From contig CAIKMJ010000041.1 of assembly GCA_903828455.1 (NCBI GenBank), positions 1 through 64,000 of the forward strand: DNA of 64,000 nt, written 5' to 3'. A model generated the notes under the pieces. That model was not told the origin of the DNA and did not search any database. It was given only the letters and a program-made list of their open reading frames with translations. This document shows positions 1-64,000 of this stretch, piece after piece (within the stretch, counting starts at the first letter, position 1; every line of letters begins with the position of its first letter). A program made the translations under genes and the position numbers. This DNA comes from an uncultured Acidobacteriia bacterium. Its GTDB lineage: Bacteria; Acidobacteriota; Terriglobia; Bryobacterales; Bryobacteraceae.

Positions 1-1
1 C

Positions 2-262
2 GACCTTCAATCGCGCTATCCCGAACCGGACGAAGATTCACCCGATGCCGATACGCCAAACAGCCAAATCGCACCCGAAAATACCAAAGAACCCCAGAAC
101 CAGTTGAAAACACAGGACCGCCCAACCCAGCCCGCACCCTCCGCAGCGCACAACGCGGCCCACTACCACCACCCGGCCACCCCGAACCCGGCCCCGTCGC
201 CCGATTCGCGCCCCGCCACCCCGCCGCATCCCCCGTTCGGAGGTCAAAAGCAAGCCGCCTGA
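2..262 (+). CDS. 3' end of an unidentified gene with a Pro-rich tail
   Basis: An open frame runs in from the left edge and ends at TGA 260-262, giving 86 residues. The first part is acidic (Pro, Glu and Asp around residues 7-17). The rest is rich in Pro, Ala, Gln and His and looks disordered. The codon pattern is plausible, but no domain is visible and the start lies outside the window. It could be the disordered tail of a larger protein or a chance open frame in C-rich DNA. No function can be assigned. Confidence 0.35.
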   Translation, partial: DLQSRYPEPDEDSPDADTPNSQIAPENTKEPQNQLKTQDRPTQPAPSAAHNAAHYHHPATPNPAPSPDSRPATPPHPPFGGQKQAA

Positions 263-388
263 CCCCCGATTCGCCCTCCAGTCCGGCCGCCTGATTCCCG
301 GGCACGCCACCAGTGTGTCTGTGCAAACGCCCTGCCTCTGCAAACGCCGAGTCAGCCTGTCCGATGCGTCCTCCGATCGCAACATCGA

Positions 389-445
389 TATAATCGGTTG
401 GTTTATCCTGCTGCGGCCACGCAGGATGCGCTTCACGGACAGGAG
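389..445 (+). promoter_or_regulatory. Candidate promoter, leader hairpin and RBS of the amidohydrolase-like gene
   Basis: A perfect -10 hexamer TATAAT lies at 389-394. No good -35 is visible 16-18 bases upstream. Downstream, 405-411 (ATCCTGC) pairs perfectly with 421-427 (GCAGGAT) around a 9-base loop. An AGGAG Shine-Dalgarno at 441-445 sits 7 bases before the ATG at 453. The expected transcript would have a leader of about 50 bases with this hairpin just ahead of the RBS. Whether the hairpin regulates anything is not known. Confidence 0.45.
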
Positions 446-452
446 ATCACCC

Positions 453-2324
453 ATGAAAAAGGCCCTTCGCCTCTCGATCTGTTTCGCAATTCTGCTTCTC
501 ATCGTTCTCTTCGCCGTGAGCGTTCCCGGCCAGACGCCGGCCCCCGCGGCCATCGTGATTGAAGGCGGCACTCTCATCGACGGCAACGGCGGCGCGCCCG
601 TGCCCGATTCCGTCGTCGTCATCCAGGGCAACCGCATCGCCGCCGTTTCGCGCAAGGGCCAGGCCACCTATCCGCCCAACGCCAAAATCATCAAGGCCGA
701 TGGCAAGTTCATTCTCCCCGGCCTCTGGGATTCGCAGGTCTCCAACAGCTGGTACTTCGCCGAACCGCAACTCAACCACGGCGTCACTTCCACCATCGAC
801 GTCGGCACCGGCGGCGAAACCTCCGTCCCCTATCGCGACGCCGTCATGCACGGCAAACTCGTCGCCCCCCGCGGCTTCACCGGCATCTCCCGCATCAGCT
901 CCTCCAATGCCGGCGTCTGGTCGAACTGGACCGGCCTCGAAAGTCCCCTCACGCCCACCTGGGTTCCCAAAACCGTTGAAGAGACCCGCGCCGCCGTCCG
1001 CCTCCGCGTTGCCGCCGGCGCCGACTACATCATCTTTTACGACGGCGGCCTGCCCATGGACTTCTACCGCGCCGGCTTCGATGAAGCCCGCAAGACCAAC
1101 ACCCCCGTCTTCACCCGCGCCTACGGCCCCATCCTGCTGCCCGGCGACGCCGCCCTGCTTGGCTCCGTCAACATTCCCCACTCCGCCGGCATCGGCCTTG
1201 CCGTAACGCAGGACCCCTCCAAATGGCCCACCCGCGACGACCGCAGCGAACTCGATCGCTATGCCGAAATGGACGACGCCAAAGCCGCCGCCCTCGTGAA
1301 GGTTCTCGTGGAGCACCACACCGCCCTCGTCCCCACCTTCATGATCAACTTCCCCGGCTATCCCAAAGACTGGCCGCAGTTCGCCCCCGAAAACCGCAAG
1401 CTGCTCACCGAACCGGGTCTGCTCGCCTACTATCCCGCCTACGCCGTGAACACCGCGCTCGGCAACGGCGGTGGCCGCGCCGAGACCGGAGCCGTTCGCG
1501 AACGCCGCATGAAGGGCTTCCAGAACGCCCTGCGCTTCCATAAGATGCTCATCGATGCCGGCGGGCGCGTCGTCGTCTCCGGCAACACCAATGAAGGCAA
1601 GGCGCCGGGACTCGACCTCCATCACGAAATGCAGATCCTCGCCGAAGCCGGCATCGGCAACATGCAGATCATTCAGGGATCCACCCGCTGGGCCGCCGAA
1701 CTGATCGGCAAGCAGAAGATCCTCGGCACCGTCGAGGCCGGCAAACTCGCCGATGTCATCGTCGTCGACGCCGACCCGCTGCAGGACATTCGCAATCTCG
1801 ACAAGATCAACACCGTCATCCTGAACGGCGGCGTCGTCGAACTCGGCTATCACTCCTGGTATCGCAGCCCTTTCAATATGGTCGGTTCCTACAGCCCCAC
1901 CGTTGAAGGACTCCCCTGGACCGCGGCCGTGAAGAACGCCCTCCGCGGCGGCAGCGGCGGCAATGGCGCCGTCGCCACCGGCCGCACGGCGCCGGTTACC
2001 GACCCCGCCAACTCCCCGCAGCCTGCCATCGAAACCATCGCGCCGTACATGGTGACGCAGGGCGCCGCCTCAACCATCACCATCACCGGCTTCAACTTCG
2101 TCAGGCGTTCGCAGGTCCTGTTTGACGGCAAGCCCGTTCGCTTCGAGGCCGTCAGCCCCACCGAGATCCACATCATGCTCGATGCCGAACAGCTCAGGAC
2201 CGCCGGCCGCTTCGACATCGTGGTCAAAAACCCCGAGCCCTTCGAGCCCGCCATGGGGAACCGCATCTGGGGCAACGGAACCTCCAATCAGGCGCATCTG
2301 ATTGTGAACTTTAAATACGACTAA
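453..2324 (+). CDS. Secreted amidohydrolase-fold protein with C-terminal IPT/TIG domain; metal ligands missing
   Basis: The 623-aa protein begins at ATG 453, chosen for its AGGAG site and a clear signal peptide (residues 1-27). Residues about 33-460 follow the amidohydrolase (imidazolonepropionase/prolidase-like) pattern, with LPGLWD near residue 88, GVTST near 110, and GTVEAGKLADVIVVD near the C-terminal strand. A TIG/IPT-type immunoglobulin domain fills about 525-615. The usual metal site is not there. The HxH after PGL(I/W)D reads SQVSN (94-98), the carboxylated Lys position reads YIIFY (192-196), and the SGTD aspartate reads SGNTN (376-380). Only His243 of the expected ligands is evident. 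I infer a non-catalytic or altered, exported relative. The next gene follows after 6 bases and is probably co-transcribed. Confidence 0.8.
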   Translation: MKKALRLSICFAILLLIVLFAVSVPGQTPAPAAIVIEGGTLIDGNGGAPVPDSVVVIQGNRIAAVSRKGQATYPPNAKIIKADGKFILPGLWDSQVSNSWYFAEPQLNHGVTSTIDVGTGGETSVPYRDAVMHGKLVAPRGFTGISRISSSNAGVWSNWTGLESPLTPTWVPKTVEETRAAVRLRVAAGADYIIFYDGGLPMDFYRAGFDEARKTNTPVFTRAYGPILLPGDAALLGSVNIPHSAGIGLAVTQDPSKWPTRDDRSELDRYAEMDDAKAAALVKVLVEHHTALVPTFMINFPGYPKDWPQFAPENRKLLTEPGLLAYYPAYAVNTALGNGGGRAETGAVRERRMKGFQNALRFHKMLIDAGGRVVVSGNTNEGKAPGLDLHHEMQILAEAGIGNMQIIQGSTRWAAELIGKQKILGTVEAGKLADVIVVDADPLQDIRNLDKINTVILNGGVVELGYHSWYRSPFNMVGSYSPTVEGLPWTAAVKNALRGGSGGNGAVATGRTAPVTDPANSPQPAIETIAPYMVTQGAASTITITGFNFVRRSQVLFDGKPVRFEAVSPTEIHIMLDAEQLRTAGRFDIVVKNPEPFEPAMGNRIWGNGTSNQAHLIVNFKYD

Positions 2325-2330
2325 TTCGCA

Positions 2331-3752
2331 ATGGCACTGTTCAATCCACGCATCGTTTCTGCACTGCGCATCGTTCCTGCATTGCTTGTTGCCGCCCAGG
2401 TCGTCTCGATCCACTCCGTACGGGCAGCCGCGCCGGGCTGCTCGCAGACCCTGGTCGATGGCACTACCGCTCCGGCCACCGCGTCTTACATCTACCCGTC
2501 GCAGCCCGTGGTCCCCTTTTATCAGTGGGAGAACAACAACGGCTACTGCGGCGAAGTCTCCATGATGCAGGGCGGCATGAGCAGCGGCCAGTGGATGTCG
2601 CAGTTCAACGCCCGCCTCGTCTGCGGCACGGGTCTGTCGCAGTCCGGCCCCGGCGGCTGGTGCGGAGCGCACAGGAATCACGCCAACTACAACGCCCAGT
2701 TGCTCATCGAAGATCCCGGCACCGGTGTCACCGGCCCGGCCACCTACGCAAGTGCCGCGGCCTGCCTCGCCAACTCCCGCCTCGCCGGCTCCACGTATCC
2801 GTACACCACCGGCTTCCACGCCCCCAATGTCGGCATCGCCGGCTATAAGGACTACATGTCCTGGATCAAGAGCGAGATGATCGCCGGCCGTCAGGTCACC
2901 ATTGCGATGTTCTACAAGTACGGCAATGAAGACCAGTACGATCACGAAGTCACCGTCATGAAGATCGGCACCAACCATTCGCCCGCCGACTCCACCTATT
3001 ACGACGACGATGTTCTCTACTTCGACGACCACGGCGTCTACAATCTGGTCGATGGCAAACTGCGGAAAGACAATCCCGCCATTCCCTTCGGCGCCGGTTC
3101 GGATATGAAGGGCTGCACTCCCTACGTTTTCGGCTACAAGTTCAGCTCTCTGCCGCTGACCCGCGCCGCGGCCAAAGGCCGCTCGGCTCCGGCGTATTCG
3201 ATCCTCATTCCGGGCATGTATCCAACCCGCACCCAGACCGGCGCGGACGGTGCCAAAGGCGCCGCCCTCATCACCGGCCACAACTACGCCTTTTCCATCG
3301 GCGGCGCCATCGACAAGTCCGCCGGCGGCCCGTTCCTGCTGCCTGTCCGGCTCAGCATCGCTGCCGCCACAGCCAGCGGCGGAGCGCCGAATCCGAAGGA
3401 TCCCGTTGCCGCGTGGCAGTACGAAAACAGCATGATCGGAACCAGTCTCACCGGAGACAGCTGCACCAACGATCCGCCGTCGAACTGGATGAGTCCTCTG
3501 ACCCTCGAAGCAACCATCGGCGGCCTCACCGCCGGCGTTACCTACAATCTCTACGAGTACGATTTCAGCGGCATCTCAGGCACCGGTTCCGCGGCCGCTT
3601 TGGCGGTGCCGACTGCGAACTTCAATGCGAATCGCGCCCTGGCGACTCACGCGACTTCGTTCACCGCGACGGGGCCAGCTTACACCCAAACCGTCACTCG
3701 CACTTCCGATCAGATTGTCGTCTTCCGCGCTGTGCCCGCCGCCGCGCCGTGA
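2331..3752 (+). CDS. Secreted papain/C39-like cysteine peptidase-fold protein
   Basis: A 473-aa exported protein with a signal peptide at residues 1-33. A papain-type triad can be read: Gln65 before the pocket, Cys73 in NNGYCGEVS, His205 in YDHEVTVMK, and Asp232/Asp233 in LYFDDHG. This order and spacing match C39-like/papain-like peptidases. The C-terminal 200 residues are a Ser/Thr/Ala-rich region without a recognised domain. Several extra cysteines (37, 98, 111, 145) may form disulfides outside the cell. It starts 6 bases after the preceding stop and lacks a strong RBS of its own, so translation is probably coupled. The fold is fairly clear, but proteolytic activity and substrate are inference. 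Confidence 0.65.
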   Translation: MALFNPRIVSALRIVPALLVAAQVVSIHSVRAAAPGCSQTLVDGTTAPATASYIYPSQPVVPFYQWENNNGYCGEVSMMQGGMSSGQWMSQFNARLVCGTGLSQSGPGGWCGAHRNHANYNAQLLIEDPGTGVTGPATYASAAACLANSRLAGSTYPYTTGFHAPNVGIAGYKDYMSWIKSEMIAGRQVTIAMFYKYGNEDQYDHEVTVMKIGTNHSPADSTYYDDDVLYFDDHGVYNLVDGKLRKDNPAIPFGAGSDMKGCTPYVFGYKFSSLPLTRAAAKGRSAPAYSILIPGMYPTRTQTGADGAKGAALITGHNYAFSIGGAIDKSAGGPFLLPVRLSIAAATASGGAPNPKDPVAAWQYENSMIGTSLTGDSCTNDPPSNWMSPLTLEATIGGLTAGVTYNLYEYDFSGISGTGSAAALAVPTANFNANRALATHATSFTATGPAYTQTVTRTSDQIVVFRAVPAAAP

Positions 3753-3880
3753 TCTTGCTGTCGTGATTCTGACGACGCAGCAGCAGCGTGCGCGGCAGCC
3801 TGTCGCCGCAAGACATTTGGCCCTTTCGGGAGTAACATAATGAGCGGTCCAGATGAGTTGACCAAAAGGAGAAGAAACCT

Positions 3881-4369
3881 GTGGAACGAATCATAGCCGA
3901 GTTACTGCAAGACTTCGAACGGGGAGCGCTCACCCGGAGGCAGCTCATTCAGACTCTGGCGCTCGCGGCGACGGCCGGCGCCGCGGCAACCGCCATCCCG
4001 GCCGCCGCGGCGGAAGGGAAGATCATCCCCGCCAACAACATCAACCACGTGTCCTACCAGGTGGCGGATTACGCCCGGACGCGCGATTTCTACGCCGGCC
4101 TGTTCGGCATGAAAGTGTCCGAGGACGACGGCAAAACGCAGTGCCGTCTGTCGTTCGGCGACAACATTCTGGTGGTCCGGACGCGCCAAACGCCGCCGCG
4201 GGTCGATCACATCGCCTACACGATCACCAACTGGGATAAAGAGAAGGAATCCTTCAAGGCGGAGATCGATCGCCGCGGTCTGAAGATCGTGCAGGGCGAC
4301 GTGAACACCAGCCTGCAGATCGTCGATCCCGACGGTCTCGGCGTGCAGTTCGGCGGCCTGCGGCAGTAA
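3881..4369 (+). CDS. Exported VOC (glyoxalase/dioxygenase superfamily) protein
   Basis: A 162-aa protein starting at GTG 3881 behind AAAGGAGA. The N-terminal part has a Tat-like signal (LTRRQLIQT near residue 17, then an Ala-rich stretch to about 45). The rest is one vicinal-oxygen-chelate module: INHVSYQVADYARTRDFY, LFGMKV, VDHIAYTI and a C-terminal IVDPDGLGVQF. Metal ligands of VOC enzymes are typically His/Glu. Here the first His (INHVSY) is present and the last Glu position reads Gln (VQFGG), so catalytic status is unclear. It is followed after 18 bases by the GrdB-like gene on the same strand, suggesting co-transcription. The reaction is unknown. Confidence 0.75.
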   Translation: MERIIAELLQDFERGALTRRQLIQTLALAATAGAAATAIPAAAAEGKIIPANNINHVSYQVADYARTRDFYAGLFGMKVSEDDGKTQCRLSFGDNILVVRTRQTPPRVDHIAYTITNWDKEKESFKAEIDRRGLKIVQGDVNTSLQIVDPDGLGVQFGGLRQ

Positions 4370-4387
4370 CGATTCGGTTCACCGTCC

Positions 4388-5272
4388 ATGCCATATAGCT
4401 ACTCCAGGCTCTTCACCGAACTGACCGGGCGCGAATTTGAGAACCGCCCGGTTTTCGATCCGCCGGTGCTCGCGCCGCTCCGGAAGCCGATCGCCGAGTC
4501 GACCATCGGCCTGTTTGGCAGTTGCGGCGCGCAGTTGCCCGAAGATCCGCCGCTTGGCGAGACCGAAGACATTTCGTTTCGGCTCGTCCCGAGTGACACG
4601 CCCGCGTCGAAGCTCGTCATTTCGCACCAGACCAGGGTGCGGAAGTGGGCCGTGGAAGATCCCAACGTCGCCTTTCCGCTCGAACGACTGAAGGAACTCG
4701 AGGCGGAAGGCATCATCGGCCGCTTCGCCCACACGTCGGTTTCGATGGTCGGCTCGATTCAGCGTTTCACCGAACTGGTGGGACAGACGGTCCCTGCCAT
4801 CAAACAGATTTACGATGCCCAGGGTGTCGACCTCGTTATGCTGTTTCCGTTCTGCCCCGCCTGCCACCGCGCCACGGCCGTAATTGCCCGCGCACTGGAG
4901 GCGCGCGGTCTGCCCACGCTGACCATCAATGTTCTCTGGGAATCCGGACAGGAAATGAAGCCGCCCCGCGCCTGCTTTCTCGACTTTCCGCTCGGCTGCC
5001 CGGCGGGCAAGCCTGGCGAGGCCGCGCAGCAGCGCGACATCCTGCGCGCGGCGCTGCAACTTGCACCAACGTTCGATCCCGCCCGCTGGGAGATGAAGAC
5101 GCTGCCGTTTCAGTGGTCGGCCGACGGAAGTCGCGCATGGGAGAACGAGGTGGACGAGCTCTATCGCAACGGCGGCATGAGCATCGTGCTCCAGCACATT
5201 CAGGCGCATAAAGCGGAGGGTGAGTCTTTAGTCGGCCGCGAGCGCGAGTTCGCGATTCGGTGTAACTGCTGA
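4388..5272 (+). CDS. GrdB/PrdB-like (glycine/sarcosine/betaine or proline reductase component B) family protein
   Basis: A 294-aa soluble protein. The region SVSMVGSIQRF (about 117-127) and FCPACHRATAVIARALEARG (155-174) resembles the redox-active segment of the GrdB/PrdB selenoprotein family, where selenocysteine sits in a Cys/Sec-containing turn followed by a helix and a strand such as LPTLTIN. Here the motif is CPAC (Cys156, Cys159) with no in-frame TGA, so it would be a cysteine homologue. True clostridial reductases have GrdA/GrdC/GrdD partners, and none is nearby. In aerobic Acidobacteria and Proteobacteria such homologues are isolated and functionally unassigned. It lies 18 bases after the VOC gene. 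The family call is reasonable. A reductase role is not established. Confidence 0.65.
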   Translation: MPYSYSRLFTELTGREFENRPVFDPPVLAPLRKPIAESTIGLFGSCGAQLPEDPPLGETEDISFRLVPSDTPASKLVISHQTRVRKWAVEDPNVAFPLERLKELEAEGIIGRFAHTSVSMVGSIQRFTELVGQTVPAIKQIYDAQGVDLVMLFPFCPACHRATAVIARALEARGLPTLTINVLWESGQEMKPPRACFLDFPLGCPAGKPGEAAQQRDILRAALQLAPTFDPARWEMKTLPFQWSADGSRAWENEVDELYRNGGMSIVLQHIQAHKAEGESLVGREREFAIRCNC

Positions 5273-5459
5273 CCGATCTGCGGGCATTAATAATGATGAA
5301 AAGTCTGCCGTGAAATCGCGGAAGCGATTCACGTCCATAAAGGCACTTCCGGGACGCGCTCCAGTCGGACGAATTCAGTATTTTTTCAGTTTGCTCCGAT
5401 AAAATGGCCACGCTTCACGCTGAGGAAAAGTTCTCCCGGCGGAAATCATCAAGGGGAAA

Positions 5460-8400
5460 ATGCAAAAACGAAATTTACGTTCCTACGTGTGTCTGTTTGT
5501 CTCGGCAGTCGCGATGCTGCTGGCAACCGCCGGTCTGAATGCGCAAACTTCGACCGCTGTGGTAGTCGGCTCCGTGACTGATGCATCCGGCGCAGCTGTT
5601 TCCGGCGCCAGCGTTTCTATTAAGAATGTCGATACCGGAATTGCGCACCCGGTCACGACGGACGGGCAGGGCCGCTACCGCGTGCCCGAACTGCAGATTG
5701 GTAACTATGAGGTCCAGGCCTCGCAGTCCGGCTTCCAGACGGTTGTTCGGAAGGGAATCACTCTCTCGGTTGGCAGTGAAGCCGTCATCGATCTCACGCT
5801 GCCGGTTGGACAGGCGCAGCAGACGGTGACCGTCGACGCGCAGGCTTCGCAGGTCGACACCACTTCGGCCGCCGTTGCCAACCTGGTGGAGCCCACGCAG
5901 ATGCGCGAACTGCCCCTCAACGGCCGCAACTTCGATCAGTTGCTTTCGCTGGCTCCGGGCGTTCAGGTGCTGCCCCCGAGCGGAAAGACGCTGTTCGGCG
6001 TGCAGGACAACTATTCCATCGGCGGCGCTCGTCCCCAGGGTCAGGCGTTCCTCATCGACAATACGAATCTTCTGACGTACTTCGGCCACGGTACGGGTTC
6101 CGGCGCAACGGGCGCCACGCTCGGCATCGAGGCGATCGCTGAATTCCAGACGCTGACCAATACGTACAGCGCGCAGTTCGGCGGCAGCGGCGCCGTGGTG
6201 AATGCGGTTTCCAAGTCGGGCACGAACGCACTTCACGGTTCGCTGTACGAATTCCTCCGCAACAGCCAGTTCGACGCGCGCAACTTCTTCGACAACTTCC
6301 GCAGAACCGGCGAAAACTATGCCCGCGTTCCCGAGTTCGAACGGAACCAGTTCGGCGCCAGCGCCGGCGGTCCGATCAAGAAGGACAAGACGTTCTTCTT
6401 CGCGAACTTTGAAGCCTTCCGTCAGCATCAGGGCCAGACTGCGATCGCGAACGTTCCGGACGCCAACGCCAAGCTGGGCTATCTGCCCTGCGCAACGGCT
6501 CCGACCGCTGCCTGCAATTCGGCCACGGGGCTTGCCTATGTTGGCGTAGCGCCGAATGTTCAGTCCACGATGGCTCTTTACCCGACCGCGACCACGCTGC
6601 TCGGCGGCGGTCTCGGAACCTTCCAGACGGTGGCGAATTCGATCGCCAACGAATCTTATCTGGTGGTGCGCCTCGATCACAACATCTCGGCAAAGGATTC
6701 GATCTTCGCCCGCTACATCATGGACTCGGCGAACGTGAAGCTGCCGGTCGCAACTTCACCGATTCCGCTTTATCCGCAGAGCGACAAGACGCTCAATCAG
6801 TTCGCCACCGTGGAGTGGAAGCGCCTCGTCTCTCCCAACATCGTCAACCTGGCGCGGACCAGCTTCCTCCGGCCCACCGAGCAGTCGCTGCTGCCGAATT
6901 CCATCCCGGCGCTCAGCTACTTCCCGGGCCGCCCCGATGGCCGCGTTCTGGTAAACGGACTGAGCCAGCTGGGTCCGGTGCAGGACGACCCGTTCCGGCT
7001 GTTCGTAAATCACTTTGTGTTTGGCGACGACGTGATCTGGTCGCGCGGTGCTCACAACATCCGGTTCGGCGCAAACGTCGATCGGACGCAGGACAACACC
7101 GGCGTTTCGGCCGGCAACGGCGGCGCGTGGACGTTCAACAGCCTGCTGCTGTTCATGCAGGGAACTGCCGCTCAGCTGCAGGCTCCCAAGCCCGGCTTCG
7201 ACGACACCACGCGCGATATGCGCGAGCTGTTCGTCACCCCTTACATCCAGGATGAATGGAAGGTGCTGCCGCGCCTGACGCTGAACATCGGTTTGCGCTA
7301 CGACTGGTCCGCCAATCCTTACGAGCGGCTCAACAAGCTGACCAACCTGGTGAACAATCCTTCCGGCGCTCTGCAGACGGTACCGAACGCGTTCGTGCGC
7401 AATCCGTCGAAGAACAACTGGGCGCCGCGCTTCGGTTTCGCCTGGGACGTTTTCGGCGATCACCGGACCTCCGTTCGCGGCGGTTTCGGCATGTTCTACG
7501 ACGTGATCACGGCGAAGCAGTACTCGCCCGGTTACTTCCGTTCGCTCCCGTACACGCTTTCCAATCAGCAGAATCCGGTGTACCCGGTTGCGTTCTCGAC
7601 GGCAGCGGCGGCTTCGACTCCGACCTACAACTCGCTGGTCGACTATCAGGCTGCCACCACGCCGTACGTGATGCAGTACAACATGAACATTCAGCGTGAC
7701 CTCGGCCGCGGGATGACCTTCTCGGCCGGTTACATCGGTTCGCGCGGCGTGCATCTGACGGATCAGCGGGATACCAATCCGCCGGTTCCGACGGTTAACG
7801 CAGCCGGCCAGACTGTTCTGGGAACGCTGGTCAACGGCAAGATCACGGCGAATCCCCGCCTGAATCCGAACCTCGGCTTCATTCTGACTCGTCAGACGTG
7901 GGGAAGCTCCAACTACAACTCGCTCCAGACCAGCCTGAACCGCCGTCTCACCAACCGGCTGCAGTTGCAGGCGTCGTACACGTTCTCGAAGTCGCTCGAT
8001 TACGGGTCGGCTTCCGACAACCAGTCCGGTCAGGGTTCGGGCAGCAACCCGTTCCCGCAGAACCCGTATGACATCCGCTCCGAGTATGGACGGTCGTCGT
8101 TCGATCGCACGCATGCGTTCCGTCTCAGCAGCGTCTACACGACGCCGGGGCTGAGCAACCGGATCGCCGATGCGATTGCCGGCAGCTGGCAGCTGAGCGG
8201 CATTTTCAGCGCGGTCTCCGGTAATCCGTTCACCGTGTATCTCGGATTCGACCAGGCCGGCACACAGCAGGCGAATGGCGAACGTCCGAACCTGCTGCCC
8301 GGTTTCAGCCCGAACCCGGTCACCGGCGATCCGAGCCACTGGATCAACATGGCGGCGTTCGGCGTCCCGACCGTTGGCACCTTTGGCAACCTCGGCCGCG

Positions 8401-8669
8401 ACACTCTCATTGGACCCGGCATCACGAACCTCGATTATTCGATGGCGAAGACGATGAAAGTCCGGAAGATTTCGGAACTTGCAGCGCTGCAGTTCCGTGC
8501 CGAGATCTTCAACATCCTCAACCACCCGAACTTCGGTCTGCCGCAGCAGACCGCCGTCTTCACGCAGTTGCCGAACGGCGGTGGCACGGCGAGCCCCACG
8601 GCTGGTCAGATCACCAATACAAACACCAGTTCGCGGCAGATTCAGCTCGCTCTGAAACTGACGTTCTAG
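5460..8669 (+). CDS. TonB-dependent receptor with carboxypeptidase-regulatory-like N-terminus
   Basis: A 1069-aa outer-membrane protein. It has a signal peptide (to about residue 29), a carboxypeptidase-regulatory-like/CNA-B-type domain (about 31-115, beginning AVVVGSVTDASGAAVSGASV), a plug region with ELPLNGRNFDQLLSLAPGV, and a long beta-barrel rich in aromatic/Asn motifs such as IRFGANVDRTQ and RLTLNIGLRYDW. It ends in the aromatic-terminal strand IQLALKLTF, as outer-membrane barrels do. This architecture (Oar-like) is greatly expanded in Solibacter relatives and is thought to import large organic substrates. AAGGGG at 5451-5456 is the RBS. No SusD-like partner follows, and the transported compound cannot be deduced. 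Confidence 0.9.
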   Translation: MQKRNLRSYVCLFVSAVAMLLATAGLNAQTSTAVVVGSVTDASGAAVSGASVSIKNVDTGIAHPVTTDGQGRYRVPELQIGNYEVQASQSGFQTVVRKGITLSVGSEAVIDLTLPVGQAQQTVTVDAQASQVDTTSAAVANLVEPTQMRELPLNGRNFDQLLSLAPGVQVLPPSGKTLFGVQDNYSIGGARPQGQAFLIDNTNLLTYFGHGTGSGATGATLGIEAIAEFQTLTNTYSAQFGGSGAVVNAVSKSGTNALHGSLYEFLRNSQFDARNFFDNFRRTGENYARVPEFERNQFGASAGGPIKKDKTFFFANFEAFRQHQGQTAIANVPDANAKLGYLPCATAPTAACNSATGLAYVGVAPNVQSTMALYPTATTLLGGGLGTFQTVANSIANESYLVVRLDHNISAKDSIFARYIMDSANVKLPVATSPIPLYPQSDKTLNQFATVEWKRLVSPNIVNLARTSFLRPTEQSLLPNSIPALSYFPGRPDGRVLVNGLSQLGPVQDDPFRLFVNHFVFGDDVIWSRGAHNIRFGANVDRTQDNTGVSAGNGGAWTFNSLLLFMQGTAAQLQAPKPGFDDTTRDMRELFVTPYIQDEWKVLPRLTLNIGLRYDWSANPYERLNKLTNLVNNPSGALQTVPNAFVRNPSKNNWAPRFGFAWDVFGDHRTSVRGGFGMFYDVITAKQYSPGYFRSLPYTLSNQQNPVYPVAFSTAAAASTPTYNSLVDYQAATTPYVMQYNMNIQRDLGRGMTFSAGYIGSRGVHLTDQRDTNPPVPTVNAAGQTVLGTLVNGKITANPRLNPNLGFILTRQTWGSSNYNSLQTSLNRRLTNRLQLQASYTFSKSLDYGSASDNQSGQGSGSNPFPQNPYDIRSEYGRSSFDRTHAFRLSSVYTTPGLSNRIADAIAGSWQLSGIFSAVSGNPFTVYLGFDQAGTQQANGERPNLLPGFSPNPVTGDPSHWINMAAFGVPTVGTFGNLGRDTLIGPGITNLDYSMAKTMKVRKISELAALQFRAEIFNILNHPNFGLPQQTAVFTQLPNGGGTASPTAGQITNTNTSSRQIQLALKLTF

Positions 8670-8707
8670 TGTGAAGGTCCTGGGGTAACCGGGACGCAAT
8701 GAAGCAG

Positions 8708-8766
8708 CGCGATCGCCTCCGGGTGTAAGCGAGTCAACCGGCTCGCTGCATGCCGGGGGCGATTGT
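8708..8766 (+). terminator. Nested hairpin after the first TonB receptor (probable terminator)
   Basis: An outer stem pairs 8712-8722 (ATCGCCTCCGG) with 8753-8763 (CCGGGGGCGAT), 11 pairs with a single G-U. Inside it a second perfect stem pairs 8728-8733 (AGCGAG) with 8742-8747 (CTCGCT). Only a weak T-run follows (TTGTCGTTT). It lies 40 bases after the receptor stop and about 85 bases before the next start, so a transcript terminator or a protective 3' structure is the simplest reading. Confidence 0.55.
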
Positions 8767-8850
8767 CGTTTCGAAGATAAACGCAGGCGCGGGGTCTGTT
8801 AGAATCGCACTGAATTCCTCTTCGCCACCCTGCAGAAAGAGTGCAAAAGC

Positions 8851-10692
8851 ATGAAATTCCGTCTCCCGTCCCTGCTGAAGGCCATGCTGGCCATATGTTC
8901 GGCGTCGGCCAGTCTATACGCGCAGGACGCCGCTAAGCTTGCCGCCGAGGTGTTCGGCAGCAACTGCGCCTCCTGCCACGATGCGGGGCCGGACAGCCGC
9001 GGGCCGAACCGCGCGACGTTGCGGCAGATGTCGCCCGAACAGATCTTCACGGCTCTCGACAAAGGCGCCATGGCGCGGCAGGCTTCTCAGTTGGCCACAG
9101 CCGAAAAGCGCCTCCTTGCCGAGTATCTGGCGGAGAAGAAGTTCAGCTCGCTGCCTCCGAGTCCCATACCGGCGACCGCCTACTGCGGCGATTCCGTTGG
9201 CCCGTTCCAGAATTCGCTGGCGGGACCGGCGTGGAACGGATGGGGTGTGACCGGCTCGAACAGCCGTTTTCAGGACGCCGCCGGTGCAGGGCTATCGGCG
9301 GACAGCGTGCCGCGGCTGAAGCTGAAGTGGGCGTTCGGCTTTCCCGGCGAAAGTACGGCAAGTTCGCAGCCGGTGGTGGTGGGCGGCCGGCTCTACGTCG
9401 GAAGCGTGGCAGGCAATGTTTACTCGCTGGATGCCGGCACGGGCTGCATCCACTGGATGTTCGAAGCCAAAGCTGGTGTGCGTGGCGCGGTCACCATTGG
9501 CAAAGGCCCGGGCGGGGAACTGGCCGTATTCTTTGGCGATCTCGAAACCAACGTGTACGCCGTGAATGCGAGGACAGGAAAGCAGCTGTGGCAGGTGCGG
9601 GTGGATGACCATCCGATCACTCGCGTGACGGGCTCGCCCACGCTTTATGAAGGGACGCTGTATGTGCCGATCGCCTCGCGCGAGGAGTCGCAGCCGGGCA
9701 ATCCGAAGTATGAATGCTGCACCGCGCGGGGCGGCATCGCAGCCGTCGACGCCAGGACGGGGAAGCAGCGCTGGAAGACGTACACGATTGCGGAAGCGCC
9801 GCACCCCATCGGGAAGAATCCCGAGGGAACGCAGATGTACGGCCCGGCCGGCGGCGGCATCTGGTCGTCTCCCACGGTTGATCCGAAGCTCAAGCGCATT
9901 TATGCGGGAACAGGCAACAACTACTCGCAGCCGGTGGCCAGGACTACGGACGCGATTGTTGCGTTCGATATGAAGACGGGCAAGATCCTGTGGGCGCGCC
10001 AATCTACCGCGGGCGATGTGTGGAACGGAAGCTGCCTCGCCAGATCGCAGAACCATGCGAACTGCCCGGTGCTCGATGCGCCGGACTTCGACTACGGCTC
10101 CTCGCCGGTGCTGGTCAACCTCCCGGGCGGGCGGCGGATGCTGGTCGCGGGTCAGAAGTCGGGCGTGGCGCATGGCTTCGATCCCGATGCGGAAGGCAAG
10201 GTGATCTGGGATCAGCCGCTGGGGCATGGCGGCTTCGATGAGGGCGTGATCTGGGGGCCGGCAGCCGACAACGAAAAGATGTATGTGGCGCTGGACACCG
10301 CGGCGGGGCACGAGGCGAAACAGGGCGGCGGCATCTGGGCGCTGGACCTGCTCACGGGACGCAGGATATGGGGCACGCCGGCGCCATCCTGCGGGGACCG
10401 GAAGCCTTGCAATCCCAGCCAGACGGCGGCTGTGAGCGTCATTCCCGGCGTGGTGTTTTCCGGTTCGAATGACGGCCACATGCGCGGCTACTCCACGGCG
10501 GACGGCAAGATCATCTGGGACTTCGACACGGTGCGGGAGTTCTCCACAGTGAACGGAGTGGCGGCAAAGGGCGGCTCCATGAGCGGCGGCGGCGCGGCCA
10601 TTGCCGGTGGCATGGTGTTTACGAATTCCGGCTACTCGCACCATGGCGGCGTGATACCCGGGAACGTACTGCTGGCGTTCGGTGTCGAATAA
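8851..10692 (+). CDS. Cytochrome c-PQQ beta-propeller quinoprotein (polyvinyl alcohol dehydrogenase-like)
   Basis: A 613-aa periplasmic protein. A signal peptide (1-24) precedes a small cytochrome c domain with one heme site (C39-A-S-C42-H43) and a Met-containing distal region, then an eight-bladed PQQ-type propeller from about residue 135. Repeated blade motifs can be read: VYSLDAGTGCIHW, VYAVNARTGKQLW, IAAVDARTGKQRW, IVAFDMKTGKILW, IWALDLLTGRRIW. This order, cytochrome then PQQ propeller, is that of polyvinyl alcohol dehydrogenase-like quinohemoproteins. It would oxidise an alcohol-type substrate and pass electrons to the heme. An MBL-fold gene follows closely on the same strand. Substrate unknown. 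Confidence 0.8.
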   Translation: MKFRLPSLLKAMLAICSASASLYAQDAAKLAAEVFGSNCASCHDAGPDSRGPNRATLRQMSPEQIFTALDKGAMARQASQLATAEKRLLAEYLAEKKFSSLPPSPIPATAYCGDSVGPFQNSLAGPAWNGWGVTGSNSRFQDAAGAGLSADSVPRLKLKWAFGFPGESTASSQPVVVGGRLYVGSVAGNVYSLDAGTGCIHWMFEAKAGVRGAVTIGKGPGGELAVFFGDLETNVYAVNARTGKQLWQVRVDDHPITRVTGSPTLYEGTLYVPIASREESQPGNPKYECCTARGGIAAVDARTGKQRWKTYTIAEAPHPIGKNPEGTQMYGPAGGGIWSSPTVDPKLKRIYAGTGNNYSQPVARTTDAIVAFDMKTGKILWARQSTAGDVWNGSCLARSQNHANCPVLDAPDFDYGSSPVLVNLPGGRRMLVAGQKSGVAHGFDPDAEGKVIWDQPLGHGGFDEGVIWGPAADNEKMYVALDTAAGHEAKQGGGIWALDLLTGRRIWGTPAPSCGDRKPCNPSQTAAVSVIPGVVFSGSNDGHMRGYSTADGKIIWDFDTVREFSTVNGVAAKGGSMSGGGAAIAGGMVFTNSGYSHHGGVIPGNVLLAFGVE

Positions 10693-10714
10693 TTTTTCTG
10701 AGGATACGTTTGCT

Positions 10715-11683
10715 ATGAAAATCAGAATGAAGTCAGTGGTTCTCGCCGCGGGCGCGGTCACCGTTTTATCCGTCATTTTGCCGGCGCAGGGGCCTGCGCC
10801 GGCTCCTGCGCCGGCCGCTGCCGCCAATCCAACGAAGATCGTTTTCCTTGGCACCGGCGTTGCGGTGGCCGATCCGGCGCGCCAGGGGATGTCGCTCGCC
10901 ATCATCGTGAATGGCAAGCCGTATCTGGTGGACGTGGGATCGAGCCTGGTTCGTCAGGCGGCGGCTGTGTACAATCTGGGGGCCGGTGTTGCCGACCTGC
11001 GCGTCGATGCGCTGCAGATCGCGTTTCTGACGCATCTGCACAGCGATCACACGCTTGGCATGGCGGATCTGGTGCTGATCCCGTGGCTGTCGGGCCGGAA
11101 ACTGCCGCTGCAGTTGTACGGGCCGACCGGCGTCAAGAACCTCGGGGAAGGCACGCTGGCGGCGTACAAGGAAGATATCCGGGTTCGCTCGAATGCTCTC
11201 GATAAGAACGGCATCAAGCTGGAAGCGCATGAGATCCATCCGGGGCCGATTTATGAAGATCAGAACGTCCAGGTGAAAGCGTTTGCGGTGCGTCATGGCG
11301 CGGGCTGGGACGCATTCGGGTACCGGTTCGACGCGGGCGGCAAGTCGATTGTGGTTTCGGGCGACACGGGGCCGGTGGACGCGGTTGCGGAGGCGTGCAA
11401 CGGCTGCGACGTGCTGATTCACGAATCGGAAACGGGCGAGGGACCGATCTTCGATCCGGGCCAGCCGGTGAAGCACATGGTTGGGAATCCGAACGGTCCG
11501 GCGGGTCACACGAGTTCGGTGGAGCTGGGCAAGATCGCCGCCAAGGCGCATCCCAAAACGCTGATCGTCACACACTGGATCCGGCATGGGGACGGTTCGC
11601 AGGACGATATGATGCGCGAGATCCGGCAGAACTACAGCGGCCCGATGATGGTCGCCCGCGATCTGGATATTTTTGTGCCGTAA
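10715..11683 (+). CDS. Secreted MBL-fold (RNase Z-like) metallohydrolase
   Basis: A 322-aa protein. ATG 10715 is preferred over an in-frame GTG 33 bases upstream because a GAGGAT Shine-Dalgarno precedes it and a normal signal peptide follows (1-26, then a Pro-Ala stretch). The metallo-beta-lactamase core shows THLHSDHT (His107, His109, Asp111, His112), VRHG, VVSGDTG, and a terminal THWIRHG. The layout resembles RNase Z-like/arylsulfatase-type hydrolases that are exported. It starts 22 bases after the quinoprotein stop and probably shares its transcript. Substrate unknown. Confidence 0.8.
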   Translation: MKIRMKSVVLAAGAVTVLSVILPAQGPAPAPAPAAAANPTKIVFLGTGVAVADPARQGMSLAIIVNGKPYLVDVGSSLVRQAAAVYNLGAGVADLRVDALQIAFLTHLHSDHTLGMADLVLIPWLSGRKLPLQLYGPTGVKNLGEGTLAAYKEDIRVRSNALDKNGIKLEAHEIHPGPIYEDQNVQVKAFAVRHGAGWDAFGYRFDAGGKSIVVSGDTGPVDAVAEACNGCDVLIHESETGEGPIFDPGQPVKHMVGNPNGPAGHTSSVELGKIAAKAHPKTLIVTHWIRHGDGSQDDMMREIRQNYSGPMMVARDLDIFVP

Positions 11684-11742
11684 CGAGGCGCGCCAGCGGC
11701 TGGTCGCGAATCCGGCCGGCGGGAATAACAGGCAGGCATAAA

Positions 11743-11784
11743 CAACAAACCCGGCGGGAGGCTTTCGGCTCCGCCGGGTTTGTT
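11743..11784. terminator. Bidirectional terminator between convergent genes
   Basis: The arm ACAAACCCGGCGGGAG (to 11760) pairs with CTCCGCCGGGTTTGT (11769-11783), one bulged G, loop of about 8 bases. A/T-rich sequence flanks it on both sides (AACAACAAAC on the left, TTTGTTGCGTTC on the right). It can therefore end the MBL-fold transcript on the plus strand and the cytochrome-monooxygenase transcript on the minus strand. Confidence 0.8.
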
Positions 11785-11814
11785 GCGTTCAGGCTGATTT
11801 TGCCGTGTGGCGTA

Positions 11815-13152
11815 CTATTTCTTGCCGGGCACTTTGAGGGCTGACATGGTCGGTCCCGGCGCATCTGCCGGCAGAAGGCTCGGGCCGGAGTAGAACGAAA
11901 GCTCCTGAGGTTTGTACTTCGAATCGAAGACAAAGCCCATGAAGCAGTTGCTCATTTCATCCCAGTTCTGCGGTCCCCATTTGACCTTCTGGGTGGCGTC
12001 CGGGTTGTTGGGGTTATTGGGCGAATTATCGAAATGCGAGATCCCGACGAGGCGAGTGCCCTTCGGCAGGACGAGCGGTTCGGCGAGATCGTAACCCAGC
12101 TGCCAATTGAAGTCGAACGGTCCTTTGATGACGGTCTGGACTTCGCCGGTCGGATAGTACAGGCGGAGTTCGTAGTCTTTGCCGCGCACGTGCATGTGGG
12201 GCTGCACGTAAACCAGCCTGGCCTCCTGCGCCATGGTGAGTTCGGAGATGACTTCGGCATTCGGATCACCCGGTGCGATCACCAGGTTGCGCCCCTGCGG
12301 TCCGTAGGACATGGCGTAGCGTGTCTTATGCTCGCCCTTCGCGAATACGAAGCCGACCTTGGTGCGGTCGTCGGTTTCCTTGCCCATCGTCGTGTAATGC
12401 AGTTCGAAGATGAGGTCGGAGCCTTTGGGGATGAACTTCGCCGAGTCCCCGATCACGAAATTCTGCGCGCCGAGGCCGGGATTGTACTTGCCGATGACTT
12501 CAGAGTCCTCTGCTTCCTTGCGCATCTGGGACTGCGAATAGGCCTTGCCAGGAATGGCGTCGGCCATCCACTTCGAGCCCGGGGGGCGGACCCAGACTTC
12601 GCCGTGATGCACGACGCGTGCGTCGCCGGGACGCATTTCAGCGGCGCTGATCCAGACATCTTCGGGGAAATTGACCTTCACCAGCATGAACTGGTATTCG
12701 ATTGTCGCCTTCGCCGGCAGGTGGAATGAATTCGGCATTTCGACGACCATGTCGGGCTTGAGATTCCATCCGTCTTCGAAGTGCCGCGGCGGAGGCGCAT
12801 CCTTGCGGTCGCCTTCCAGCGCGCCGCCGTCGACCCAGGCCGTAATGGTCCGGATTTCGGCATCGGAGAGCTTCTGATCGTTGGTGAAATGGCGGCTGCC
12901 TTCATCGGCAAACCATGGCGGCATCTTGCGCGCGACGACGGCGGCCTTGATGGCCTTGGCCCAGGGCCGTGCCGATTCATAGGCCACCAGCGACATGGGC
13001 GCGACTTCGCCGGGCCGGTGGCAACTCTGGCAGCGGTTCTGGAAGATTGGCAGAACGTCTTTGTTAAACGTGACGGTCGCCGCGCCCGCGGTCCCGGCGG
13101 CCAGCGTTGCGATGGCGCAGGCCAGACTAACGCGACTCAGAACAGAAAACAT
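11815..13152 (-). CDS. Cytochrome c fused to a copper type II ascorbate-dependent monooxygenase-like module
   Basis: A 445-aa periplasmic protein with signal peptide 1-24. Residues 25-120 are a short cytochrome c-type domain (C41-Q-S-C44-H45) with the conserved block ARPWAKAIKAAVVARKMPPW. The rest resembles the peptidylglycine monooxygenase fold, with the His-rich copper-site motifs RVVHHGEVW, FELHYTT and QPHMHVRG. This fusion is common in Acidobacteria and is usually annotated only as a cytochrome c. It plausibly carries out a copper-dependent oxygenation with the heme as electron donor, but that is inferred from the fold. The neighbouring divergent gene (from 13389) repeats only the N-terminal part. 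Confidence 0.75.
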   Translation of the reverse strand: MFSVLSRVSLACAIATLAAGTAGAATVTFNKDVLPIFQNRCQSCHRPGEVAPMSLVAYESARPWAKAIKAAVVARKMPPWFADEGSRHFTNDQKLSDAEIRTITAWVDGGALEGDRKDAPPPRHFEDGWNLKPDMVVEMPNSFHLPAKATIEYQFMLVKVNFPEDVWISAAEMRPGDARVVHHGEVWVRPPGSKWMADAIPGKAYSQSQMRKEAEDSEVIGKYNPGLGAQNFVIGDSAKFIPKGSDLIFELHYTTMGKETDDRTKVGFVFAKGEHKTRYAMSYGPQGRNLVIAPGDPNAEVISELTMAQEARLVYVQPHMHVRGKDYELRLYYPTGEVQTVIKGPFDFNWQLGYDLAEPLVLPKGTRLVGISHFDNSPNNPNNPDATQKVKWGPQNWDEMSNCFMGFVFDSKYKPQELSFYSGPSLLPADAPGPTMSALKVPGKK

Positions 13153-13388
13153 TGCTTGCTCCTTAATGACTCAAGACGAGGACGGATGTCTGCTCCCGGC
13201 AAATTCCGTCTACATACACCCTATTTGAGCTTTGTATAGATTATGTTAAGACTGCGACCGTTACAAGGGGTGCGCCTGGTGAAGCGTTTATTGAAGCGTT
13301 TGACTAAGCGTATGACGAAACCCGGCCCCGACAGTCGCAGCGGCTGTAGAATCGTATCCGGATCGGTTTCGCGAACCAATATTTGCCC

Positions 13389-14120
13389 ATGCTTGCCGCC
13401 CCCATAAAATTACGTCGCGCCGTGCACGCGCTCGTGGTGGGCGCTCTTTGCGGTGCGCTCGCCGCGCCGGTTTCGGGGCACGATGTCATCACGACAAAAG
13501 TCACCTTCGACCGCGAGATTGTGCGGCTGTTCCAGGACCACTGCATCTCCTGTCACCGGAAGGGCGGCACGGCTTTTGCACTCACGACGTGGGAAGAGGC
13601 GAGGCCGTGGGCCAAGGCGATTGGCGAGGAAGTGCTGCGCCGCCGCATGCCGCCGTGGGGAGCGGTCAAAGGCTTCGGCGATTTCCGCAACGATGTGGCG
13701 CTCACACCAGAACAACTGGAACTGGTGGTCGATTGGGAAGAGGGCGGAGCGCCGGAGGGCGATGAGAAGGATCTCCCGAAAGTGCCATCACCAGCTTCCA
13801 CAAAAGCGGCTTTCGGCTCGCTCCGGCATGGAGCGGGGGAGGTCCTGGTAAGCGGCGAGTTGCGGCTTGCGAAGCCGTTGTTGCTGGACGGGCTCTGGCC
13901 GAAGTCGGTGCCGGCGGGAGCGTCGTACCAGATTACGGCAGAGTTGCCGGATGGCTCGGTGGAGCCGCTGCTTTGGCTGGAGAACTATCGCAGGGAGTTC
14001 GACCATCCGTTTCTTTTGCGCAAGCCGCTGGCATTGCCCGCAGGTACGTGGATCCACGGAGTTGGCGCCGGAGCCGGCGTCCAGCTCTTGCCGGCGAAAG
14101 CAAGAAGGGCCGCGAAGTAG
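13389..14120 (+). CDS. Short c-type cytochrome sharing the PWAKAI/MPPW module
   Basis: A 243-aa exported protein. ATG 13389 is preferred to a TTG two codons upstream. Signal peptide 1-30, heme site C52-I-S-C55-H56, and ARPWAKAIGEEVLRRRMPPW, the same block as in the divergent cytochrome-monooxygenase protein. The C-terminal 120 residues lack the copper-site histidines (no HHGEVW or HMH motif), so it looks like a relative that keeps the heme module and has a different tail. The 236-base gap between the two divergent genes, with an AT-rich patch at 13220-13250, probably holds promoters for both. Role: electron transfer is likely, partner unknown. Confidence 0.7.
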   Translation: MLAAPIKLRRAVHALVVGALCGALAAPVSGHDVITTKVTFDREIVRLFQDHCISCHRKGGTAFALTTWEEARPWAKAIGEEVLRRRMPPWGAVKGFGDFRNDVALTPEQLELVVDWEEGGAPEGDEKDLPKVPSPASTKAAFGSLRHGAGEVLVSGELRLAKPLLLDGLWPKSVPAGASYQITAELPDGSVEPLLWLENYRREFDHPFLLRKPLALPAGTWIHGVGAGAGVQLLPAKARRAAK

Positions 14121-14126
14121 GGCCGC

Positions 14127-15011
14127 TTATTCGAGGTCTTTTACGGGGACGTCGAAGCTGGCAGTGTTGACCACGCCCTGGCGCTGGAACTGCACCCAGA
14201 CCCGGTAGGTGCGCGGCCTCGGGAAATAGACGTTGAACTGCATTTCCGGCCCGCCATCGGCAAGGAAGGGATGGGTGTGGATCATGTCGATCAGATCGTC
14301 GCTTCCGGCCAGCATGTGGCCCCAGGCGCCCAGCAACTTCTCGAGGCCGTCGGCCGGTTCGAGGTGGAAGAACAGCATCGTTTTCGTCCCGGCGATGGGC
14401 TGCGCGGGCTGGGTGGTGAGGGAGACATGAAGGTTTTCCGCTGCCTTGGTGCTGTAGTCGCGCGCCAGAACTGGTGTGTGCTGCGGAGCGCCGGGCACGA
14501 TCACGGTTTTGGCGACGAGTTGCGGGGTGGCGCCTTCGGGATAAAAGTCAGTGAGGACGCGAAAGAGGCCGCTGCGGGGAAACTGCGTCTGGTAGCGGAA
14601 TGTTCCGTCGGGCTGAAATTCGGGATGATCGTGAACGAAGAACTCCAGGTCCTGGCTGATGACGAACAGGTGGAACAGCTTTTCGTGCACCACTTCGAAA
14701 TGGGAAACGGGACGGCTGTTTTCCGGATCGCGGATGGCGAAACGTAACTGCGCGGGCTGGCCGGGGCGGAGGGGCCGGGGCAGAACGGCGAAATCGACGG
14801 GAAATTCGACCGGCGCCGGGATGCCCGCCACCAGTTTCATTCCGCAGCGCGAGCAGACGCCGGGTTTATTCGCGCGCACGTCGTGATCCATGGGGCATTG
14901 CCAGGCCTCGCCTGCAGGCTGGCTCAGATCCTGCGGGATGCCGGTGTTTTGGCCTAAGGCGATGAGCGCCCCGGCTGCCACGATGGACGCCGCTGCGAGC
15001 CAGATCTTCAT
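14127..15011 (-). CDS. Exported protein with heavy-metal-binding (CusB-type) domain
   Basis: A 294-aa protein. The frame is open far upstream, but ATG 15011 begins a good signal peptide (1-20), so the longer version is rejected. Residues 38-62 form the metal-binding motif C39-P-M-D-H ... C53-S-R-C56-G-M, as in the small heavy-metal-binding domain found in CusB-like and copper-resistance proteins. The remainder is a beta-rich region with many His pairs (FFVHDHPEF, WGHMLAG, MIHTHPFL) that suggests a YtkA-like or copper-chaperone-like fold. It ends 6 bases from the convergent cytochrome gene. A role in periplasmic copper handling, perhaps for the copper protein nearby, is inference. Confidence 0.65.
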   Translation of the reverse strand: MKIWLAAASIVAAGALIALGQNTGIPQDLSQPAGEAWQCPMDHDVRANKPGVCSRCGMKLVAGIPAPVEFPVDFAVLPRPLRPGQPAQLRFAIRDPENSRPVSHFEVVHEKLFHLFVISQDLEFFVHDHPEFQPDGTFRYQTQFPRSGLFRVLTDFYPEGATPQLVAKTVIVPGAPQHTPVLARDYSTKAAENLHVSLTTQPAQPIAGTKTMLFFHLEPADGLEKLLGAWGHMLAGSDDLIDMIHTHPFLADGGPEMQFNVYFPRPRTYRVWVQFQRQGVVNTASFDVPVKDLE

Positions 15012-15472
15012 GGATGCCCCGATCTTAGCAGCTTTTCCGAACTTGCCGGTTTTGCCGGCCGGCCCGATTCGAGCCCTGACGGGCAGCCGGCGCAGAAGAC
15101 GAAAACGTGGAATGGACGCCAGCGATGGGTTGCCGCCGGCTTTGGCAACGGCAGGAATTGCGGTCACGCGGCCGCAAAATATTTTTCGCGGCGCTAAGCC
15201 AATCTGCATCAATCTTTTGGCGATTTCGTTCGTGCGGGTGGAACGGGCGAAACGCGGCGGCCGGTGTACTCTGCAGTCGCGGAGGGCGTGCGAAACGCCC
15301 GCCGTTACGGGTGTTTGCGCACGCGTAAAAATCTGCGGAAAGTAAACGGAGGGACGTAACATTGCACCACGCAAATCGGTCTGTTATCATCAGGCAGTCA
15401 AGAGATTGGGTTCCCTCCTCTTGCACAGCCACCAACAAAAAATCCAACCGGGGAGTAAACATAGCAAAAGGA
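15012..15472. promoter_or_regulatory. 460-base intergenic region with a sigma70-type promoter and structured leader for the RRM gene
   Basis: No gene is supported here. TTGCAC at 15362-15367 and TATCAT at 15385-15390 are 17 bases apart and form a good plus-strand promoter. The expected leader of about 75 bases contains CTCCTC (15415-15420), which can pair with the SD-like GGGGAG (15450-15455). The left part (15012-15360) shows nothing beyond GC-rich inverted fragments and presumably holds the minus-strand promoter of the metal-binding protein. Confidence 0.5.
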
Positions 15473-15880
15473 ATGAGCTTTACTGTCTTTCTGGGCAACT
15501 TGCCTGTCTGGGTCACCGCCGATGACATTAAACAATGGCTTACAGCGGAAGATCTGGTCGCGGATTCTGTCAAAGTAATTCGGAACCACGAGACGCAGGA
15601 ATCCAAAGGATTCGCCTTCGTGGAAGCCCCAACCGGAGACGAGATGCAGGCGATCATTCGCCGCTTCGACCGTGCTCCACTCGAGGACAAAATCCTGCGG
15701 GCAAACCCGGCTCAGCCTTCGAAGGGCGCAGCTCCCCGCGGACCGGTTCCTGCCGGTGCGCAGCGTACGGCCGGCTCTGTCGGCGCCGGTGCTGCCGCGC
15801 GTACGGAACGTCGTCCCGCGAAAAAGCGGGAAGCCGAACCGAAGAGCGCCTTCGCGACCGAACTCGCCAAAGCCCTTTAG
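15473..15880 (+). CDS. RRM-type RNA-binding protein
   Basis: A 135-aa protein with one RNA-recognition motif at about residues 3-78: RNP2-like VFLGNLP and RNP1-like KGFAFVEA, as in the small bacterial/cyanobacterial Rbp family. The tail (80-135) is basic and Ala/Pro/Arg-rich, probably disordered. ATG 15473 is taken as the start, although the GGA before it is too close to act as a normal Shine-Dalgarno. The better GGGGAG at 15450-15455 would instead fit an ATA codon at 15461, an unusual start. Likely role: RNA binding, possibly adaptation to temperature or RNA decay control. Confidence 0.85.
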   Translation: MSFTVFLGNLPVWVTADDIKQWLTAEDLVADSVKVIRNHETQESKGFAFVEAPTGDEMQAIIRRFDRAPLEDKILRANPAQPSKGAAPRGPVPAGAQRTAGSVGAGAAARTERRPAKKREAEPKSAFATELAKAL

Positions 15881-15938
15881 TTTTTCCAGTCTTTCAAACC
15901 TCGCCGCGGCCGTTAGCCGCGGCAACAGGCAGGAGCAC

Positions 15939-16574
15939 GTGAAACGGTCTTTCGAACCCGAGCTGATGGATTCGCCCGGGGTCGATGGACCCGTGCTGGA
16001 AACCTTCCATCGCGACCTGATCTTCGTGAATAAAGTGCTCGGCACGTTTCCGACGATCGAGCGCTTTCTTCGTCAGTCAGATCCCGCCGTGCGCAGTGTG
16101 ATCGATATCGGCTGCGGTTCGGGAGCATTGCTGGACTATCTGCGGCGACGAATGAACGTGGAAGTGCTGGGTGTGGATCTCAAGCCCTGGCCAATGGCTG
16201 AAATTCCCGTGGTGCGGGCCAACGCGATCACCGAGCCGCTGCCCGAGGCGGATGCCGCCGTTACAACGCTGATGGCGCATCATCTGACTCCGGAAGAGAA
16301 CATCGCGCTCATCCGCAACGCGGGCCGCTCCTGCCGCCGATTTCTGATTCACGATCTGATCCGCCATCCGTTTCCGCTCGCTGCGTTCAGCCTTTGCATT
16401 GCGCCGCTGCTTGGCAAAGAGGCCGCGGCGGACGGCAAGTTGTCGGTGCGCAGGGCGTATACGCCGGTCGAAATGAGCGAGATGGTTCGCACGGCGCTGG
16501 CAGGCACGGCCGGGAGCTTCACGATCGACGTGTCGCGGTTTTTGTCGCGGCAGGTGGTGGATATTCGTTTCTGA
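15939..16574 (+). CDS. Class I SAM-dependent methyltransferase
   Basis: A 211-aa cytoplasmic protein. GTG 15939 is chosen because AGGAG at 15931-15935 precedes it. The frame is open further upstream but overlaps the RRM gene. Motif I VIDIGCGSGALL (about 51-62), VLGVDLKP, and a motif IV-like VTTLMAHHLTPEE identify a Rossmann-fold methyltransferase. The C-terminal part (FPLAAFSLCIAPLLG, then YTPVEMSEMV) resembles methyltransferases acting on small or lipophilic acceptors, for example polyketide-type neighbours, but the substrate is unknown. A small cytochrome gene starts one base after the stop. Confidence 0.75.
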   Translation: MKRSFEPELMDSPGVDGPVLETFHRDLIFVNKVLGTFPTIERFLRQSDPAVRSVIDIGCGSGALLDYLRRRMNVEVLGVDLKPWPMAEIPVVRANAITEPLPEADAAVTTLMAHHLTPEENIALIRNAGRSCRRFLIHDLIRHPFPLAAFSLCIAPLLGKEAAADGKLSVRRAYTPVEMSEMVRTALAGTAGSFTIDVSRFLSRQVVDIRF

Positions 16575-16575
16575 C

Positions 16576-16872
16576 ATGCCTGCTGCCGCACTCTGGATCT
16601 CGCTCGCTGCCGCTCAGGCCTTGCCGCCGGGCAAAGCACAGGCCATTGTGGCGAGCCGCTGTGTGGTCTGCCATTCGGTGGATGTTGTGACCGCCGCGGC
16701 AGCGTCGAAGGCGCGCTGGCAGGCGGTGGTGGACGAGATGGTGACAGACGGTGCGCAGTTGTCGCCCGCCGAGGTGCCGGTTGTGGTGGACTACCTGGCG
16801 AAGAACTTTCCCGAGCGCCCGGCAAAGACTAAGCGGCCGGCGACGAATCCGGCGGGCTCAGCACCGAAATAG
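16576..16872 (+). CDS. Small c-type cytochrome
   Basis: A 98-aa exported protein with a short signal peptide (1-15), one heme-binding site (C29-V-V-C32-H33) and a distal VPVVVDYLAKNF helix, as in small cytochromes c. The C-terminal tail is Pro/Lys-rich. It begins one base after the methyltransferase stop, so translation is probably coupled. Its 3' end overlaps the convergent symporter gene by 44 bases. It could shuttle electrons for one of the larger redox proteins in the region. Confidence 0.7.
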   Translation: MPAAALWISLAAAQALPPGKAQAIVASRCVVCHSVDVVTAAAASKARWQAVVDEMVTDGAQLSPAEVPVVVDYLAKNFPERPAKTKRPATNPAGSAPK

Positions 16873-18487
16873 CCAGTCCCGTTGCGACGACGACCACGCC
16901 GCCCACCACGTTGTACCAGAGATACGAGACGTTACTGAACAGGGCGACGGAAAAGATGGCCGCCTCGCCCGCGATTACACCCCAGAACGCGCCCCGGGCA
17001 CTTGCGCCGGGACACGTAAAGGCCAGCACGAAGACGCCCAGCATGCTGCCGTAAAACAAAGAGCCGACGATATTGACTGTTTCGATCAGCGCGCCGAAGT
17101 GGCCGCCGAAGCCGGCGAAGGCGATCGCATAGCAGCCCCAGAAGACGGTCGCGAGGCGTGAAGCGAGGACGTAGCGGCGGTCGGGTGCATCGCGCGAAAT
17201 GTGCCGCTTGTAGATATCGATGACGGTGACGGTGGCGAGCGAGTTGATCTCGCCGGAGATGGAAGACATGCCGGCGGAGAAGATCACCGCGACCACCAGT
17301 CCGACAACGCCGACGGGCAGGTAATGGGTGACGAACCAAAGGAAGATGTAGTTGGTGTCGTTGGCGCCGCCGGCCATTCGTGCGGCTTCCGCGCGCGTTT
17401 GTTCAAAGGCAGTCTGCGCGCCGCGGTAGCGCTCGGAGGCGGCGCGGTCTCCGTGGCTCGCGGCGATTAAAGCGGCGGCGGCCGTGCTGCGTTTTTCGAA
17501 GGCGGCGTGATAGCGCTCCATGAGGGCGGGGAACTGCGCTGACTGCCCGGCTCGCTGCAGCGCTGTGGGCTGAAACAGAATCGGCGGCTCGTTGAACGTG
17601 AAAAACGCGAACACCATGGTGCCGATGAAGAGGATGAACAGCTGCATCGGGACCTTGGTGAGGGCGATGAACATCAGGCTGAGGCGGCTTTCGGCAACTG
17701 ACTTGCCGGTGAGGTAGCGCTGGACCTGGCTCTGGTCGGTGCCAAAGTAGGCCAGCGCGAGGAACATGCCGCCGATGAGGCCGCTCCAGATGTTGTAGCG
17801 GTCATGCCAGTCGAAGTGCGTGGTGACGGCATTGAGGCGGCCCGCCGCTCCGGCTACGGTGAGCGCGCCGGAGATGCCCACGCCGGGCGGCAGCAGATAC
17901 AGCGCGATGCCCAGCGCGAGGATGAGGGCGGCGAACAGCACTTTCATCTGCTGCACGTCGGCCCAGGTGACGGCTTTGATGCCGCCGCTGGCTGTGTAGA
18001 GGATCATGAGCGAGCCCATCAGGATGGTGGTGAGCCGCTCCGGCCAGCCGAGTACGGCCGAGAGCACCACGGCAGGAGCGTAGAGCGCCACCCCCGCCGC
18101 GAGGCCGCGCTGCAGCAGGAAGATCACGCTGACCAGCGCGCGCGTGCGGGCATCGAAGCGGCGCTCCAGGTATTCGTAAGCCGTGAAAACACCGGCGCGA
18201 TGGAAGATGGGCGCCGCCGTCACGGCGATGAGGACCATGGCGACGGGCAGGCCGAAGTAGAACTGGGCGAAACGCATGCCGTCCGCGTAGGCCTGGCCGG
18301 TTGTGGAGATGAACGAGATGGCGCCGGCCTGGGTGGCCATGATGGAGAGGCCCATGGCGTACCACGGCATGGTGCGGCCGGCCAGCATGAAACTGGCCGA
18401 GGTGCCGGAGCCGCGTCCGCGCCACATCCCGTAGCTCACGATGAAGACCAGCCACGCGAAGAGGACGATCCAGTCGATCTGTGTCAT
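16829..18487 (-). CDS. Sodium/solute symporter (SSS family)
   Basis: A 552-aa membrane protein with about 13-14 hydrophobic segments. SSS-family landmarks include GRTMPWYAMGLSIMATQAGAIS near residue 37, FTAYEYLERRFD, YTASGGIKAVTWADVQQ and YFGTDQSQVQRYL. The region 335-390 between transmembrane segments is unusually long and Ala/Arg-rich (KRSTAAAALIAASHGDRAASERYRG) and looks like an inserted cytoplasmic loop. Last in a minus-strand run after the deoxyhypusine synthase-like gene (83-base gap). Substrate cannot be deduced; sugars, amino acids or carboxylates are typical for the family. Confidence 0.9.
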   Translation of the reverse strand: MTQIDWIVLFAWLVFIVSYGMWRGRGSGTSASFMLAGRTMPWYAMGLSIMATQAGAISFISTTGQAYADGMRFAQFYFGLPVAMVLIAVTAAPIFHRAGVFTAYEYLERRFDARTRALVSVIFLLQRGLAAGVALYAPAVVLSAVLGWPERLTTILMGSLMILYTASGGIKAVTWADVQQMKVLFAALILALGIALYLLPPGVGISGALTVAGAAGRLNAVTTHFDWHDRYNIWSGLIGGMFLALAYFGTDQSQVQRYLTGKSVAESRLSLMFIALTKVPMQLFILFIGTMVFAFFTFNEPPILFQPTALQRAGQSAQFPALMERYHAAFEKRSTAAAALIAASHGDRAASERYRGAQTAFEQTRAEAARMAGGANDTNYIFLWFVTHYLPVGVVGLVVAVIFSAGMSSISGEINSLATVTVIDIYKRHISRDAPDRRYVLASRLATVFWGCYAIAFAGFGGHFGALIETVNIVGSLFYGSMLGVFVLAFTCPGASARGAFWGVIAGEAAIFSVALFSNVSYLWYNVVGGVVVVATGLAISVLSPPDSSPAA

Positions 18488-18570
18488 GGCGTGCGGCCGG
18501 GCATGGTGGAGCGCAGTGTTCTTATGATTGCACCCGCGGCAGGGGGCCGGGAGCCCGGGTCAGGCCGCGA

Positions 18571-19731
18571 TCAGGCCGCAGTCAGCGGGTAACGCAGCGA
18601 TTCCATGAGCCAGTCGCGATTTTCGCGCACCGCGCCGCGCAGATTTTCCACCAGGCGGTCGCGCTGTTCGTAAAGGCGGAACGGCGCTCGCGGGCCGTGC
18701 TTTTCCAGCAGCGCTTTGACGATGAACGGCATCATCATCGAATAGTCGGCTGGCAGGCTTTCGGTGGACTGCTGGTAGGTGTCTTTATCGACCTTGCCCC
18801 AGGTCACGGCTTCGGCCGGCGGGCAGGAAGAGAGTGAGCCGTCGGTGACCGGCGCCGTAGTGATCTGGACGTCGAATTCGTAGCCGCGCACGTCCGGCAG
18901 GCCGAGTACCTGGCCGAGCGCGGGCTCGGGCTGGAGATTGAAGTTCTTCGGCACGCCGCCGCCCAAAATGAGCGTGGCGATGGCGCGGGCGTCGCTTTCG
19001 AACAGGCCCCAGTAATGGTAAGCGCAGGCTTCGAAGACTTCGGCGTGCAGGTCGAGATCGAACGAATAGTCCGGAATCAGACCGGCCTGCTTCATGGCCC
19101 AGAGCTTCATGGAGTTGAGGAAGACGCTGCCATCCGAAGGGGCGCCGACGAAGACCGGAATACCGAGCCGCTGGCAGGTGGAAAGCAGGCCGGGTTGCAC
19201 GCCAACGGCCTTTTCCTGGGCGGCGTAGTGCGCGCCCAGCTTGTAGCGCAGTTCGGTGCCGGTCATCTTCTTCTGAAATTCGGGGCGCGTCAGCATGGCG
19301 GCCAGGAACTTGTCCTGATCGAGCAGCACGGCTTCGTCGAAGCCCATGTCGGTGACGCGGATGACGCCTTCATCGCGCAACTGGCCGTCGTCGCCGAAGA
19401 TGGGGACTTCGTAAATGGGGTCGACGCTGTGCTCGTTGAGGCTGCGGTGGCCGTCGTGATAGCAGACGGCGTCGGTGGTGCTGATGTAGGCGACGTAGCC
19501 GGTTTCGAGCAGCGGAATCAGCCATGCCTGATGCTGGCCGGAGACCGTGACGGGGCCGGCGATCGACATGGTGATGGGGCAGCCGGCCGACATGGCGCGG
19601 TCGAGAATCGTATAGACGCGGCGCAGGATGGCGCCGCCGAACGCGGGCAGGCAGTGTTCAAAGATTTCGTGGACGGACTGGCATTCATCGATGCGGCGCA
19701 CGCGCACCGGTTTGCGGCGGTCTGAGCTCAT
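18571..19731 (-). CDS. Deoxyhypusine synthase-like enzyme
   Basis: A 386-aa cytoplasmic protein. Diagnostic segments are MSIAGPVTVSGQ (NAD-binding start), TTDAVCYHDGHR, VPIFGDD, DLDLHAEVF, LILGGGVPKNF and EAVTWGKVD, where Lys313 matches the Lys that forms the enzyme-imine intermediate in deoxyhypusine synthase. Bacteria have no eIF5A, and bacterial members of this family are usually assigned to polyamine chemistry (homospermidine-type synthases) or left unassigned. All key motifs are intact, so activity is likely. It sits between a hypothetical protein gene and a symporter gene on the minus strand. Confidence 0.85.
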   Translation of the reverse strand: MSSDRRKPVRVRRIDECQSVHEIFEHCLPAFGGAILRRVYTILDRAMSAGCPITMSIAGPVTVSGQHQAWLIPLLETGYVAYISTTDAVCYHDGHRSLNEHSVDPIYEVPIFGDDGQLRDEGVIRVTDMGFDEAVLLDQDKFLAAMLTRPEFQKKMTGTELRYKLGAHYAAQEKAVGVQPGLLSTCQRLGIPVFVGAPSDGSVFLNSMKLWAMKQAGLIPDYSFDLDLHAEVFEACAYHYWGLFESDARAIATLILGGGVPKNFNLQPEPALGQVLGLPDVRGYEFDVQITTAPVTDGSLSSCPPAEAVTWGKVDKDTYQQSTESLPADYSMMMPFIVKALLEKHGPRAPFRLYEQRDRLVENLRGAVRENRDWLMESLRYPLTAA

Positions 19732-19766
19732 TGATACGAGTTTCGCATCGAACCGTGAATGCCGGG

Positions 19767-20537
19767 TTACTGAATGCGGAAATCCCAGATGCGATGGTTC
19801 AGCTTGCCTTCGATGTATTCGATGACGGCGTAGTCGCCCGGCTTCAGCGGTTCCTGCGGCCAGATCTTGTAGAGGCCGTTCTCCGTCATCTGGCGCGAAA
19901 AGATTTCGACGGCGTCACGTTCTTCTTCGGTCTCGATGTTGCCGGGAAGCGTGGTGAGGCGTTCGACGACGCGCACATCCTTCTGCGGTGTGAGTTTCAC
20001 GATGGCGAAGCTTTCGATCTGCGCCAGTTGCAGGTAGAACTCGGGGCGATCCTCGCGAATGACTTCCGGCGAGTGTTCGCCATCGATTTCGATGGTGCTC
20101 TTGCCGGTCAGGATCGGTCCGACGGGCGTCAGCATCTTGAGCGCCTGACGGCCTTTCGAAGTGTGGACCTTCCAGTCGGCCAGTTTGAAAATGCGCAACT
20201 GGCCGTTTTCGATGCGATAGACGCCGGGATCCACGGGTATTTTGCGGATTTCGGCGCGCTGCTCGCGGGCGGCCTGATCTTCTTCGTCGATGGCGGCGGC
20301 CTGCTTCTGCTGCGCCGCGGCGCGGGCGGCGGCTTCGGCTTCTGTGCGCTTCAGGTCGACGAGTTCGGCGGGGATTTCCTCCCAGTCGCTGCGCTCGATG
20401 CTGTAGTAACGGACGCGGTCGCCCTCGACGGTGTATTCGCGGACGATCTGGAAATCGCCGTCCTTCATATACAGCTTTGAGTTCGCCGCCAGAAGCGACA
20501 TAGCGAAGAGCGGCAGAAGAATAAGCAGCCGGCGCAT
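19767..20537 (-). CDS. Hypothetical exported protein with central coiled coil
   Basis: A 256-aa protein with signal peptide 1-18 (MRRLLILLPLFAMSLLAA). Residues 20-60 read KLYMKDGDFQIVREY and VRYYSIERSDWEEIP, a pattern of short strands often seen in secreted proteins of this group. Residues 62-100 form an Ala/Glu/Gln-rich helix or coiled coil. The C-terminal part is beta-rich. No enzymatic motif is visible. It lies 24 bases after mutM and 35 bases before the deoxyhypusine synthase-like gene, so it is probably in the same operon. Function unknown. Confidence 0.7.
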   Translation of the reverse strand: MRRLLILLPLFAMSLLAANSKLYMKDGDFQIVREYTVEGDRVRYYSIERSDWEEIPAELVDLKRTEAEAAARAAAQQKQAAAIDEEDQAAREQRAEIRKIPVDPGVYRIENGQLRIFKLADWKVHTSKGRQALKMLTPVGPILTGKSTIEIDGEHSPEVIREDRPEFYLQLAQIESFAIVKLTPQKDVRVVERLTTLPGNIETEEERDAVEIFSRQMTENGLYKIWPQEPLKPGDYAVIEYIEGKLNHRIWDFRIQ

Positions 20538-20561
20538 GGCGATGCTTTCAGTTTAGAGCGT

Positions 20562-21350
20562 TCAGCGCTGGCAGGTCGGGCAATAATGGGTGCCGCGCTG
20601 GGCCACGAGGATCCGTTTGATGGGCGTACCGCACCGGATGCACGGCTCGGCGGTGCGGCGGTAGACGCGATGCGCGTTCTGGAAACTGCCGCGATTGCCT
20701 TCGGCATCCACGTAGTCGGAAACGGAGGAACCTTTGGCCGCGATGGCTTCGGCGAGGACTTCCTGCATGGCCGCATGAACGCGCGCGATGCGGTCATTGG
20801 TCAGCGATGCGGCGAGGCTTCTCGGGCGCACACCGGCGCGGAACAGCGCTTCATCGGCATAGATGTTGCCGACGCCGCGCACGACGGCCTGGTTGAGCAG
20901 GACGGCCTTGATGGGCGAGCGGCGCTCTTTGAGGCGGCGGGCGAATTCCCCGAGCGTGACTTCGAGCGGTTCCGGGCCGAGCGCCGCGACGCGGGCGGGC
21001 AGTTCGGCGCCGTACTCGATGCGGCCGAACTGGCGCGGGTCGGTGTAGAGCAGCGTGCCGCGGTCCAGCGTGAAGATGGCGTGCGTGTGTTTGGTGATTT
21101 CGCCCGAGACCAGCAGTTTGCCCGTCATGCCGAGGTGGACGACCAGATAGCCGGCGTCGAGCCTGATCGCGATGAACTTGCCGCGGCGTTCGATAGATAC
21201 AACGCGCCGGCCAGCCAGCGCGCCGGCTGTCATTGCCGCCGAGCCGATCAGGACGCGCGACTGGCTGAACTCGGCATTCAGGATGCGCCGGCCAACGAGG
21301 GCGGGGCGCAGCGTGCGGACGACGGTTTCGACTTCGGGCAATTCAGGCAT
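20562..21350 (-). CDS. mutM: Formamidopyrimidine-DNA glycosylase
   Basis: A complete 262-aa Fpg/MutM. The N-terminus MPELPEVETVVRTLRP gives the catalytic Pro (after Met removal) and Glu. Lys in RGKFIAIRL is the conserved beta-elimination Lys. ERRSPIKAVLLNQAVVRGVGNIYADEALF is the helix-two-turn-helix region. The C-terminal zinc finger C-I-R-C ... C-P-T-C (residues about 241-261) is intact. It removes 8-oxoguanine and formamidopyrimidines. Together with mutY at 39.6 kb the window carries two of the three GO-system enzymes, though they are not adjacent. It starts 8 bases after the Rieske gene. Confidence 0.97.
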   Translation of the reverse strand: MPELPEVETVVRTLRPALVGRRILNAEFSQSRVLIGSAAMTAGALAGRRVVSIERRGKFIAIRLDAGYLVVHLGMTGKLLVSGEITKHTHAIFTLDRGTLLYTDPRQFGRIEYGAELPARVAALGPEPLEVTLGEFARRLKERRSPIKAVLLNQAVVRGVGNIYADEALFRAGVRPRSLAASLTNDRIARVHAAMQEVLAEAIAAKGSSVSDYVDAEGNRGSFQNAHRVYRRTAEPCIRCGTPIKRILVAQRGTHYCPTCQR

Positions 21351-21358
21351 AAATCAGC

Positions 21359-21670
21359 TCAGGCATGTGGCAGGTCCACCAGGATTTCGCCGGATTCGAC
21401 TCGGACTGAGTACACGGGAATCCGCAGATCCGGATTGAACGCGCAGGCGCCGGTGGCGGAATCGAATTGCCACATGTGCCACGGGCAGGTGATCAGCGCG
21501 CCGTCGAGTGCGCCCTGGCCGAGCGGTCCGCCGTGGTGCGGGCAGCGGCCGGAGGTTGCGCGAATCTCGCCATCGAAATTGCAAACGGCGTAAAGCTCGC
21601 CGCGGTGTTCCACTTCGAGGAGGCGTCCCGCGGGCAGTTCGTCGAGCGTGGCGACGGAAGTCCAGGCCAT
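21359..21670 (-). CDS. Rieske-type [2Fe-2S] ferredoxin
   Basis: A 103-aa protein. The frame is open far upstream into pcrA, but ATG 21670 gives a normal ferredoxin length. Cluster ligands are the pair in C43-P-H-H and the pair in C62-P-W-H (CPHHGGPLG and CPWHMWQF), 15-18 residues apart, as in NirD-like and dioxygenase ferredoxins. It has no signal peptide, so it works in the cytoplasm as a soluble electron carrier. First gene of the minus-strand run Rieske-mutM-hypothetical-DHS-like-symporter and divergent from pcrA with 79 bases between starts. Partner oxygenase not seen in the window. Confidence 0.9.
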   Translation of the reverse strand: MAWTSVATLDELPAGRLLEVEHRGELYAVCNFDGEIRATSGRCPHHGGPLGQGALDGALITCPWHMWQFDSATGACAFNPDLRIPVYSVRVESGEILVDLPHA

Positions 21671-21749
21671 TTCTTCAGTATGTTCCTTCGGTGCGTGCGT
21701 TTGGTATGTGATGCCGCGTGAGGCGGCGCGGGTGCGAAAATAGCGGGTA

Positions 21750-24401
21750 GTGGATTTTCTCGCGGGTCTGAATCCCCAACAACGTGAAGCAGTCGAAACC
21801 ACCGAAGGCCCGGTGCTCATTCTGGCCGGCGCGGGTTCGGGAAAGACGCGCGTCATCACGCAGCGTATTGCGCATCTGATTGCGACGAAGCACGTGCCGC
21901 CCTCCGCCGTGCTGGCGGTGACGTTTACGAACAAGGCGGCGGAAGAGATGCGCGCCCGCGTGGCGAGCCTGTTGCAGGACTTTCCGATGTCGAGCCCGCC
22001 GCTGGTTTCGACCTTCCATTCGTTTTGCGTGCGGCTGCTGCGGCGCGACGGCGACGGGCTGGCGGCGATCCGGCCCGGCTTCACGCGGCAGTTTTCGATC
22101 TACGACGCGGACGATCAGCTCGCTATTGTGAAGGCTGCGTACAAGCATCTGGGGCTGGACGAGAAGACGATGCCGTACCGGGCGACGCTCTCGCAGATCA
22201 GTAACGCGAAGAGCCAGAAGAAGTCGCCGCAGGAGCTGCAGAACGAATCGACCGATCCGAAGATGACGAAGATTGCCGTCATCTACAGCGAGTACGAGAA
22301 GGCGCTGCGTCAGGCCAACGCGCTGGATTTCGACGATCTGCTGCTCGAAAGCGTGCGGCTGCTGTATCACGACCAGTCGACGCGCGACATGTGGAACCGG
22401 CGGCTCGGCTACATCATGATCGACGAGTATCAGGACACCAACCACAGCCAGTATGAACTGATGCGGCTGCTTTCGCAGCATCACGATAACGTCTGCGTGG
22501 TGGGCGATGAGGATCAGTCGATCTACAGCTGGCGCGGCGCCGATATTCGCAATATTCTCGATTTCGAGAAAGACTTTCCGAAGGCTAAAACGATTCGCCT
22601 GGAGCAGAATTACCGCTCGACGAAGAACATTCTGGAAGGCGCCAGCGCGGTGGTGGCGAACAACCTGGAGCGCAAGGGCAAGTGGCTCTGGACGGAAGCC
22701 GACGAAGGCGACATGCTGACGGTCTACGCGGCGCACGATGCGGAGAACGAGGCGCTGTTCATCGCCGATACGACGGAGAAGATTCTGCGCCAGTATCCGG
22801 AGCGCAAGGTCGCGGTGCTGTACCGGACCAATTCGCAGTCGCGGCAGATGGAAGAGGCGTTCCGGCGCTACAACCGGGCGTACAACGTGGTCGGGGGCTT
22901 CAGCTACTATCAGCGCGCCGAAGTGAAGGACATTGTGGCGTATCTGAAGCTGGCGCAGTCGCAGACCGATTCCATCAGCCTGAACCGCATCATCAACGTG
23001 CCGGCGCGCGGGATCGGCAAGACGACGGTGGAGCAGGCGGAAAAGTTCGCGGTGGAAAACGGCATGGGCCTGTGGGAAGCCATCGGGCGCATGCTGGAGA
23101 CCAACGAATTCGGCACGCGCGCGCATGCCGCCATGTCAGCATTTCGCAACATGATCGAAGAGCTGGCCGAGGCTGTGAAGACGAAGCCGCTGAACGAGGC
23201 GCTGGCGTTCATCGAAGAACGGACCGGTTATCGCCGGATGCTGGAGCAGGAGAATACTCCCGAGGCGGAAGCGCGCGTGGAGAATCTGAACGAACTCATG
23301 AACGCCGCGGCCGAAGCGGTGGAGCGCGGCGAGACGGTGACTGACTTTCTGGATCACGCGGCGCTGGTGGCGGATTCCGATGCGCTCGATCAGACGGCGC
23401 AGGTCACGCTGATGACGATCCACAACGCCAAGGGACTGGAATTCCCCGTGGTGTTTTTGGCCGGGCTTGAGGAAGGGCTTTTCCCGCACAGCCGGTCGCT
23501 GCTGAATGAAGCGGCGATGGAAGAAGAGCGGCGCCTGTGCTACGTGGGGATGACGCGCGCCGAGAAGCGTCTGGTGATCAGCTGGGCGAAATACCGGAGG
23601 CGCTTTGGCGGCGGCGAACAGGAGCGGACGATCCAGTCGCGGTTTCTGAAGGAGATTCCATCGAACCTGGTGCTCACCATGGGAGTGCAGGATGACGACG
23701 ACACGCCGCAGGTGGATCTGACCGCCGAGCGCTGGCAGGTTCGTCAGGACTCCCGGAAGAATCTCTACACGGGCAAAACGTACAATTCGGTGGAGAACGT
23801 GCAACAGTACTTCCGGGACCGCGGCATTTCAACAGGGCAGCGGACACCGGTGAGTTTTCCGTCGCAATCGAGGCCGGCGCAATTGAGACCCGCGCCGACG
23901 CCGATCCGCCCGGCGCAGTCGCCGGCGCAGTCACCGCTGCAGTCACCGCTGCAACAGCGGCCGGCAGCGATTTCGCGTACGCCGGCGGACGATACTCCGC
24001 CGTGGGAGACGCCGGCTGTTGCAAAGCCGGCCGGCGGAATTGCCCCGGGTGGTTTGCGGCAGGGTGGTTTGCGGCAGGGTGGTTTGTTTGGCGATGCGCC
24101 GGCAAATCCTGCGCCGATCCGGCCCGCTGCGACAGCGGCTCCGGTGCGTCCCGCGGCGGTTCCGACGGCACGTCCGCAGTCGATGATTCCGCCTGCCGCG
24201 CCACGTACGGTACTGCCCAAAGCACCCCCTCCGGCGAGGCAAGCATCCCGAACAGGTACAGTAGTAGAGCATCCCAAATACGGCACCGGAACAATTGTCC
24301 GGCGTGAGGGTGAGGGTGATGACGCGAAGGTTGTCGTCGTTTTCCAGCGCCACGGGATGAAAAAATTAGTGGAGAAATACGCAGGGCTCAAAAAGGCCTG
24401 A
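21750..24401 (+). CDS. pcrA: UvrD/PcrA superfamily 1 DNA helicase with long Pro-rich linker
   Basis: An 883-aa protein starting at GTG 21750. Helicase motifs are clear: Q-motif LNPQQREAV, Walker A ILAGAGSGKT, motif Ia FTNKAAEEM, motif II IDEYQDTNHSQ, motif III GDEDQSIYSWRGAD, motif IV RLEQNYRS, motif V TIHNAKGLEFP, motif VI RRLCYVGMTRAEKRL. The C-terminal Tudor-like piece (VEHPKYGTGTIVRREG) that contacts RNA polymerase in PcrA/UvrD is present. Between the motor and this domain lies about 145 residues of Pro/Gln/Gly-rich low-complexity sequence with short repeats. Most PcrA proteins are about 720-750 aa, so the linker accounts for the excess. Role: replication, repair and transcription-conflict helicase. 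Confidence 0.95.
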   Translation: MDFLAGLNPQQREAVETTEGPVLILAGAGSGKTRVITQRIAHLIATKHVPPSAVLAVTFTNKAAEEMRARVASLLQDFPMSSPPLVSTFHSFCVRLLRRDGDGLAAIRPGFTRQFSIYDADDQLAIVKAAYKHLGLDEKTMPYRATLSQISNAKSQKKSPQELQNESTDPKMTKIAVIYSEYEKALRQANALDFDDLLLESVRLLYHDQSTRDMWNRRLGYIMIDEYQDTNHSQYELMRLLSQHHDNVCVVGDEDQSIYSWRGADIRNILDFEKDFPKAKTIRLEQNYRSTKNILEGASAVVANNLERKGKWLWTEADEGDMLTVYAAHDAENEALFIADTTEKILRQYPERKVAVLYRTNSQSRQMEEAFRRYNRAYNVVGGFSYYQRAEVKDIVAYLKLAQSQTDSISLNRIINVPARGIGKTTVEQAEKFAVENGMGLWEAIGRMLETNEFGTRAHAAMSAFRNMIEELAEAVKTKPLNEALAFIEERTGYRRMLEQENTPEAEARVENLNELMNAAAEAVERGETVTDFLDHAALVADSDALDQTAQVTLMTIHNAKGLEFPVVFLAGLEEGLFPHSRSLLNEAAMEEERRLCYVGMTRAEKRLVISWAKYRRRFGGGEQERTIQSRFLKEIPSNLVLTMGVQDDDDTPQVDLTAERWQVRQDSRKNLYTGKTYNSVENVQQYFRDRGISTGQRTPVSFPSQSRPAQLRPAPTPIRPAQSPAQSPLQSPLQQRPAAISRTPADDTPPWETPAVAKPAGGIAPGGLRQGGLRQGGLFGDAPANPAPIRPAATAAPVRPAAVPTARPQSMIPPAAPRTVLPKAPPPARQASRTGTVVEHPKYGTGTIVRREGEGDDAKVVVVFQRHGMKKLVEKYAGLKKA
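24048..24087 (+). repeat. 15-bp tandem repeat inside the PcrA linker
   Basis: Two full copies of GGTGGTTTGCGGCAG (24048-24062 and 24063-24077) and a partial third (24078-24087). It is in frame and encodes the repeated peptide GGLRQ. Related short repeats encoding QSP(A/L) lie just upstream at about 23918-23950. Likely slippage-driven expansion in a disordered linker. Confidence 0.85.
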
Positions 24402-24410
24402 CTTTACAAG

Positions 24411-24575
24411 ATGAATACCAAGAACGTTGAAAGCACAGAAGAGCGCAAGCAACTGAAGCGGGCGGCGCGCAAGAAGGCGGCCCCGGCGGCCAAGCGCGCG
24501 GCGGGCGTGGCTCGCGGCTCCATGAAAAAGAAAGTCAAGCGCGCGGCGCGCGGCCAGAGCACGCGTAAGCGTTAA
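24411..24575 (+). CDS. 54-aa Lys/Arg/Ala-rich basic protein
   Basis: ATG 24411 to TAA 24573-24575 gives a 54-residue protein with a short acidic head (NVESTEE) followed by Lys/Arg/Ala runs (LKRAARKKAAPAAKRAA, SMKKKVKRAARG, STRKR). It starts 9 bases after the pcrA stop and ends 15 bases before the permease start, on the same strand, and fills the gap exactly. The composition suggests nucleic-acid binding, as in histone H1-like or ribosome-associated small basic proteins. It is easily missed because of its length. Function not known. Confidence 0.65.
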   Translation: MNTKNVESTEERKQLKRAARKKAAPAAKRAAGVARGSMKKKVKRAARGQSTRKR

Positions 24576-24590
24576 TCCGCCGAGAGGCTG

Positions 24591-26099
24591 ATGCGGGGGC
24601 TCTTTCGAACCCACAGTATCGATGCGCTCATCGCCGCGTCCGATCATCCGGACCGGCGGTTGCACAAGACGCTGGGTCCGTGGAGCCTTACCGCTTTAGG
24701 TATCGGAGCCGTCATCGGCTCCGGTATCTTCATCCTGACCGGCACGGCGGCGGCCGGGCAAAATTTACAGTTCCATTCGGTCCTCAACGCGCCGATCCTC
24801 GATCTGCTGCTGAACGGCGGCAATGCCGTATCCACCATTGGGCGGCAGGGCGCGGGGCCGGGTATTTCGCTGTCGTTTCTGGTAACGGCGTTCGTGTGCA
24901 GTTTCGCGGCGCTCTGTTATGCGGAACTGGCGGCGATGATCCCCATTGCGGGCAGCGCCTACACGTACGCTTACGCGACGCTGGGCGAAATCATTGCGTG
25001 GATCATCGGCTGGGACCTCATCCTCGAATATGCCGTTTCCAACATGGCCGTGGCGGTGGGCTTTTCGGCCTATTTCAACGACCTGCTGGACGGCGTGTTC
25101 CACATCCATCTGCCGAAGGCGATTGCCAATCCGGCGGTCGTGGACGGCGTGGCGACCGGCAGCGTGTTTAATCTGTCGGCGCTCGTGATTCTGCTGCTGC
25201 TCACGTGGGTGCTGGCGCGCGGCATCCGGGAAAGCGCCGCGGCGAACAATACGATGGTGCTGATCAAGATCGCGGCGATCCTGATCTTCGTCATCGGCGC
25301 CGGGCATGCGGTCAACACGGCGAACTGGCATCCGTTCCTGCCACACGGTTTCTCAGGGATGCTGACGGGAGCCGCCATCGTCTTCTTCACCTATATTGGC
25401 TTCGATTCCGTGTCGACGGCTGCCGAGGAGTGCCGTAACCCGCAGCGCGATATGCCGGTGGGGATCATCGCGACGCTGCTGGTCTGCGCGGCGCTTTATA
25501 TCGCGGTGGCGCTGGTGCTGACCGGCATTGCCAACTGGAAGACGCTCGGCTCGGCGGCGCCCGTTGCCGATGCGCTGAAGGCGCTGGGGATGAACCGGAT
25601 CCGCGGCTGGGTGAACGTGGGCGCCCTGGTGGGGATGATTTCGTCGCTGATGGTGTTTCAGTACGGACAGGCGCGCATCTGGTTTGCGATGTCGCGCGAC
25701 GGGCTGCTGCCGAAGGTCTTTTCGAAAGTGCATAAGCGCTTCCGGACGCCGCACGTGAGCACGTGGATCGCGGGGCTGTTTGTCGGCATCCCGGCGGGCA
25801 TCTGGGACATTGGAACGTTCGCCGATCTTTCCAATATCGGGACGCTGTTCGCGTTCATTGTGGTTTCCGCGGGTGTGCTGGTGCTGCGGAAGACGCAACC
25901 GGACCGCCCGCGCGGCTTCCGCGTGCCGTGGTGTCCGCTGCTGCCGATTCTCTCGATCGTGATGTGTCTGGTGCTGATGCTGGCACTGCCGCTGGAAACG
26001 TGGATACGGTTCTTCGTGTGGCTGGCGATCGGGCTGGCAATCTACTTCTTCTTCGGGCGCAATAACAGTGTGCTGGCGCGGGAAGAACGCGCGGCGTAG
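24591..26099 (+). CDS. APC-family amino acid permease (cationic amino acid transporter-like)
   Basis: A 502-aa inner-membrane protein with about 12 hydrophobic segments. APC landmarks: HKTLGPWSLTALGIGAVIGSGIFILTG at residues 22-48 with the GSGIF substrate-contact loop, FAALCYAELAAMIPIAGSAYTYAY, GWDLILEYAVSNMAVAVG and FFTYIGFDSVSTAAEE. This fits the CAT/YfnA-like group of cationic amino acid or polyamine permeases. GAGAGG at 24581-24586 is the RBS. It could be part of a pcrA-basic protein-permease transcript. Substrate specificity is not certain. Confidence 0.93.
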   Translation: MRGLFRTHSIDALIAASDHPDRRLHKTLGPWSLTALGIGAVIGSGIFILTGTAAAGQNLQFHSVLNAPILDLLLNGGNAVSTIGRQGAGPGISLSFLVTAFVCSFAALCYAELAAMIPIAGSAYTYAYATLGEIIAWIIGWDLILEYAVSNMAVAVGFSAYFNDLLDGVFHIHLPKAIANPAVVDGVATGSVFNLSALVILLLLTWVLARGIRESAAANNTMVLIKIAAILIFVIGAGHAVNTANWHPFLPHGFSGMLTGAAIVFFTYIGFDSVSTAAEECRNPQRDMPVGIIATLLVCAALYIAVALVLTGIANWKTLGSAAPVADALKALGMNRIRGWVNVGALVGMISSLMVFQYGQARIWFAMSRDGLLPKVFSKVHKRFRTPHVSTWIAGLFVGIPAGIWDIGTFADLSNIGTLFAFIVVSAGVLVLRKTQPDRPRGFRVPWCPLLPILSIVMCLVLMLALPLETWIRFFVWLAIGLAIYFFFGRNNSVLAREERAA

Positions 26100-26102
26100 T
26101 TG

Positions 26103-26214
26103 CCTGCGGTTTGCTGCCTGAGCTTAGTTGCCTGAGCTTAGTTGCCTGCGCTTAGTTACCTGCGCTTAGTTACCTGCGCTTAGCTACCTGCGCTTAGCTA
26201 CCTGCGCTTGGCCC
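26103..26214. repeat. 14-bp tandem repeat at the 3' end of the methyltransferase gene
   Basis: Eight units of 14 bases begin at 26103, 26117, 26131, 26145, 26159, 26173, 26187 and 26201. The core is CCTGCGCTTAGTTA, and the units drift in pairs (CCTGAGCTTAGTTG twice, CCTGCGCTTAGTTA twice, CCTGCGCTTAGCTA twice). The last unit lies inside the minus-strand coding sequence and encodes its final Lys-Arg-Arg. The stop codon of that gene lies in the adjacent unit. The array fills the gap between the two convergent genes. Confidence 0.9.
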
Positions 26215-26947
26215 TGCCGTAAACCAGAAACATCTGATTCGGCAGAAAGTCGTGCCGGGCGACCGCGGTGAAACCGGCCTGCTTCATTTCGCCGTCGAGC
26301 TGTTCCGGGCTGAAGCGGAAGTCTTCGGGCGGGCCCATTGGTCCGCCATGCCGCCAGTCGATGATGGCGATGCGGCCGTTTGGCTTCAGCGACGCCGCCA
26401 GCCGCGCGAAATAAGCCGGGCGATTCGCGATGTGGTGGTAGGTATCGACGATGAGGATCCAATCCACCGGCTGGGGCAGGTTGGCCGACTCTGCAGTGGC
26501 CTGCACGGCGACGACATTCTTCAGCCCTTCCCCGGCGGCGCGACGCCGCAGGTGATCGACCATGGAAGGTTCAATATCGGCGGCGAAGACCTTCGGAGCC
26601 GCGGCCGATTTGGCCAGACGAACGGTGAAGTATCCGGTGCCCGCGCCGAGGTCGGCGACGGACTGGCCGTGCTTCAGGCCCAGAGCGGCGATCACCTGAT
26701 CCGGCTTCTGCCATTGATCGCGTCCGGGATCGTCGAACTCTTTGGCCCACTCGTCGGCATTTTCGAAATGCCGGTCCATGTGGCCGCCGGCGGCGACTCC
26801 GGGGTCGGCTGCGGCGGAGTGCATCTGGTTGTGGTCCATCTGGCTATGGTCCATGTGGGCGTGATCGGGGGATTCGGTCTGCGCGGCGCCGGTCAGCGCG
26901 AGACCTGAAAGCAGAAAGCCGATCATCCAGGCGGTTGTTCGGTTCAT
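26198..26947 (-). CDS. Exported class I methyltransferase-like protein with His/Met-rich N-terminus
   Basis: A 249-aa protein. Signal peptide 1-22 (Ala-Gln-Thr at the end), then a His/Met/Asp-rich stretch (DHAHMDHSQMDHNQMH, about residues 27-42), then a Rossmann methyltransferase domain with motif I VADLGAGTGYFTVRL, FAADIEPSMVDHL, and DTYHHIANRPAYF. The domain matches UbiE/arsenite-type small-molecule methyltransferases seen in Acidobacteria and Myxococcota. It lacks the Cys pairs of ArsM. A methyltransferase outside the cytoplasm would lack SAM, so either it is not exported or the fold has another use. It starts 15 bases after the VOC stop and ends the operon. Confidence 0.75.
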   Translation of the reverse strand: MNRTTAWMIGFLLSGLALTGAAQTESPDHAHMDHSQMDHNQMHSAAADPGVAAGGHMDRHFENADEWAKEFDDPGRDQWQKPDQVIAALGLKHGQSVADLGAGTGYFTVRLAKSAAAPKVFAADIEPSMVDHLRRRAAGEGLKNVVAVQATAESANLPQPVDWILIVDTYHHIANRPAYFARLAASLKPNGRIAIIDWRHGGPMGPPEDFRFSPEQLDGEMKQAGFTAVARHDFLPNQMFLVYGRAKRR

Positions 26948-26962
26948 GGCAAGCTCTCTCGC

Positions 26963-27286
26963 CTATTTGGGGGCGTTTCCCATGGAAGCCTGATCCAGAA
27001 TCTCCACGGCATTGCCGGATGGATCCTTCACATAAACCGACTGGGTACCGTCGCGGTGAATGGTCAGGGGGCCGAATTTTGCCGCGTCGGGGCTTACCAG
27101 CGCAAGGTGCGGCGGATGCTGGTGTGGCACCACCAGAGCGAGCCGGATGTTGGCGAACGCGAGGTAGGCCCAGGTGGGATCCTGATACTTCACTTCACAG
27201 CGAAAATTGCTGGTGTACCAGTCCACCGCCGCGGCGATGTCTGTGACGGACACGGCGACGTGATCGAGCGAGTCCAGTTCCTGCAT
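26963..27286 (-). CDS. VOC family protein (glyoxalase/bleomycin-resistance type)
   Basis: A 107-aa cytoplasmic protein consisting of one complete VOC domain: LDHVAVSVTDIAAAVDWYTSNF at the N-terminus, WAYLAFANIRLALV in the middle, and VYVKDPSGNAVEIL at the C-terminus. The His in DHVAV and the final Glu in VEIL are two of the usual metal ligands, so it may be a metalloenzyme. It follows the MBL-fold gene by 30 bases in the same orientation. Substrate unknown. Confidence 0.85.
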   Translation of the reverse strand: MQELDSLDHVAVSVTDIAAAVDWYTSNFRCEVKYQDPTWAYLAFANIRLALVVPHQHPPHLALVSPDAAKFGPLTIHRDGTQSVYVKDPSGNAVEILDQASMGNAPK

Positions 27287-27316
27287 GAACTTATTGTCGC
27301 TCCGGGCGCAGGACGA

Positions 27317-28153
27317 TTACAGCGCCGCGACGAAGCCTTCCCAGGCCGCGGTGGTGTTCTCAAACTGGATGCGGGCGTTTTGTGCGATGCGCATCATGGC
27401 CTGATCGTCGTGGTTGGGGTCGTGGTGGAAGAGGATCAGATGATCCGCTTTGGCTTCGCGCGCCACGAAGACGGCGTTTTCCCAGGTGCTGTGGCCCCAG
27501 CCCTTGTGGGTTTCGTATTCGGCGGGGGTGTACTGGGCATCGCAGATGAGAATGTCGGCATTCTGCGAATATTCGAGCAGGATGTTGTCGTATTCCGGGA
27601 TGCCGTGCTCGTAGTCGGTGGCGTAAACAATCACGACGCCGTTGCATTCGATCCGGTAGCCGGATGCGCCCTGCGGGTGATTCAGCGGGAAGGGGCGGAT
27701 GTAGACATCGCCATCCGCTTTAATGCAGCCGCCGTTTTCGATCTGCTGGAAATCCCGTTTCGCGGCCACCTGGCCGAAATCGATGGGGAAGTAGGGCTTC
27801 GACATCTGCCCTTCGAGTGTTTCCTGCAGCGGCCGGCCGGTGGAACCGGAGTAGAACTGGACATGGTTCCGCGGCAGATACATCGGCGAGAAGAAGGGAA
27901 TTCCCTGAATGTGATCCCAGTGGAAGTGGGTCAGGAAGATCCGCGTGTTGATCGGTTCGCCGGCCGATTCCTGCAGCAGGGTCTGGCCGAGCGCGCGGAG
28001 TCCGCTGCCTCCGTCCAGAATGATGCATTCGTTGGCGGCGGTCCGAACCTCCACGCAGGCGGTGTTGCCGCCGAACTTGAGATTTTCTATCTGCGGGGTC
28101 GGCGTGGATCCACGAACGCCCCAGAATTTGAGCCTGAGCTGAGCACCATCCAT
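27317..28153 (-). CDS. MBL-fold hydrolase coupled to the caspase gene
   Basis: A 278-aa cytoplasmic protein (no signal peptide). The metallo-beta-lactamase core shows FLTHFHWDHIQG (His76, His78, Asp80, His81), LNHPQGASGYRIE, YATDYEHG, ICDAQYTPAEYE and LFHHDPNHDD. The layout is that of RNase Z-like and PhnP/class II-like phosphodiesterases. Its ATG overlaps the TAA of the caspase gene by one base (TAATG at 28151-28155 on the minus strand), so translation is coupled. Since a nucleotide cyclase starts the operon, a cyclic-nucleotide phosphodiesterase role is attractive, but this is inference from context. Confidence 0.85.
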   Translation of the reverse strand: MDGAQLRLKFWGVRGSTPTPQIENLKFGGNTACVEVRTAANECIILDGGSGLRALGQTLLQESAGEPINTRIFLTHFHWDHIQGIPFFSPMYLPRNHVQFYSGSTGRPLQETLEGQMSKPYFPIDFGQVAAKRDFQQIENGGCIKADGDVYIRPFPLNHPQGASGYRIECNGVVIVYATDYEHGIPEYDNILLEYSQNADILICDAQYTPAEYETHKGWGHSTWENAVFVAREAKADHLILFHHDPNHDDQAMMRIAQNARIQFENTTAAWEGFVAAL

Positions 28154-30969
28154 TAGAAGGCCATTTTAGACTGAATCCGCTTCCGGTCGCCTTTCCCGAC
28201 CTGGAGTTTGAGAGCGCTGGTATAAGCTTCGCGCGCTTCGTCCGGATGATTTCTCATCTTTTCGGCGTCGCCAAGCTGTTCCCAGAGCGACGCATTTTGT
28301 CCGTCCTGCTTTACCGCGACCCGCAGCAGTTCCGCGGCCGAATCCGGCTGGTTGGCCTTTACATACAATCCCGCAAGTGCCACCCTCGCCGCAACGTACT
28401 CCGGCTTTTGGGCGAGAACGGTGCTGTATTGTTCAATGGCTCCGGTGGTATCGCCGGTGGCGGTTAAGGTCTCGCCGAGGCTCAAACGCGACGCCAGATG
28501 ATTCGGTTCGATGGAGAGGTTCTGCCGCCAGGCCGCAATCGCCTCCGCCTGACGGCCTTTTTCGCTGGCCAGCAAAAGCGCGAGGTTGTGGCGGGCCGCC
28601 AGCAGGTTGGGATTTTTCTGCAGGGCGTCGCGGTAGAACTTTTCGGCTTCCGGTTTCTTGCCTTCCGACGCCTTCAGGGAACCGAGAGCGTTTAACGGTT
28701 CCGGCGACTCCGGAGCGAGGAACATCGCCCGCCGGTAGGCCGTTTCGGCTTCGCGCCGCCGGTTGATGCGCTGGTAGATGAGGCCGAGATTGTAGGGCAG
28801 ATAGCTGAACTGCGGCGTGATCTTCATGGCCGCCTGGTAGCTGCGGATGGCGCCTTCCGAGTTGCCCGATTCCACGTAGGACAGAGCCAGATTGTGGAGC
28901 GGATACGACCAGTTTGGCGCGCGCCGGGCGGCATCGCGGAAGGCCGGGATGGCCTTGGCGAAGTCGGCCTGTTCGAGGTAAGCGATGCCGAGGGCGTTGT
29001 AGCCGTAGGCTTCGCCGGGATCGGTGCGGACCGATTGCTCCAGAAGATTGGCGGCGGGGGCGTACTGTTTTTCAAACAGCATGGAGCGGCCTTTGAAGAA
29101 CGAGTCGCGGCCTTCCAGATAGAGCGATTCCGGGGTAAGGCGGAGCGCCGCTTCCATAAAGCGCGAACCGCCGTCGAAATCATCCTTCGTCTGCGGGTTC
29201 TGATCGCCGGCGAGGTAGCGCAGCAGGACCTGCTGGGCCTGATCTTCGAGCGCGACGCGCAGGACGTTTTCTTCGATGAGCAGGAGCCCGGGCGAGAGTT
29301 CGGTGCGCAGTTTGGCGAGCAGGTCCCAGGCGCTGCCCTGGTCTGTGGGGAGCAGGCGGCGCGCGGTGACGGCGGCGCGGAAGGCCTCCACATCCTGCGT
29401 GGCCTGCGGCGTGACGGCGGCCTGCTGGGGGCCGGCGATGTAGAGCGGCTCGCCGTTTCGCGAATCCCAGAGTGTCTTGAAGCGGGTGAGATTGATGCCC
29501 TGCTTGCTGAGGTCGGACAGCCGGGTGGCGTTTTCGATGCTGCCGAAGTCGCGCGGGTGCTGTTTATTGGCGGTCTCTTTGGGGACGGCGTCGCGCACGT
29601 AATCGATGATGTCGCCGGCCGTCACCTGCTGGGCTCCGTTCTTGGCCGCGAGGCCCTGCAGACCTTCGAGCAGCGACCAGGTGAAGGCGCCGTGACCGCC
29701 GCCGAACTGCGGTCCCTCAATGGCCAGTTCCTTCGGGCGCGCCGCCATGAGGCCGAGCATTTCGCCCTGCGCTTCCGCCAGCTTTTCCACGGCGGTGCCG
29801 ATGGAAACGCTCTTGATGTTGCCGATGGCCGCCGAACGGCAGATGTCGGCCATCAGCACCACGCGGCCGACTTTGGAAAGTTCGTCATCGACGAGCGCCT
29901 GAATTTCCGCCATGGGGATTGCGGTGGCGGACAGATCCTGCGGGTCGCTGTCGTAGGTCAGGACGTAGGCGCCGCGGCTGTCCACGGTGCCGTGTCCGGC
30001 GAGCAGGATGAAGACGGTGTCCTTTTTGCCGGCGCGGTTCTTCAGAAATGTCTGGAAGGCGTTGCGGACGGCGGCGGTGGTGGCGAATTCATTGGTCAGG
30101 ACCAGCATCTGGTCGGCGGGAACGCCGCCGCCGCGCACGCTGGAGAGGTGCTGGCCGAACGCCTTGGCGTCGGCATCGGCGTACTGCAGCCAGAGATCCT
30201 GGGGGAGCTTCTGGTATTTCGAGACGCCGATCATCAGCGCGTAGGTTTTGGCGTCCGGCGAAAGTTCAGCCGCTTTGATGGCGGCCTGGGTCGCGAGCGA
30301 TTCTTCCAGTTCGAAGATCCGGCCGCGCACCCAGACGGCGTCCTGCCAGTTTGTGGCGATCCTGCGGTAGGTGGCGAGGGCGTTGGCTTCGAGCTTGCGG
30401 CGATCGTAAATGGCGGCTTCCTGGACCAGGGCTCCGAGGTCGTTGGGGCTGTTCTTCAGGATGGCTTCGAACTGCGCGAGTTCAGCCTTCGCATCGGCGG
30501 GCAGGGCGTCGAAGGCGATCACGTCGCCCTCCGGTTTAGCGAGGCCGCGCGTCATGCTGACCCCGTAATGCTGCTGGCTGGCCACGGCCACGCGAACGAC
30601 CTGAGGGAGGAAGCAGGCGTTGACCGGCTTGGGCGCATCCAGCTTGCCGCTCTTTACTTTAAGCTGTTTCGGGTCGAGGACGACTTCGCCGCCGGCGCCG
30701 AGGGTCTGGTTGGCCTTGCTGGGGCAGTAGAGAAAGTTTGCGGCGGAGTCGGCGGCCTTGAGGGCGTCGCCGGAGAACAGGATGTCGCCGGCGCGGGCGG
30801 CAAGGGGAGTTTCGGTATTGGCGCGCAGGACCTTACCGCCGGTCGCCGAGAGAATCAGGCCGACCGGCTCTTCTTTCGTTTCCGCGGCGCAGAGCGCGGC
30901 CGTGGCGGCGAGCCCGAGACAGGCGAGCGCCGCAAATTTCCGGAATCGGGCGTAGTCAGCAGTTTTCAT
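28153..30969 (-). CDS. Exported FecR-like/caspase-fold/TPR protein
   Basis: A 938-aa protein with signal peptide about 1-29. Residues 35-110 resemble a FecR domain (GKVLRANTETPLAARAGDILFSGD, then a Lys-rich strand). Residues 240-480 are a caspase/metacaspase domain (peptidase C14): core strand TYALMIGVSKYQ, catalytic His326 in LLAGHGTVD and Cys377 in LMADICRSA. Residues about 600-930 are 8-9 TPR repeats (for example YGYNALGIAYLEQADFAKAI). Its ATG overlaps the TGA of the cyclase gene (ATGA). Caspase-like proteins with FecR and TPR parts next to CHASE2 cyclases occur in other bacteria, but their targets are mostly unknown. The catalytic dyad is intact, so protease activity is likely. Confidence 0.85.
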   Translation of the reverse strand: MKTADYARFRKFAALACLGLAATAALCAAETKEEPVGLILSATGGKVLRANTETPLAARAGDILFSGDALKAADSAANFLYCPSKANQTLGAGGEVVLDPKQLKVKSGKLDAPKPVNACFLPQVVRVAVASQQHYGVSMTRGLAKPEGDVIAFDALPADAKAELAQFEAILKNSPNDLGALVQEAAIYDRRKLEANALATYRRIATNWQDAVWVRGRIFELEESLATQAAIKAAELSPDAKTYALMIGVSKYQKLPQDLWLQYADADAKAFGQHLSSVRGGGVPADQMLVLTNEFATTAAVRNAFQTFLKNRAGKKDTVFILLAGHGTVDSRGAYVLTYDSDPQDLSATAIPMAEIQALVDDELSKVGRVVLMADICRSAAIGNIKSVSIGTAVEKLAEAQGEMLGLMAARPKELAIEGPQFGGGHGAFTWSLLEGLQGLAAKNGAQQVTAGDIIDYVRDAVPKETANKQHPRDFGSIENATRLSDLSKQGINLTRFKTLWDSRNGEPLYIAGPQQAAVTPQATQDVEAFRAAVTARRLLPTDQGSAWDLLAKLRTELSPGLLLIEENVLRVALEDQAQQVLLRYLAGDQNPQTKDDFDGGSRFMEAALRLTPESLYLEGRDSFFKGRSMLFEKQYAPAANLLEQSVRTDPGEAYGYNALGIAYLEQADFAKAIPAFRDAARRAPNWSYPLHNLALSYVESGNSEGAIRSYQAAMKITPQFSYLPYNLGLIYQRINRRREAETAYRRAMFLAPESPEPLNALGSLKASEGKKPEAEKFYRDALQKNPNLLAARHNLALLLASEKGRQAEAIAAWRQNLSIEPNHLASRLSLGETLTATGDTTGAIEQYSTVLAQKPEYVAARVALAGLYVKANQPDSAAELLRVAVKQDGQNASLWEQLGDAEKMRNHPDEAREAYTSALKLQVGKGDRKRIQSKMAF

Positions 30970-32894
30970 TTGGATTTTCCGGCGGCCTGCAGGGCAGCGG
31001 CTTCGGCCGCCGCGTTTTCGGCCGCCGCGTTTTCGGCCGCATGGGCGCGGATTTCGTCGGTCAGCAGGGAGGTGGCAGTGTAGAGTTTCATCGGTTCGGT
31101 CTTGCCGCGCACAGGGACGGCACCCAGGTAGAAAGTGTCGATCCGCCCCCCCAGCATTTCATGCGTCGAGCCGCTCATGAGCAATTTTGTTTTATTTTCC
31201 TTGTTCAGGCTTTCGAGGCGCGACGCCAGATTTACTGTATCGCCCAGCACCGTAAATTCCATTTTCTCAGCAGAGCCGACGTTTCCGATAACGACTTCCC
31301 CGGAATGCATGCCGGTTCCGGTTTTAAAATCGCCGGGCGCGGTCACCATTTCCACGGCGCAGGCGATGGCGCGGTAGGCGTGGTCGCCGGGTTTCGCATG
31401 GTCGTCGTCATCAGAAAACACGGCGAGGATACCGTCGCCGATGAACTTGTTGACGTGTCCGCCGTGCCGCACGATGATTTCGCACATGGTGCCCATATAG
31501 GTGTTGAGCAGGTCGACGACGACGGCCGGATCTTTGGATTCGCAGAAGGCGGTGAATCCGCGGATGTCGGAGAACATGATGGTCACGACCTGGCGTTTGC
31601 CGGTCTTGGAGATTTGTTCCGAGACGTCGAGGCTCTGCGCCACCTCCTTGCCGACGAAGATCGCGACGGCCGATTTGAAGAACGAACTCTTCTTTTCCGC
31701 CGTGATGAACCGGTAGATGGTGCCGCCGATGACGGCCATCAGGTAAACCAGGAGCAGATTGACGGTCGAGACGAGCCAGCCCTGGCGGAACATAAGGTGG
31801 GTCGCGGTGACGCCGACGGCCAGCACCAGAAGCGACCACGGTCCCGACCGGGAGGCGGCGAGCGACATCACGATGGCAACCGTGATCATCGACGTGAACA
31901 GCATTACGGTGGCGAGGAACCAGAAGGGCACTGGTTTGAGGAACTGGCCGGTGAGCAGCGTGTGGATGCTGTTGGCGTGGATTTCGACTCCCGGGGTCCG
32001 CCACTTGTTGGTCACGGTGAAGGCGGTGTAGAAGGGCGTGGCGTGACGGTCATCGATGTTATCGGGGCCAAGCAGAACGACCTTGCCTTTGAACCACTTT
32101 TCGAGTTGGGCCTTGTTGCCGGCGCGGGCGGCCTGTACGACGTCGAACAGGGACACGCGGGGGAAGGTGTCGGCCGGTCCGGCGTAGTTGATGGTCATGG
32201 TGCGCTGGTCGTCGACCGGAATTTCGCGGTCGCCGAGGTACATCCGGCCGTTGCGGAAGTTCACGTCCTTGCCGGTGAACTTTTCCACGGCGCGCATCGA
32301 CATGCTGCGGGTGAGCATTGAGGTGTCGACACCCGGCTTGGGGGATTCGATCAGTTCCTGGCGGCGCACGAAATCGTCCGCGTCGGCTGTGAGGTTCGCG
32401 TAGGCGGCCATGCCGAAGGCTGCCGACATCATGTTCAGGGGGACGGCGAAGGCGGGATTGGTCTGGTCGGCGGAGGAGGCGACGAAGGCGGTGACGACCG
32501 GCATGGTGGGGGCGGCGTAGTTAAACGCTTCGGCCAGCATGGGATCGTTGTCCGGCCGGCCGTAATTGGCCACCGGGACGCCGAAGGCAACGTCGAGCAC
32601 CATGGTCTTGCCGCCGCCATCCGCCGCGCCTTTAATTGCGGCAGCGTAGTAGGGCTGCCAGAAGAGCATGGGCTCGGAGAAATTGTTCATTGCCTTGTCG
32701 TCGATTCCGATCAGGACAATGTCTTTCGTTTCGGCCTTGCCGCGCAGGACGAAGTGGGAATCCTGCGCCTTCAGTTCGAGCAACTGAAAGAAGCGTATGT
32801 TGCCGAGCAGCAACGTGACCACCACACAGGCCACCGCGATGGCGGCCCCGATGCTCCATCGTTTCCAGTTCTTATTCATTTCCTTCAATTGCAT
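30966..32894 (-). CDS. CHASE2-containing class III adenylate/guanylate cyclase
   Basis: A 642-aa membrane protein: one N-terminal transmembrane helix (about 13-31), an extracytoplasmic CHASE2 sensor (about 40-320, with DIVLIGIDDKAM and MTINYAGPADTFPRVS), three transmembrane helices (about 330-400), and a class III cyclase domain (about 430-590). Metal Asp in MFSDIRGFTAF and GDGILAVF, substrate-contact Lys in NKFIGDG, and Asn/Arg in TVNLASRLE are present, which fits an active adenylate cyclase. The tail contains Ala-Glu-Asn repeats and looks disordered. ATG 32894 is used. ATG 32879 is an alternative. It is first in the minus-strand operon and divergent from a TonB receptor by only 44 bases. 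Confidence 0.92.
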   Translation of the reverse strand: MQLKEMNKNWKRWSIGAAIAVACVVVTLLLGNIRFFQLLELKAQDSHFVLRGKAETKDIVLIGIDDKAMNNFSEPMLFWQPYYAAAIKGAADGGGKTMVLDVAFGVPVANYGRPDNDPMLAEAFNYAAPTMPVVTAFVASSADQTNPAFAVPLNMMSAAFGMAAYANLTADADDFVRRQELIESPKPGVDTSMLTRSMSMRAVEKFTGKDVNFRNGRMYLGDREIPVDDQRTMTINYAGPADTFPRVSLFDVVQAARAGNKAQLEKWFKGKVVLLGPDNIDDRHATPFYTAFTVTNKWRTPGVEIHANSIHTLLTGQFLKPVPFWFLATVMLFTSMITVAIVMSLAASRSGPWSLLVLAVGVTATHLMFRQGWLVSTVNLLLVYLMAVIGGTIYRFITAEKKSSFFKSAVAIFVGKEVAQSLDVSEQISKTGKRQVVTIMFSDIRGFTAFCESKDPAVVVDLLNTYMGTMCEIIVRHGGHVNKFIGDGILAVFSDDDDHAKPGDHAYRAIACAVEMVTAPGDFKTGTGMHSGEVVIGNVGSAEKMEFTVLGDTVNLASRLESLNKENKTKLLMSGSTHEMLGGRIDTFYLGAVPVRGKTEPMKLYTATSLLTDEIRAHAAENAAAENAAAEAAALQAAGKSK

Positions 32895-32938
32895 CGTACT
32901 ATCGCGAGGAAATCAACAGTACACTTTAAGTATTGACT

Positions 32939-35900
32939 ATGCAGAGGGCAATCCGGCTCGCAGTATTGGGAACCATGGGATGGTTGGGGCTATTGGCGGG
33001 AACGGCCTGGGCCCAGACGACACAGGGGCTGATTTCAGGCAGTCTGGTGAATTCGGTGACCGGCCGGCCGGTGACGGCGGCCAGCGTAAGCTTTTCCAGC
33101 GAGACGCTGTCGGCGACCGGCGTATACCAGGCCGATGCGGCGGGGTATTTCTTTCTGCCGCTGCTTTCGCCGGGCACCTACTCGGTTCGCGCCACGGCGG
33201 CGGGGTACCAGACGCAGGAACTGCAGCAACTGGAACTGGCGGTAGCCGGGCGCATCCAGATCGATTTTAAGCTTCGGCCGCTGAGCGACGTTTGGGAAGC
33301 GGGCCAGTACCGCAGCGTCTTCCTGCCGGGCAGCAAGACGATTGTGACGTTCTACGGGCCTGACGTGGACACCAGCCGGTCCGGTTCGTTCGAGGGGCAG
33401 GCGGGGAAGCGGGGAACGCTGGATACGTCTGCGTCCTATGTGATCGATCCGGTGGAAATCGGCGAATTGCCGCTGCAGGGCCGCGATGTTTACTCGATGC
33501 TGGTGAGCCTGCCGGGAGTGACGGCCGACAGCGCAACGGGCCGTGGCCTTGGGGTCAGTGTGGCGGGACAGCGGCCCGCGGCATCGAACTATTTTCTGGA
33601 CGGGGTGGAAAACAACAACTATCTGGTCACGGGACCGTTGAACCCCGTGGCGCCGGAGGCGGTGCAGGAGTACCGGATATCGACGAACAACTATTCGGCC
33701 GAATACGGGCGCACGGCGGGCTTCGTGGCGAACGCCATTACGCGGGCGGGCGGTCCGGGGTATCACGGGATGCTTTACGAATATCTGAAGAACGACGCGC
33801 TGAACGCCGCGGATTTTGCGGACAATCTGGTCGGCTACGGGCGGCTACCGGAAAAGGAGCACCAGTTCGGGTATCAGGCGGGCGGTCCGATTCTGAAGAA
33901 GCGGCTGTTCTTTTCGAGCGCACTCGAAAAGCTGATGAGCCACAGCGCGCAGAACCCGCAGACCTACACGCTGCCGACAACCAACTTTATTCCGGCGCTC
34001 AATCTGCCGGCGACCCGCATTGCGCGCCAGTTGCTGCAGCAGTATCCCGGCCCGGCGATTGTTTCGCCGACCGGGGCGCTGACGGCCAGCTATACGGTGG
34101 CTTCGCCGGTGGTGGTGAACCGGCTGGTTGGGCTGGAGCGTTTTGACTACACGCCGACCAATGGGCGCAACCGTCTGATGGGACGCCTCAATCTGGCCCG
34201 CGTGAATGAGCCGGATTTCATCTGGACGCCCTATACGGCCTTCAATTCCGCGCTGTATCAGAACACGACCGGCGGAATGGTGAACTGGACGCACACCTGG
34301 TCGCCGCGGGTGACGAGCGAAGCGAAGGTGAGCTATTCGGACGACAACCTGTGGTGGGACCGGCCGCACCCGGAAGTGCCGACACTGGCTTCGGGGGACG
34401 GGACGCTGCTGCCGGGCAGCCCGGCGTTTTACGCGTACCGGAATCACAACAAATCTTTCGAAGCCCTGTACAGCACGGTCTGGACCCGCAACAAGCATGT
34501 GATCACGGGCGGCGCCGGCATGCTGCTCCGCTTCAACAGCGGCTATCTGACGGCGGGCCGGGACGGGCTGTATACGTTCCCGAGCGTGCTGAGCTTTGCA
34601 TTCGACCGGCCGCAGTATTTCCAGGCGACGATCGACCGTTTCAATCCGATTCCGACGCTGCCGCAGTTCGACCGCAGCTATCAGTACACGCAGAGTTTCT
34701 TCTTCCTGCAGGACAGCTGGCGCGCGACGTCCCGGCTGACGGTGAATTTCGGGATGCGCTACGAGCGCTTCGGCGCGCCGAGCAACACGGGGAGCGTGAA
34801 AGATGCGCTGGTGACGCTGGGCGCGGGCGGCGATTTCAATGAGCGGCTGGCTTCGGCGACCTTCGCGGTGCCGCAGGGCGGGGGCAATCAACAGATTTTC
34901 GGTACCGACGGCATGAACTTTGCGCCGCGGGCCGGATTTTCCTGGGATCCGTCCGGCAAGGGGCGGACGGTGCTGCGCGGCGGATTCGGCATCTTCTACG
35001 ACCGGCCGTTCGACAACCTCTGGCAGAATGTGCGAAGCAACGGACTCGTGCTGCCGCTGTACACGGTGCCGGGTGCGGGTGCGGTGAATTATCTGACGCC
35101 GATTGCGACGGTATTGCCGAGCTACGCGAACCAGGCGCAGAATCCGCCGTTTCCCGGCCTCACCCTGATGGATCCGAGTCTGCGCAACGGGTATTCGCAG
35201 AGCCTCTTTCTCGGCGTGCAGAAGGAAGTCGGGGATAATCTGACGATTGCCGTGACCGGGACGGCGGCGGAAGCACGGCGACTGCTGACGACGGACATCG
35301 TGAACCGGCAGTTTACGACTTTGATCGGCGACGGGCGGCCGAACGAAGCGCTGCCGGACGTCTACTGGCGGTCCAGCCAGGGCTTTTCGAGCTACACGGC
35401 GCTGACGACTCTGGTGAAGTACCGGCTGCGTACCCTGCAACTGCAGGGCTCGTATACCTGGAGCCATTCCATCGATAACCAGAGCGATCCGCTGACCGGC
35501 GACTTTTTCGACCTGAACTTTACGACGCTCGACAGCGCATCGACGGCGCCGCGCGCCACTTTCGCGCAGCAGTTCAACAGCCAGGGAGACAAGGGCAATT
35601 CGGATTTCGATCAGAGGCAGAATTTGTTTCTGCTGGGAACCTGGCAGTCGGAAGGCCAGCGGTTGCTGACACGGGGCTGGCGGGTGTCCTTCCTCGCGGC
35701 GTTCCGGACCGGGTTTGCGTACAGCGTGCTGGGCAACAGTTACGGCGGGGTGCCGGATTTCGGCAGCAGCTTTATCGAAAATCAGCGGGCCAGCCTGACG
35801 GGTCCGGCATTTCTGACGACGCCGAAGCCGACGAAGGGCGGCATCCTGGTGCTGAACGCCAACGGATTTACCAATCCGGACGATCCGAGCATTGTGGGTA

Positions 35901-36190
35901 CCATCGGGCGCAACGCTTTCCGCGGACCGGGTCTCTACAACGTGGACGTGTCGCTTTCGCGGACCTTCAGCCTGCCGAAACTTCCGGAAGGCAGCCGGCT
36001 GACGGTGCGGGCGGATGCGTTCAACGTGCTGAACCACGCCAACCTGAACAATCCGGATAATCAGCTGAGCGATCCGAACTTCGGCGTCGAAACGTATGGA
36101 CGCCAGGGAGCGCCGTCCGGCTTCCCGGCCACCACGCCGCTGAACGAATCGGCCCGCCAGTTCCAGATTCTGCTGCGCCTCGAATTCTGA
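32939..36190 (+). CDS. TonB-dependent receptor (Oar-like), second copy
   Basis: A 1083-aa outer-membrane protein. ATG 32939 is preferred to a TTG two codons upstream. Signal peptide 1-25, carboxypeptidase-regulatory-like domain (about 28-105, LISGSLVNSVTGRPVTAASV), plug with ELPLQGRDVYSMLVSLPGV, then a barrel with RLTVNFGMRYERFG and FNVLNHANLNNP, ending in ILLRLEF. There is no strong RBS. The 44-base gap to the divergent cyclase must contain promoters for both, so they may be regulated together. Ligand unknown. Confidence 0.9.
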   Translation: MQRAIRLAVLGTMGWLGLLAGTAWAQTTQGLISGSLVNSVTGRPVTAASVSFSSETLSATGVYQADAAGYFFLPLLSPGTYSVRATAAGYQTQELQQLELAVAGRIQIDFKLRPLSDVWEAGQYRSVFLPGSKTIVTFYGPDVDTSRSGSFEGQAGKRGTLDTSASYVIDPVEIGELPLQGRDVYSMLVSLPGVTADSATGRGLGVSVAGQRPAASNYFLDGVENNNYLVTGPLNPVAPEAVQEYRISTNNYSAEYGRTAGFVANAITRAGGPGYHGMLYEYLKNDALNAADFADNLVGYGRLPEKEHQFGYQAGGPILKKRLFFSSALEKLMSHSAQNPQTYTLPTTNFIPALNLPATRIARQLLQQYPGPAIVSPTGALTASYTVASPVVVNRLVGLERFDYTPTNGRNRLMGRLNLARVNEPDFIWTPYTAFNSALYQNTTGGMVNWTHTWSPRVTSEAKVSYSDDNLWWDRPHPEVPTLASGDGTLLPGSPAFYAYRNHNKSFEALYSTVWTRNKHVITGGAGMLLRFNSGYLTAGRDGLYTFPSVLSFAFDRPQYFQATIDRFNPIPTLPQFDRSYQYTQSFFFLQDSWRATSRLTVNFGMRYERFGAPSNTGSVKDALVTLGAGGDFNERLASATFAVPQGGGNQQIFGTDGMNFAPRAGFSWDPSGKGRTVLRGGFGIFYDRPFDNLWQNVRSNGLVLPLYTVPGAGAVNYLTPIATVLPSYANQAQNPPFPGLTLMDPSLRNGYSQSLFLGVQKEVGDNLTIAVTGTAAEARRLLTTDIVNRQFTTLIGDGRPNEALPDVYWRSSQGFSSYTALTTLVKYRLRTLQLQGSYTWSHSIDNQSDPLTGDFFDLNFTTLDSASTAPRATFAQQFNSQGDKGNSDFDQRQNLFLLGTWQSEGQRLLTRGWRVSFLAAFRTGFAYSVLGNSYGGVPDFGSSFIENQRASLTGPAFLTTPKPTKGGILVLNANGFTNPDDPSIVGTIGRNAFRGPGLYNVDVSLSRTFSLPKLPEGSRLTVRADAFNVLNHANLNNPDNQLSDPNFGVETYGRQGAPSGFPATTPLNESARQFQILLRLEF

Positions 36191-36239
36191 GGCCGTTCGG
36201 CAGCCCCGAAGCAGGGGGTGTGCCACACTTTTTAGTTCA

Positions 36240-38609
<2,370 letters not shown>

Positions 38610-38710
38610 GGGAGTTCCGCTATGGTGCGGCGCGTGGCCGGGGCATTCAGGGGTGGGGTATTCCGGCGGGGGGTATTCAGGATCGGCGCGGGAAGAATTA
38701 GGATAGGGTT

Positions 38711-39622
38711 ATGCCAGCGGTGGTGATTCCGATCGGAACGGGAACACGTGCGACCAAACGCGCCACCTGGTCGCTGCTGGAGGTCGCCTTGCCTGGCGCG
38801 CCCCCCCGACCCTGGGGCATCCTGCTGGCGGATGAAGCCACCGATGAGCTGACGCTGCGGCTGCGCGAGGGCCGGGAGGTTTTCGGCGATGCATCGGAAG
38901 ACGCGGCCGCGGACGATTCGGAAGAACAGACCCGCGACGTGCTGGACGAACTGGGCGCGGACCTGCAGGCAAAGGCGCGCGAGATGGGGGCTGCGGCGCT
39001 GCTCGGGTGGATGGAAGGATCGCTTTCGAATCTCCTGCGCATCGGCGAAAGGACGGCGATCGCTTACGCCGGGGTGGCGAAGGAGACGGTGGATCGTCTC
39101 TTCGATGAGTACGTGGATACGGAGGTGCGGCCTTTTGTGACCCACCTGCCGGTTTACCGGCTGCAGGCGGCGGCGGGGAAGTTCGGCGAGGAAATGGACG
39201 GGGCGGAGGAGGGCTGGGTGCGGGTCCCGGCGAGCGGAAAGCCGGGCAACCGGAAACTGGGCGAGGATCTGTTTGTGGCCCGCGTGGTGGGCCGATCGAT
39301 GGAACCGCTGATTCCCGACGGGAGCCTGTGCGTTTTTCGGGCCGGCGTGACCGGATCGAGGCAGGGCCGGCGCCTGCTGGTGGAGGAGACCGGCGCGACC
39401 GATGCGGCGAACCGCTACACCGTAAAGCGCTACACGAGTCGGAAGAGCGCGAGCCGGGCGGACGATGATGGCGACGGCAGCTGGCAGCACGAGCGGATTC
39501 GCCTGGAGCCGCTGAACCCGGAGTACGATGCCTTTGATTTGAGCGGCGATGAATTCGGTACACGATTCCGCGTGATTGCCGAGTTTATTGAGGTTTTGCA
39601 CCCGGGAGAATCCGCGCTCTGA
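38711..39622 (+). CDS. S24/LexA-like serine protease protein without a recognisable HTH
   Basis: A 303-aa protein. The C-terminal half is a LexA/CI-type S24 peptidase: catalytic Ser196 in VVGRSMEPLIPDGS and Lys239 in RYTVKRY, with the usual spacing of about 40 residues. Residues 1-160 are Glu/Ala-rich with a segment (SLLEVALPGAPPRPWGILLAD and a helical stretch) found in acidobacterial S24 proteins. A helix-turn-helix could not be recognised. The stop overlaps a CTG codon proposed as the mutY start, so the two genes may be coupled. A self-cleaving stress regulator is a reasonable guess, but the DNA-binding part is not evident. Confidence 0.75.
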   Translation: MPAVVIPIGTGTRATKRATWSLLEVALPGAPPRPWGILLADEATDELTLRLREGREVFGDASEDAAADDSEEQTRDVLDELGADLQAKAREMGAAALLGWMEGSLSNLLRIGERTAIAYAGVAKETVDRLFDEYVDTEVRPFVTHLPVYRLQAAAGKFGEEMDGAEEGWVRVPASGKPGNRKLGEDLFVARVVGRSMEPLIPDGSLCVFRAGVTGSRQGRRLLVEETGATDAANRYTVKRYTSRKSASRADDDGDGSWQHERIRLEPLNPEYDAFDLSGDEFGTRFRVIAEFIEVLHPGESAL

Positions 39623-40704
39623 GGACGCGGGACACCGCGGACACTGCTGCTGCCGCGGGGCCGGCGGAGGTTGCCGGGTTCCGGCGTGCGCTGCTCGGCT
39701 GGTACGGGAAGCAGCGCAGGGATCTGCCGTGGCGGCGGTCGAATGACTTCTACCGCGTCTGGCTTTCGGAAACGATGCTGCAGCAGACCCGCGTGGAAGC
39801 AGCGATTCCTTACTTTGAAAAATTTCTACAGTTGTTCCCGACACTGCGGGCGCTGGCCGAGGCGGAAGAAAACGCTGTGCTGGCGGCGTGGAGCGGCCTC
39901 GGATATTACAGCCGGGCCAGGAATCTGCACAAGGCGGCGAAGAAGTTAAGCGTCGAAGGCATTCCCGCCGCGCAGGACCGCGATGCGTTCGATCAACTGC
40001 GCGGACTGCCCGGCGTGGGGCCGTACACCGCCGCGGCGGTGGCCAGCATTGCGCTTGGGTTGCCGCATGCGGTGCTGGATGGCAACGTCATGCGGGTGAT
40101 CAGCCGGGTTGCAGCCGATCCGGGCGAGGTGTCGGCGCCCGGGACGCGGCGGCGATTCGGTGAACTCGCTGACCAGCTTCTCGATCGGCGCCGGCCTGGC
40201 GATTTCAATCAGGCCATGATGGAACTCGGGGCGACGGTGTGCGTGCCGCGGAGCCCCGCGTGCGCGGAATGCCCCGTATCGAGGTTCTGCGCGGGGCGCG
40301 CGGCGGGAATCGAGCGGGAACTCCCGGTGAAGAAGCGCGCGGCGGAGGTGAGGGAGGTTGCGCTGGAACTGGTGGTCCTGCAGCAGGCCGGGGAAGTGTT
40401 TCTCGTGCGAAGGGCCGAAACCGAATCGCGGCTCGCGGGTTTCTGGGAGTTACCGGAAAAGCGCCGCATGGCGGGACTGGCCGGGGCACCGCAGAAGTCG
40501 TTTACGCACCAGATCGTGAACGACCGGTTTCGTGTGAACGTTTGGCACACGCGGCGGCGGAATACCAAAACGGAGCGGATTGCGGAGGGCCGCTGGGTGC
40601 CGCTTTGCGCGCTCGGCGACCTGCCGGTTACCACGATCACAAAAAAGGCGCTGCAGGCGCTCGGCCTCGATCCGCCTATCCCCTCTCGTGCCGTGGGGGT
40701 ATAG
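39619..40704 (+). CDS. mutY: Adenine DNA glycosylase (probable CTG start)
   Basis: The first in-frame ATG (39775) would remove the conserved N-terminus, but the frame is open upstream and encodes ALLGWYGKQRRDLPWRRSNDFYRVWLSE, the usual MutY start region. No ATG, GTG or TTG exists in this part. CTG 39619 has GGGAG (39604-39608) about 10 bases before it and overlaps the previous stop (CTGA). The 361-aa product has the catalytic Glu in SETMLQQTRV, the helix-hairpin-helix LPGVGPYTA, Asp in VLDGNVMRV, the iron-sulfur cluster ligands C-X6-C-X2-C-X5-C (CVPRSPACAECPVSRFC), and the NUDIX-like C-terminal domain that recognises 8-oxoguanine. It removes A opposite 8-oxoG. Confidence 0.9.
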   Translation: MRTRDTADTAAAAGPAEVAGFRRALLGWYGKQRRDLPWRRSNDFYRVWLSETMLQQTRVEAAIPYFEKFLQLFPTLRALAEAEENAVLAAWSGLGYYSRARNLHKAAKKLSVEGIPAAQDRDAFDQLRGLPGVGPYTAAAVASIALGLPHAVLDGNVMRVISRVAADPGEVSAPGTRRRFGELADQLLDRRRPGDFNQAMMELGATVCVPRSPACAECPVSRFCAGRAAGIERELPVKKRAAEVREVALELVVLQQAGEVFLVRRAETESRLAGFWELPEKRRMAGLAGAPQKSFTHQIVNDRFRVNVWHTRRRNTKTERIAEGRWVPLCALGDLPVTTITKKALQALGLDPPIPSRAVGV

Positions 40705-40761
40705 CAATGGCGGCGGGAAGGCCGGAGAATATAGGGTCCGGGATTTCGTCCCGGCAGTCCG

Positions 40762-41586
40762 ATGTGGCGAGCCCCTATAATCCGGTGCGTGTGGTTCGCG
40801 TTTCTGCTGGCGGCAGGAGCGCGGCAGTCCGCCCGTGCGGCTGGTCCGGCGGATTTGACGGTTCCCTCGACAGCGCCCTCGTACACGGCGGCGTCGATCG
40901 TTCAGGCAGCGACACAGCAGGCGGCGGCGCTGGCGCCAAACACCATTGCCACGATTTACGGATCCAATCTGGCGTATGACACTCGCGCGATCACGTCAGC
41001 TGATCTGACGGGCGGGGCGCTGCCGACGTCGCTCGATGGAGTCACCGTGACGGTGAACGGAATCCTGTGCGGGCTGTTCTATGTATCGCCGGGGCAAATC
41101 AATTATCTGGTGCCGTATCAGGTGACGGCGGCAAGCGCAGCTGTACAGGTGGTGCGGCAGGGCGTGCGGGGGCCGGTCGTGACCATAGCGCTTGCGCCAA
41201 CATCCCCGGCATTCTTCGAATGGAACGGCAATCAGGCGATCGCCGTGCATGCCGATGGCACGCTCATCAGTACGGCGGCTCCGGCCGCGTCCGGCGAAGC
41301 GATTGTGTTGTTCGCGGCGGGGCTGGGGCGTACGTCGCCGGACGTGACTCCTAATGCCCCGCCGGCGGCGGCCGCAAGCCTCCTGTACGCGCCGCAGTTG
41401 CAGGTCTGGCTGAACGGTGTGGCGATGGCGGCGGGCAGCGTCCTGTATGCGGGCGTAACGCCCGGGTTCGCCGGGTTGTATCAGATCAATCTGCGGCTCC
41501 CCGCGCCCGTGCCGTCCAATCCGGCCATCCAGGTGACCATCGGGTCGCAGTCGAGCCCTCCGGCAGTCGTGCTTCCGGCTCAATAA
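40762..41586 (+). CDS. TIGR03437 family (Solibacter C-terminal domain) exported protein
   Basis: A 274-aa protein with signal peptide 1-26 and one module read as TIGR03437: LAPNTIATIYGSNL, ITVNGILCGLFYVSPGQINYLVPY, IVLFAAGLGRTSP, and VLYAGVTPGFAGLYQINLRLP. This domain is greatly expanded in Solibacter and related Acidobacteria, normally at the C-terminus of large secreted beta-propellers. Here it stands almost alone. ATG 40762 gives a normal basic n-region. A TATAAT box at 40776-40781 lies within the first codons, and GTG 40789 is an alternative start. Function unknown, likely extracellular. Confidence 0.8.
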   Translation: MWRAPIIRCVWFAFLLAAGARQSARAAGPADLTVPSTAPSYTAASIVQAATQQAAALAPNTIATIYGSNLAYDTRAITSADLTGGALPTSLDGVTVTVNGILCGLFYVSPGQINYLVPYQVTAASAAVQVVRQGVRGPVVTIALAPTSPAFFEWNGNQAIAVHADGTLISTAAPAASGEAIVLFAAGLGRTSPDVTPNAPPAAAASLLYAPQLQVWLNGVAMAAGSVLYAGVTPGFAGLYQINLRLPAPVPSNPAIQVTIGSQSSPPAVVLPAQ

Positions 41587-41651
41587 CGGACAGGAAAACG
41601 ACGAAACCCGGGAAGGGGCGGAAGCACTCTACAATAAAACAGGGAGTTCTT

Positions 41652-42419
41652 ATGTCGTCACGATCCCGCATCCTGCTGCCGCTGGCTTTGTCGCTGGCGC
41701 TTTCTTCCATGCCGGCCGCCGCCCAGAGCGATGCCGCGAGCTACACAATCGAAACGGGCACCAAGGTTCCGCTGGGGCTTATTAACAGCATCAGTACGAA
41801 GCATTCCAGCCCCGGCGACAGGATCTACCTCGAGAGCGTCTTCCCCGTGGTGATCAACGGCCACGTGGTGATTCCGGCCGGCAGTTACGTGGCCGGAACG
41901 GTCACTGAGGTCAAACGGCCTGGACGCATCAAAGGCAGGGGTGAACTCTACGTGCGGTTCGACTCCATCACGCTGCCGAACGGCGTGACGCGGGACTTCC
42001 GGTCGAGACTGGGGTCGATCGATTCAACGGCCAGCGAAAAAGTTTTGGATAAGAAGGAAGGCGTCGTCCAGAGCGATTCGAACAAGGGCGGTGACGCGCG
42101 CACGGTCGGGGTGGGCGCTGTTTCGGGAGCTTCGATCGGCGCGATTGCGGGATCGGCCGCGGGGCACGCCGTACAGGGGATCAGCATCGGCGCGGCCGCG
42201 GGTGCCGCAGCCGGACTGATCGGAGTGCTCGCCACTCGCGGGCCGGACGCGGTACTGGCCAAGGGCAGCACCATCGAGATGGTCCTGGACCGGCCGCTGG
42301 TTTTCCGGGCCGAAGAAGTAAATTTCAGCACGACCGGGCAGCCGGCGGCGCCGTCTCAGGCTGGCGCGACGGCGCAGTCGGCGGAAAAGGCTCCTCTGTC
42401 GCGGCGGTTCCCGTTTTAA
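41652..42419 (+). CDS. Exported protein with central glycine-zipper segment
   Basis: A 255-aa protein with signal peptide 1-24. Residues 30-120 form a beta-barrel-like region (ETGTKVPLGLINSISTKHSSPGDRIYLESVFPVVINGHVVIPAGSYVAGTV is read as several strands; VIPAGSYVAG resembles the TrbI/VirB10-type barrel). Residues about 153-198 are a Gly/Ala-zipper membrane-inserting stretch (GAVSGASIGAIAGSAAGHAV). AGGGAG at 41641-41646 is the RBS. It may sit in the outer membrane or envelope. No partner genes of a secretion system are nearby, so it is not annotated as VirB10. Confidence 0.6.
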   Translation: MSSRSRILLPLALSLALSSMPAAAQSDAASYTIETGTKVPLGLINSISTKHSSPGDRIYLESVFPVVINGHVVIPAGSYVAGTVTEVKRPGRIKGRGELYVRFDSITLPNGVTRDFRSRLGSIDSTASEKVLDKKEGVVQSDSNKGGDARTVGVGAVSGASIGAIAGSAAGHAVQGISIGAAAGAAAGLIGVLATRGPDAVLAKGSTIEMVLDRPLVFRAEEVNFSTTGQPAAPSQAGATAQSAEKAPLSRRFPF

Positions 42420-42465
42420 AAAGTGCCGGCCTCGCGCCGCGTCAGGCGATGCGGTCGCAGCAGCT

Positions 42466-42993
42466 TCAGACCAGATAGCCGGAGATGGCCGCTGCAATTC
42501 CGAGCAGTGCGCTGATGACACCGATCGTGGGGAATAATTTTGACCGCGCGATGAAGTAGAGCGAAGTCAAGACCAGGCCGATTTCGAGCAGGCCTTCGCC
42601 GAAATCGAATCGCAGGGCCTGCTGCTCCACATGTTCGGCCCGCTCATCGGTCTGTTTCGCGTCTTCCTGGGCGGCCTCGGCTTCTTTTGTGTACCGAGCC
42701 TTCTCTTTTTCGTAGCGTTCCAGGATCTTTACGGCCTGCGGCGTGGGATTGGGAAGTGCATTGAGCAGATCTTCGCCCAGTTCGATGTTGTGGAACTTGA
42801 TGCGCTTCGACTGGTAGTAAGACCACTTGTCGTTCGCCGTTGACTTGAACAGCACAGCGTCCGTGTGGGCGCGGTGCGAGACGATAGTGACGACGGCCAG
42901 TACGACGGCCAGCACGGAAGCGAGTATGCCGATTTTTTTGCCGAACGGGTCGTTGTCTTCGCCCGTCTCGTGGTGGATTTCGAGTTCTGCCAT
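42466..42993 (-). CDS. DUF4337 family membrane protein
   Basis: A 175-aa protein with a transmembrane helix near the N-terminus (ILASVLAVVLAVVTIVSH, about 23-40), an Ala/Glu/Lys-rich helical middle with the pattern SYYQSKRIKFHNIELGEDLL, and two hydrophobic helices at the C-terminus (LLEIGLVLTSLYFIARS and GVISALLGIAAAISGYL). This matches the conserved DUF4337 pattern. It is divergent from tadA with 23 bases between starts. Function unknown. Confidence 0.8.
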   Translation of the reverse strand: MAELEIHHETGEDNDPFGKKIGILASVLAVVLAVVTIVSHRAHTDAVLFKSTANDKWSYYQSKRIKFHNIELGEDLLNALPNPTPQAVKILERYEKEKARYTKEAEAAQEDAKQTDERAEHVEQQALRFDFGEGLLEIGLVLTSLYFIARSKLFPTIGVISALLGIAAAISGYLV

Positions 42994-43016
42994 AGTGAAA
43001 GATTGAACTCCATTCT

Positions 43017-43514
43017 ATGTCGAATCACAACGGCGTGACTACCGAACCGGCCAGCGCGGCGAGGCGCGGACAACACGAATACTGGATGCGCCGCGCGCTG
43101 GAACTGGCGGCAGAGGCCGCGGCGTCCGGCGAGGTGCCGGTGGGCGCGGTGGTGGTGCTGGGCGGCGAGGCGATCGGGGAGGGGCGTAATTCACCGATTG
43201 AGCTGCTCGATCCGACAGCACACGCCGAAATGCTGGCGCTGCGCCAGGCGGCTCTCACCGCAGGAAGTTACCGGCTCGGCGAGGCAGTGCTGTATTCGAC
43301 GCTCGAACCCTGTCCGATGTGCGCCGGAGCTCTGGTGGCCGCGCGCATCCGAACGCTCGTTTTCGGCGCGCGAGACCTGCGTTTCGGCGGGGTGCGCAGT
43401 AAATTTCAGATCGCCGATTCCGAACTGCTGAATCACCGGGCCGAAATCGTGGAGGGCGTTTGCGGCGCGGAGGCGACTACGCTGCTGCAGAAGTTTTTTG
43501 CCGAACGGCGTTAG
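43017..43514 (+). CDS. tadA: tRNA adenosine(34) deaminase
   Basis: A 165-aa cytidine/adenosine deaminase-fold enzyme. Zinc site: His69-Ala-Glu71 (AHAEMLAL) and Cys99-Pro-Met-Cys102 (LEPCPMCAGAL). The region RTLVFGARDLRFGGV and the terminal helix EATTLLQKFFAERR match TadA, which makes inosine at position 34 of tRNA-Arg. The first 20 residues are an extra unstructured extension. It is convergent with the HemQ/Cld-like gene. Confidence 0.93.
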   Translation: MSNHNGVTTEPASAARRGQHEYWMRRALELAAEAAASGEVPVGAVVVLGGEAIGEGRNSPIELLDPTAHAEMLALRQAALTAGSYRLGEAVLYSTLEPCPMCAGALVAARIRTLVFGARDLRFGGVRSKFQIADSELLNHRAEIVEGVCGAEATTLLQKFFAERR

Positions 43515-43522
43515 CCCCCGCC

Positions 43523-43552
43523 GCGCACTGCCTCGCGCCGGGCGAGGTGCGC
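43523..43552. terminator. Bulged hairpin between convergent tadA and HemQ-like genes
   Basis: GCGCA (43523-43527) and CCTCGC (43531-43536) pair with GCGAGG (43542-43547) and TGCGC (43548-43552), leaving a 3-base bulge and a short loop. No T-run follows on either strand, so it could be a 3' protective structure or a weak terminator shared by the two genes. Confidence 0.4.
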
Positions 43553-43553
43553 G

Positions 43554-44273
43554 TCAGGCAATACTGGCCTCATTGAAGCGCTGCCAGACGGCGTGGCCGA
43601 CAAAGAACGGCCCCATCTTCTCCATGTAGTGCGACGTCTGCTGCGTCTTCCGCATGGCCTGGATGCAGGCTGACAGCGGATAGAGTTCCTTGCCGATCAG
43701 GCCGATCACAAAGTCGTTGTCGTTCTTGTCCATGCCGAAGCTCGCCAGGCGCATGTCGTGGGCGTAACCGGCTTCGCCGAACATGTGGCCGATCTTACCG
43801 TGTTCACGCAGGATGGCCATCTGCTGTTCCTGGGGCAGGGAATTGAACTCACCTTTGCGGCGCAGCGGATACCAGACGTGCCACTTCCACTCTTTGTCCG
43901 CCACGACGCGGCGCGGCCGGTCGAGCAGCCATTCGGTGAGGGCGGGTTCGTAGCCGATCGAGTAGGTGCGGCCCATCATCGTGTATTCCGGCTTGAAGGC
44001 CAGCGCGTGAAAGGCGCTGCGGCGCAGGAACGGACGGAGCGTTGTAACGAAGAATTCGGGGTTGTCGCTCCAGGTGAGCAGTCCGACGCCGCGCGGATCG
44101 TTGGCGTCTTCGTAGAGCACTGCTTCGAGCGGCGAATCTTCCAGTTCCTCGGCGAGGTTGCTGGTATCGTCCGCGGCGCCGAAGGCAAGCAGTTGCACGT
44201 AGAGGCGGCGGTCCGACGTTTGCTGCTCGCCGCCGCGCATGCCGCCTTTTTCTCTGATGTCGAGTTGTTCCAC
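43554..44273 (-). CDS. Chlorite dismutase/HemQ-family protein
   Basis: A 239-aa cytoplasmic protein. Family patterns include WKWHVWYPLRRKGEFNSLP, REHGKIGHMFGEAGYAHDMRLASFGMDKNDNDFVIGLIG, and QTSHYMEKMGPFFVGHAVW. The conserved His in the HMF segment could be the proximal heme ligand and DNDFVI resembles the family signature. Related proteins act in heme b synthesis (coproheme decarboxylase, HemQ) in Gram-positive bacteria or form chlorite dismutases. In Acidobacteria both roles are possible, so no symbol is assigned. The first 18 residues may not be part of the protein; the RBS for ATG 44273 is not strong. Confidence 0.75.
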   Translation of the reverse strand: MEQLDIREKGGMRGGEQQTSDRRLYVQLLAFGAADDTSNLAEELEDSPLEAVLYEDANDPRGVGLLTWSDNPEFFVTTLRPFLRRSAFHALAFKPEYTMMGRTYSIGYEPALTEWLLDRPRRVVADKEWKWHVWYPLRRKGEFNSLPQEQQMAILREHGKIGHMFGEAGYAHDMRLASFGMDKNDNDFVIGLIGKELYPLSACIQAMRKTQQTSHYMEKMGPFFVGHAVWQRFNEASIA

Positions 44274-44335
44274 GACTTTAGATTATCGCCATTGCTCAGG
44301 CGGCGGCGCGCAGCATTCCGCGGAGGCGTGGCAAT

Positions 44336-45043
44336 TCACAGTTTCGCGACGATAGACGGCGTCGTTGTGGGCTGCTCGGAGCCGCCTTCCGGTTCTACCG
44401 TGACGGTAACGGACGATGCACCGGTGGAAGGAATCGGATGCACGTAGACAACGGTGGAATCTTCTCGCGCGACAAACGTTCCGGCGGCAACGGGCTTTCC
44501 GGAGGCCGGGATGAGCCATAGCTCAAATGTGCGACCCGCGCTCAGCTTCGGCATTCCGGTGGCGATGAGGACGATGCCGCGAGCGGGGTTGACGAAGATG
44601 CGTCCGCGCAATGGCTTATCGGATTCGCCGAACGTGACATCGCGGGTGGCGGGATCGTTGAAGATCGTCACGGCTGCTTCGTATTTCGCGAGATCGGACG
44701 CTGGACGGCGCGACGGACGTGCCACGAGGATCAGCACAACCGAGACGATTGCGGTGATTACCCACGGAAGAATCGAGGCCCCGGTGGGACGCGAAGGAGC
44801 CGCGGTGCCTTTCACCATGGCCGGTTCCACGAGAGCGGACACGCGCCGCCGCAGTTGCTTCGGCGGATCGACGAGTTGCACGGCACCGCTCATGGCCGTG
44901 ACAGTGGCCATCGCGCTCGTCACGCCGGGTGTGCAGACGGGGCAGTTGCGTTCGAGGTGCGCGCGGATCTCCGTTCGCTCCGGATCGTCTGCGATGCCGA
45001 GCGCGAAGCTGGTGTAATCCGACTTCAGTTCTTCGCAGGTCAC
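44336..45043 (-). CDS. Anti-sigma factor, transmembrane
   Basis: A 235-aa protein starting at GTG 45043, which overlaps the sigma gene stop (GTGA). The N-terminus carries a short anti-sigma domain (CEELKSDYTSFALGIADDPERTEIRAHLERNCPVC with Cys and a His in HLERNCPVC). One transmembrane helix follows (SILPWVITAIVSVVLILVA, about 90-108). The outer part ends with FELWLIPASGKPVAAGTF and matches the RskA-type extracytoplasmic domain. It would hold the ECF sigma factor at the membrane until released by a signal. Confidence 0.85.
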   Translation of the reverse strand: MTCEELKSDYTSFALGIADDPERTEIRAHLERNCPVCTPGVTSAMATVTAMSGAVQLVDPPKQLRRRVSALVEPAMVKGTAAPSRPTGASILPWVITAIVSVVLILVARPSRRPASDLAKYEAAVTIFNDPATRDVTFGESDKPLRGRIFVNPARGIVLIATGMPKLSAGRTFELWLIPASGKPVAAGTFVAREDSTVVYVHPIPSTGASSVTVTVEPEGGSEQPTTTPSIVAKL

Positions 45044-45600
45044 GCCGTGACCTCCTGCCCGAGTTCTGCACGCAGGAGTTTCAGCGCAGTCCGAACGCGG
45101 CTCTTTACGTCGCTGAGAGGCTCGCCCGTCCGTTCGGCCATACCTGTTGGCGGCAGGCCTTCGTAGTAGGCCAGCCCGATCACCTGACGTTGCTGGTCGT
45201 TCAGTTTTTCGAGCGCGGCGCGGATGAGCCGCGAGTGATCGGCATTGAGAGCATTGCGCTCCATATCGACGAACAGAGACGGATGTTCACGAATGTCCGG
45301 TTCCCGCGAGCTGCGATTCGCCGGTGCGGCAGCGGCGCGAACATGGTCGACGGCGCGATTGCGGGCGATGGCCAGAAGCCAGGGGCCCAGCGCGCCGCGT
45401 TCCGGCTCGAAGCCGGAGATGCGATTCCAAACGCTCAGAAAAGTTTCCTGTACCAGGTCTTCGGCGACTGCGCCGTCGCGGACGATCGACAGCACGACCG
45501 AATAGGCGAGGCGGCCGAAGCGGTCGTAGAGCGTTGTCATCGCATCGGTCTCGCGCCGCCGCAGTCGCTTGACGAGTTCCACGTCGTATTTCGCGCTCAT
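45040..45600 (-). CDS. ECF-type RNA polymerase sigma factor
   Basis: A 186-aa sigma-70 family ECF factor. Region 2 is VELVKRLRRRETDAMTTLYDRFGRLAYSVV, with AEDLVQETFLSVWN and LLAIARNRAVDHVR. Region 4 is LEKLNDQQRQVIGLAYYEG with a helix-turn-helix near MAERTGEPLSDVKSRVRTALKLLR. ATG 45600 gives the usual N-terminus. An in-frame ATG at 45633 is an alternative, and neither has a clear RBS. Coupled to the anti-sigma gene by a 4-base overlap. The target genes are unknown. Confidence 0.9.
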   Translation of the reverse strand: MSAKYDVELVKRLRRRETDAMTTLYDRFGRLAYSVVLSIVRDGAVAEDLVQETFLSVWNRISGFEPERGALGPWLLAIARNRAVDHVRAAAAPANRSSREPDIREHPSLFVDMERNALNADHSRLIRAALEKLNDQQRQVIGLAYYEGLPPTGMAERTGEPLSDVKSRVRTALKLLRAELGQEVTA

Positions 45601-45843
45601 CTCGAGTGAAAGCAGAATTCCGGGTAGGATCATGCGGGGGGTTCTCTGAATGGTTCTTTGATGAGGATAGCGCCCCGAAGTGTGTTTCGTCGTTGACGGT
45701 GCCGCGGAACGCCGCGATGCAACCGCACACAGTTGGCTCATTGGCCGGAAGCGATGGCGTGAATGGAGGTGCGGAGCGCTGCGATGTCGTCCGAAATGCA
45801 TGCCCGCGCGATGCGCACGATGAGGCGCAAGTACATTTTTTTC

Positions 45844-45900
45844 TTGACATTCGGACGCGTGGAACTTATAAATTAATCACGCTGCGATTTTATAAATCGC
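45844..45900 (+). promoter_or_regulatory. Near-consensus sigma70 promoter and palindrome upstream of the H1-like gene
   Basis: TTGACA (45844-45849) and TATAAA (45867-45872) are separated by exactly 17 bases. Shortly after the expected start point lies GCGATTT-TAT-AAATCGC (45884-45900), a perfect 7-base inverted repeat that could be an operator or a leader hairpin. GGGAGA (45913-45918) is the RBS of the gene starting at 45927. This is the strongest promoter seen in the window, in line with an abundant small protein. The rest of 45601-45843 shows no gene. Confidence 0.8.
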
Positions 45901-45926
45901 AAATTTTGAATTGGGAGAATCACTCG

Positions 45927-46085
45927 ATGAAGAACGCAACCAAGAAAGCAGCCGCGAAGAAAGCTCCGGCCAAGAAGGCTCCGGCCAAGAAAGCTGCGGC
46001 AAAAAAAGCTCCGGCAAAGAAGGCCCCTGCAAAGAAGGCTGCTGCCAAGAAAGCCCCTGCAAAGAAGGCTGCCGCAAAGAAGTAA
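45927..46085 (+). CDS. Histone H1-like Lys/Ala/Pro-repeat protein
   Basis: ATG 45927 to TAA gives 52 residues made almost wholly of Lys, Ala and Pro, as alternating blocks of KKAAA, KKAPA and variants. This is the composition of the C-terminal tail of eukaryotic histone H1 and of bacterial H1-like DNA-compaction proteins. The longer frame upstream is rejected because the promoter lies within it. Expected to bind DNA in the nucleoid. It has its own strong promoter and a strong terminator downstream, so it is a single-gene unit. The repetitive DNA (about 158 bases) is prone to length change. Confidence 0.85.
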   Translation: MKNATKKAAAKKAPAKKAPAKKAAAKKAPAKKAPAKKAAAKKAPAKKAAAKK

Positions 46086-46093
46086 CAACGTTC

Positions 46094-46154
46094 GCGGCCT
46101 CCTGCAGGCCGCATTCGTTTTCGCAAAGGCCCTGGTGACAGGGCCTTTTTTATT
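46094..46154 (+). terminator. Rho-independent terminator after the H1-like gene
   Basis: Two hairpins follow the stop. The first pairs GCGGCCT (46094-46100) with AGGCCGC (46106-46112). The second pairs AAAGGCCCTG (46125-46134) with CAGGGCCTTT (46139-46148) around a GTGA loop, followed directly by a T-run (to 46151). The second has all features of an intrinsic terminator. Confidence 0.93.
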
Positions 46155-46202
46155 GCCCTCCTCTTGTTCGCAACGCCGGATGCGCCGCTGAACAAAGCAA
46201 TC

Positions 46203-46925
46203 ATGCTTCACGCAGACACCTCGTACCTCATCGCGGATCAGGAACTCATGGCAGGCGCGAAGAACTACTTTGCGTGGCAGGGCCGCCTTGTGCTGCGCGA
46301 AGCCGGGCGGCGAGTGGTGGAGGCAGGTTGCGGCGCGGGGAACTTCACTCCCTGCCTGCTGGACCGCGAATTTGTGGTGGCTGTCGACGGAGAGCCGGAA
46401 TGCGTTGCCCGGGTCAGAGCGCGTTTTGCGAAGCGCCCGAATTTTGAAGCAGTGGTTGCCGATATCTGTTCGCAGGAATTTCGTGATCTGCGTCGGTTTG
46501 CGCCTGACACGTGCGTTTGTCTCAACGTGCTGGAGCACATTGAGGATGATGTGGCGGCACTGCAGTCGATGGCGTCCGTTCTTGCGCCGCGTGGAAAGAT
46601 CGTCCTGATTGTGCCGGCTTTCCGCAGCCTGTACGGACCCATCGATCGAAGGCTTGGCCACTTCCGGCGATACACGCGCCGCTCCGTTCACTCGCTGGCT
46701 GCAGCCGCGGGGGTGCGAATCGAAAAGATGCACTACATGAACAGCGCCGGATTCTTCGGCTGGTGGCTCAATGCCCGTGTGCTCCGGCGCGGAACGCAAT
46801 CGGCCGGGCAAATTCGCTTCTACGACCGATTCATTGTGCCGCCGATGGCGCGGATTGAAGCGCGCGTTCCGCCGCCGTTCGGGCAGTCGTTATTCGTGGT
46901 GATGGAAGCCGAAGGCGTCAGCTGA
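46203..46925 (+). CDS. Class I SAM-dependent methyltransferase
   Basis: A 240-aa protein. ATG 46203 is preferred to an upstream TTG. Motif I VVEAGCGAGNFTPCLL, VVAVDGEPECVARV, motif II/III-like FAPDTCVCLNVLEHIEDDVAALQSM and VLIVPAFRSLYGPIDRRLGHFRRYTR identify the methyltransferase group often found beside glycosyltransferases and lipid or sugar-modifying genes. Its 3' end overlaps the convergent DegT-type aminotransferase by 8 bases. Acceptor unknown. Confidence 0.8.
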   Translation: MLHADTSYLIADQELMAGAKNYFAWQGRLVLREAGRRVVEAGCGAGNFTPCLLDREFVVAVDGEPECVARVRARFAKRPNFEAVVADICSQEFRDLRRFAPDTCVCLNVLEHIEDDVAALQSMASVLAPRGKIVLIVPAFRSLYGPIDRRLGHFRRYTRRSVHSLAAAAGVRIEKMHYMNSAGFFGWWLNARVLRRGTQSAGQIRFYDRFIVPPMARIEARVPPPFGQSLFVVMEAEGVS

Positions 46926-48081
46926 GCAAGCGACGTGTGGCGGCAATCACATCCGCAACATCGTCTTCGGTCATTTTCGGATAGAGCGGCAGCGACACCA
47001 GACCTTCAAAGATGGCGTCGCTCACCGGGAACTGCTCGCGCCGGTAGCCGAATCGCGGGCCGCTGTAGAGCGGATGCCGATGCAGCGGAATGAAGTGAAC
47101 GCTGGTGCCGATGTTCCGGTCGCGCAGGCCTTCGATGAATTCGTTGCGGCCGATTTTTGCCACCCCGGGCTGAAGCTGAATCGGGTAGAGATGGAAACAG
47201 TGTCGCCCGTATGGCAGACGGCGCGGCAGGGCGACGCCTGTCAGGTCGGCAAATGCTTCGTCGTAGCGATCGGCGATCGCGATGCGGCGCTCTGTAAACG
47301 CTCCGATCTTTGCGAGCTGATGGATGCCGATCGCGGCCTCAAGGTCGGTCATGTTGGCTTTGAAGCCAGCTTCCATCACCTGATAGTGCCATGAGCCGGA
47401 ACTGGTATATCGAGTCCAGGCATCGCGGCTGATGCCGTGCAGCGAGAGTGAGCGGCAGCGTTCGGCGAACTCTTCGTCATCCGTCGCAATCATTCCGCCC
47501 TCGCCGGTGGAAAGGTTCTTGGTGGCGTAAAAGCTGAATGACGCGGCGGCGCTGGCCGAACCTACGAGCCGGCCCTTATACTCGGTCCCCGTGGCGTGAG
47601 CGGCGTCTTCCACAATGTGCAGCGCGTGGCGAGCGGCGAACTCATGGATTGCGTCGAGATCGCAAGCCTGGCCGGCGTAGTGAACCGGAATGATTGCCCG
47701 CGTCTTCGACGTGACGGCGCGTTCGGCGGCCTCGAGGTCGATCAGAAGATCATCGGTTGTGTCGACCAGGACGGGCGTTGCGCCCAGATGCAGAACGACG
47801 TTGGCCGTGGAGCAGAACGTCATGGTCGGAACGATGACTTCGTCACCGGGGCCGATCCCGCGCGCAGCCAGCGCAATCTGCAGGCCGGCCGTGCAGGAAC
47901 TGACGGCGACTGCGTGTCGGGCGCCCAGCCAGGCCGCGAATTCCGATTCGAAGCGCTTCACTTTAGGACCGCTGGTGATCCAGCCAGACCGTAAAGTATC
48001 GACGACTTCCTGGATTTCCTCTTCGCCCAGCAGAGGCAGGCAGTAAGGCAGAAAGGTATTGCGCGGCGCACGGGTGCTCAT
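46918..48081 (-). CDS. DegT/DnrJ/EryC1/StrS family aminotransferase
   Basis: A 387-aa PLP-dependent sugar aminotransferase. ATG 48081 gives MSTRAPRN and then PYCLPLLGEEEIQEVVDTLRSGWIT, a standard start. A longer in-frame version is rejected. PLP-Lys is in SFYATKNLSTGEGGM. AGLQIALAARGIGPGDEVIVPTMTF, VEDAAHATGTEY and HYQVMEAGFKANMTDLEAAIG are family signatures. It transfers an amino group to nucleotide-activated 3- or 4-keto sugars in surface polysaccharide or glycan pathways. No other sugar genes are in the window. Confidence 0.95.
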   Translation of the reverse strand: MSTRAPRNTFLPYCLPLLGEEEIQEVVDTLRSGWITSGPKVKRFESEFAAWLGARHAVAVSSCTAGLQIALAARGIGPGDEVIVPTMTFCSTANVVLHLGATPVLVDTTDDLLIDLEAAERAVTSKTRAIIPVHYAGQACDLDAIHEFAARHALHIVEDAAHATGTEYKGRLVGSASAAASFSFYATKNLSTGEGGMIATDDEEFAERCRSLSLHGISRDAWTRYTSSGSWHYQVMEAGFKANMTDLEAAIGIHQLAKIGAFTERRIAIADRYDEAFADLTGVALPRRLPYGRHCFHLYPIQLQPGVAKIGRNEFIEGLRDRNIGTSVHFIPLHRHPLYSGPRFGYRREQFPVSDAIFEGLVSLPLYPKMTEDDVADVIAATRRLLS

Positions 48082-48295
48082 TTGGGCAACAGGACGCCCT
48101 ATTGTAGTCCGGCCGCTGGCTTCGGGCTTGTGCCCGGGAGCCGTCCTGCACAAATACCGGCTTCAGGACGTCAGTGCGAGCGGGAGGCTGAGAATCGGAA
48201 CAGGAAGCTCGAGCGCGGCCACGAGGACCAGGCGGCAGGGTTCCCCGGGCGCGACCTTCGGCAGGCGCCGAGCATGCCAGTGTGCCCATATCAGC
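48082..48295. other. Gap between the aminotransferase and DUF6152 genes
   Basis: About 214 bases in which no convincing gene, hairpin terminator or repeat is visible. A promoter for the minus-strand aminotransferase presumably lies here. Confidence 0.4.
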
Positions 48296-48694
48296 CTAGC
48301 GGCCGCCATACAGTTTGACCTCCTGGCCATTTGCCAGCGTGATGCTGCTTACGTGAAGCGCGGGCACGCCGTTTTTCGCCGGATGCCCGGTGATGGTAAT
48401 TTTGTCGCCGGCGTTGAGAGAAGTCTGTGACCAGCCCTTGCGCGCCAGTTCGTTCGGGCTGCCGAACTCGCCTTGCCATTGCCGCGTCTGTCCTTTTTCG
48501 TCGGTCGCGGTGAACTCGACGACACTGTGCGGATTGACATAGTGGAAATCGACCACAACACCGTGAAGCGTGAGTTCCGAGCTGGCGTCGAAATCCGCCC
48601 AGCCGTGATGCGCGATGGCGGAAAGGGGCGTGAAGATAAGAATGGCGCAGGCGGCGAGAAGCGCGAGGAGTAATGCCGAGCGTGCATCGTTCAT
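48296..48694 (-). CDS. DUF6152 family exported protein
   Basis: A 132-aa protein with signal peptide 1-28 and the mature start HHGWADFDASSELTLHGVVVDFHYVNPHSVVEF, a pattern typical of DUF6152 proteins that accompany redox or metal proteins in Acidobacteria and Proteobacteria. The N-terminal HH pair may be a metal site. Its ATG overlaps the stop of the QhpA-like gene by four bases (ATGA at 48691-48694), so it is co-translated with that diheme protein. Confidence 0.8.
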   Translation of the reverse strand: MNDARSALLLALLAACAILIFTPLSAIAHHGWADFDASSELTLHGVVVDFHYVNPHSVVEFTATDEKGQTRQWQGEFGSPNELARKGWSQTSLNAGDKITITGHPAKNGVPALHVSSITLANGQEVKLYGGR

Positions 48695-50397
48695 TGGGGA
48701 GTCTCCCGTAAGACCGGAATAGAAGCGGGGGCGGGACCGATATCGACCCAGCGATCGAGATCGCGTACGTACTGACGCCCGTTCATTGAGTAAGTCGGGA
48801 TCGTTACGACGACGTAAGCCTTTCCGACTAACGGTTTGCCGCTGAGATCCACCTCGCTGCGTGCGGTGGCGATCACCCAGACGTCGAAATTATTGCCGGG
48901 ATTCCTGGCCGCAGGTACAAGCAGCCCTTCAGGTGTCATGGCGCCGACGAAGTCCGCGCTGCTGCCAGGCGGCGAATGAAAAACTTCCACCGCCCATGCG
49001 GCGTCGACCGGGCCGAGTTCAAGATCGTCGCCGGTATGCAGCTTGCCGTCCGGACCGCGCTGGTATCCGATGGCCTCAAACGGCTGATATCCGCGAGGGT
49101 GCGCGGGATCGTTGAAAGAAGCCATGGCGGAATCTGGTGTCACCTTCACATAATCGACGCGGTCATAGACAGTAAGTGCGCCCGGAAGTACAGAACCGGA
49201 AAGAACGACGTCGCGTTTGCCCGGTGAGGCGCCGGAGTCGACGTCCACCATGGCAGTTACCTGCTGCGAAGTTACGGAGACAATCGATCGCAAGTTGATC
49301 CCTGCGCCGAATTGAAGGTCGCCTGTATTCAGAGCGGCCGGGAAGCCGTCGCCGAAGAGCCGGACGCGCGCGCCCTGCGATCCAGCTTTCAGCGACTGTC
49401 GATCTAACAGTGTAAGCATTGGGCCGCCCGGCGGACGGCGCAACTGGACATCGAATCCAAATTCCTGGTACTGCCCCCAGAACCAGCGACCCTCGATAAT
49501 TGCGCGATCTGGCGAGATCAACATAACTTCGCGTGCTTCGCATGCGGGATTGTCAGGTGTCGCGTCCGTGTCCTGGGCGGATGGATTGCCGGAGGAGCGG
49601 CCGCGCCAGGCGGAGTCGCCGTATACCGCGATGTGTCCGGTGCGTCGGAGTTGCGAGCCATCGGCCACGGAAGTCAGCTTCACGAAGGTGTCGAACTCGC
49701 CGTCGCCAGCCGGATCCAGTCTGATCTCACCGTAATAGCGACCGCGGCCGGGGAGTGAAGCGGTCACGAGCCAACGTCCGCTCACGTCGGCCACCCCGGA
49801 TCGCGCATACCAATTGTCGAAGTCAACGGAGTGCAGCGGGGCGACATTCGCGAGAAAGGGCGCAGCCGCGTCGCCCGGCCGGAACTTATAGGCGGACGCA
49901 TGGGCGTCGATGAACCGCTTCCACTCGGCGGGAGATCGCCGCCACGATAGAGGGCGAGCGATGTAGTGGCATTTTGAGCACGCGCTGACAGCCGGATCGG
50001 CGATCATGGTCGTTTCCCTGAGGAAGCGCCGCTCGGCGTCGTAGAGCACGGTTCGCGCCTCTGCCGGGGAAAGTCCGTGGCGGGAGCTGAGATACCGGAC
50101 GATAGGTCGGGCCTCGGCCGGTGTGAGCGAAAGGCCGTGCAGAACGACCATCTGTTTCAGAACATCCTGCCAGGCCTCGGGTGTGGTTCGGGCCCAGGAG
50201 ATGCGCTGCATGTTCCCGCGTTCGTCCCGGGGATGACACGTCCCGCATTTGGAAACGACGAGCGGGTCTGTAACCGGTATGCCTGCTTCGGGAGCAGTTA
50301 CTGTCGTCTGACCGAGCGCAACTGCGCACAACAGCAGGAGAAAAAGCGCTCCTGCGAGCCTGTAAATCGCCGTCAGTGGGAGAAGTCTCAACGCCAT
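48691..50397 (-). CDS. QhpA-like diheme protein (second QHNDH alpha-subunit-type protein)
   Basis: A 568-aa exported protein. Signal peptide to about residue 30. Two CXXCH heme sites: C51-G-T-C54-H55 and C140-S-K-C143-H144. After the dihaem part comes the three-domain beta-rich region of the QHNDH alpha subunit, with GRWLVTASLPGRGRYYGEI, EGRWFWGQYQEFGFDVQL, VRLFGDGFPAAL and VDYVKVTPDSAMASFND. It parallels the qhpA gene at 54275 throughout but has no gamma or beta gene of its own beside it. ATG 50397 is taken as start; ATG 50436 is in frame and possible. It is divergent from the TonB-qhp unit. Role: probably a separate electron-transfer or dehydrogenase component. Confidence 0.85.
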   Translation of the reverse strand: MALRLLPLTAIYRLAGALFLLLLCAVALGQTTVTAPEAGIPVTDPLVVSKCGTCHPRDERGNMQRISWARTTPEAWQDVLKQMVVLHGLSLTPAEARPIVRYLSSRHGLSPAEARTVLYDAERRFLRETTMIADPAVSACSKCHYIARPLSWRRSPAEWKRFIDAHASAYKFRPGDAAAPFLANVAPLHSVDFDNWYARSGVADVSGRWLVTASLPGRGRYYGEIRLDPAGDGEFDTFVKLTSVADGSQLRRTGHIAVYGDSAWRGRSSGNPSAQDTDATPDNPACEAREVMLISPDRAIIEGRWFWGQYQEFGFDVQLRRPPGGPMLTLLDRQSLKAGSQGARVRLFGDGFPAALNTGDLQFGAGINLRSIVSVTSQQVTAMVDVDSGASPGKRDVVLSGSVLPGALTVYDRVDYVKVTPDSAMASFNDPAHPRGYQPFEAIGYQRGPDGKLHTGDDLELGPVDAAWAVEVFHSPPGSSADFVGAMTPEGLLVPAARNPGNNFDVWVIATARSEVDLSGKPLVGKAYVVVTIPTYSMNGRQYVRDLDRWVDIGPAPASIPVLRETPQ

Positions 50398-50846
50398 TGG
50401 CTTTCGGACCGGGCGCGGCAATTGCCGGGAAGTCAATATTTTCGGGAGTCAGCGCGACGACGGGGCGGGGAACGGCGAGGTGGGGGCGCGAAACGAAGCA
50501 GCCCAACTGCTCCAGTGTAGCCGAATTTTCTGCCGGCGCACGCGCAAAAGTGATGAATCTGCAGCAGACTCCAGGGCAGCCAAAAGGTGATGCATTTTGT
50601 CTATCTGACGAATCCAATATTGCAATCAGGCATTCGTTGACTTCAGGAAGACAAACGCGGGTACAATGATGACTACACAACTGCCTTCGCTGCGTCAACG
50701 AAGGCGAGTCAGCTCAAGGTACTCACGCGTAGTCCCCGTCCACCGTCAGGACACCAAACTAACCCTGCACTGTTGAAGTTGAATCGGTTCGGACACACAG
50801 TTTCTGTCTGCTGCCGAAATCAAAATTTTCTACAAGGAGAGTCAAA
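50398..50846. promoter_or_regulatory. 449-base divergent control region of the qhp locus
   Basis: No gene is supported. On the plus strand, TTGACT (50637-50642) and TACAAT (50662-50667) form a weak promoter with an over-long 19-base spacer. A hairpin GCCTTCG/CGAAGGC (50683-50689 with 50699-50705) lies in the resulting leader of about 175 bases. AAGGAGA (50834-50840) is the RBS of the TonB receptor. The minus-strand promoter of the QhpA-like gene should be in the left half, but none is convincing. Confidence 0.45.
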
Positions 50847-53800
50847 GTGTCTGGATACCTTCGTTCGGAGGGCGCCGGTTCACCCGCGCCAACGGCTGTT
50901 TCTTGCATCAAACTTGTCATTCTCGCTCTGTTGTTCGCCGCTATAGGGCTGGCGCAGTCCACATTCGGATCCTTCGTCGGCACGGTAAGTGACCCGTCAG
51001 GGAGCCGTGTGGCGGATTGTGTTGTCACGCTCACGAACAGCGGAACGTCGGCAAAGCGATCAGCGCTGACCGACAAAGAAGGTAACTATAGTCTTGTCAA
51101 TCTGGAGCCGGGAAGTTATGAGATCGTCATGCAGGCGCCAGGCTTTCAGCCTGCGACTTTCAAGAGCCTCGCTTTGTTGTCGCGCCAGACCATGCGTATT
51201 GATGGCTCGTTGTCCGTGGCAGGGCAGGCGCAGTCGGTCAATGTCAGCGAATCCGCGGAAGCGGTAGTAACTACAGACGTCTCCAGCATCGCTGAAACAA
51301 AAAGTGGTCGCGAACTACTGGACCTGCCGGTAGGCGTGGCCTCGCGCGGACTCGGTTCCACGAGCGCAATTTCAACGCTGACCACGCAGGCCGGAGTGCA
51401 GACCGATAACGCGGGCAACATGTCGGTGGCGGGTTCAATTCCAGCTATGCTCTCCATCAGTATCGACGGCATCAGTACGATGAGCGTGCGAAGCGAAGCG
51501 CCAATCGCAGAACTTTTCCCGTCGTTCAACACGATTGCCGAAATTCGGGTCAGCGAGGTCAACAACGCTGCGGAGTATGGGGGCGTCAGCGACATCACGA
51601 CCGTCTCAAAAAGCGGGTCCAACAGCCTGCATGGCGGGGTCTTTGAGAATTTTCAGAATTCGGACCTCAACTCCCGCAATACCTTCAGCTCCACGGTTTC
51701 ACTGGTGAAAATGAACAATTACGGTGGCTTCCTGGGCGGCCCGGTCACTATCCCGCACGTTTACAACGGCAAGGACAAAACGTTCTTCTTTATGAGTTAT
51801 GAAGGGCTCCAGTTGCCGCGCCAGCAGTTCATCACTCAAAGCGTTCCGTCGCGTGCGCTCCGCTCGGGCGATCTCAACGGCTACGTCGTCGGTGTCGACC
51901 TGAACGGGACACCGTTCCCTTTGAATAAGATTCCGGACAGCCAAATCTCGCCCATCGCGAAAGCAGCGCTGGCGAATCTTTTCCCGCTGCCGAACGCCGG
52001 GTTGCCGACCGCCGTGGCGAATAACTACGCGGTCAATTTCCCGACACCGATTTCGAGCAATCAGGCCGATTTGCGGCTGGATCAGAACATCAGCACCCGA
52101 CAGACCTTCTTCATGCGCGGCACGTACAAGTACAAAGACGTTACAAACGCCCCGGTCTCATCGGGGACGATCCTCTCCGGTGGCCTGCATCAGCCGGAAC
52201 GCGACTTCTCCGTCACCGCTGCGCATAACTTCATCATCAACTCCACACTGGTGAACGAACTGCGGCTGGGCATTACAGATAACCGGGTGCTGACCAGCAA
52301 CGGCGCGAATGCCGATGCCCTGGTAAAGGCCATCGGCGTTCCAGTGCCGGATCCGCCAGGCGGAAACTGCACGCCGACGTTCACGATCACGGGCTTCCAG
52401 GCAACCAACGCCACCTGTAATTCCATCAGCAGGTCGCAGACAAAGCAGTTGATCGATAACCTGACGTGGACGCGCGGCTCTCACACGATCAAATTCGGCG
52501 GTGACATCCGCAAGCTGGGAGCGTATTTCAGCAATGTGTTTGCCAGCAACCGCATGGGTACCTATACGTTCAACGGTTCGGTGACCGGGCTCAATCCGTA
52601 CGTAGCGTTTCTTCTCGGATATCCGGACAGGACGGGCATCGGCGAGGTGACTTCTCCGGATTCGAACGGACACTCGATTCACTACTCGACATTCATCCAG
52701 GATGACTGGAAAGTGACATCGCGCCTGACGCTCAATTACGGGTTGCGCTGGGAGTATCATCCGCCCTTCACGGATGCTCTTAACAACATGGCAGTTCTGC
52801 TCCCTGATTACACCAGCGTAGTCAACGGAGTCACGGTGCATGGCGCGGTGGCTGTTCCTGACGCCGGAGTGCCGCTGATCAACAAAGTGTTCGCCGGTTC
52901 GATTGCTCCGACGCCGATTTTGTCGGCATCACAGGCGGGCATCCCGCAAACGCTCCACAGATCTGACCTGACCAGCTTTGCTCCGCGTATCGGCTTCGCA
53001 TGGCGGCCATTCGGTAATGACAAGACAGTTGTGCGCGGCGGCTACGGAAAATATATCGAGGCGATGCTGGGCACTCTGACCAGCGCCGGATGGGCTGTGG
53101 AAGCGAGCGACGTCGGCTCGTTCACGAATTCAGTGGTGAATCATGTTCCCACGCTTCAGATGCCTTATCCGTTCCCGGCGAATCTGGCGCAGAACGGGAC
53201 ACAGAGCTTCCAGTTGTCCGCGGACGTCGATTACAAAGATCCGTACGTTCAGCAGTGGAACTTAACTGTGGAGCGGGATCTGGGCTACAACATTGGCCTG
53301 CGCGTGTCCTATGACGGAAACCATGGCACAAATCTCGGCTTCACGCAGAACCTGGCTCAGGTGGCGCCGAATACGATTGGGTTTGCCAAGGCGGCTGCAA
53401 GCTCTCCCTATCCGCTGTGGGCGTACATCGCGCAGGAAAGCACCGGAGCCCGCAGCAACTACAACGCCGTCACAATTGCGGCGAATAAGCGACTCTCCCA
53501 CGGACTACAGTTCACCACGAACTATACCTACGCTAAGAATCTTTCCGGCGCCCAGGGTTATGCTCCCACCGCATTCGGTACGCAGGCCGGAGGGACGGTG
53601 ACGGACATATATAACATCGGCCTCGACTACGGTAATGTCGCTTTCACGCATAAGAGCCGTTTTCTCTCCACTTTCCTTTATGAGTTACCGTTCGGGCGCA
53701 AAGGCTATCTGTTCAACAAGGCACCAGCCTATATCGATCAGATAATTGGCGGCTGGCAGTTATCGGGCGTGCTTATGTTCCAGACCGGCCCGTTTATGAC

Positions 53801-54227
53801 CGTAGTTGCACCCGGTGCCGATCCGTCGGGGAATAATTCAAATAACACTTCGGGTGCCGGCCGCGCCGACATTGTGTCGGGTGTGCCGCTCTATCCGGCG
53901 AATCAGGGAATCAGCGGCTGGATCAATCCGGCGGCGTTTGTCAAACCCGCCAACAACATTGGTCGCGCCGGGGATTCTCCGGTCGGTTCCGTGGTTGGCC
54001 CGGGAACACAGGCGGTTTCGCTTTCTTTATTCAAGAGCGTCCAGTTGAAGGAGCACATGAAGCTGCAGTTTGGAGTGGCGGCGGCCAATGCCTTGAACCA
54101 TCCCAATTATGCATCGCCCTCCAATCTGAGCATTGGGACCGCGGGATTCAGCAGCCTCACCAACGTGCAAACACAGGAAAACGCGGGCCCCCGGTCACTT
54201 ATGGCGAGCGCCAGATTGAATTTCTGA
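50847..54227 (+). CDS. TonB-dependent receptor (Oar-like) of the qhp locus
   Basis: An 1126-aa outer-membrane protein starting at GTG 50847 behind AAGGAGA. After a signal peptide (about 20-37) comes a carboxypeptidase-regulatory-like domain (FGSFVGTVSDPSGSRVADCV to about 120), a plug with VNNAAEYGGVSDITTVSKSG, and a barrel with RLTLNYGLRWEYHPPF and FGVAAANALNHPNY, ending in LMASARLNF. It precedes qhpA by 47 bases on the same strand with no terminator visible, which suggests co-transcription with the amine dehydrogenase and a role in amine or amine-containing substrate uptake. That link is inferred. Confidence 0.9.
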   Translation: MSGYLRSEGAGSPAPTAVSCIKLVILALLFAAIGLAQSTFGSFVGTVSDPSGSRVADCVVTLTNSGTSAKRSALTDKEGNYSLVNLEPGSYEIVMQAPGFQPATFKSLALLSRQTMRIDGSLSVAGQAQSVNVSESAEAVVTTDVSSIAETKSGRELLDLPVGVASRGLGSTSAISTLTTQAGVQTDNAGNMSVAGSIPAMLSISIDGISTMSVRSEAPIAELFPSFNTIAEIRVSEVNNAAEYGGVSDITTVSKSGSNSLHGGVFENFQNSDLNSRNTFSSTVSLVKMNNYGGFLGGPVTIPHVYNGKDKTFFFMSYEGLQLPRQQFITQSVPSRALRSGDLNGYVVGVDLNGTPFPLNKIPDSQISPIAKAALANLFPLPNAGLPTAVANNYAVNFPTPISSNQADLRLDQNISTRQTFFMRGTYKYKDVTNAPVSSGTILSGGLHQPERDFSVTAAHNFIINSTLVNELRLGITDNRVLTSNGANADALVKAIGVPVPDPPGGNCTPTFTITGFQATNATCNSISRSQTKQLIDNLTWTRGSHTIKFGGDIRKLGAYFSNVFASNRMGTYTFNGSVTGLNPYVAFLLGYPDRTGIGEVTSPDSNGHSIHYSTFIQDDWKVTSRLTLNYGLRWEYHPPFTDALNNMAVLLPDYTSVVNGVTVHGAVAVPDAGVPLINKVFAGSIAPTPILSASQAGIPQTLHRSDLTSFAPRIGFAWRPFGNDKTVVRGGYGKYIEAMLGTLTSAGWAVEASDVGSFTNSVVNHVPTLQMPYPFPANLAQNGTQSFQLSADVDYKDPYVQQWNLTVERDLGYNIGLRVSYDGNHGTNLGFTQNLAQVAPNTIGFAKAAASSPYPLWAYIAQESTGARSNYNAVTIAANKRLSHGLQFTTNYTYAKNLSGAQGYAPTAFGTQAGGTVTDIYNIGLDYGNVAFTHKSRFLSTFLYELPFGRKGYLFNKAPAYIDQIIGGWQLSGVLMFQTGPFMTVVAPGADPSGNNSNNTSGAGRADIVSGVPLYPANQGISGWINPAAFVKPANNIGRAGDSPVGSVVGPGTQAVSLSLFKSVQLKEHMKLQFGVAAANALNHPNYASPSNLSIGTAGFSSLTNVQTQENAGPRSLMASARLNF

Positions 54228-54274
54228 ATACCGGCGCTCAATAGTCAACCTTGATTCGACAAAGGACTACCAGC

Positions 54275-56077
54275 ATGCGAATTCAGCGGGCAAAAAACAA
54301 CGTTGCTCTTCTGCTGGCCGCCGCTTCCGTCATTGTCCTCCCCGGCGCTGCTATGGCGCAGGGGACGGCAACGGCGGGAATCGCGATCAACGATCCACTA
54401 ACTATTCAAAAATGCGGCGGTTGCCACCAAAGAGACTCCAGTGGCATGATGAAGCGCCTTTCGTACATACGGACGAGTCCGGAGGTGTGGGATCAGGCGA
54501 TTAAACGGATGATCCGCCTGAATGGATTAAAGCTTACGCCGGCAGAGCTTCACGACATCGTTCGCTATTTGAGCAATAACAACGGTCTCGCTCCGGAAGA
54601 GATGAAACCCGGGTTCTTCGATATCGAGCACCGCACGACCGGTTACCAGGACGACTATGTGCCGAACCCGGCTATCCAGAAGACCTGCAATAACTGCCAC
54701 AGCATCGGGCGCGTACTTTCGCAGCGCCGAACGCGCGACGATTACGAAAAGCTGGTTCAGATGCACATCGGCCTGTTCCCCGGTTCGGCCACGACCTTCC
54801 GCCCACAGCGCGCGAAACCCGTGGCTGATGTAAATTCACCGGCGCATCCCAACGAGACAGCGACGGGCGGGATCTCGATGGAATATCCGCACGCCACCAA
54901 TCCGCCGTCCAACGCGAAAGCGCCCGGCGACATCGCGCTCGATTATCTGGCCAGCGCGCAGCCGCTCATGACCCCCGAGTGGACAGCCTGGCGGGCTGCC
55001 ATGCATCCGCAAAAGCTGGCAGGAACGTGGTTGCTAAGCGGGGAACAGCCCGGCAAAGGAAAAATTTACGGGTCCGTTGTCATCACGCCGGGGACGACGG
55101 ACGACCAGTTCAACACAAGCGTGACTTATAGCTACGTCTTGTCGGGTACGACGGTGAAGGCGGCGGGCAAGAGTATCGTCTACACGGGCTATAGCTGGCG
55201 CGGAAGGGCAAATCCCCCGGCGGATGCTGCATCGCACGCTTTGACATCGACTGCGGTTCCGTCCGGATGGCGCGAGGCGATGATGATTTCCCGCGACGGC
55301 AATACCATGGACGGACGCTGGTTCTGGAGCAGCTTTGGCGAACTGGGCATCGACGTTCATCTGATTCGCGCCGGGGCAGAGCCAACTGTACTTGGTACCG
55401 ATGTATCGTCGCTGCAGTCGCCCTCCAAGGGTACGGTAAAAATCTATGGAGGCAGTCTGCCGGCAAGTCTGAAGCCAGCCGATATCGACCTTGGCGTGGG
55501 CGTTGCCGTAACAAAAGTAATAAGCGTTACGCCGGCGATCGCCACTGTTGAGGTTGAGGTTGCAAAGGGCCTTCCCGTCGGCATGCACGATCTGTCCATC
55601 GGACGTGTTTCGGTGAAAGAAGCACTGGCCGTTTACGACAAGATCGCATACGTTGAAGTTGAGCCGGATGCGCAGATTTCGCGGCTGGGCGGAGTTCGAT
55701 ATCCCAAGGAGTACGCTCAGTTCGAAGCCGTTGCTTATGCAGCAGGACCGGACGGAAAACCGGGCACGGACGACGATGTGTCGCTGGGGCCGGTGCCTGT
55801 TCGCTGGGGTCTGGAAGAATTCGTTTCTACGCCTGATGACGATGACGTCAAATACGTGGGCTCGCTGGACGATTCTGGCCTGTTCACGCCAAACGTGGAA
55901 GGGCCCAACCCGCAGCGTAAGAAGCAAGCGAACAACTTTGGCGTTAATAACTATGGAGACGTCTGGGTCGTAGCAACCTACAAAGCTCCGGACGGCGGCG
56001 AGCTGAAGGCGAAGTCGTATCTGGTTGTCACGGTACCGGATTACACGTTGTACGACCAGCCGGAGGTGGCGCAGTGA
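54275..56077 (+). CDS. qhpA: Quinohemoprotein amine dehydrogenase alpha subunit
   Basis: A 600-aa periplasmic diheme subunit. ATG 54275 is chosen for AAAGGA at 54261-54266 and the signal peptide 1-29; the TTG upstream is rejected. Heme sites are C47-G-G-C50-H51 and C138-N-N-C141-H142. The beta-rich domains follow (GTWLLSGEQPGKGKIYGSVV, MDGRWFWSSFGELGIDVHL, IYGGSLPASLKPADIDLGVGVAV, YVEVEPDAQISRLGGVR, PDGKPGTDDDVSLGPV). In characterised enzymes this subunit takes electrons from the CTQ cofactor in the gamma subunit and passes them to an external acceptor. It ends in a GTGA overlap with qhpD. Confidence 0.95.
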   Translation: MRIQRAKNNVALLLAAASVIVLPGAAMAQGTATAGIAINDPLTIQKCGGCHQRDSSGMMKRLSYIRTSPEVWDQAIKRMIRLNGLKLTPAELHDIVRYLSNNNGLAPEEMKPGFFDIEHRTTGYQDDYVPNPAIQKTCNNCHSIGRVLSQRRTRDDYEKLVQMHIGLFPGSATTFRPQRAKPVADVNSPAHPNETATGGISMEYPHATNPPSNAKAPGDIALDYLASAQPLMTPEWTAWRAAMHPQKLAGTWLLSGEQPGKGKIYGSVVITPGTTDDQFNTSVTYSYVLSGTTVKAAGKSIVYTGYSWRGRANPPADAASHALTSTAVPSGWREAMMISRDGNTMDGRWFWSSFGELGIDVHLIRAGAEPTVLGTDVSSLQSPSKGTVKIYGGSLPASLKPADIDLGVGVAVTKVISVTPAIATVEVEVAKGLPVGMHDLSIGRVSVKEALAVYDKIAYVEVEPDAQISRLGGVRYPKEYAQFEAVAYAAGPDGKPGTDDDVSLGPVPVRWGLEEFVSTPDDDDVKYVGSLDDSGLFTPNVEGPNPQRKKQANNFGVNNYGDVWVVATYKAPDGGELKAKSYLVVTVPDYTLYDQPEVAQ

Positions 56078-57516
56078 CGGCAACCGAGGCGCTTTCCGCC
56101 GCGTATCATCCGGCGGAGCACCATGCGTTTGAATCGGGCGGCCGGCAGTTCCTGTACCTCATCCCGAGCGGAGCAATCTTCGGGCTGGAAGGACTGTCGC
56201 AGGAGATCTACAATCTTCTGCAGAGCTGTCCGCTATCGGGCGAAGAACTTACGATGGAATTGCTTCGCCGCGGGTATTCAGAAGCGCAGATTGAGGCGAC
56301 CCTGGACGATATGGTCGACTTCGATGTGCTCTCGTCGGGTACGCCAAAGAAGACGTTTCCGACTGTGCCGGAGAAGTCGTTCCCGATCCAGCGAATCGTT
56401 CTGAATACCACCAATCAGTGCAATCTTGCCTGCGGTTATTGCTACGAGTACAGCGAAGACAAGATTGCTTCCACCAAAGACAAGCCGAAATTCATGAGCG
56501 ATTCCATCGCTAAGGCTGCGATCGATACGCTTGTGAAGGAATCTGCCGGGCGCAACAGCCTGCACGTTACGTTCTTTGGCGGGGAAACGCTTCTGAACTA
56601 CCCGCTGATGCGCGACAGCGTGGATTATGCGACGAAAGTGGCGAAAGCGGCTGGAAAGACTGTCGACTTCAGTCTGACGACTAATGCCACCTTACTTACC
56701 GAGGAAATTGCTGATTTTCTCGCTGAACACCGCATCGGCGTGACTGTCAGCATCGACGGTGATAAAGAACTGCATGACCGGATGCGCGTCTTTCATAACG
56801 GGAAGGGTAGTTACGACGTCATCGCGCCGAAGATCAAAATGTTACTGGCGCGACACCGAACGAACGCGATCGGGGCACGCGTTACCCTGAGCGAAGGGGT
56901 CAGGCAGGTCCGCCGGATCTATGATCATCTCACGCAGGAATTGGGCTTCGACGGCGTCGGGTTTGCGCCGGTAACGGCGAGTCCTGATCGTTTGTATCAG
57001 ATTGGCGGGCATTCGATGGATAAGGTTCTGCTCGAGTTCGAAGAACTCGCGTGGGAATACCGGGATTACGCCATCAAGGGTGGACGGCATTGTTTCACCA
57101 ACGTCGCCGATACGCTCAAGGAACTGCATCTCGGTATCAGCAAGGCCTATACGTGCGGAGCGGGGCTGGGCCTTCTGGGCGTGGGCACAACGGGCGAATT
57201 TGCGGCGTGTCACCGTTTTGTCGATTCGCCGGTGGCTCAGATGGGAAATGTCACTACGGGCATCGATCGCGAAGCTCGGCATGAGTTTCTCGAAAAGCAT
57301 CACATCGGTGCGCGGACCGACTGCCATAGCTGTTGGGTACGGGGCCTGTGCGCGGGCGGCTGCTATCACGAGTCATACATCAAACACGGCTTGTCAGATG
57401 CCTCAAATCTGACTTCATGTGACCGGATTCGCGGCTGGATTGATTTGTGTTTGCGAATTTACGGGGAAATCGGCGTGAAGAATCCCCGTTTTCTGGAACG
57501 CTTCGACGACAACTAG
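56074..57516 (+). CDS. qhpD: Radical SAM maturase of the QHNDH gamma subunit
   Basis: A 480-aa cytoplasmic enzyme starting at GTG 56074 (overlap GTGA with qhpA). Residues 10-100 form an N-terminal peptide-recognition-like domain. The radical SAM cluster is C116-N-L-A-C120-G-Y-C123, followed by FFGGETLLNY and TTNATLLTEEIADFL. The C-terminal SPASM-type part binds additional clusters through CGAG, CHRF, CHSCWVRGLCAGGC and a final Cys. In the known system QhpD makes the Cys-to-Asp/Glu thioether cross-links in QhpC. It works before export, consistent with the lack of a signal peptide. Confidence 0.95.
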   Translation: MTATEALSAAYHPAEHHAFESGGRQFLYLIPSGAIFGLEGLSQEIYNLLQSCPLSGEELTMELLRRGYSEAQIEATLDDMVDFDVLSSGTPKKTFPTVPEKSFPIQRIVLNTTNQCNLACGYCYEYSEDKIASTKDKPKFMSDSIAKAAIDTLVKESAGRNSLHVTFFGGETLLNYPLMRDSVDYATKVAKAAGKTVDFSLTTNATLLTEEIADFLAEHRIGVTVSIDGDKELHDRMRVFHNGKGSYDVIAPKIKMLLARHRTNAIGARVTLSEGVRQVRRIYDHLTQELGFDGVGFAPVTASPDRLYQIGGHSMDKVLLEFEELAWEYRDYAIKGGRHCFTNVADTLKELHLGISKAYTCGAGLGLLGVGTTGEFAACHRFVDSPVAQMGNVTTGIDREARHEFLEKHHIGARTDCHSCWVRGLCAGGCYHESYIKHGLSDASNLTSCDRIRGWIDLCLRIYGEIGVKNPRFLERFDDN

Positions 57517-57582
57517 TGTTCGGGCCGGCGTCGCCACTACGTCAACGATCAAAAACAGTATTCGACCGGAATGAGGTGCGAG

Positions 57583-57921
57583 ATGAATTCACTACATGCA
57601 TTTAACAGAAAAGCGCGCAAACTGGAGGAGGCCCGCGTTGCCGAAACCGGCGACGTTGAGGCGCTGCAAAAAAACAAGAAACACGGACGCGTGTATTATC
57701 CGCTGGGATGCACGCTTAGCTTCAATCCCGGCTGGGAGGTTGACGTGTCCGGCGGGACAGCCGGCCTCTGTGCGCCGGTAGAGCGGGATCTGTTCGACTG
57801 CTATCTGGGCTGCGCCTGGCCGGCTCAGGTCCCGGATCACGTCAGCAACAATCCGGACTGGACAACCAAGTGCAATTCCGCCGCCAATGACTGGCGCAAC
57901 GTGGACGTCATTTACCCCTAA
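57583..57921 (+). CDS. qhpC: Quinohemoprotein amine dehydrogenase gamma subunit precursor (CTQ-bearing)
   Basis: A 112-aa precursor. ATG 57583 is preferred because GAGGTG precedes it; ATG 57571 is in frame. The first 36 residues are a leader. With Cys43 taken as mature Cys7, the other QHNDH gamma residues fall on the expected positions: Glu52 (Glu16), Cys63 (Cys27), Asp69 (Asp33), Cys73 (Cys37), Cys77 (Cys41), Trp79 (Trp43) and Asp85 (Asp49). Thus the three Cys-Asp/Glu thioether bridges and the Cys-Trp pair forming the cysteine tryptophylquinone cofactor are all possible. One extra Cys97 is present. QhpD would cross-link it and QhpE would remove the leader. Confidence 0.96.
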   Translation: MNSLHAFNRKARKLEEARVAETGDVEALQKNKKHGRVYYPLGCTLSFNPGWEVDVSGGTAGLCAPVERDLFDCYLGCAWPAQVPDHVSNNPDWTTKCNSAANDWRNVDVIYP

Positions 57922-57946
57922 CGAGCATTCGACCAAGGAGCAAGCT

Positions 57947-59089
57947 ATGACGAAGATGATTCTGCGTTACGGGCTTACGGCGGCGCTGTTGATTGCCGCT
58001 CTGTGTGCCGGAGTGGCGAACGCAGCCACGCCCACAAATCTGAAGGGCTTGATGTATGTCGGTACTCTCGATCACAAACTGTTGATCCTCAACGAGCGTA
58101 CGGGAGACATCGTCGGCGAAATTCCGCTCGGCGGAATTCCGCGAACAACTGTACTCTCTGCCGACCAGACGAAGCTGCACATCGTTACTACTTCGATGCT
58201 GGTCGAGACTGTCGATCTGGAGACCCGCAAGGTCATAAGCAGCTTCCCGCTCTCGGATGGCAGGAGTTCGCCCCGCATGGCTCGCGGCGCAGGCGGACGA
58301 TCCTTCTCCGGCCTTGGGGTGGATCCGGCGGGCCGATATCTATATGCCACGATTTCGCTAACCGTAAAAGAAATCGATCAGTACCGGACCGACCCTCCGC
58401 AGTTCGTGTGGATCGATCTGAAAGAGCAGAAGATCGCAAAGGCGATGCCGTTCCCCAAGGGCTACGACGAAGGATTTGGGTTTGCGGCTACATACAAAGT
58501 GTCGCCTGATGGAAAGCTCCTTTATGTGTTTGATGACGACATTGTGGTCTTCGAACTGGCGACGATGAAGCAGGTAGACAAGATTTCGCTCGCCCGGCCC
58601 GAATACCCCGGGGCTTCTCCGTACCGATTAACCGCCAGCGACGATCCCAACGAAGAGCCGGGCAAAGTCACTACCGTCTTCACTGCTGTCGACCCGATTG
58701 TTCATAAGGAGACTCTGGGGCTTGGCACGATAGACCTGAACACGCGGAAGGTGGATTATCGGGCCATCGGCCCGGCGTTTCCGATGAACGGTTTTATTCT
58801 GACGCCCGACCATAAACTTGGCTATTCGCTGATGATCAATCGCACCGGCGCAAACCGCGAATCTGAATGGTGGGTCTGGGACATTGAGGCGGCGAAAGTG
58901 ATCAAAAAAGTGCCGGTGCCACCGCGCATCAGCTTCCGGTTTGGTATGAGCAGCGACGGGAAAATGATCTACCTTTATGGTGCAGGGTCGACGATTGAAT
59001 TCTTTGACGCAGAGACTCTGCAGTCCACAAAACTGCTTTACCTGAATAAAGACACGACGACGAATTTGATTGTACTGGCGGGCAAGTAG
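57947..59089 (+). CDS. qhpB: Quinohemoprotein amine dehydrogenase beta subunit
   Basis: A 380-aa periplasmic seven-bladed propeller subunit. ATG 57947 follows AAGGAG (57935-57940) and begins a signal peptide (to about 26). Blade motifs such as YVGTLDHKLLILNERTGDIV, VSPDGKLLYVFDDDIVVFELATM, VWDIEAAKVIKKVPVP, and IEFFDAETLQSTKLL fit the QhpB propeller that cradles the gamma subunit. It follows qhpC by 25 bases, as in the known qhpADCB order. Confidence 0.92.
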   Translation: MTKMILRYGLTAALLIAALCAGVANAATPTNLKGLMYVGTLDHKLLILNERTGDIVGEIPLGGIPRTTVLSADQTKLHIVTTSMLVETVDLETRKVISSFPLSDGRSSPRMARGAGGRSFSGLGVDPAGRYLYATISLTVKEIDQYRTDPPQFVWIDLKEQKIAKAMPFPKGYDEGFGFAATYKVSPDGKLLYVFDDDIVVFELATMKQVDKISLARPEYPGASPYRLTASDDPNEEPGKVTTVFTAVDPIVHKETLGLGTIDLNTRKVDYRAIGPAFPMNGFILTPDHKLGYSLMINRTGANRESEWWVWDIEAAKVIKKVPVPPRISFRFGMSSDGKMIYLYGAGSTIEFFDAETLQSTKLLYLNKDTTTNLIVLAGK

Positions 59090-59120
59090 GCGGACGCGGT
59101 ACAAACAAAAATGTGAAGCA

Positions 59121-59170
59121 GCGGCCGGTTGCGACCTTTGGGTCGGCGCCGGCCGCGGTTTTGTTTTCTG
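59121..59170 (+). terminator. Terminator or attenuator between qhpB and qhpE
   Basis: GCGGCCGG (59121-59128) pairs with CCGGCCGC (59149-59156), and inside it CGACC (59132-59136) pairs with GGTCG (59141-59145). A T-rich tail, GGTTTTGTTTTCTG, follows to 59170. This is a good intrinsic terminator. qhpE starts 13 bases after it, so its expression would depend on readthrough or a weak separate promoter, giving less protease than structural subunits. Confidence 0.85.
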
Positions 59171-59182
59171 ACGATCCCGCGT

Positions 59183-59929
59183 ATGTTTCCTGAGAGCATC
59201 AGTTCGGTTCGGCCTGTGAGGTCCGGTCGTGGTGTGCGGATCGCCGTAATCGACAGCGGCGTCAATCCGAAGCATCCGCACATCGTGGGCGTGGCCGGCG
59301 GACTGTCGGTGCGGCCGGGCGGCGAGATTGAAGCCGATTCGTATACGGACGTGCTGGGCCACGGCACGGCCGTCATGGCCGCCATTCAGGAGAAGGCTCC
59401 TGAAGCTGAATACTACGCGGTCCAGGTTTTCCACTCTTCCCTGCGGACAACCATAGACTGTTTGTTGAACGCGATCGACTGGGCGATCCGGGAGCGGTTG
59501 GACATTGTCAATCTGAGTTTGGGAACGCTCAACCCCGACCACGCGCCGCGATTTGCGGTTCTGGTGGAAAAGGCCGCGTCGAGCGGAGTCCTGCTGGTGG
59601 CCGCTCGTGACTCAGATGGTCAACTCTGTCTGCCCGGGAGCCTGCCTGGGGTGTTTGGTGTGGGACTCGACTGGGAGATGCCGCGCGATCAGTACAGATG
59701 GGAATGCGTAGATAGTTCTCCGGTGTGGATCACATCCGGCTATCCGCGGTCTTTGCCCGGTGTGCCGCCGCGGCGGAATTTACACGGAATCAGTTTCGCG
59801 GTTGCTAATATGACTGGCTTTATCGCCCGCGCGTGCGAACAGTGCGCCGCTGCGGATGTGCCGCGCAGTGCTGAAAATGTCCAGCGCGCATTGCAGAGAA
59901 ACTCTCTCACTTGGCCGCCGGAACGGTAA
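59183..59929 (+). CDS. qhpE: Subtilisin-like protease of the qhp locus
   Basis: A 248-aa cytoplasmic S8-family protease (no signal peptide). ATG 59183 is preferred; a TTG at 59129 would place the start inside the terminator hairpin. Triad: Asp24 in IAVIDSGVN, His60 in GHGTAVMA, Ser204 in NLHGISFAVANM. The Ser motif GISFA differs from the classical GTSMA but keeps the Ser. In characterised systems QhpE removes the leader of cross-linked QhpC. Its position after qhpB and its small size fit that role. The 3' end overlaps the convergent kelch-like gene by 23 bases. Confidence 0.9.
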   Translation: MFPESISSVRPVRSGRGVRIAVIDSGVNPKHPHIVGVAGGLSVRPGGEIEADSYTDVLGHGTAVMAAIQEKAPEAEYYAVQVFHSSLRTTIDCLLNAIDWAIRERLDIVNLSLGTLNPDHAPRFAVLVEKAASSGVLLVAARDSDGQLCLPGSLPGVFGVGLDWEMPRDQYRWECVDSSPVWITSGYPRSLPGVPPRRNLHGISFAVANMTGFIARACEQCAAADVPRSAENVQRALQRNSLTWPPER

Positions 59930-61385
59930 GGTACACAGGAACGATCAGATCGCTGGTCTTCGTCGGCACATTGCCGGAGTTGTACGCCCGTGAAGTTTCC
60001 AGATAAGGAAATTCGCGCGGGTAAGCCCGAATGCCGCCGTACAGATAACCTACAAACACGCGCTTGCCGCGCAGCGGTCGAAGGTCGAAGATCGGGGCGT
60101 CATCGCGGAATCGCTTCAGCTCCGGTGCCGGAAGAAACACCGCATTCGTTCCGATGTTCGCGGGCAGACGATTCGACTGTACTATCTCGGTTGTCGCCGT
60201 CGGGGAGCGCAGAAGAGTGGTGATCTGATCGGTCCACTGCAACCCATCCAGATAGACCGGCGATGTCTTATTGCCGATGCTCGGCGCCTGACTGAATCGG
60301 CGGCTGTCGGGATTCCACATCCAGCCGCTGATGCCACCGAAAAAAGTGGTCATCATTGTTCTGGTGTCCGGATCAAACAGTAGTAGGGTGGCGCAGGTGT
60401 ATGCGCTCATTTTCTGGTCGAACGCTGAATCCGCCCGGGGTGCTTCCGCGCCGCTGAAGTAGATAGGCTTTGTAAAGGCAAACTGGTCGCTCGTGAACAC
60501 GCCGCCGTAAGCAGCGGCGCCAAGCGTGTGTCCATCGGGCAGAATAATCTGTCCGGCGTTGAAGTCGCGTCTTGCGAAGTCCGGATTCTTATAGGCTTCT
60601 ATCAGACGAACGGCGAGCCGGCCGTCTGGATCGCGCTGAAACTCCAGCTTCCGAATCTCGCCAAGATAGACCTGAGAGACCGTGGCCGATCCTTTTTCGT
60701 CTGTAGCTTCGAATGCGCGGTAAGAGCCGGTGAATACGTGCCCTCCGATGAGGTAGAACTTTCCGTCGTCGAGCTTTAATAACTGGCCGCCCGTTGACTG
60801 GACCAGCGGGCTTTCCGTGTAGCTGATGGAGGCTGAGAAAAGATCTCTGCCCTGCATGAGGCCGCCTACAAGGAGCGGCAGATTGACCGCGGACAAGATC
60901 GGGTACGTGACCCACTCACCGTTTGAGTTCTGTCCGTAGCCTCCGGCAAGATACAACGTGTCGCCATCCTGCACAAAGAGTGTGTTGGTGGAGGCCCACT
61001 GGTCTTTGACCGGGCCTAAAGAGTCAGGCAGGTTCGCAAGAGGAAAGCTGTACGTTCTTGCCGGCCCGGATCCCGTCGGATCCACAACCCAGATTCTGTC
61101 GTTCGCACCCGAACGCAGGAAGTCCGATTCCTCACCGCCGACGCCATGGTAACCAGTTGCCCTGCCGGAAATAAAGATCCACTTGCCGTCCCACTGTGCT
61201 GAGGCAAATGACTGGAGTCGCGGTGCGCCCGGGAACTGAGCGGCAGCATTTCCGCTGGCTTCCACGACGAAGGGTAGATTGCTGTCAGGCGCTGAGGAAG
61301 CCATTTGGCCCGTGGGGTCTGCTGCGAGACAAGCCAACGCAGGGAAGAAGGCGCACAAAAGCGATCGCTTATACAGAAGTCTCAT
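59907..61385 (-). CDS. Secreted kelch-like beta-propeller protein
   Basis: A 492-aa protein. ATG 61385 is chosen since GAGGA is 6 bases before it; an in-frame ATG lies two codons upstream. Signal peptide 1-22. Repeated kelch-type segments can be read: YLAGGYGQNSNGEWVTY, YLIGGHVFTGSYRAFE, and later ARDFNAG-type strands, consistent with a six- or seven-bladed propeller. No catalytic motif. It follows the multicopper oxidase gene by 50 bases in a minus-strand unit. Function unknown. Confidence 0.65.
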   Translation of the reverse strand: MRLLYKRSLLCAFFPALACLAADPTGQMASSAPDSNLPFVVEASGNAAAQFPGAPRLQSFASAQWDGKWIFISGRATGYHGVGGEESDFLRSGANDRIWVVDPTGSGPARTYSFPLANLPDSLGPVKDQWASTNTLFVQDGDTLYLAGGYGQNSNGEWVTYPILSAVNLPLLVGGLMQGRDLFSASISYTESPLVQSTGGQLLKLDDGKFYLIGGHVFTGSYRAFEATDEKGSATVSQVYLGEIRKLEFQRDPDGRLAVRLIEAYKNPDFARRDFNAGQIILPDGHTLGAAAYGGVFTSDQFAFTKPIYFSGAEAPRADSAFDQKMSAYTCATLLLFDPDTRTMMTTFFGGISGWMWNPDSRRFSQAPSIGNKTSPVYLDGLQWTDQITTLLRSPTATTEIVQSNRLPANIGTNAVFLPAPELKRFRDDAPIFDLRPLRGKRVFVGYLYGGIRAYPREFPYLETSRAYNSGNVPTKTSDLIVPVYLTVPAAK

Positions 61386-61435
61386 GTTCATTCCTCATGC
61401 CTGCAGTCGGATTTGCTCCGGTTGCTGCGCCGCCT

Positions 61436-62767
61436 CTAGGTGCGGTACTGCATCACGGCCATGAAGCCGAAATCCATGTGAAATTGCTGGTGGCAGTGGA
61501 AAAGCGACGGCCCGGGTTGATCCGCCCTCAGATCCACTTCAACCCGGCTCATCGCCGGCACCACGACCACGTCTTTGAATACCCCGGAAGTGGGCGTCCC
61601 TGCGTAGTTCGTTAATTCAAATGTGTGCCTGTGCAGATGAACCGGATGGCCCATGTGACTTCTGTTGTCGAATACCAGCCGATTGATTTCACCAGCGCGC
61701 ACATAGAACGGATCGGTCCTGGGATACGACTTGCCATTGATCGCCCATAAGTTGCCATCCGAGCGGGGCTCAATGATCAATGGCACCACCACTTCCGGCT
61801 CAGTTCTGTGCCCGGCATCCGTGCCGAAGGAAAGATAGTTCCACGTATGTTTCGGCGGCGCGAGCCACTTCGGCTTCCCCTGCGCGCCTGAGTATTCAAC
61901 CACGATCCCGGCGCCGCTGTTGCGTTGGTTTTCATCTTCTTCGCCCAACACCCAAATACCGGGGTTCTTCATTTCCACGATCGCGTCGACTCGCTCACCC
62001 GGAGCCAGATCCAGAACCGGAACGCTTTGGGGCGATGCTACCGCGTTACCGTCCAGCGCGATCACGCGGAAAGTGTGCCCGCTCAGCGCGACGCGGTGCT
62101 GCATTGTTGCGCTTGCGTTCAGCACACGGAAAAGAACCTGGTGTGAAGCTTTCACCCGAATTGGCTCGCCCGCGCCCAGCATTTTGCCGTTGATGGTAAA
62201 CGTGCGGTAGTTCACGTCCATATCCATATCGGCGGAGAAGAAACCCTCCCACTCGTGCAGGATGATGGGGACTTCTACGTCGTATCGGCCGGGGTCGCTC
62301 TTCGGTTCAATAATTGCCATGCCGAACTGGCCTGAATAGCCAGCTTTAGTGAGGTTGTGCCCCGCCATTGCGTGTGTGTGATACCAGCGCGTGCCTGTGG
62401 GCCCGGGAGTAAATTCGAAGCGCCGTCTGGAATAACCCATCACCATCGGGGTTCCTTCCTCGTGCGCACCATCGACATCCGGCGGTATGTGGAATCCGTG
62501 CCAGTGGAGCATCTCCGGCTCAACTGTTTCGTTGACAAGGTCGACCGTGACGCGCTTGCCTTCCGTCATCCGCACGAGAGGGCCGGGAACCTGGTCGTTG
62601 TACACCGTGGTCTTGACCATGTGCTTTGGACCAAGTTCGACAGTCATTTCGCGAACGGTGAACGTAAAATCCGCCGCGGTCTGCCCGCTCTCAGCACCCG
62701 CTCTGTTACCCAGCAGCGCCGATGCGGCTATCGCGCCCGAGCAGGAAAGTAGTTCTCTTCTTGTCAT
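61436..62767 (-). CDS. Multicopper oxidase, Tat-exported
   Basis: A 443-aa protein with a Tat signal (TRRELLSCSGAIAASALLG). All copper motifs are present: HWHGFH (His88, His90), WYHTHAMAG, HPVHLHRHTFEL and HCHQQFHMDFGFM, giving type 1, 2 and 3 copper sites. The length fits three cupredoxin domains, as in CueO/laccase-like or FtsP/SpoA-type enzymes. A type 1 Cys is in HCHQQFHMDFGFM. It oxidises small organic or metal substrates with O2. It lies between an alpha/beta hydrolase gene and a kelch gene on the minus strand, convergent with the qhp operon. Confidence 0.92.
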   Translation of the reverse strand: MTRRELLSCSGAIAASALLGNRAGAESGQTAADFTFTVREMTVELGPKHMVKTTVYNDQVPGPLVRMTEGKRVTVDLVNETVEPEMLHWHGFHIPPDVDGAHEEGTPMVMGYSRRRFEFTPGPTGTRWYHTHAMAGHNLTKAGYSGQFGMAIIEPKSDPGRYDVEVPIILHEWEGFFSADMDMDVNYRTFTINGKMLGAGEPIRVKASHQVLFRVLNASATMQHRVALSGHTFRVIALDGNAVASPQSVPVLDLAPGERVDAIVEMKNPGIWVLGEEDENQRNSGAGIVVEYSGAQGKPKWLAPPKHTWNYLSFGTDAGHRTEPEVVVPLIIEPRSDGNLWAINGKSYPRTDPFYVRAGEINRLVFDNRSHMGHPVHLHRHTFELTNYAGTPTSGVFKDVVVVPAMSRVEVDLRADQPGPSLFHCHQQFHMDFGFMAVMQYRT

Positions 62768-62798
62768 GATGGATCGACCGGCCGTTCTGCAATTCGCG

Positions 62799-64000
62799 TC
62801 ATCGATGTGCGGCCAGCCAGCCCGCCATGTCCCCGATCGCCTCCGCCGCTACGTTGCCTGGTTTTCGGTATTCAGCAGGCGACGGTGCACCTTCGCCTGC
62901 AATGAAAAGATGATTCAGGCCGGGGTAGGTTCGGAATTCATAGCGCGTGCCGCTGAGTCCCGCCCTCCACGTTTTGAAGTCGTCCATCGTGACCTGAAAG
63001 TCACGCTCGCCCTGGAGGATCAGCATCGGAATGCCGGCACGCTTCGCTTCAGCGACGGGCTCGTACGTCTTCAGATCCAGAAAATATTCGACAGGAAGTC
63101 CGAGCAGCACCTCGGGATTATCTTTCTTCGGCTGAAGCGCCTTAACCTGCGCGGCCTCTTCTTTCATGTGTTCGAAGCGTTCGCGTTCCTGCGGAGTCGG
63201 GCCGCCCTTGGCTTGCAGCATGAACTCCGTCTGTGCGAGGCTCATATCCTCGATCCGCCGTGTGTTGCCGGCAAGCAGAATGATTCCCGCAAGTTTTCCG
63301 TCCTGAACTGCTATTCGAGGTGCAATATAGCCGCCAAGGCTGTGTCCCAGCACGTAAACGTGGCGCGGATCGACTTCTGGTTGCTTTCGCGCCAAAGCGA
63401 TCGCCCTCAGAGCGTCCTCGACCGTTTCCTGCTGGATGGTAAAAGCAAGTGCGCTCATCCGCTCGCCGTAGACTTTCGTCCGTTTGTCATAACGAATGAC
63501 GACGTAGCCGCGCGATGAGAGCCCTTCCGCAATGTCTTCGAACATTCGCGTGGCCATCAGTCCTTCGTTGCGATCGTTGGGCCCCGGGCCGTGAACCAGG
63601 ACAACCGCCGGAAAGGGCCCTTTTCCCGCCGGTGCTGTTAGTGTGCCCGGCAGTTTCCACGTATCTTCCCCTAAGATGATTTCACGCTCATGGAAGGACT
63701 CCGGCCGACTGTAAGGCGGCTGCTTCCACGTTGCGGGGAGCGGTGAGTTGGCGGGCCGGAAGTACATGCCGGCAACGTGTCCAAGATCGTTCAGCGAGAA
63801 CTGGACGTTGACGGTATTGGCAGAGAATTTTACAGGAAAGCTGACGAGGATCGTATTCCCGGTTTTCAGAACGACCGGCTCGCTGATTTGTTCTGCTTTG
63901 CCAAATCCCTTAATTTCCGCGTCCACGGTAGTTCGCAGAAAGTCCGGCGTCAGCTTCTCTTTCGCGTTAGCAGTCAGGACCTGTCCAAAGTCGTCGTAGC
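62799..64000 (-). CDS. Alpha/beta hydrolase with DUF3887-like N-terminal domain (5' end beyond the window)
   Basis: At least 400 residues are in frame to the right edge. The frame stays open upstream of the GTG at 63926 and encodes a DUF3887-like start (QVLTANAKEKLTPDFLR), so the gene is truncated by the window edge. The hydrolase core has VVLVHGPGPNDRNEG (oxyanion), Ser in LGHSLGGY, Asp in QGERDFQVT and His in PGLNHLF. DUF3887 plus hydrolase is a common fusion in exported acidobacterial hydrolases. It is followed by the multicopper oxidase gene after 31 bases. Substrate unknown. Confidence 0.85.
   Translation of the reverse strand, partial: YDDFGQVLTANAKEKLTPDFLRTTVDAEIKGFGKAEQISEPVVLKTGNTILVSFPVKFSANTVNVQFSLNDLGHVAGMYFRPANSPLPATWKQPPYSRPESFHEREIILGEDTWKLPGTLTAPAGKGPFPAVVLVHGPGPNDRNEGLMATRMFEDIAEGLSSRGYVVIRYDKRTKVYGERMSALAFTIQQETVEDALRAIALARKQPEVDPRHVYVLGHSLGGYIAPRIAVQDGKLAGIILLAGNTRRIEDMSLAQTEFMLQAKGGPTPQERERFEHMKEEAAQVKALQPKKDNPEVLLGLPVEYFLDLKTYEPVAEAKRAGIPMLILQGERDFQVTMDDFKTWRAGLSGTRYEFRTYPGLNHLFIAGEGAPSPAEYRKPGNVAAEAIGDMAGWLAAHR

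What the first reader, a model, noticed from the sequence alone, without database searches (positions are those of the whole stretch)
27317..32894. Translationally coupled cyclase-caspase-MBL operon: possible nucleotide-signalled protease system
CHASE2-class III cyclase (stop/start overlap ATGA), FecR-caspase-TPR protein (overlap TAATG) and MBL-fold hydrolase form one coupled unit. The cyclase would make a cyclic nucleotide, the caspase-like protein has an intact His/Cys dyad and FecR and TPR parts that could bind partners or ligands, and the MBL protein could break down the nucleotide. This is a complete sensor-effector-off-switch layout, resembling stress or defence modules but not matching one I can name.
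Basis: partly seen in the sequence, partly recalled or inferred. Interest (0 to 1): 0.75.

Follow-up and report, generated by a model that had tools for sequence, protein, structure and literature searches.

The report
Caspase-linked envelope cAMP relay
A soil bacterium carries a coupled set of genes that probably reports the state of its outer membrane to the cell interior with cyclic AMP, using an exported caspase-like protease as the go-between; distant relatives have a different protease beside the same kind of receptor.

Summary
The coupled cyclase, caspase-TPR and MBL genes are real and intact. The caspase protein has a signal-peptide-like start in every row examined, so it should lie outside the cytoplasm with CHASE2, while cyclase and MBL activities lie inside: direct nucleotide control of the caspase is unlikely. 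The MBL is adjacent only in the window's genus (5 of 29). Four genomes with the cyclase but no caspase protein keep a stand-alone copy of its N-terminal module, which weakly resembles MtxA, itself encoded beside a CHASE2 cyclase. Of 26 CHASE2 cyclases from other families, 13 adjoin an exported M48 protease and 7 a FecR protein; 5 also have an MBL and 11 an MscS-type channel with a cNMP-binding domain. Best reading: a CHASE2 cAMP circuit that reads an exported partner, here fused to a caspase-TPR protein tied to an outer-membrane barrel. Biochemistry is untested and direction inferred. New variant of a known kind.

The parts
30966..32894 (-). CHASE2 class III nucleotidyl cyclase (642 aa; alignment suggests the real start may be Met6)
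   Evidence: Pfam CHASE2 and Guanylate_cyc; Asp443, Lys483, Asp487, Thr548, Asn555, Arg559 invariant in 16 of 16 rows; their roles (metal, adenine-type substrate choice, transition state) are recalled
31884..32831 (-). CHASE2 sensor domain, predicted to face the periplasm
   Evidence: one search places PF05226 here; hydrophobic segments near residues 15-33 and 327-393; outward orientation is family knowledge
28153..30969 (-). Exported N-module + caspase + TPR protein (938 aa)
   Evidence: model mean pLDDT 82.8
30274..30882 (-). N-module: beta domain with Cys82/Cys119 plus helices (about residues 30-232); exists as a stand-alone gene after the cyclase in other genomes
   Evidence: Cys82 in 39 of 39 and Cys119 in 36 of 39 rows; MtxA match E 3.6e-4; match to FecR-containing partners, probability 71%
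30544..30582 (-). Conserved, poorly ordered motif ASQQHYGVSMTRG (residues 130-142)
   Evidence: invariant in 18 of 18 rows of A1; pLDDT under 50 at 135-144; His-Tyr-Gly or Gln-Tyr-Gly in 26 of 26 caspase rows from genomes with a cyclase orthologue, 0 of 9 without
29554..30246 (-). Caspase (Peptidase_C14) domain, His326 and Cys377
28159..29112 (-). TPR superhelix (about residues 620-937)
27317..28153 (-). Cytoplasmic MBL-fold hydrolase, putative cyclic nucleotide phosphodiesterase
   Evidence: Pfam; His76, His78, Asp80, His81, Asp180, His243 invariant in 13 of 13 rows; no signal-peptide-like start
32933..36190 (+). Divergent TonB-dependent-receptor-like outer-membrane protein (ATG start at 32939 likely)
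   Evidence: Pfam OMP_b-brl_4 2.7e-110, Plug, CarboxypepD_reg; orthologue in 28 of 29 genomes with the caspase protein; no other long match in this genome above 31% identity
36240..38609 (+). Ser/Thr protein kinase with TPR, possible further member
   Evidence: same order in L002; kinase matches near the caspase gene in L069, L072, L074

Best explanation
This is an envelope-to-cytoplasm cAMP relay built around a CHASE2 cyclase. Outside the inner membrane, the exported protein uses its TPR and caspase parts to engage a dedicated outer-membrane barrel protein (the divergent gene) or its damaged or ligand-bound form. Its N-module, the part shared with stand-alone cyclase partners, contacts the CHASE2 domain and sets cyclase activity, probably by binding and possibly after proteolysis. 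The cyclase domain then makes cAMP inside the cell, where one of five cNMP-binding proteins reads it, and the MBL enzyme breaks it down. Shown here: gene content, coupling, predicted topology, intact active-site residues, co-occurrence, and recurrence of exported protease or FecR-type partners beside CHASE2 cyclases. Inferred: the contacts, the direction of the signal, that the cyclase makes cAMP, that the MBL destroys it, and that the caspase cuts something.
For: Signal-peptide-like start on the caspase protein, none on the MBL, hydrophobic segments flanking CHASE2. Cyclase adjacent to the caspase gene in 17 of 29 family genomes and, in a partly overlapping set, 17 of 18 contig relatives. Barrel orthologue in 28 of 29 caspase genomes versus 6 of 121 others, four of which have a divergent caspase-TPR relative, and within 5 kb of a caspase gene in 20 of 29 (in G106 and G131 beside a second, divergent copy). 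Four genomes with the cyclase but no caspase protein have an exported N-module directly after it (ORFs read in G100, G015, G082; G145 by tblastn); the three placed on the cyclase tree branch at the base of this group. Similarity of the module to MtxA, whose gene is followed by a CHASE2 cyclase gene (PMC4439547 Introduction). In S. meliloti the outer-membrane barrel NsrA acts upstream of CHASE2 cyclases (PMC13001267 passages), and FecR-domain protein SMc02177 is, by its number, next to cyaD1 (SMc02176) (PMC5498481 passages). Of 26 other CHASE2 cyclases, 13 adjoin an exported M48 protease (11 by Pfam, L155 and L160 by tblastn) and 7 a FecR protein (6 by Pfam, L180 by tblastn); 11 of those 13 also adjoin an MscS-type channel with a cNMP-binding domain (10 of 10 scanned confirmed), and 5 an MBL.
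Against: The M48 and MBL neighbours all came from the first 20 CHASE2 loci (best E-values); the second 20 gave 0 M48 and 0 adjacent MBL. Same-genus pairs inflate the counts (13 M48 loci are 11 genera; 5 MBL loci are 4; genus codes). The MBL is not tied to the caspase outside one genus. Ten of 29 genomes have the caspase protein without a cyclase orthologue, so the protease has a role that needs no cyclase. The motif-cyclase correlation rests on about three evolutionary events and is not significant. The barrel shows no STN signalling domain. No cNMP receptor gene was found among the neighbouring genes scanned. No contact between any of the proteins was tested.
Confidence: 0.5

Rival explanations
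1. Outer-membrane maintenance first: the caspase-TPR protein is a quality-control protease for outer-membrane barrels, working like BepA (M48 + TPR, recalled), and the cyclase is an add-on that reports or adjusts the load.
For: Barrel co-occurrence is the tightest of the three partners tested, and the barrel sits next to the caspase gene where no cyclase orthologue was found (L073-L076). The M48 neighbours of other CHASE2 cyclases match BepA best in NCBIfam (4 of 4 scanned), far below its cut-off.
Against: One barrel subfamily is linked, and no BAM part was identified beside it; an N-module follows the cyclase without any protease attached.
Confidence: 0.2
2. Uptake control: the barrel imports a substrate, the exported caspase digests or matures it, and cAMP tunes uptake genes.
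For: The neighbour is a TonB-dependent-receptor-like protein with Plug and CarboxypepD_reg; large Ig/BACON surface-type proteins lie near the caspase gene in several relatives.
Against: No transporter or glycosidase was seen to recur among the neighbours identified (most other neighbours were not annotated).
Confidence: 0.1
3. One reading: the cyclase product activates the caspase, and the MBL switches it off.
For: Intact cyclase, caspase dyad and MBL motif.
Against: Signal-peptide-like starts place the caspase across the membrane from the nucleotide; no nucleotide-binding domain found in the caspase protein.
Confidence: 0.06
4. Anti-phage module related to Pycsar.
For: PADLOC PycC models match the cyclase domain, best 4.2e-26.
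Against: Cyclase carries the Lys/Thr pair expected of an adenylyl cyclase (meaning recalled) and a CHASE2 sensor, and none of the eight genes scanned looks like a PycTM or PycTIR effector.
Confidence: 0.04
5. Neighbours without functional coupling: co-transcription of unrelated envelope genes.
For: Adjacency of MBL, cyclase and barrel changes along the caspase tree: 1, 3 and 7 changes.
Against: Overlapping codons at the cyclase-caspase junction in 8 of 13 relatives measured (the other 5 within 12-41 bases) and at the caspase-MBL junction in 8 of 12 (the other 4 within 0-7 bases) (L015, misread there, left out); recurrence of exported partners beside CHASE2 cyclases.
Confidence: 0.1

Closest known systems
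S. meliloti NsrA / CyaD1-CyaD2-CyaK / Clr system, with FecR protein SMc02177 and TPR protein SMb20495
   Same: Outer-membrane barrel acting upstream of CHASE2 cyclases; FecR-domain and TPR extracytoplasmic proteins in the same regulon (PMC13001267 and PMC5498481 passages)
   Different: No caspase named; the FecR and TPR proteins were not found to be needed for signal perception there (PMC5498481 passages); dedicated Clr regulator; barrel family not compared here
MtxA and its CHASE2 cyclase neighbour in magnetotactic bacteria
   Same: Exported beta domain + TPR-like protein encoded next to a CHASE2 adenylate cyclase; the N-module matches MtxA at E 3.6e-4
   Different: No caspase; [quoted passage not shown]
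BiofilmReg operon of Burkholderia (FecR/LysM protein + CHASE2 histidine kinase)
   Same: CHASE2 receptor encoded with an exported FecR protein (PMC5192318 passages)
   Different: Histidine kinase output, no protease, no cyclic nucleotide
M48 protease - CHASE2 cyclase - MBL - MscS/cNMP channel loci in other families of the phylum (L160, L162, L164, L165)
   Same: Exported protease, CHASE2 cyclase and an MBL 34-40% identical in one row
   Different: Unrelated protease class; adds a channel with a cNMP-binding domain; cyclases belong to other branches
BepA-type periplasmic protease
   Same: Protease + TPR layout, outer-membrane setting (recalled)
   Different: Zinc M48 instead of a Cys/His caspase fold
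Xanthomonas-type metacaspase
   Same: About 100 kDa metacaspase + TPR protein, also reported from Ca. Solibacter and Koribacter (PMC3501461 section 10)
   Different: Its defining polysaccharide deacetylase domain is absent here

Membership tests
CHASE2 class III cyclase | CHASE2 domain plus class III catalytic domain | tested here: met
CHASE2 class III cyclase | Catalytic Asp pair, Lys/Thr, Asn, Arg intact | tested here: met
   invariant in 16 of 16 rows; roles recalled
CHASE2 class III cyclase | Makes cAMP | not testable with these tools
   needs enzyme assay
Metacaspase / orthocaspase (C14) | Caspase fold with His/Cys dyad | tested here: met
Metacaspase / orthocaspase (C14) | Cleaves after Arg/Lys | not testable with these tools
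   needs protease assay
Fec-type FecA/FecR/FecI signalling | FecR domain | tested here: inconclusive
   Pfam FecR absent; remote match to FecR-containing partners, probability 71%
Fec-type FecA/FecR/FecI signalling | STN domain on the outer-membrane receptor | tested here: not met
   not among the Pfam matches of the barrel at E 0.01
Fec-type FecA/FecR/FecI signalling | Adjacent ECF sigma factor | tested here: not met
   none among the eight genes scanned around the unit; seen beside the caspase gene in relatives L072 and L074
Pycsar | PycC cyclase with adjacent PycTM or PycTIR effector | tested here: not met
   PycC models match the catalytic domain; no such effector recognised among the eight genes scanned with Pfam
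Xanthomonas-type metacaspase | Polysaccharide deacetylase domain | tested here: not met
EACC1-associated caspase (NF047832) | Score over the curated cut-off | tested here: not met
   76.5 bits against 140
Cyclic nucleotide-degrading MBL phosphodiesterase (NF041851) | Score over the curated cut-off | tested here: not met
Cyclic nucleotide-degrading MBL phosphodiesterase (NF041851) | HxHxDH metal motif | tested here: met
   13 of 13 rows
MtxA-type CHASE2 partner | Exported beta + TPR-like module encoded beside a CHASE2 cyclase | tested here: inconclusive
   context met; sequence similarity weak, E 3.6e-4; Foldseek E 0.094, rank 5

The most novel reading that the evidence does not exclude
CHASE2 domains in general do not sense small molecules but an exported partner protein, and one branch of this class is protease-gated: a protease outside the inner membrane (caspase in Bryobacteraceae, M48 elsewhere) converts the condition of an outer-membrane barrel into cytoplasmic cAMP, giving bacteria a caspase-driven second-messenger pathway across the envelope.
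Probability: 0.22. Interest if true: 0.85.

Novelty: new variant of a known kind. Interest (0 to 1): 0.62.

Why it matters
What CHASE2 receptors sense was stated as not known in a 2016 paper seen here in passages (PMC5192318), and the roles of bacterial caspases are described as varied and largely open (PMC3501461 passages). This locus links both and narrows the CHASE2 question to a testable claim: the input is an exported partner whose N-module can stand alone or be fused to a caspase-TPR protein, with M48 proteases or FecR-TPR proteins beside related receptors. It also supplies a small stand-alone N-module (about 220-230 aa) and compact operons that can be moved to a laboratory host for direct cAMP readout.

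Tried and rejected
Caspase self-cleavage at Arg141 in the invariant SMTRG motif: weakened, because the motif is largely kept in stand-alone N-modules that have no caspase (L101 and L103; mostly lost in L104).

Motif-cyclase correlation as proof of contact: His/Gln-Tyr-Gly in 26 of 26 caspase rows from genomes with a cyclase orthologue and 0 of 9 without; L012 was left out of this count because its genome's cyclase status was unknown, and stand-alone modules keep it in 2 of 3. The tree gives only 1 independent pair on starred branches (3 on all), so it is a hint, not a test passed.

M48/MBL as a general companion: a second set of 20 CHASE2 loci, lower in the E-value list, had 9 cyclases, no M48 and no adjacent MBL (one MBL 3.5 kb away in L177); 5 of the 9 instead had a FecR-TPR protein. 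The two sets were not random draws.

The caspase-TPR layout is not unique to this family: caspase and TPR matches share one open frame in G477, and tblastn shows caspase plus TPR-region matches in 7 of 20 loci from other families (L078, L081, L086, L090, L094, L097, L099; L086 and L099 are one protein); none of the 20 shows a cyclase match in its short flanks.

Structure library search of the N-module alone gave no match at E 0.001 or better. PDB sequence search with the full caspase protein showed TPR matches in the 60 rows listed of 158. Consensus promoters and terminators in the region were no more frequent than in shuffles.

Published description: no paper with this gene set appeared in the listings of ten searches of an open-licence library that lacks most subscription journals.
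Full report
OBSERVATION. Pfam identifies CHASE2 plus a class III cyclase domain, a caspase domain plus a TPR array, and an MBL domain. The window lies in a 4.4 Mb genome in 80 contigs. That it is an acidobacterium of the Bryobacteraceae is inferred from the titles of its close relatives (Bryobacterales/Acidobacteriia/Terriglobia metagenome-assembled genomes); the genome itself is unnamed.

TOPOLOGY. By hydropathy, every caspase row in both alignments (24 and 18, overlapping) begins with a signal-peptide-like segment and has no other membrane-like stretch. The 13 MBL rows have none. The cyclases have a segment within residues 5-33 in 14 of 16 rows and one or more between about 317 and 397 in all 16. 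The caspase, TPR and N-module are therefore predicted to be on the same side of the inner membrane as CHASE2, and the cyclase catalytic domain and MBL on the other. This speaks against direct activation of the caspase by the nucleotide. No signal-peptide predictor was available, so this is hydropathy plus family knowledge.

WHICH NEIGHBOURS BELONG. Among 18 contig relatives (one search gave 19; L020, which matches only the caspase domain, is left out), the cyclase is adjacent in 17 (in L010 as a fragment at the contig end; absent in L012), the MBL in 12 (L018 is cut before it could appear), and the barrel lies within 1.5 kb of the unit in 10; in L005, L008, L010 and L018 the contig or stored flank limits the view, and in L006, L007, L009 and L019 it is not there. 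In 150 family genomes, 37 match the caspase profile at E 1e-60: 29 with the full or split protein, 3 divergent, 5 with the caspase domain only (classed by me; five candidates scored per genome). Of the 29, 28 have the barrel orthologue (E 1e-150), 19 the cyclase (E 1e-60), 15 the MBL (E 1e-60). Fisher values are 2e-23, 2e-13 and 1e-5, not corrected for relatedness. Adjacent to a caspase gene: barrel 20 of 29 (within 5 kb), cyclase 17, MBL 5, all in the window's genus (5 of 5). The window barrel has no long match above 31% identity elsewhere in its genome, so it is a distinct subfamily. Its likely ATG is about 45 bases from the cyclase's annotated start, in a divergent arrangement.

ORDER OF ASSEMBLY. 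On the caspase tree the MBL label needs one change, cyclase adjacency three, barrel adjacency seven (quick tree with some long branches). Deep caspase relatives (L073-L076) sit beside the barrel and their genomes gave no cyclase orthologue. In the other direction, G100, G145, G015 and G082 have the cyclase but gave no caspase-profile match; the cyclase is followed by an exported protein of about 220-230 residues that aligns only with residues 32-230 (the G145 copy was seen by tblastn only). On the cyclase tree the three of these included (L101, L103, L104) branch at the base of the caspase-linked group. The simplest reading is that cyclase + N-module and barrel + caspase-TPR are two older pairs that are joined in this lineage, with the MBL last.

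WHAT THE N-MODULE IS. Pfam gives no FecR match in 12 members at E up to 10, only a weak DUF7354 in 8 of 12. The only PDB sequence match at E 0.01 or better is MtxA, E 3.6e-4, and MtxA is also fifth in the fold search though not significant (E 0.094). The MtxA paper's Introduction and one Results section, which I read, say that mtxA is followed by a gene with adenylate cyclase and CHASE2 similarity and that MtxA has a signal peptide (PMC4439547). Profile comparison with FecR-TPR proteins beside other CHASE2 cyclases gives probability 71%. I call it FecR/MtxA-like, not FecR. Over the phylum sample of 396 genomes its profile hit two family genomes, plus one weak match to the helical part only in another family (G462, E 6.5e-6).

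CHASE2 CYCLASES ELSEWHERE IN THE PHYLUM. CHASE2 was found in 73 of 247 genomes. I examined 40 CHASE2 loci outside the window's family in two sets of 20, taken roughly from the best E-value down, one locus per genome, with skips that were not by a fixed rule; some share a genus (for instance L156/L158 and L160/L162). 26 are cyclases by motif (17 and 9). Beside these 26: an exported M48 protease in 13 (11 by Pfam, L155 and L160 by tblastn; L161 divergent), a FecR-domain protein in 7 (6 by Pfam, L180 by tblastn; signal-peptide-like start seen in 5, not assessable in L180 and L181), another exported protein in 4 (FlgT_N-like in L187-L189, two by Pfam; an FG-GAP/DUF11 protein in L157), nothing identified in 2 (L169; L175 near a contig end). 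M48 active-site HExxH is present in all 10 checked. Five loci have M48, cyclase and MBL (L155 cut at the contig end). Eleven M48 loci add an MscS-type channel with a cNMP-binding domain (tblastn; Pfam confirms both parts in 10 of 10 scanned; that such channels are nucleotide-gated is recalled). In a control of 55 other loci (858 kb, some overlapping, all but the Calothrix locus L020 from the window's family) no M48 match was found, and MBL matches were the caspase-linked ones plus L066 and L070. M48-linked cyclases fall in two groups on the cyclase tree, and the label needs three changes, which may be gains or losses. So unrelated proteases, M48 and caspase, stand beside CHASE2 cyclases in different branches.

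MECHANISM. The arrangement fits a relay: outer-membrane barrel, exported protein with TPR and caspase, N-module on CHASE2, cAMP, receptor, MBL. The S. meliloti precedent (barrel NsrA upstream of CHASE2 cyclases; passages of PMC13001267) shows that a barrel can act upstream of CHASE2 cyclases. There a FecR protein and a TPR protein of the same regulon were not found to be needed for perception (PMC5498481 passages), which counts against assuming that every exported partner is a sensor. The window genome has five cNMP-binding matches, two of which look like Crp-type regulators on reading their sequences; none was found among the genes scanned around the unit.

VERDICT. A real, intact locus, seen in one family only in the samples searched, that extends a known kind (CHASE2 receptor with exported partner) by a caspase-TPR protein and a dedicated barrel.

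Noticed in passing
L058:4232-5113 (G000:C62): Stand-alone caspase paralogue (293 aa, His/Cys dyad intact, hydrophobic N-terminal stretch) in the same genome; the same kind of gene lies directly behind the caspase-TPR gene in L059 and L060.
   Followed up: partly
L160, L162, L164, L165: Four-gene row: exported M48 protease, CHASE2 cyclase, MBL, MscS-type channel with cNMP-binding domain; looks like a complete cyclic nucleotide circuit.
   Followed up: partly
L177:1335-8073: FecR-TPR protein coupled to a CHASE2 cyclase, followed by a protein kinase with a cNMP-binding domain.
   Followed up: no
L072 and L074: ECF sigma factor and Ser/Thr kinase matches beside the caspase gene (in L074 the sigma gene lies between caspase and barrel genes), a Fec-like arrangement with a caspase.
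   Followed up: no
L067, L069, L071, L073, L075, L076: Very large Ig/BACON-repeat surface-type proteins near the caspase gene in several relatives.
   Followed up: no
L100:3079-6311 (G000:C5): The genome's only other CHASE2 match lies in what reads like a histidine kinase, followed by an NtrC-like regulator; named from the sequence, not scanned.
   Followed up: no
window 26198-27286: Glyoxalase-fold and methyltransferase genes follow the MBL on the same strand; the glyoxalase is also next to the MBL in L003 but about 2 kb away in L008 and L019.
   Followed up: no
L174:6428-8056: A subtilase with a hydrophobic N-terminus lies next to a FecR-linked CHASE2 cyclase on the opposite strand, a third protease class near this receptor type.
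   Followed up: no
G477:C531 (L086, L099): Caspase and TPR matches in one 1312-aa frame in another family of the phylum, without the N-module match and with no cyclase match nearby.
   Followed up: no
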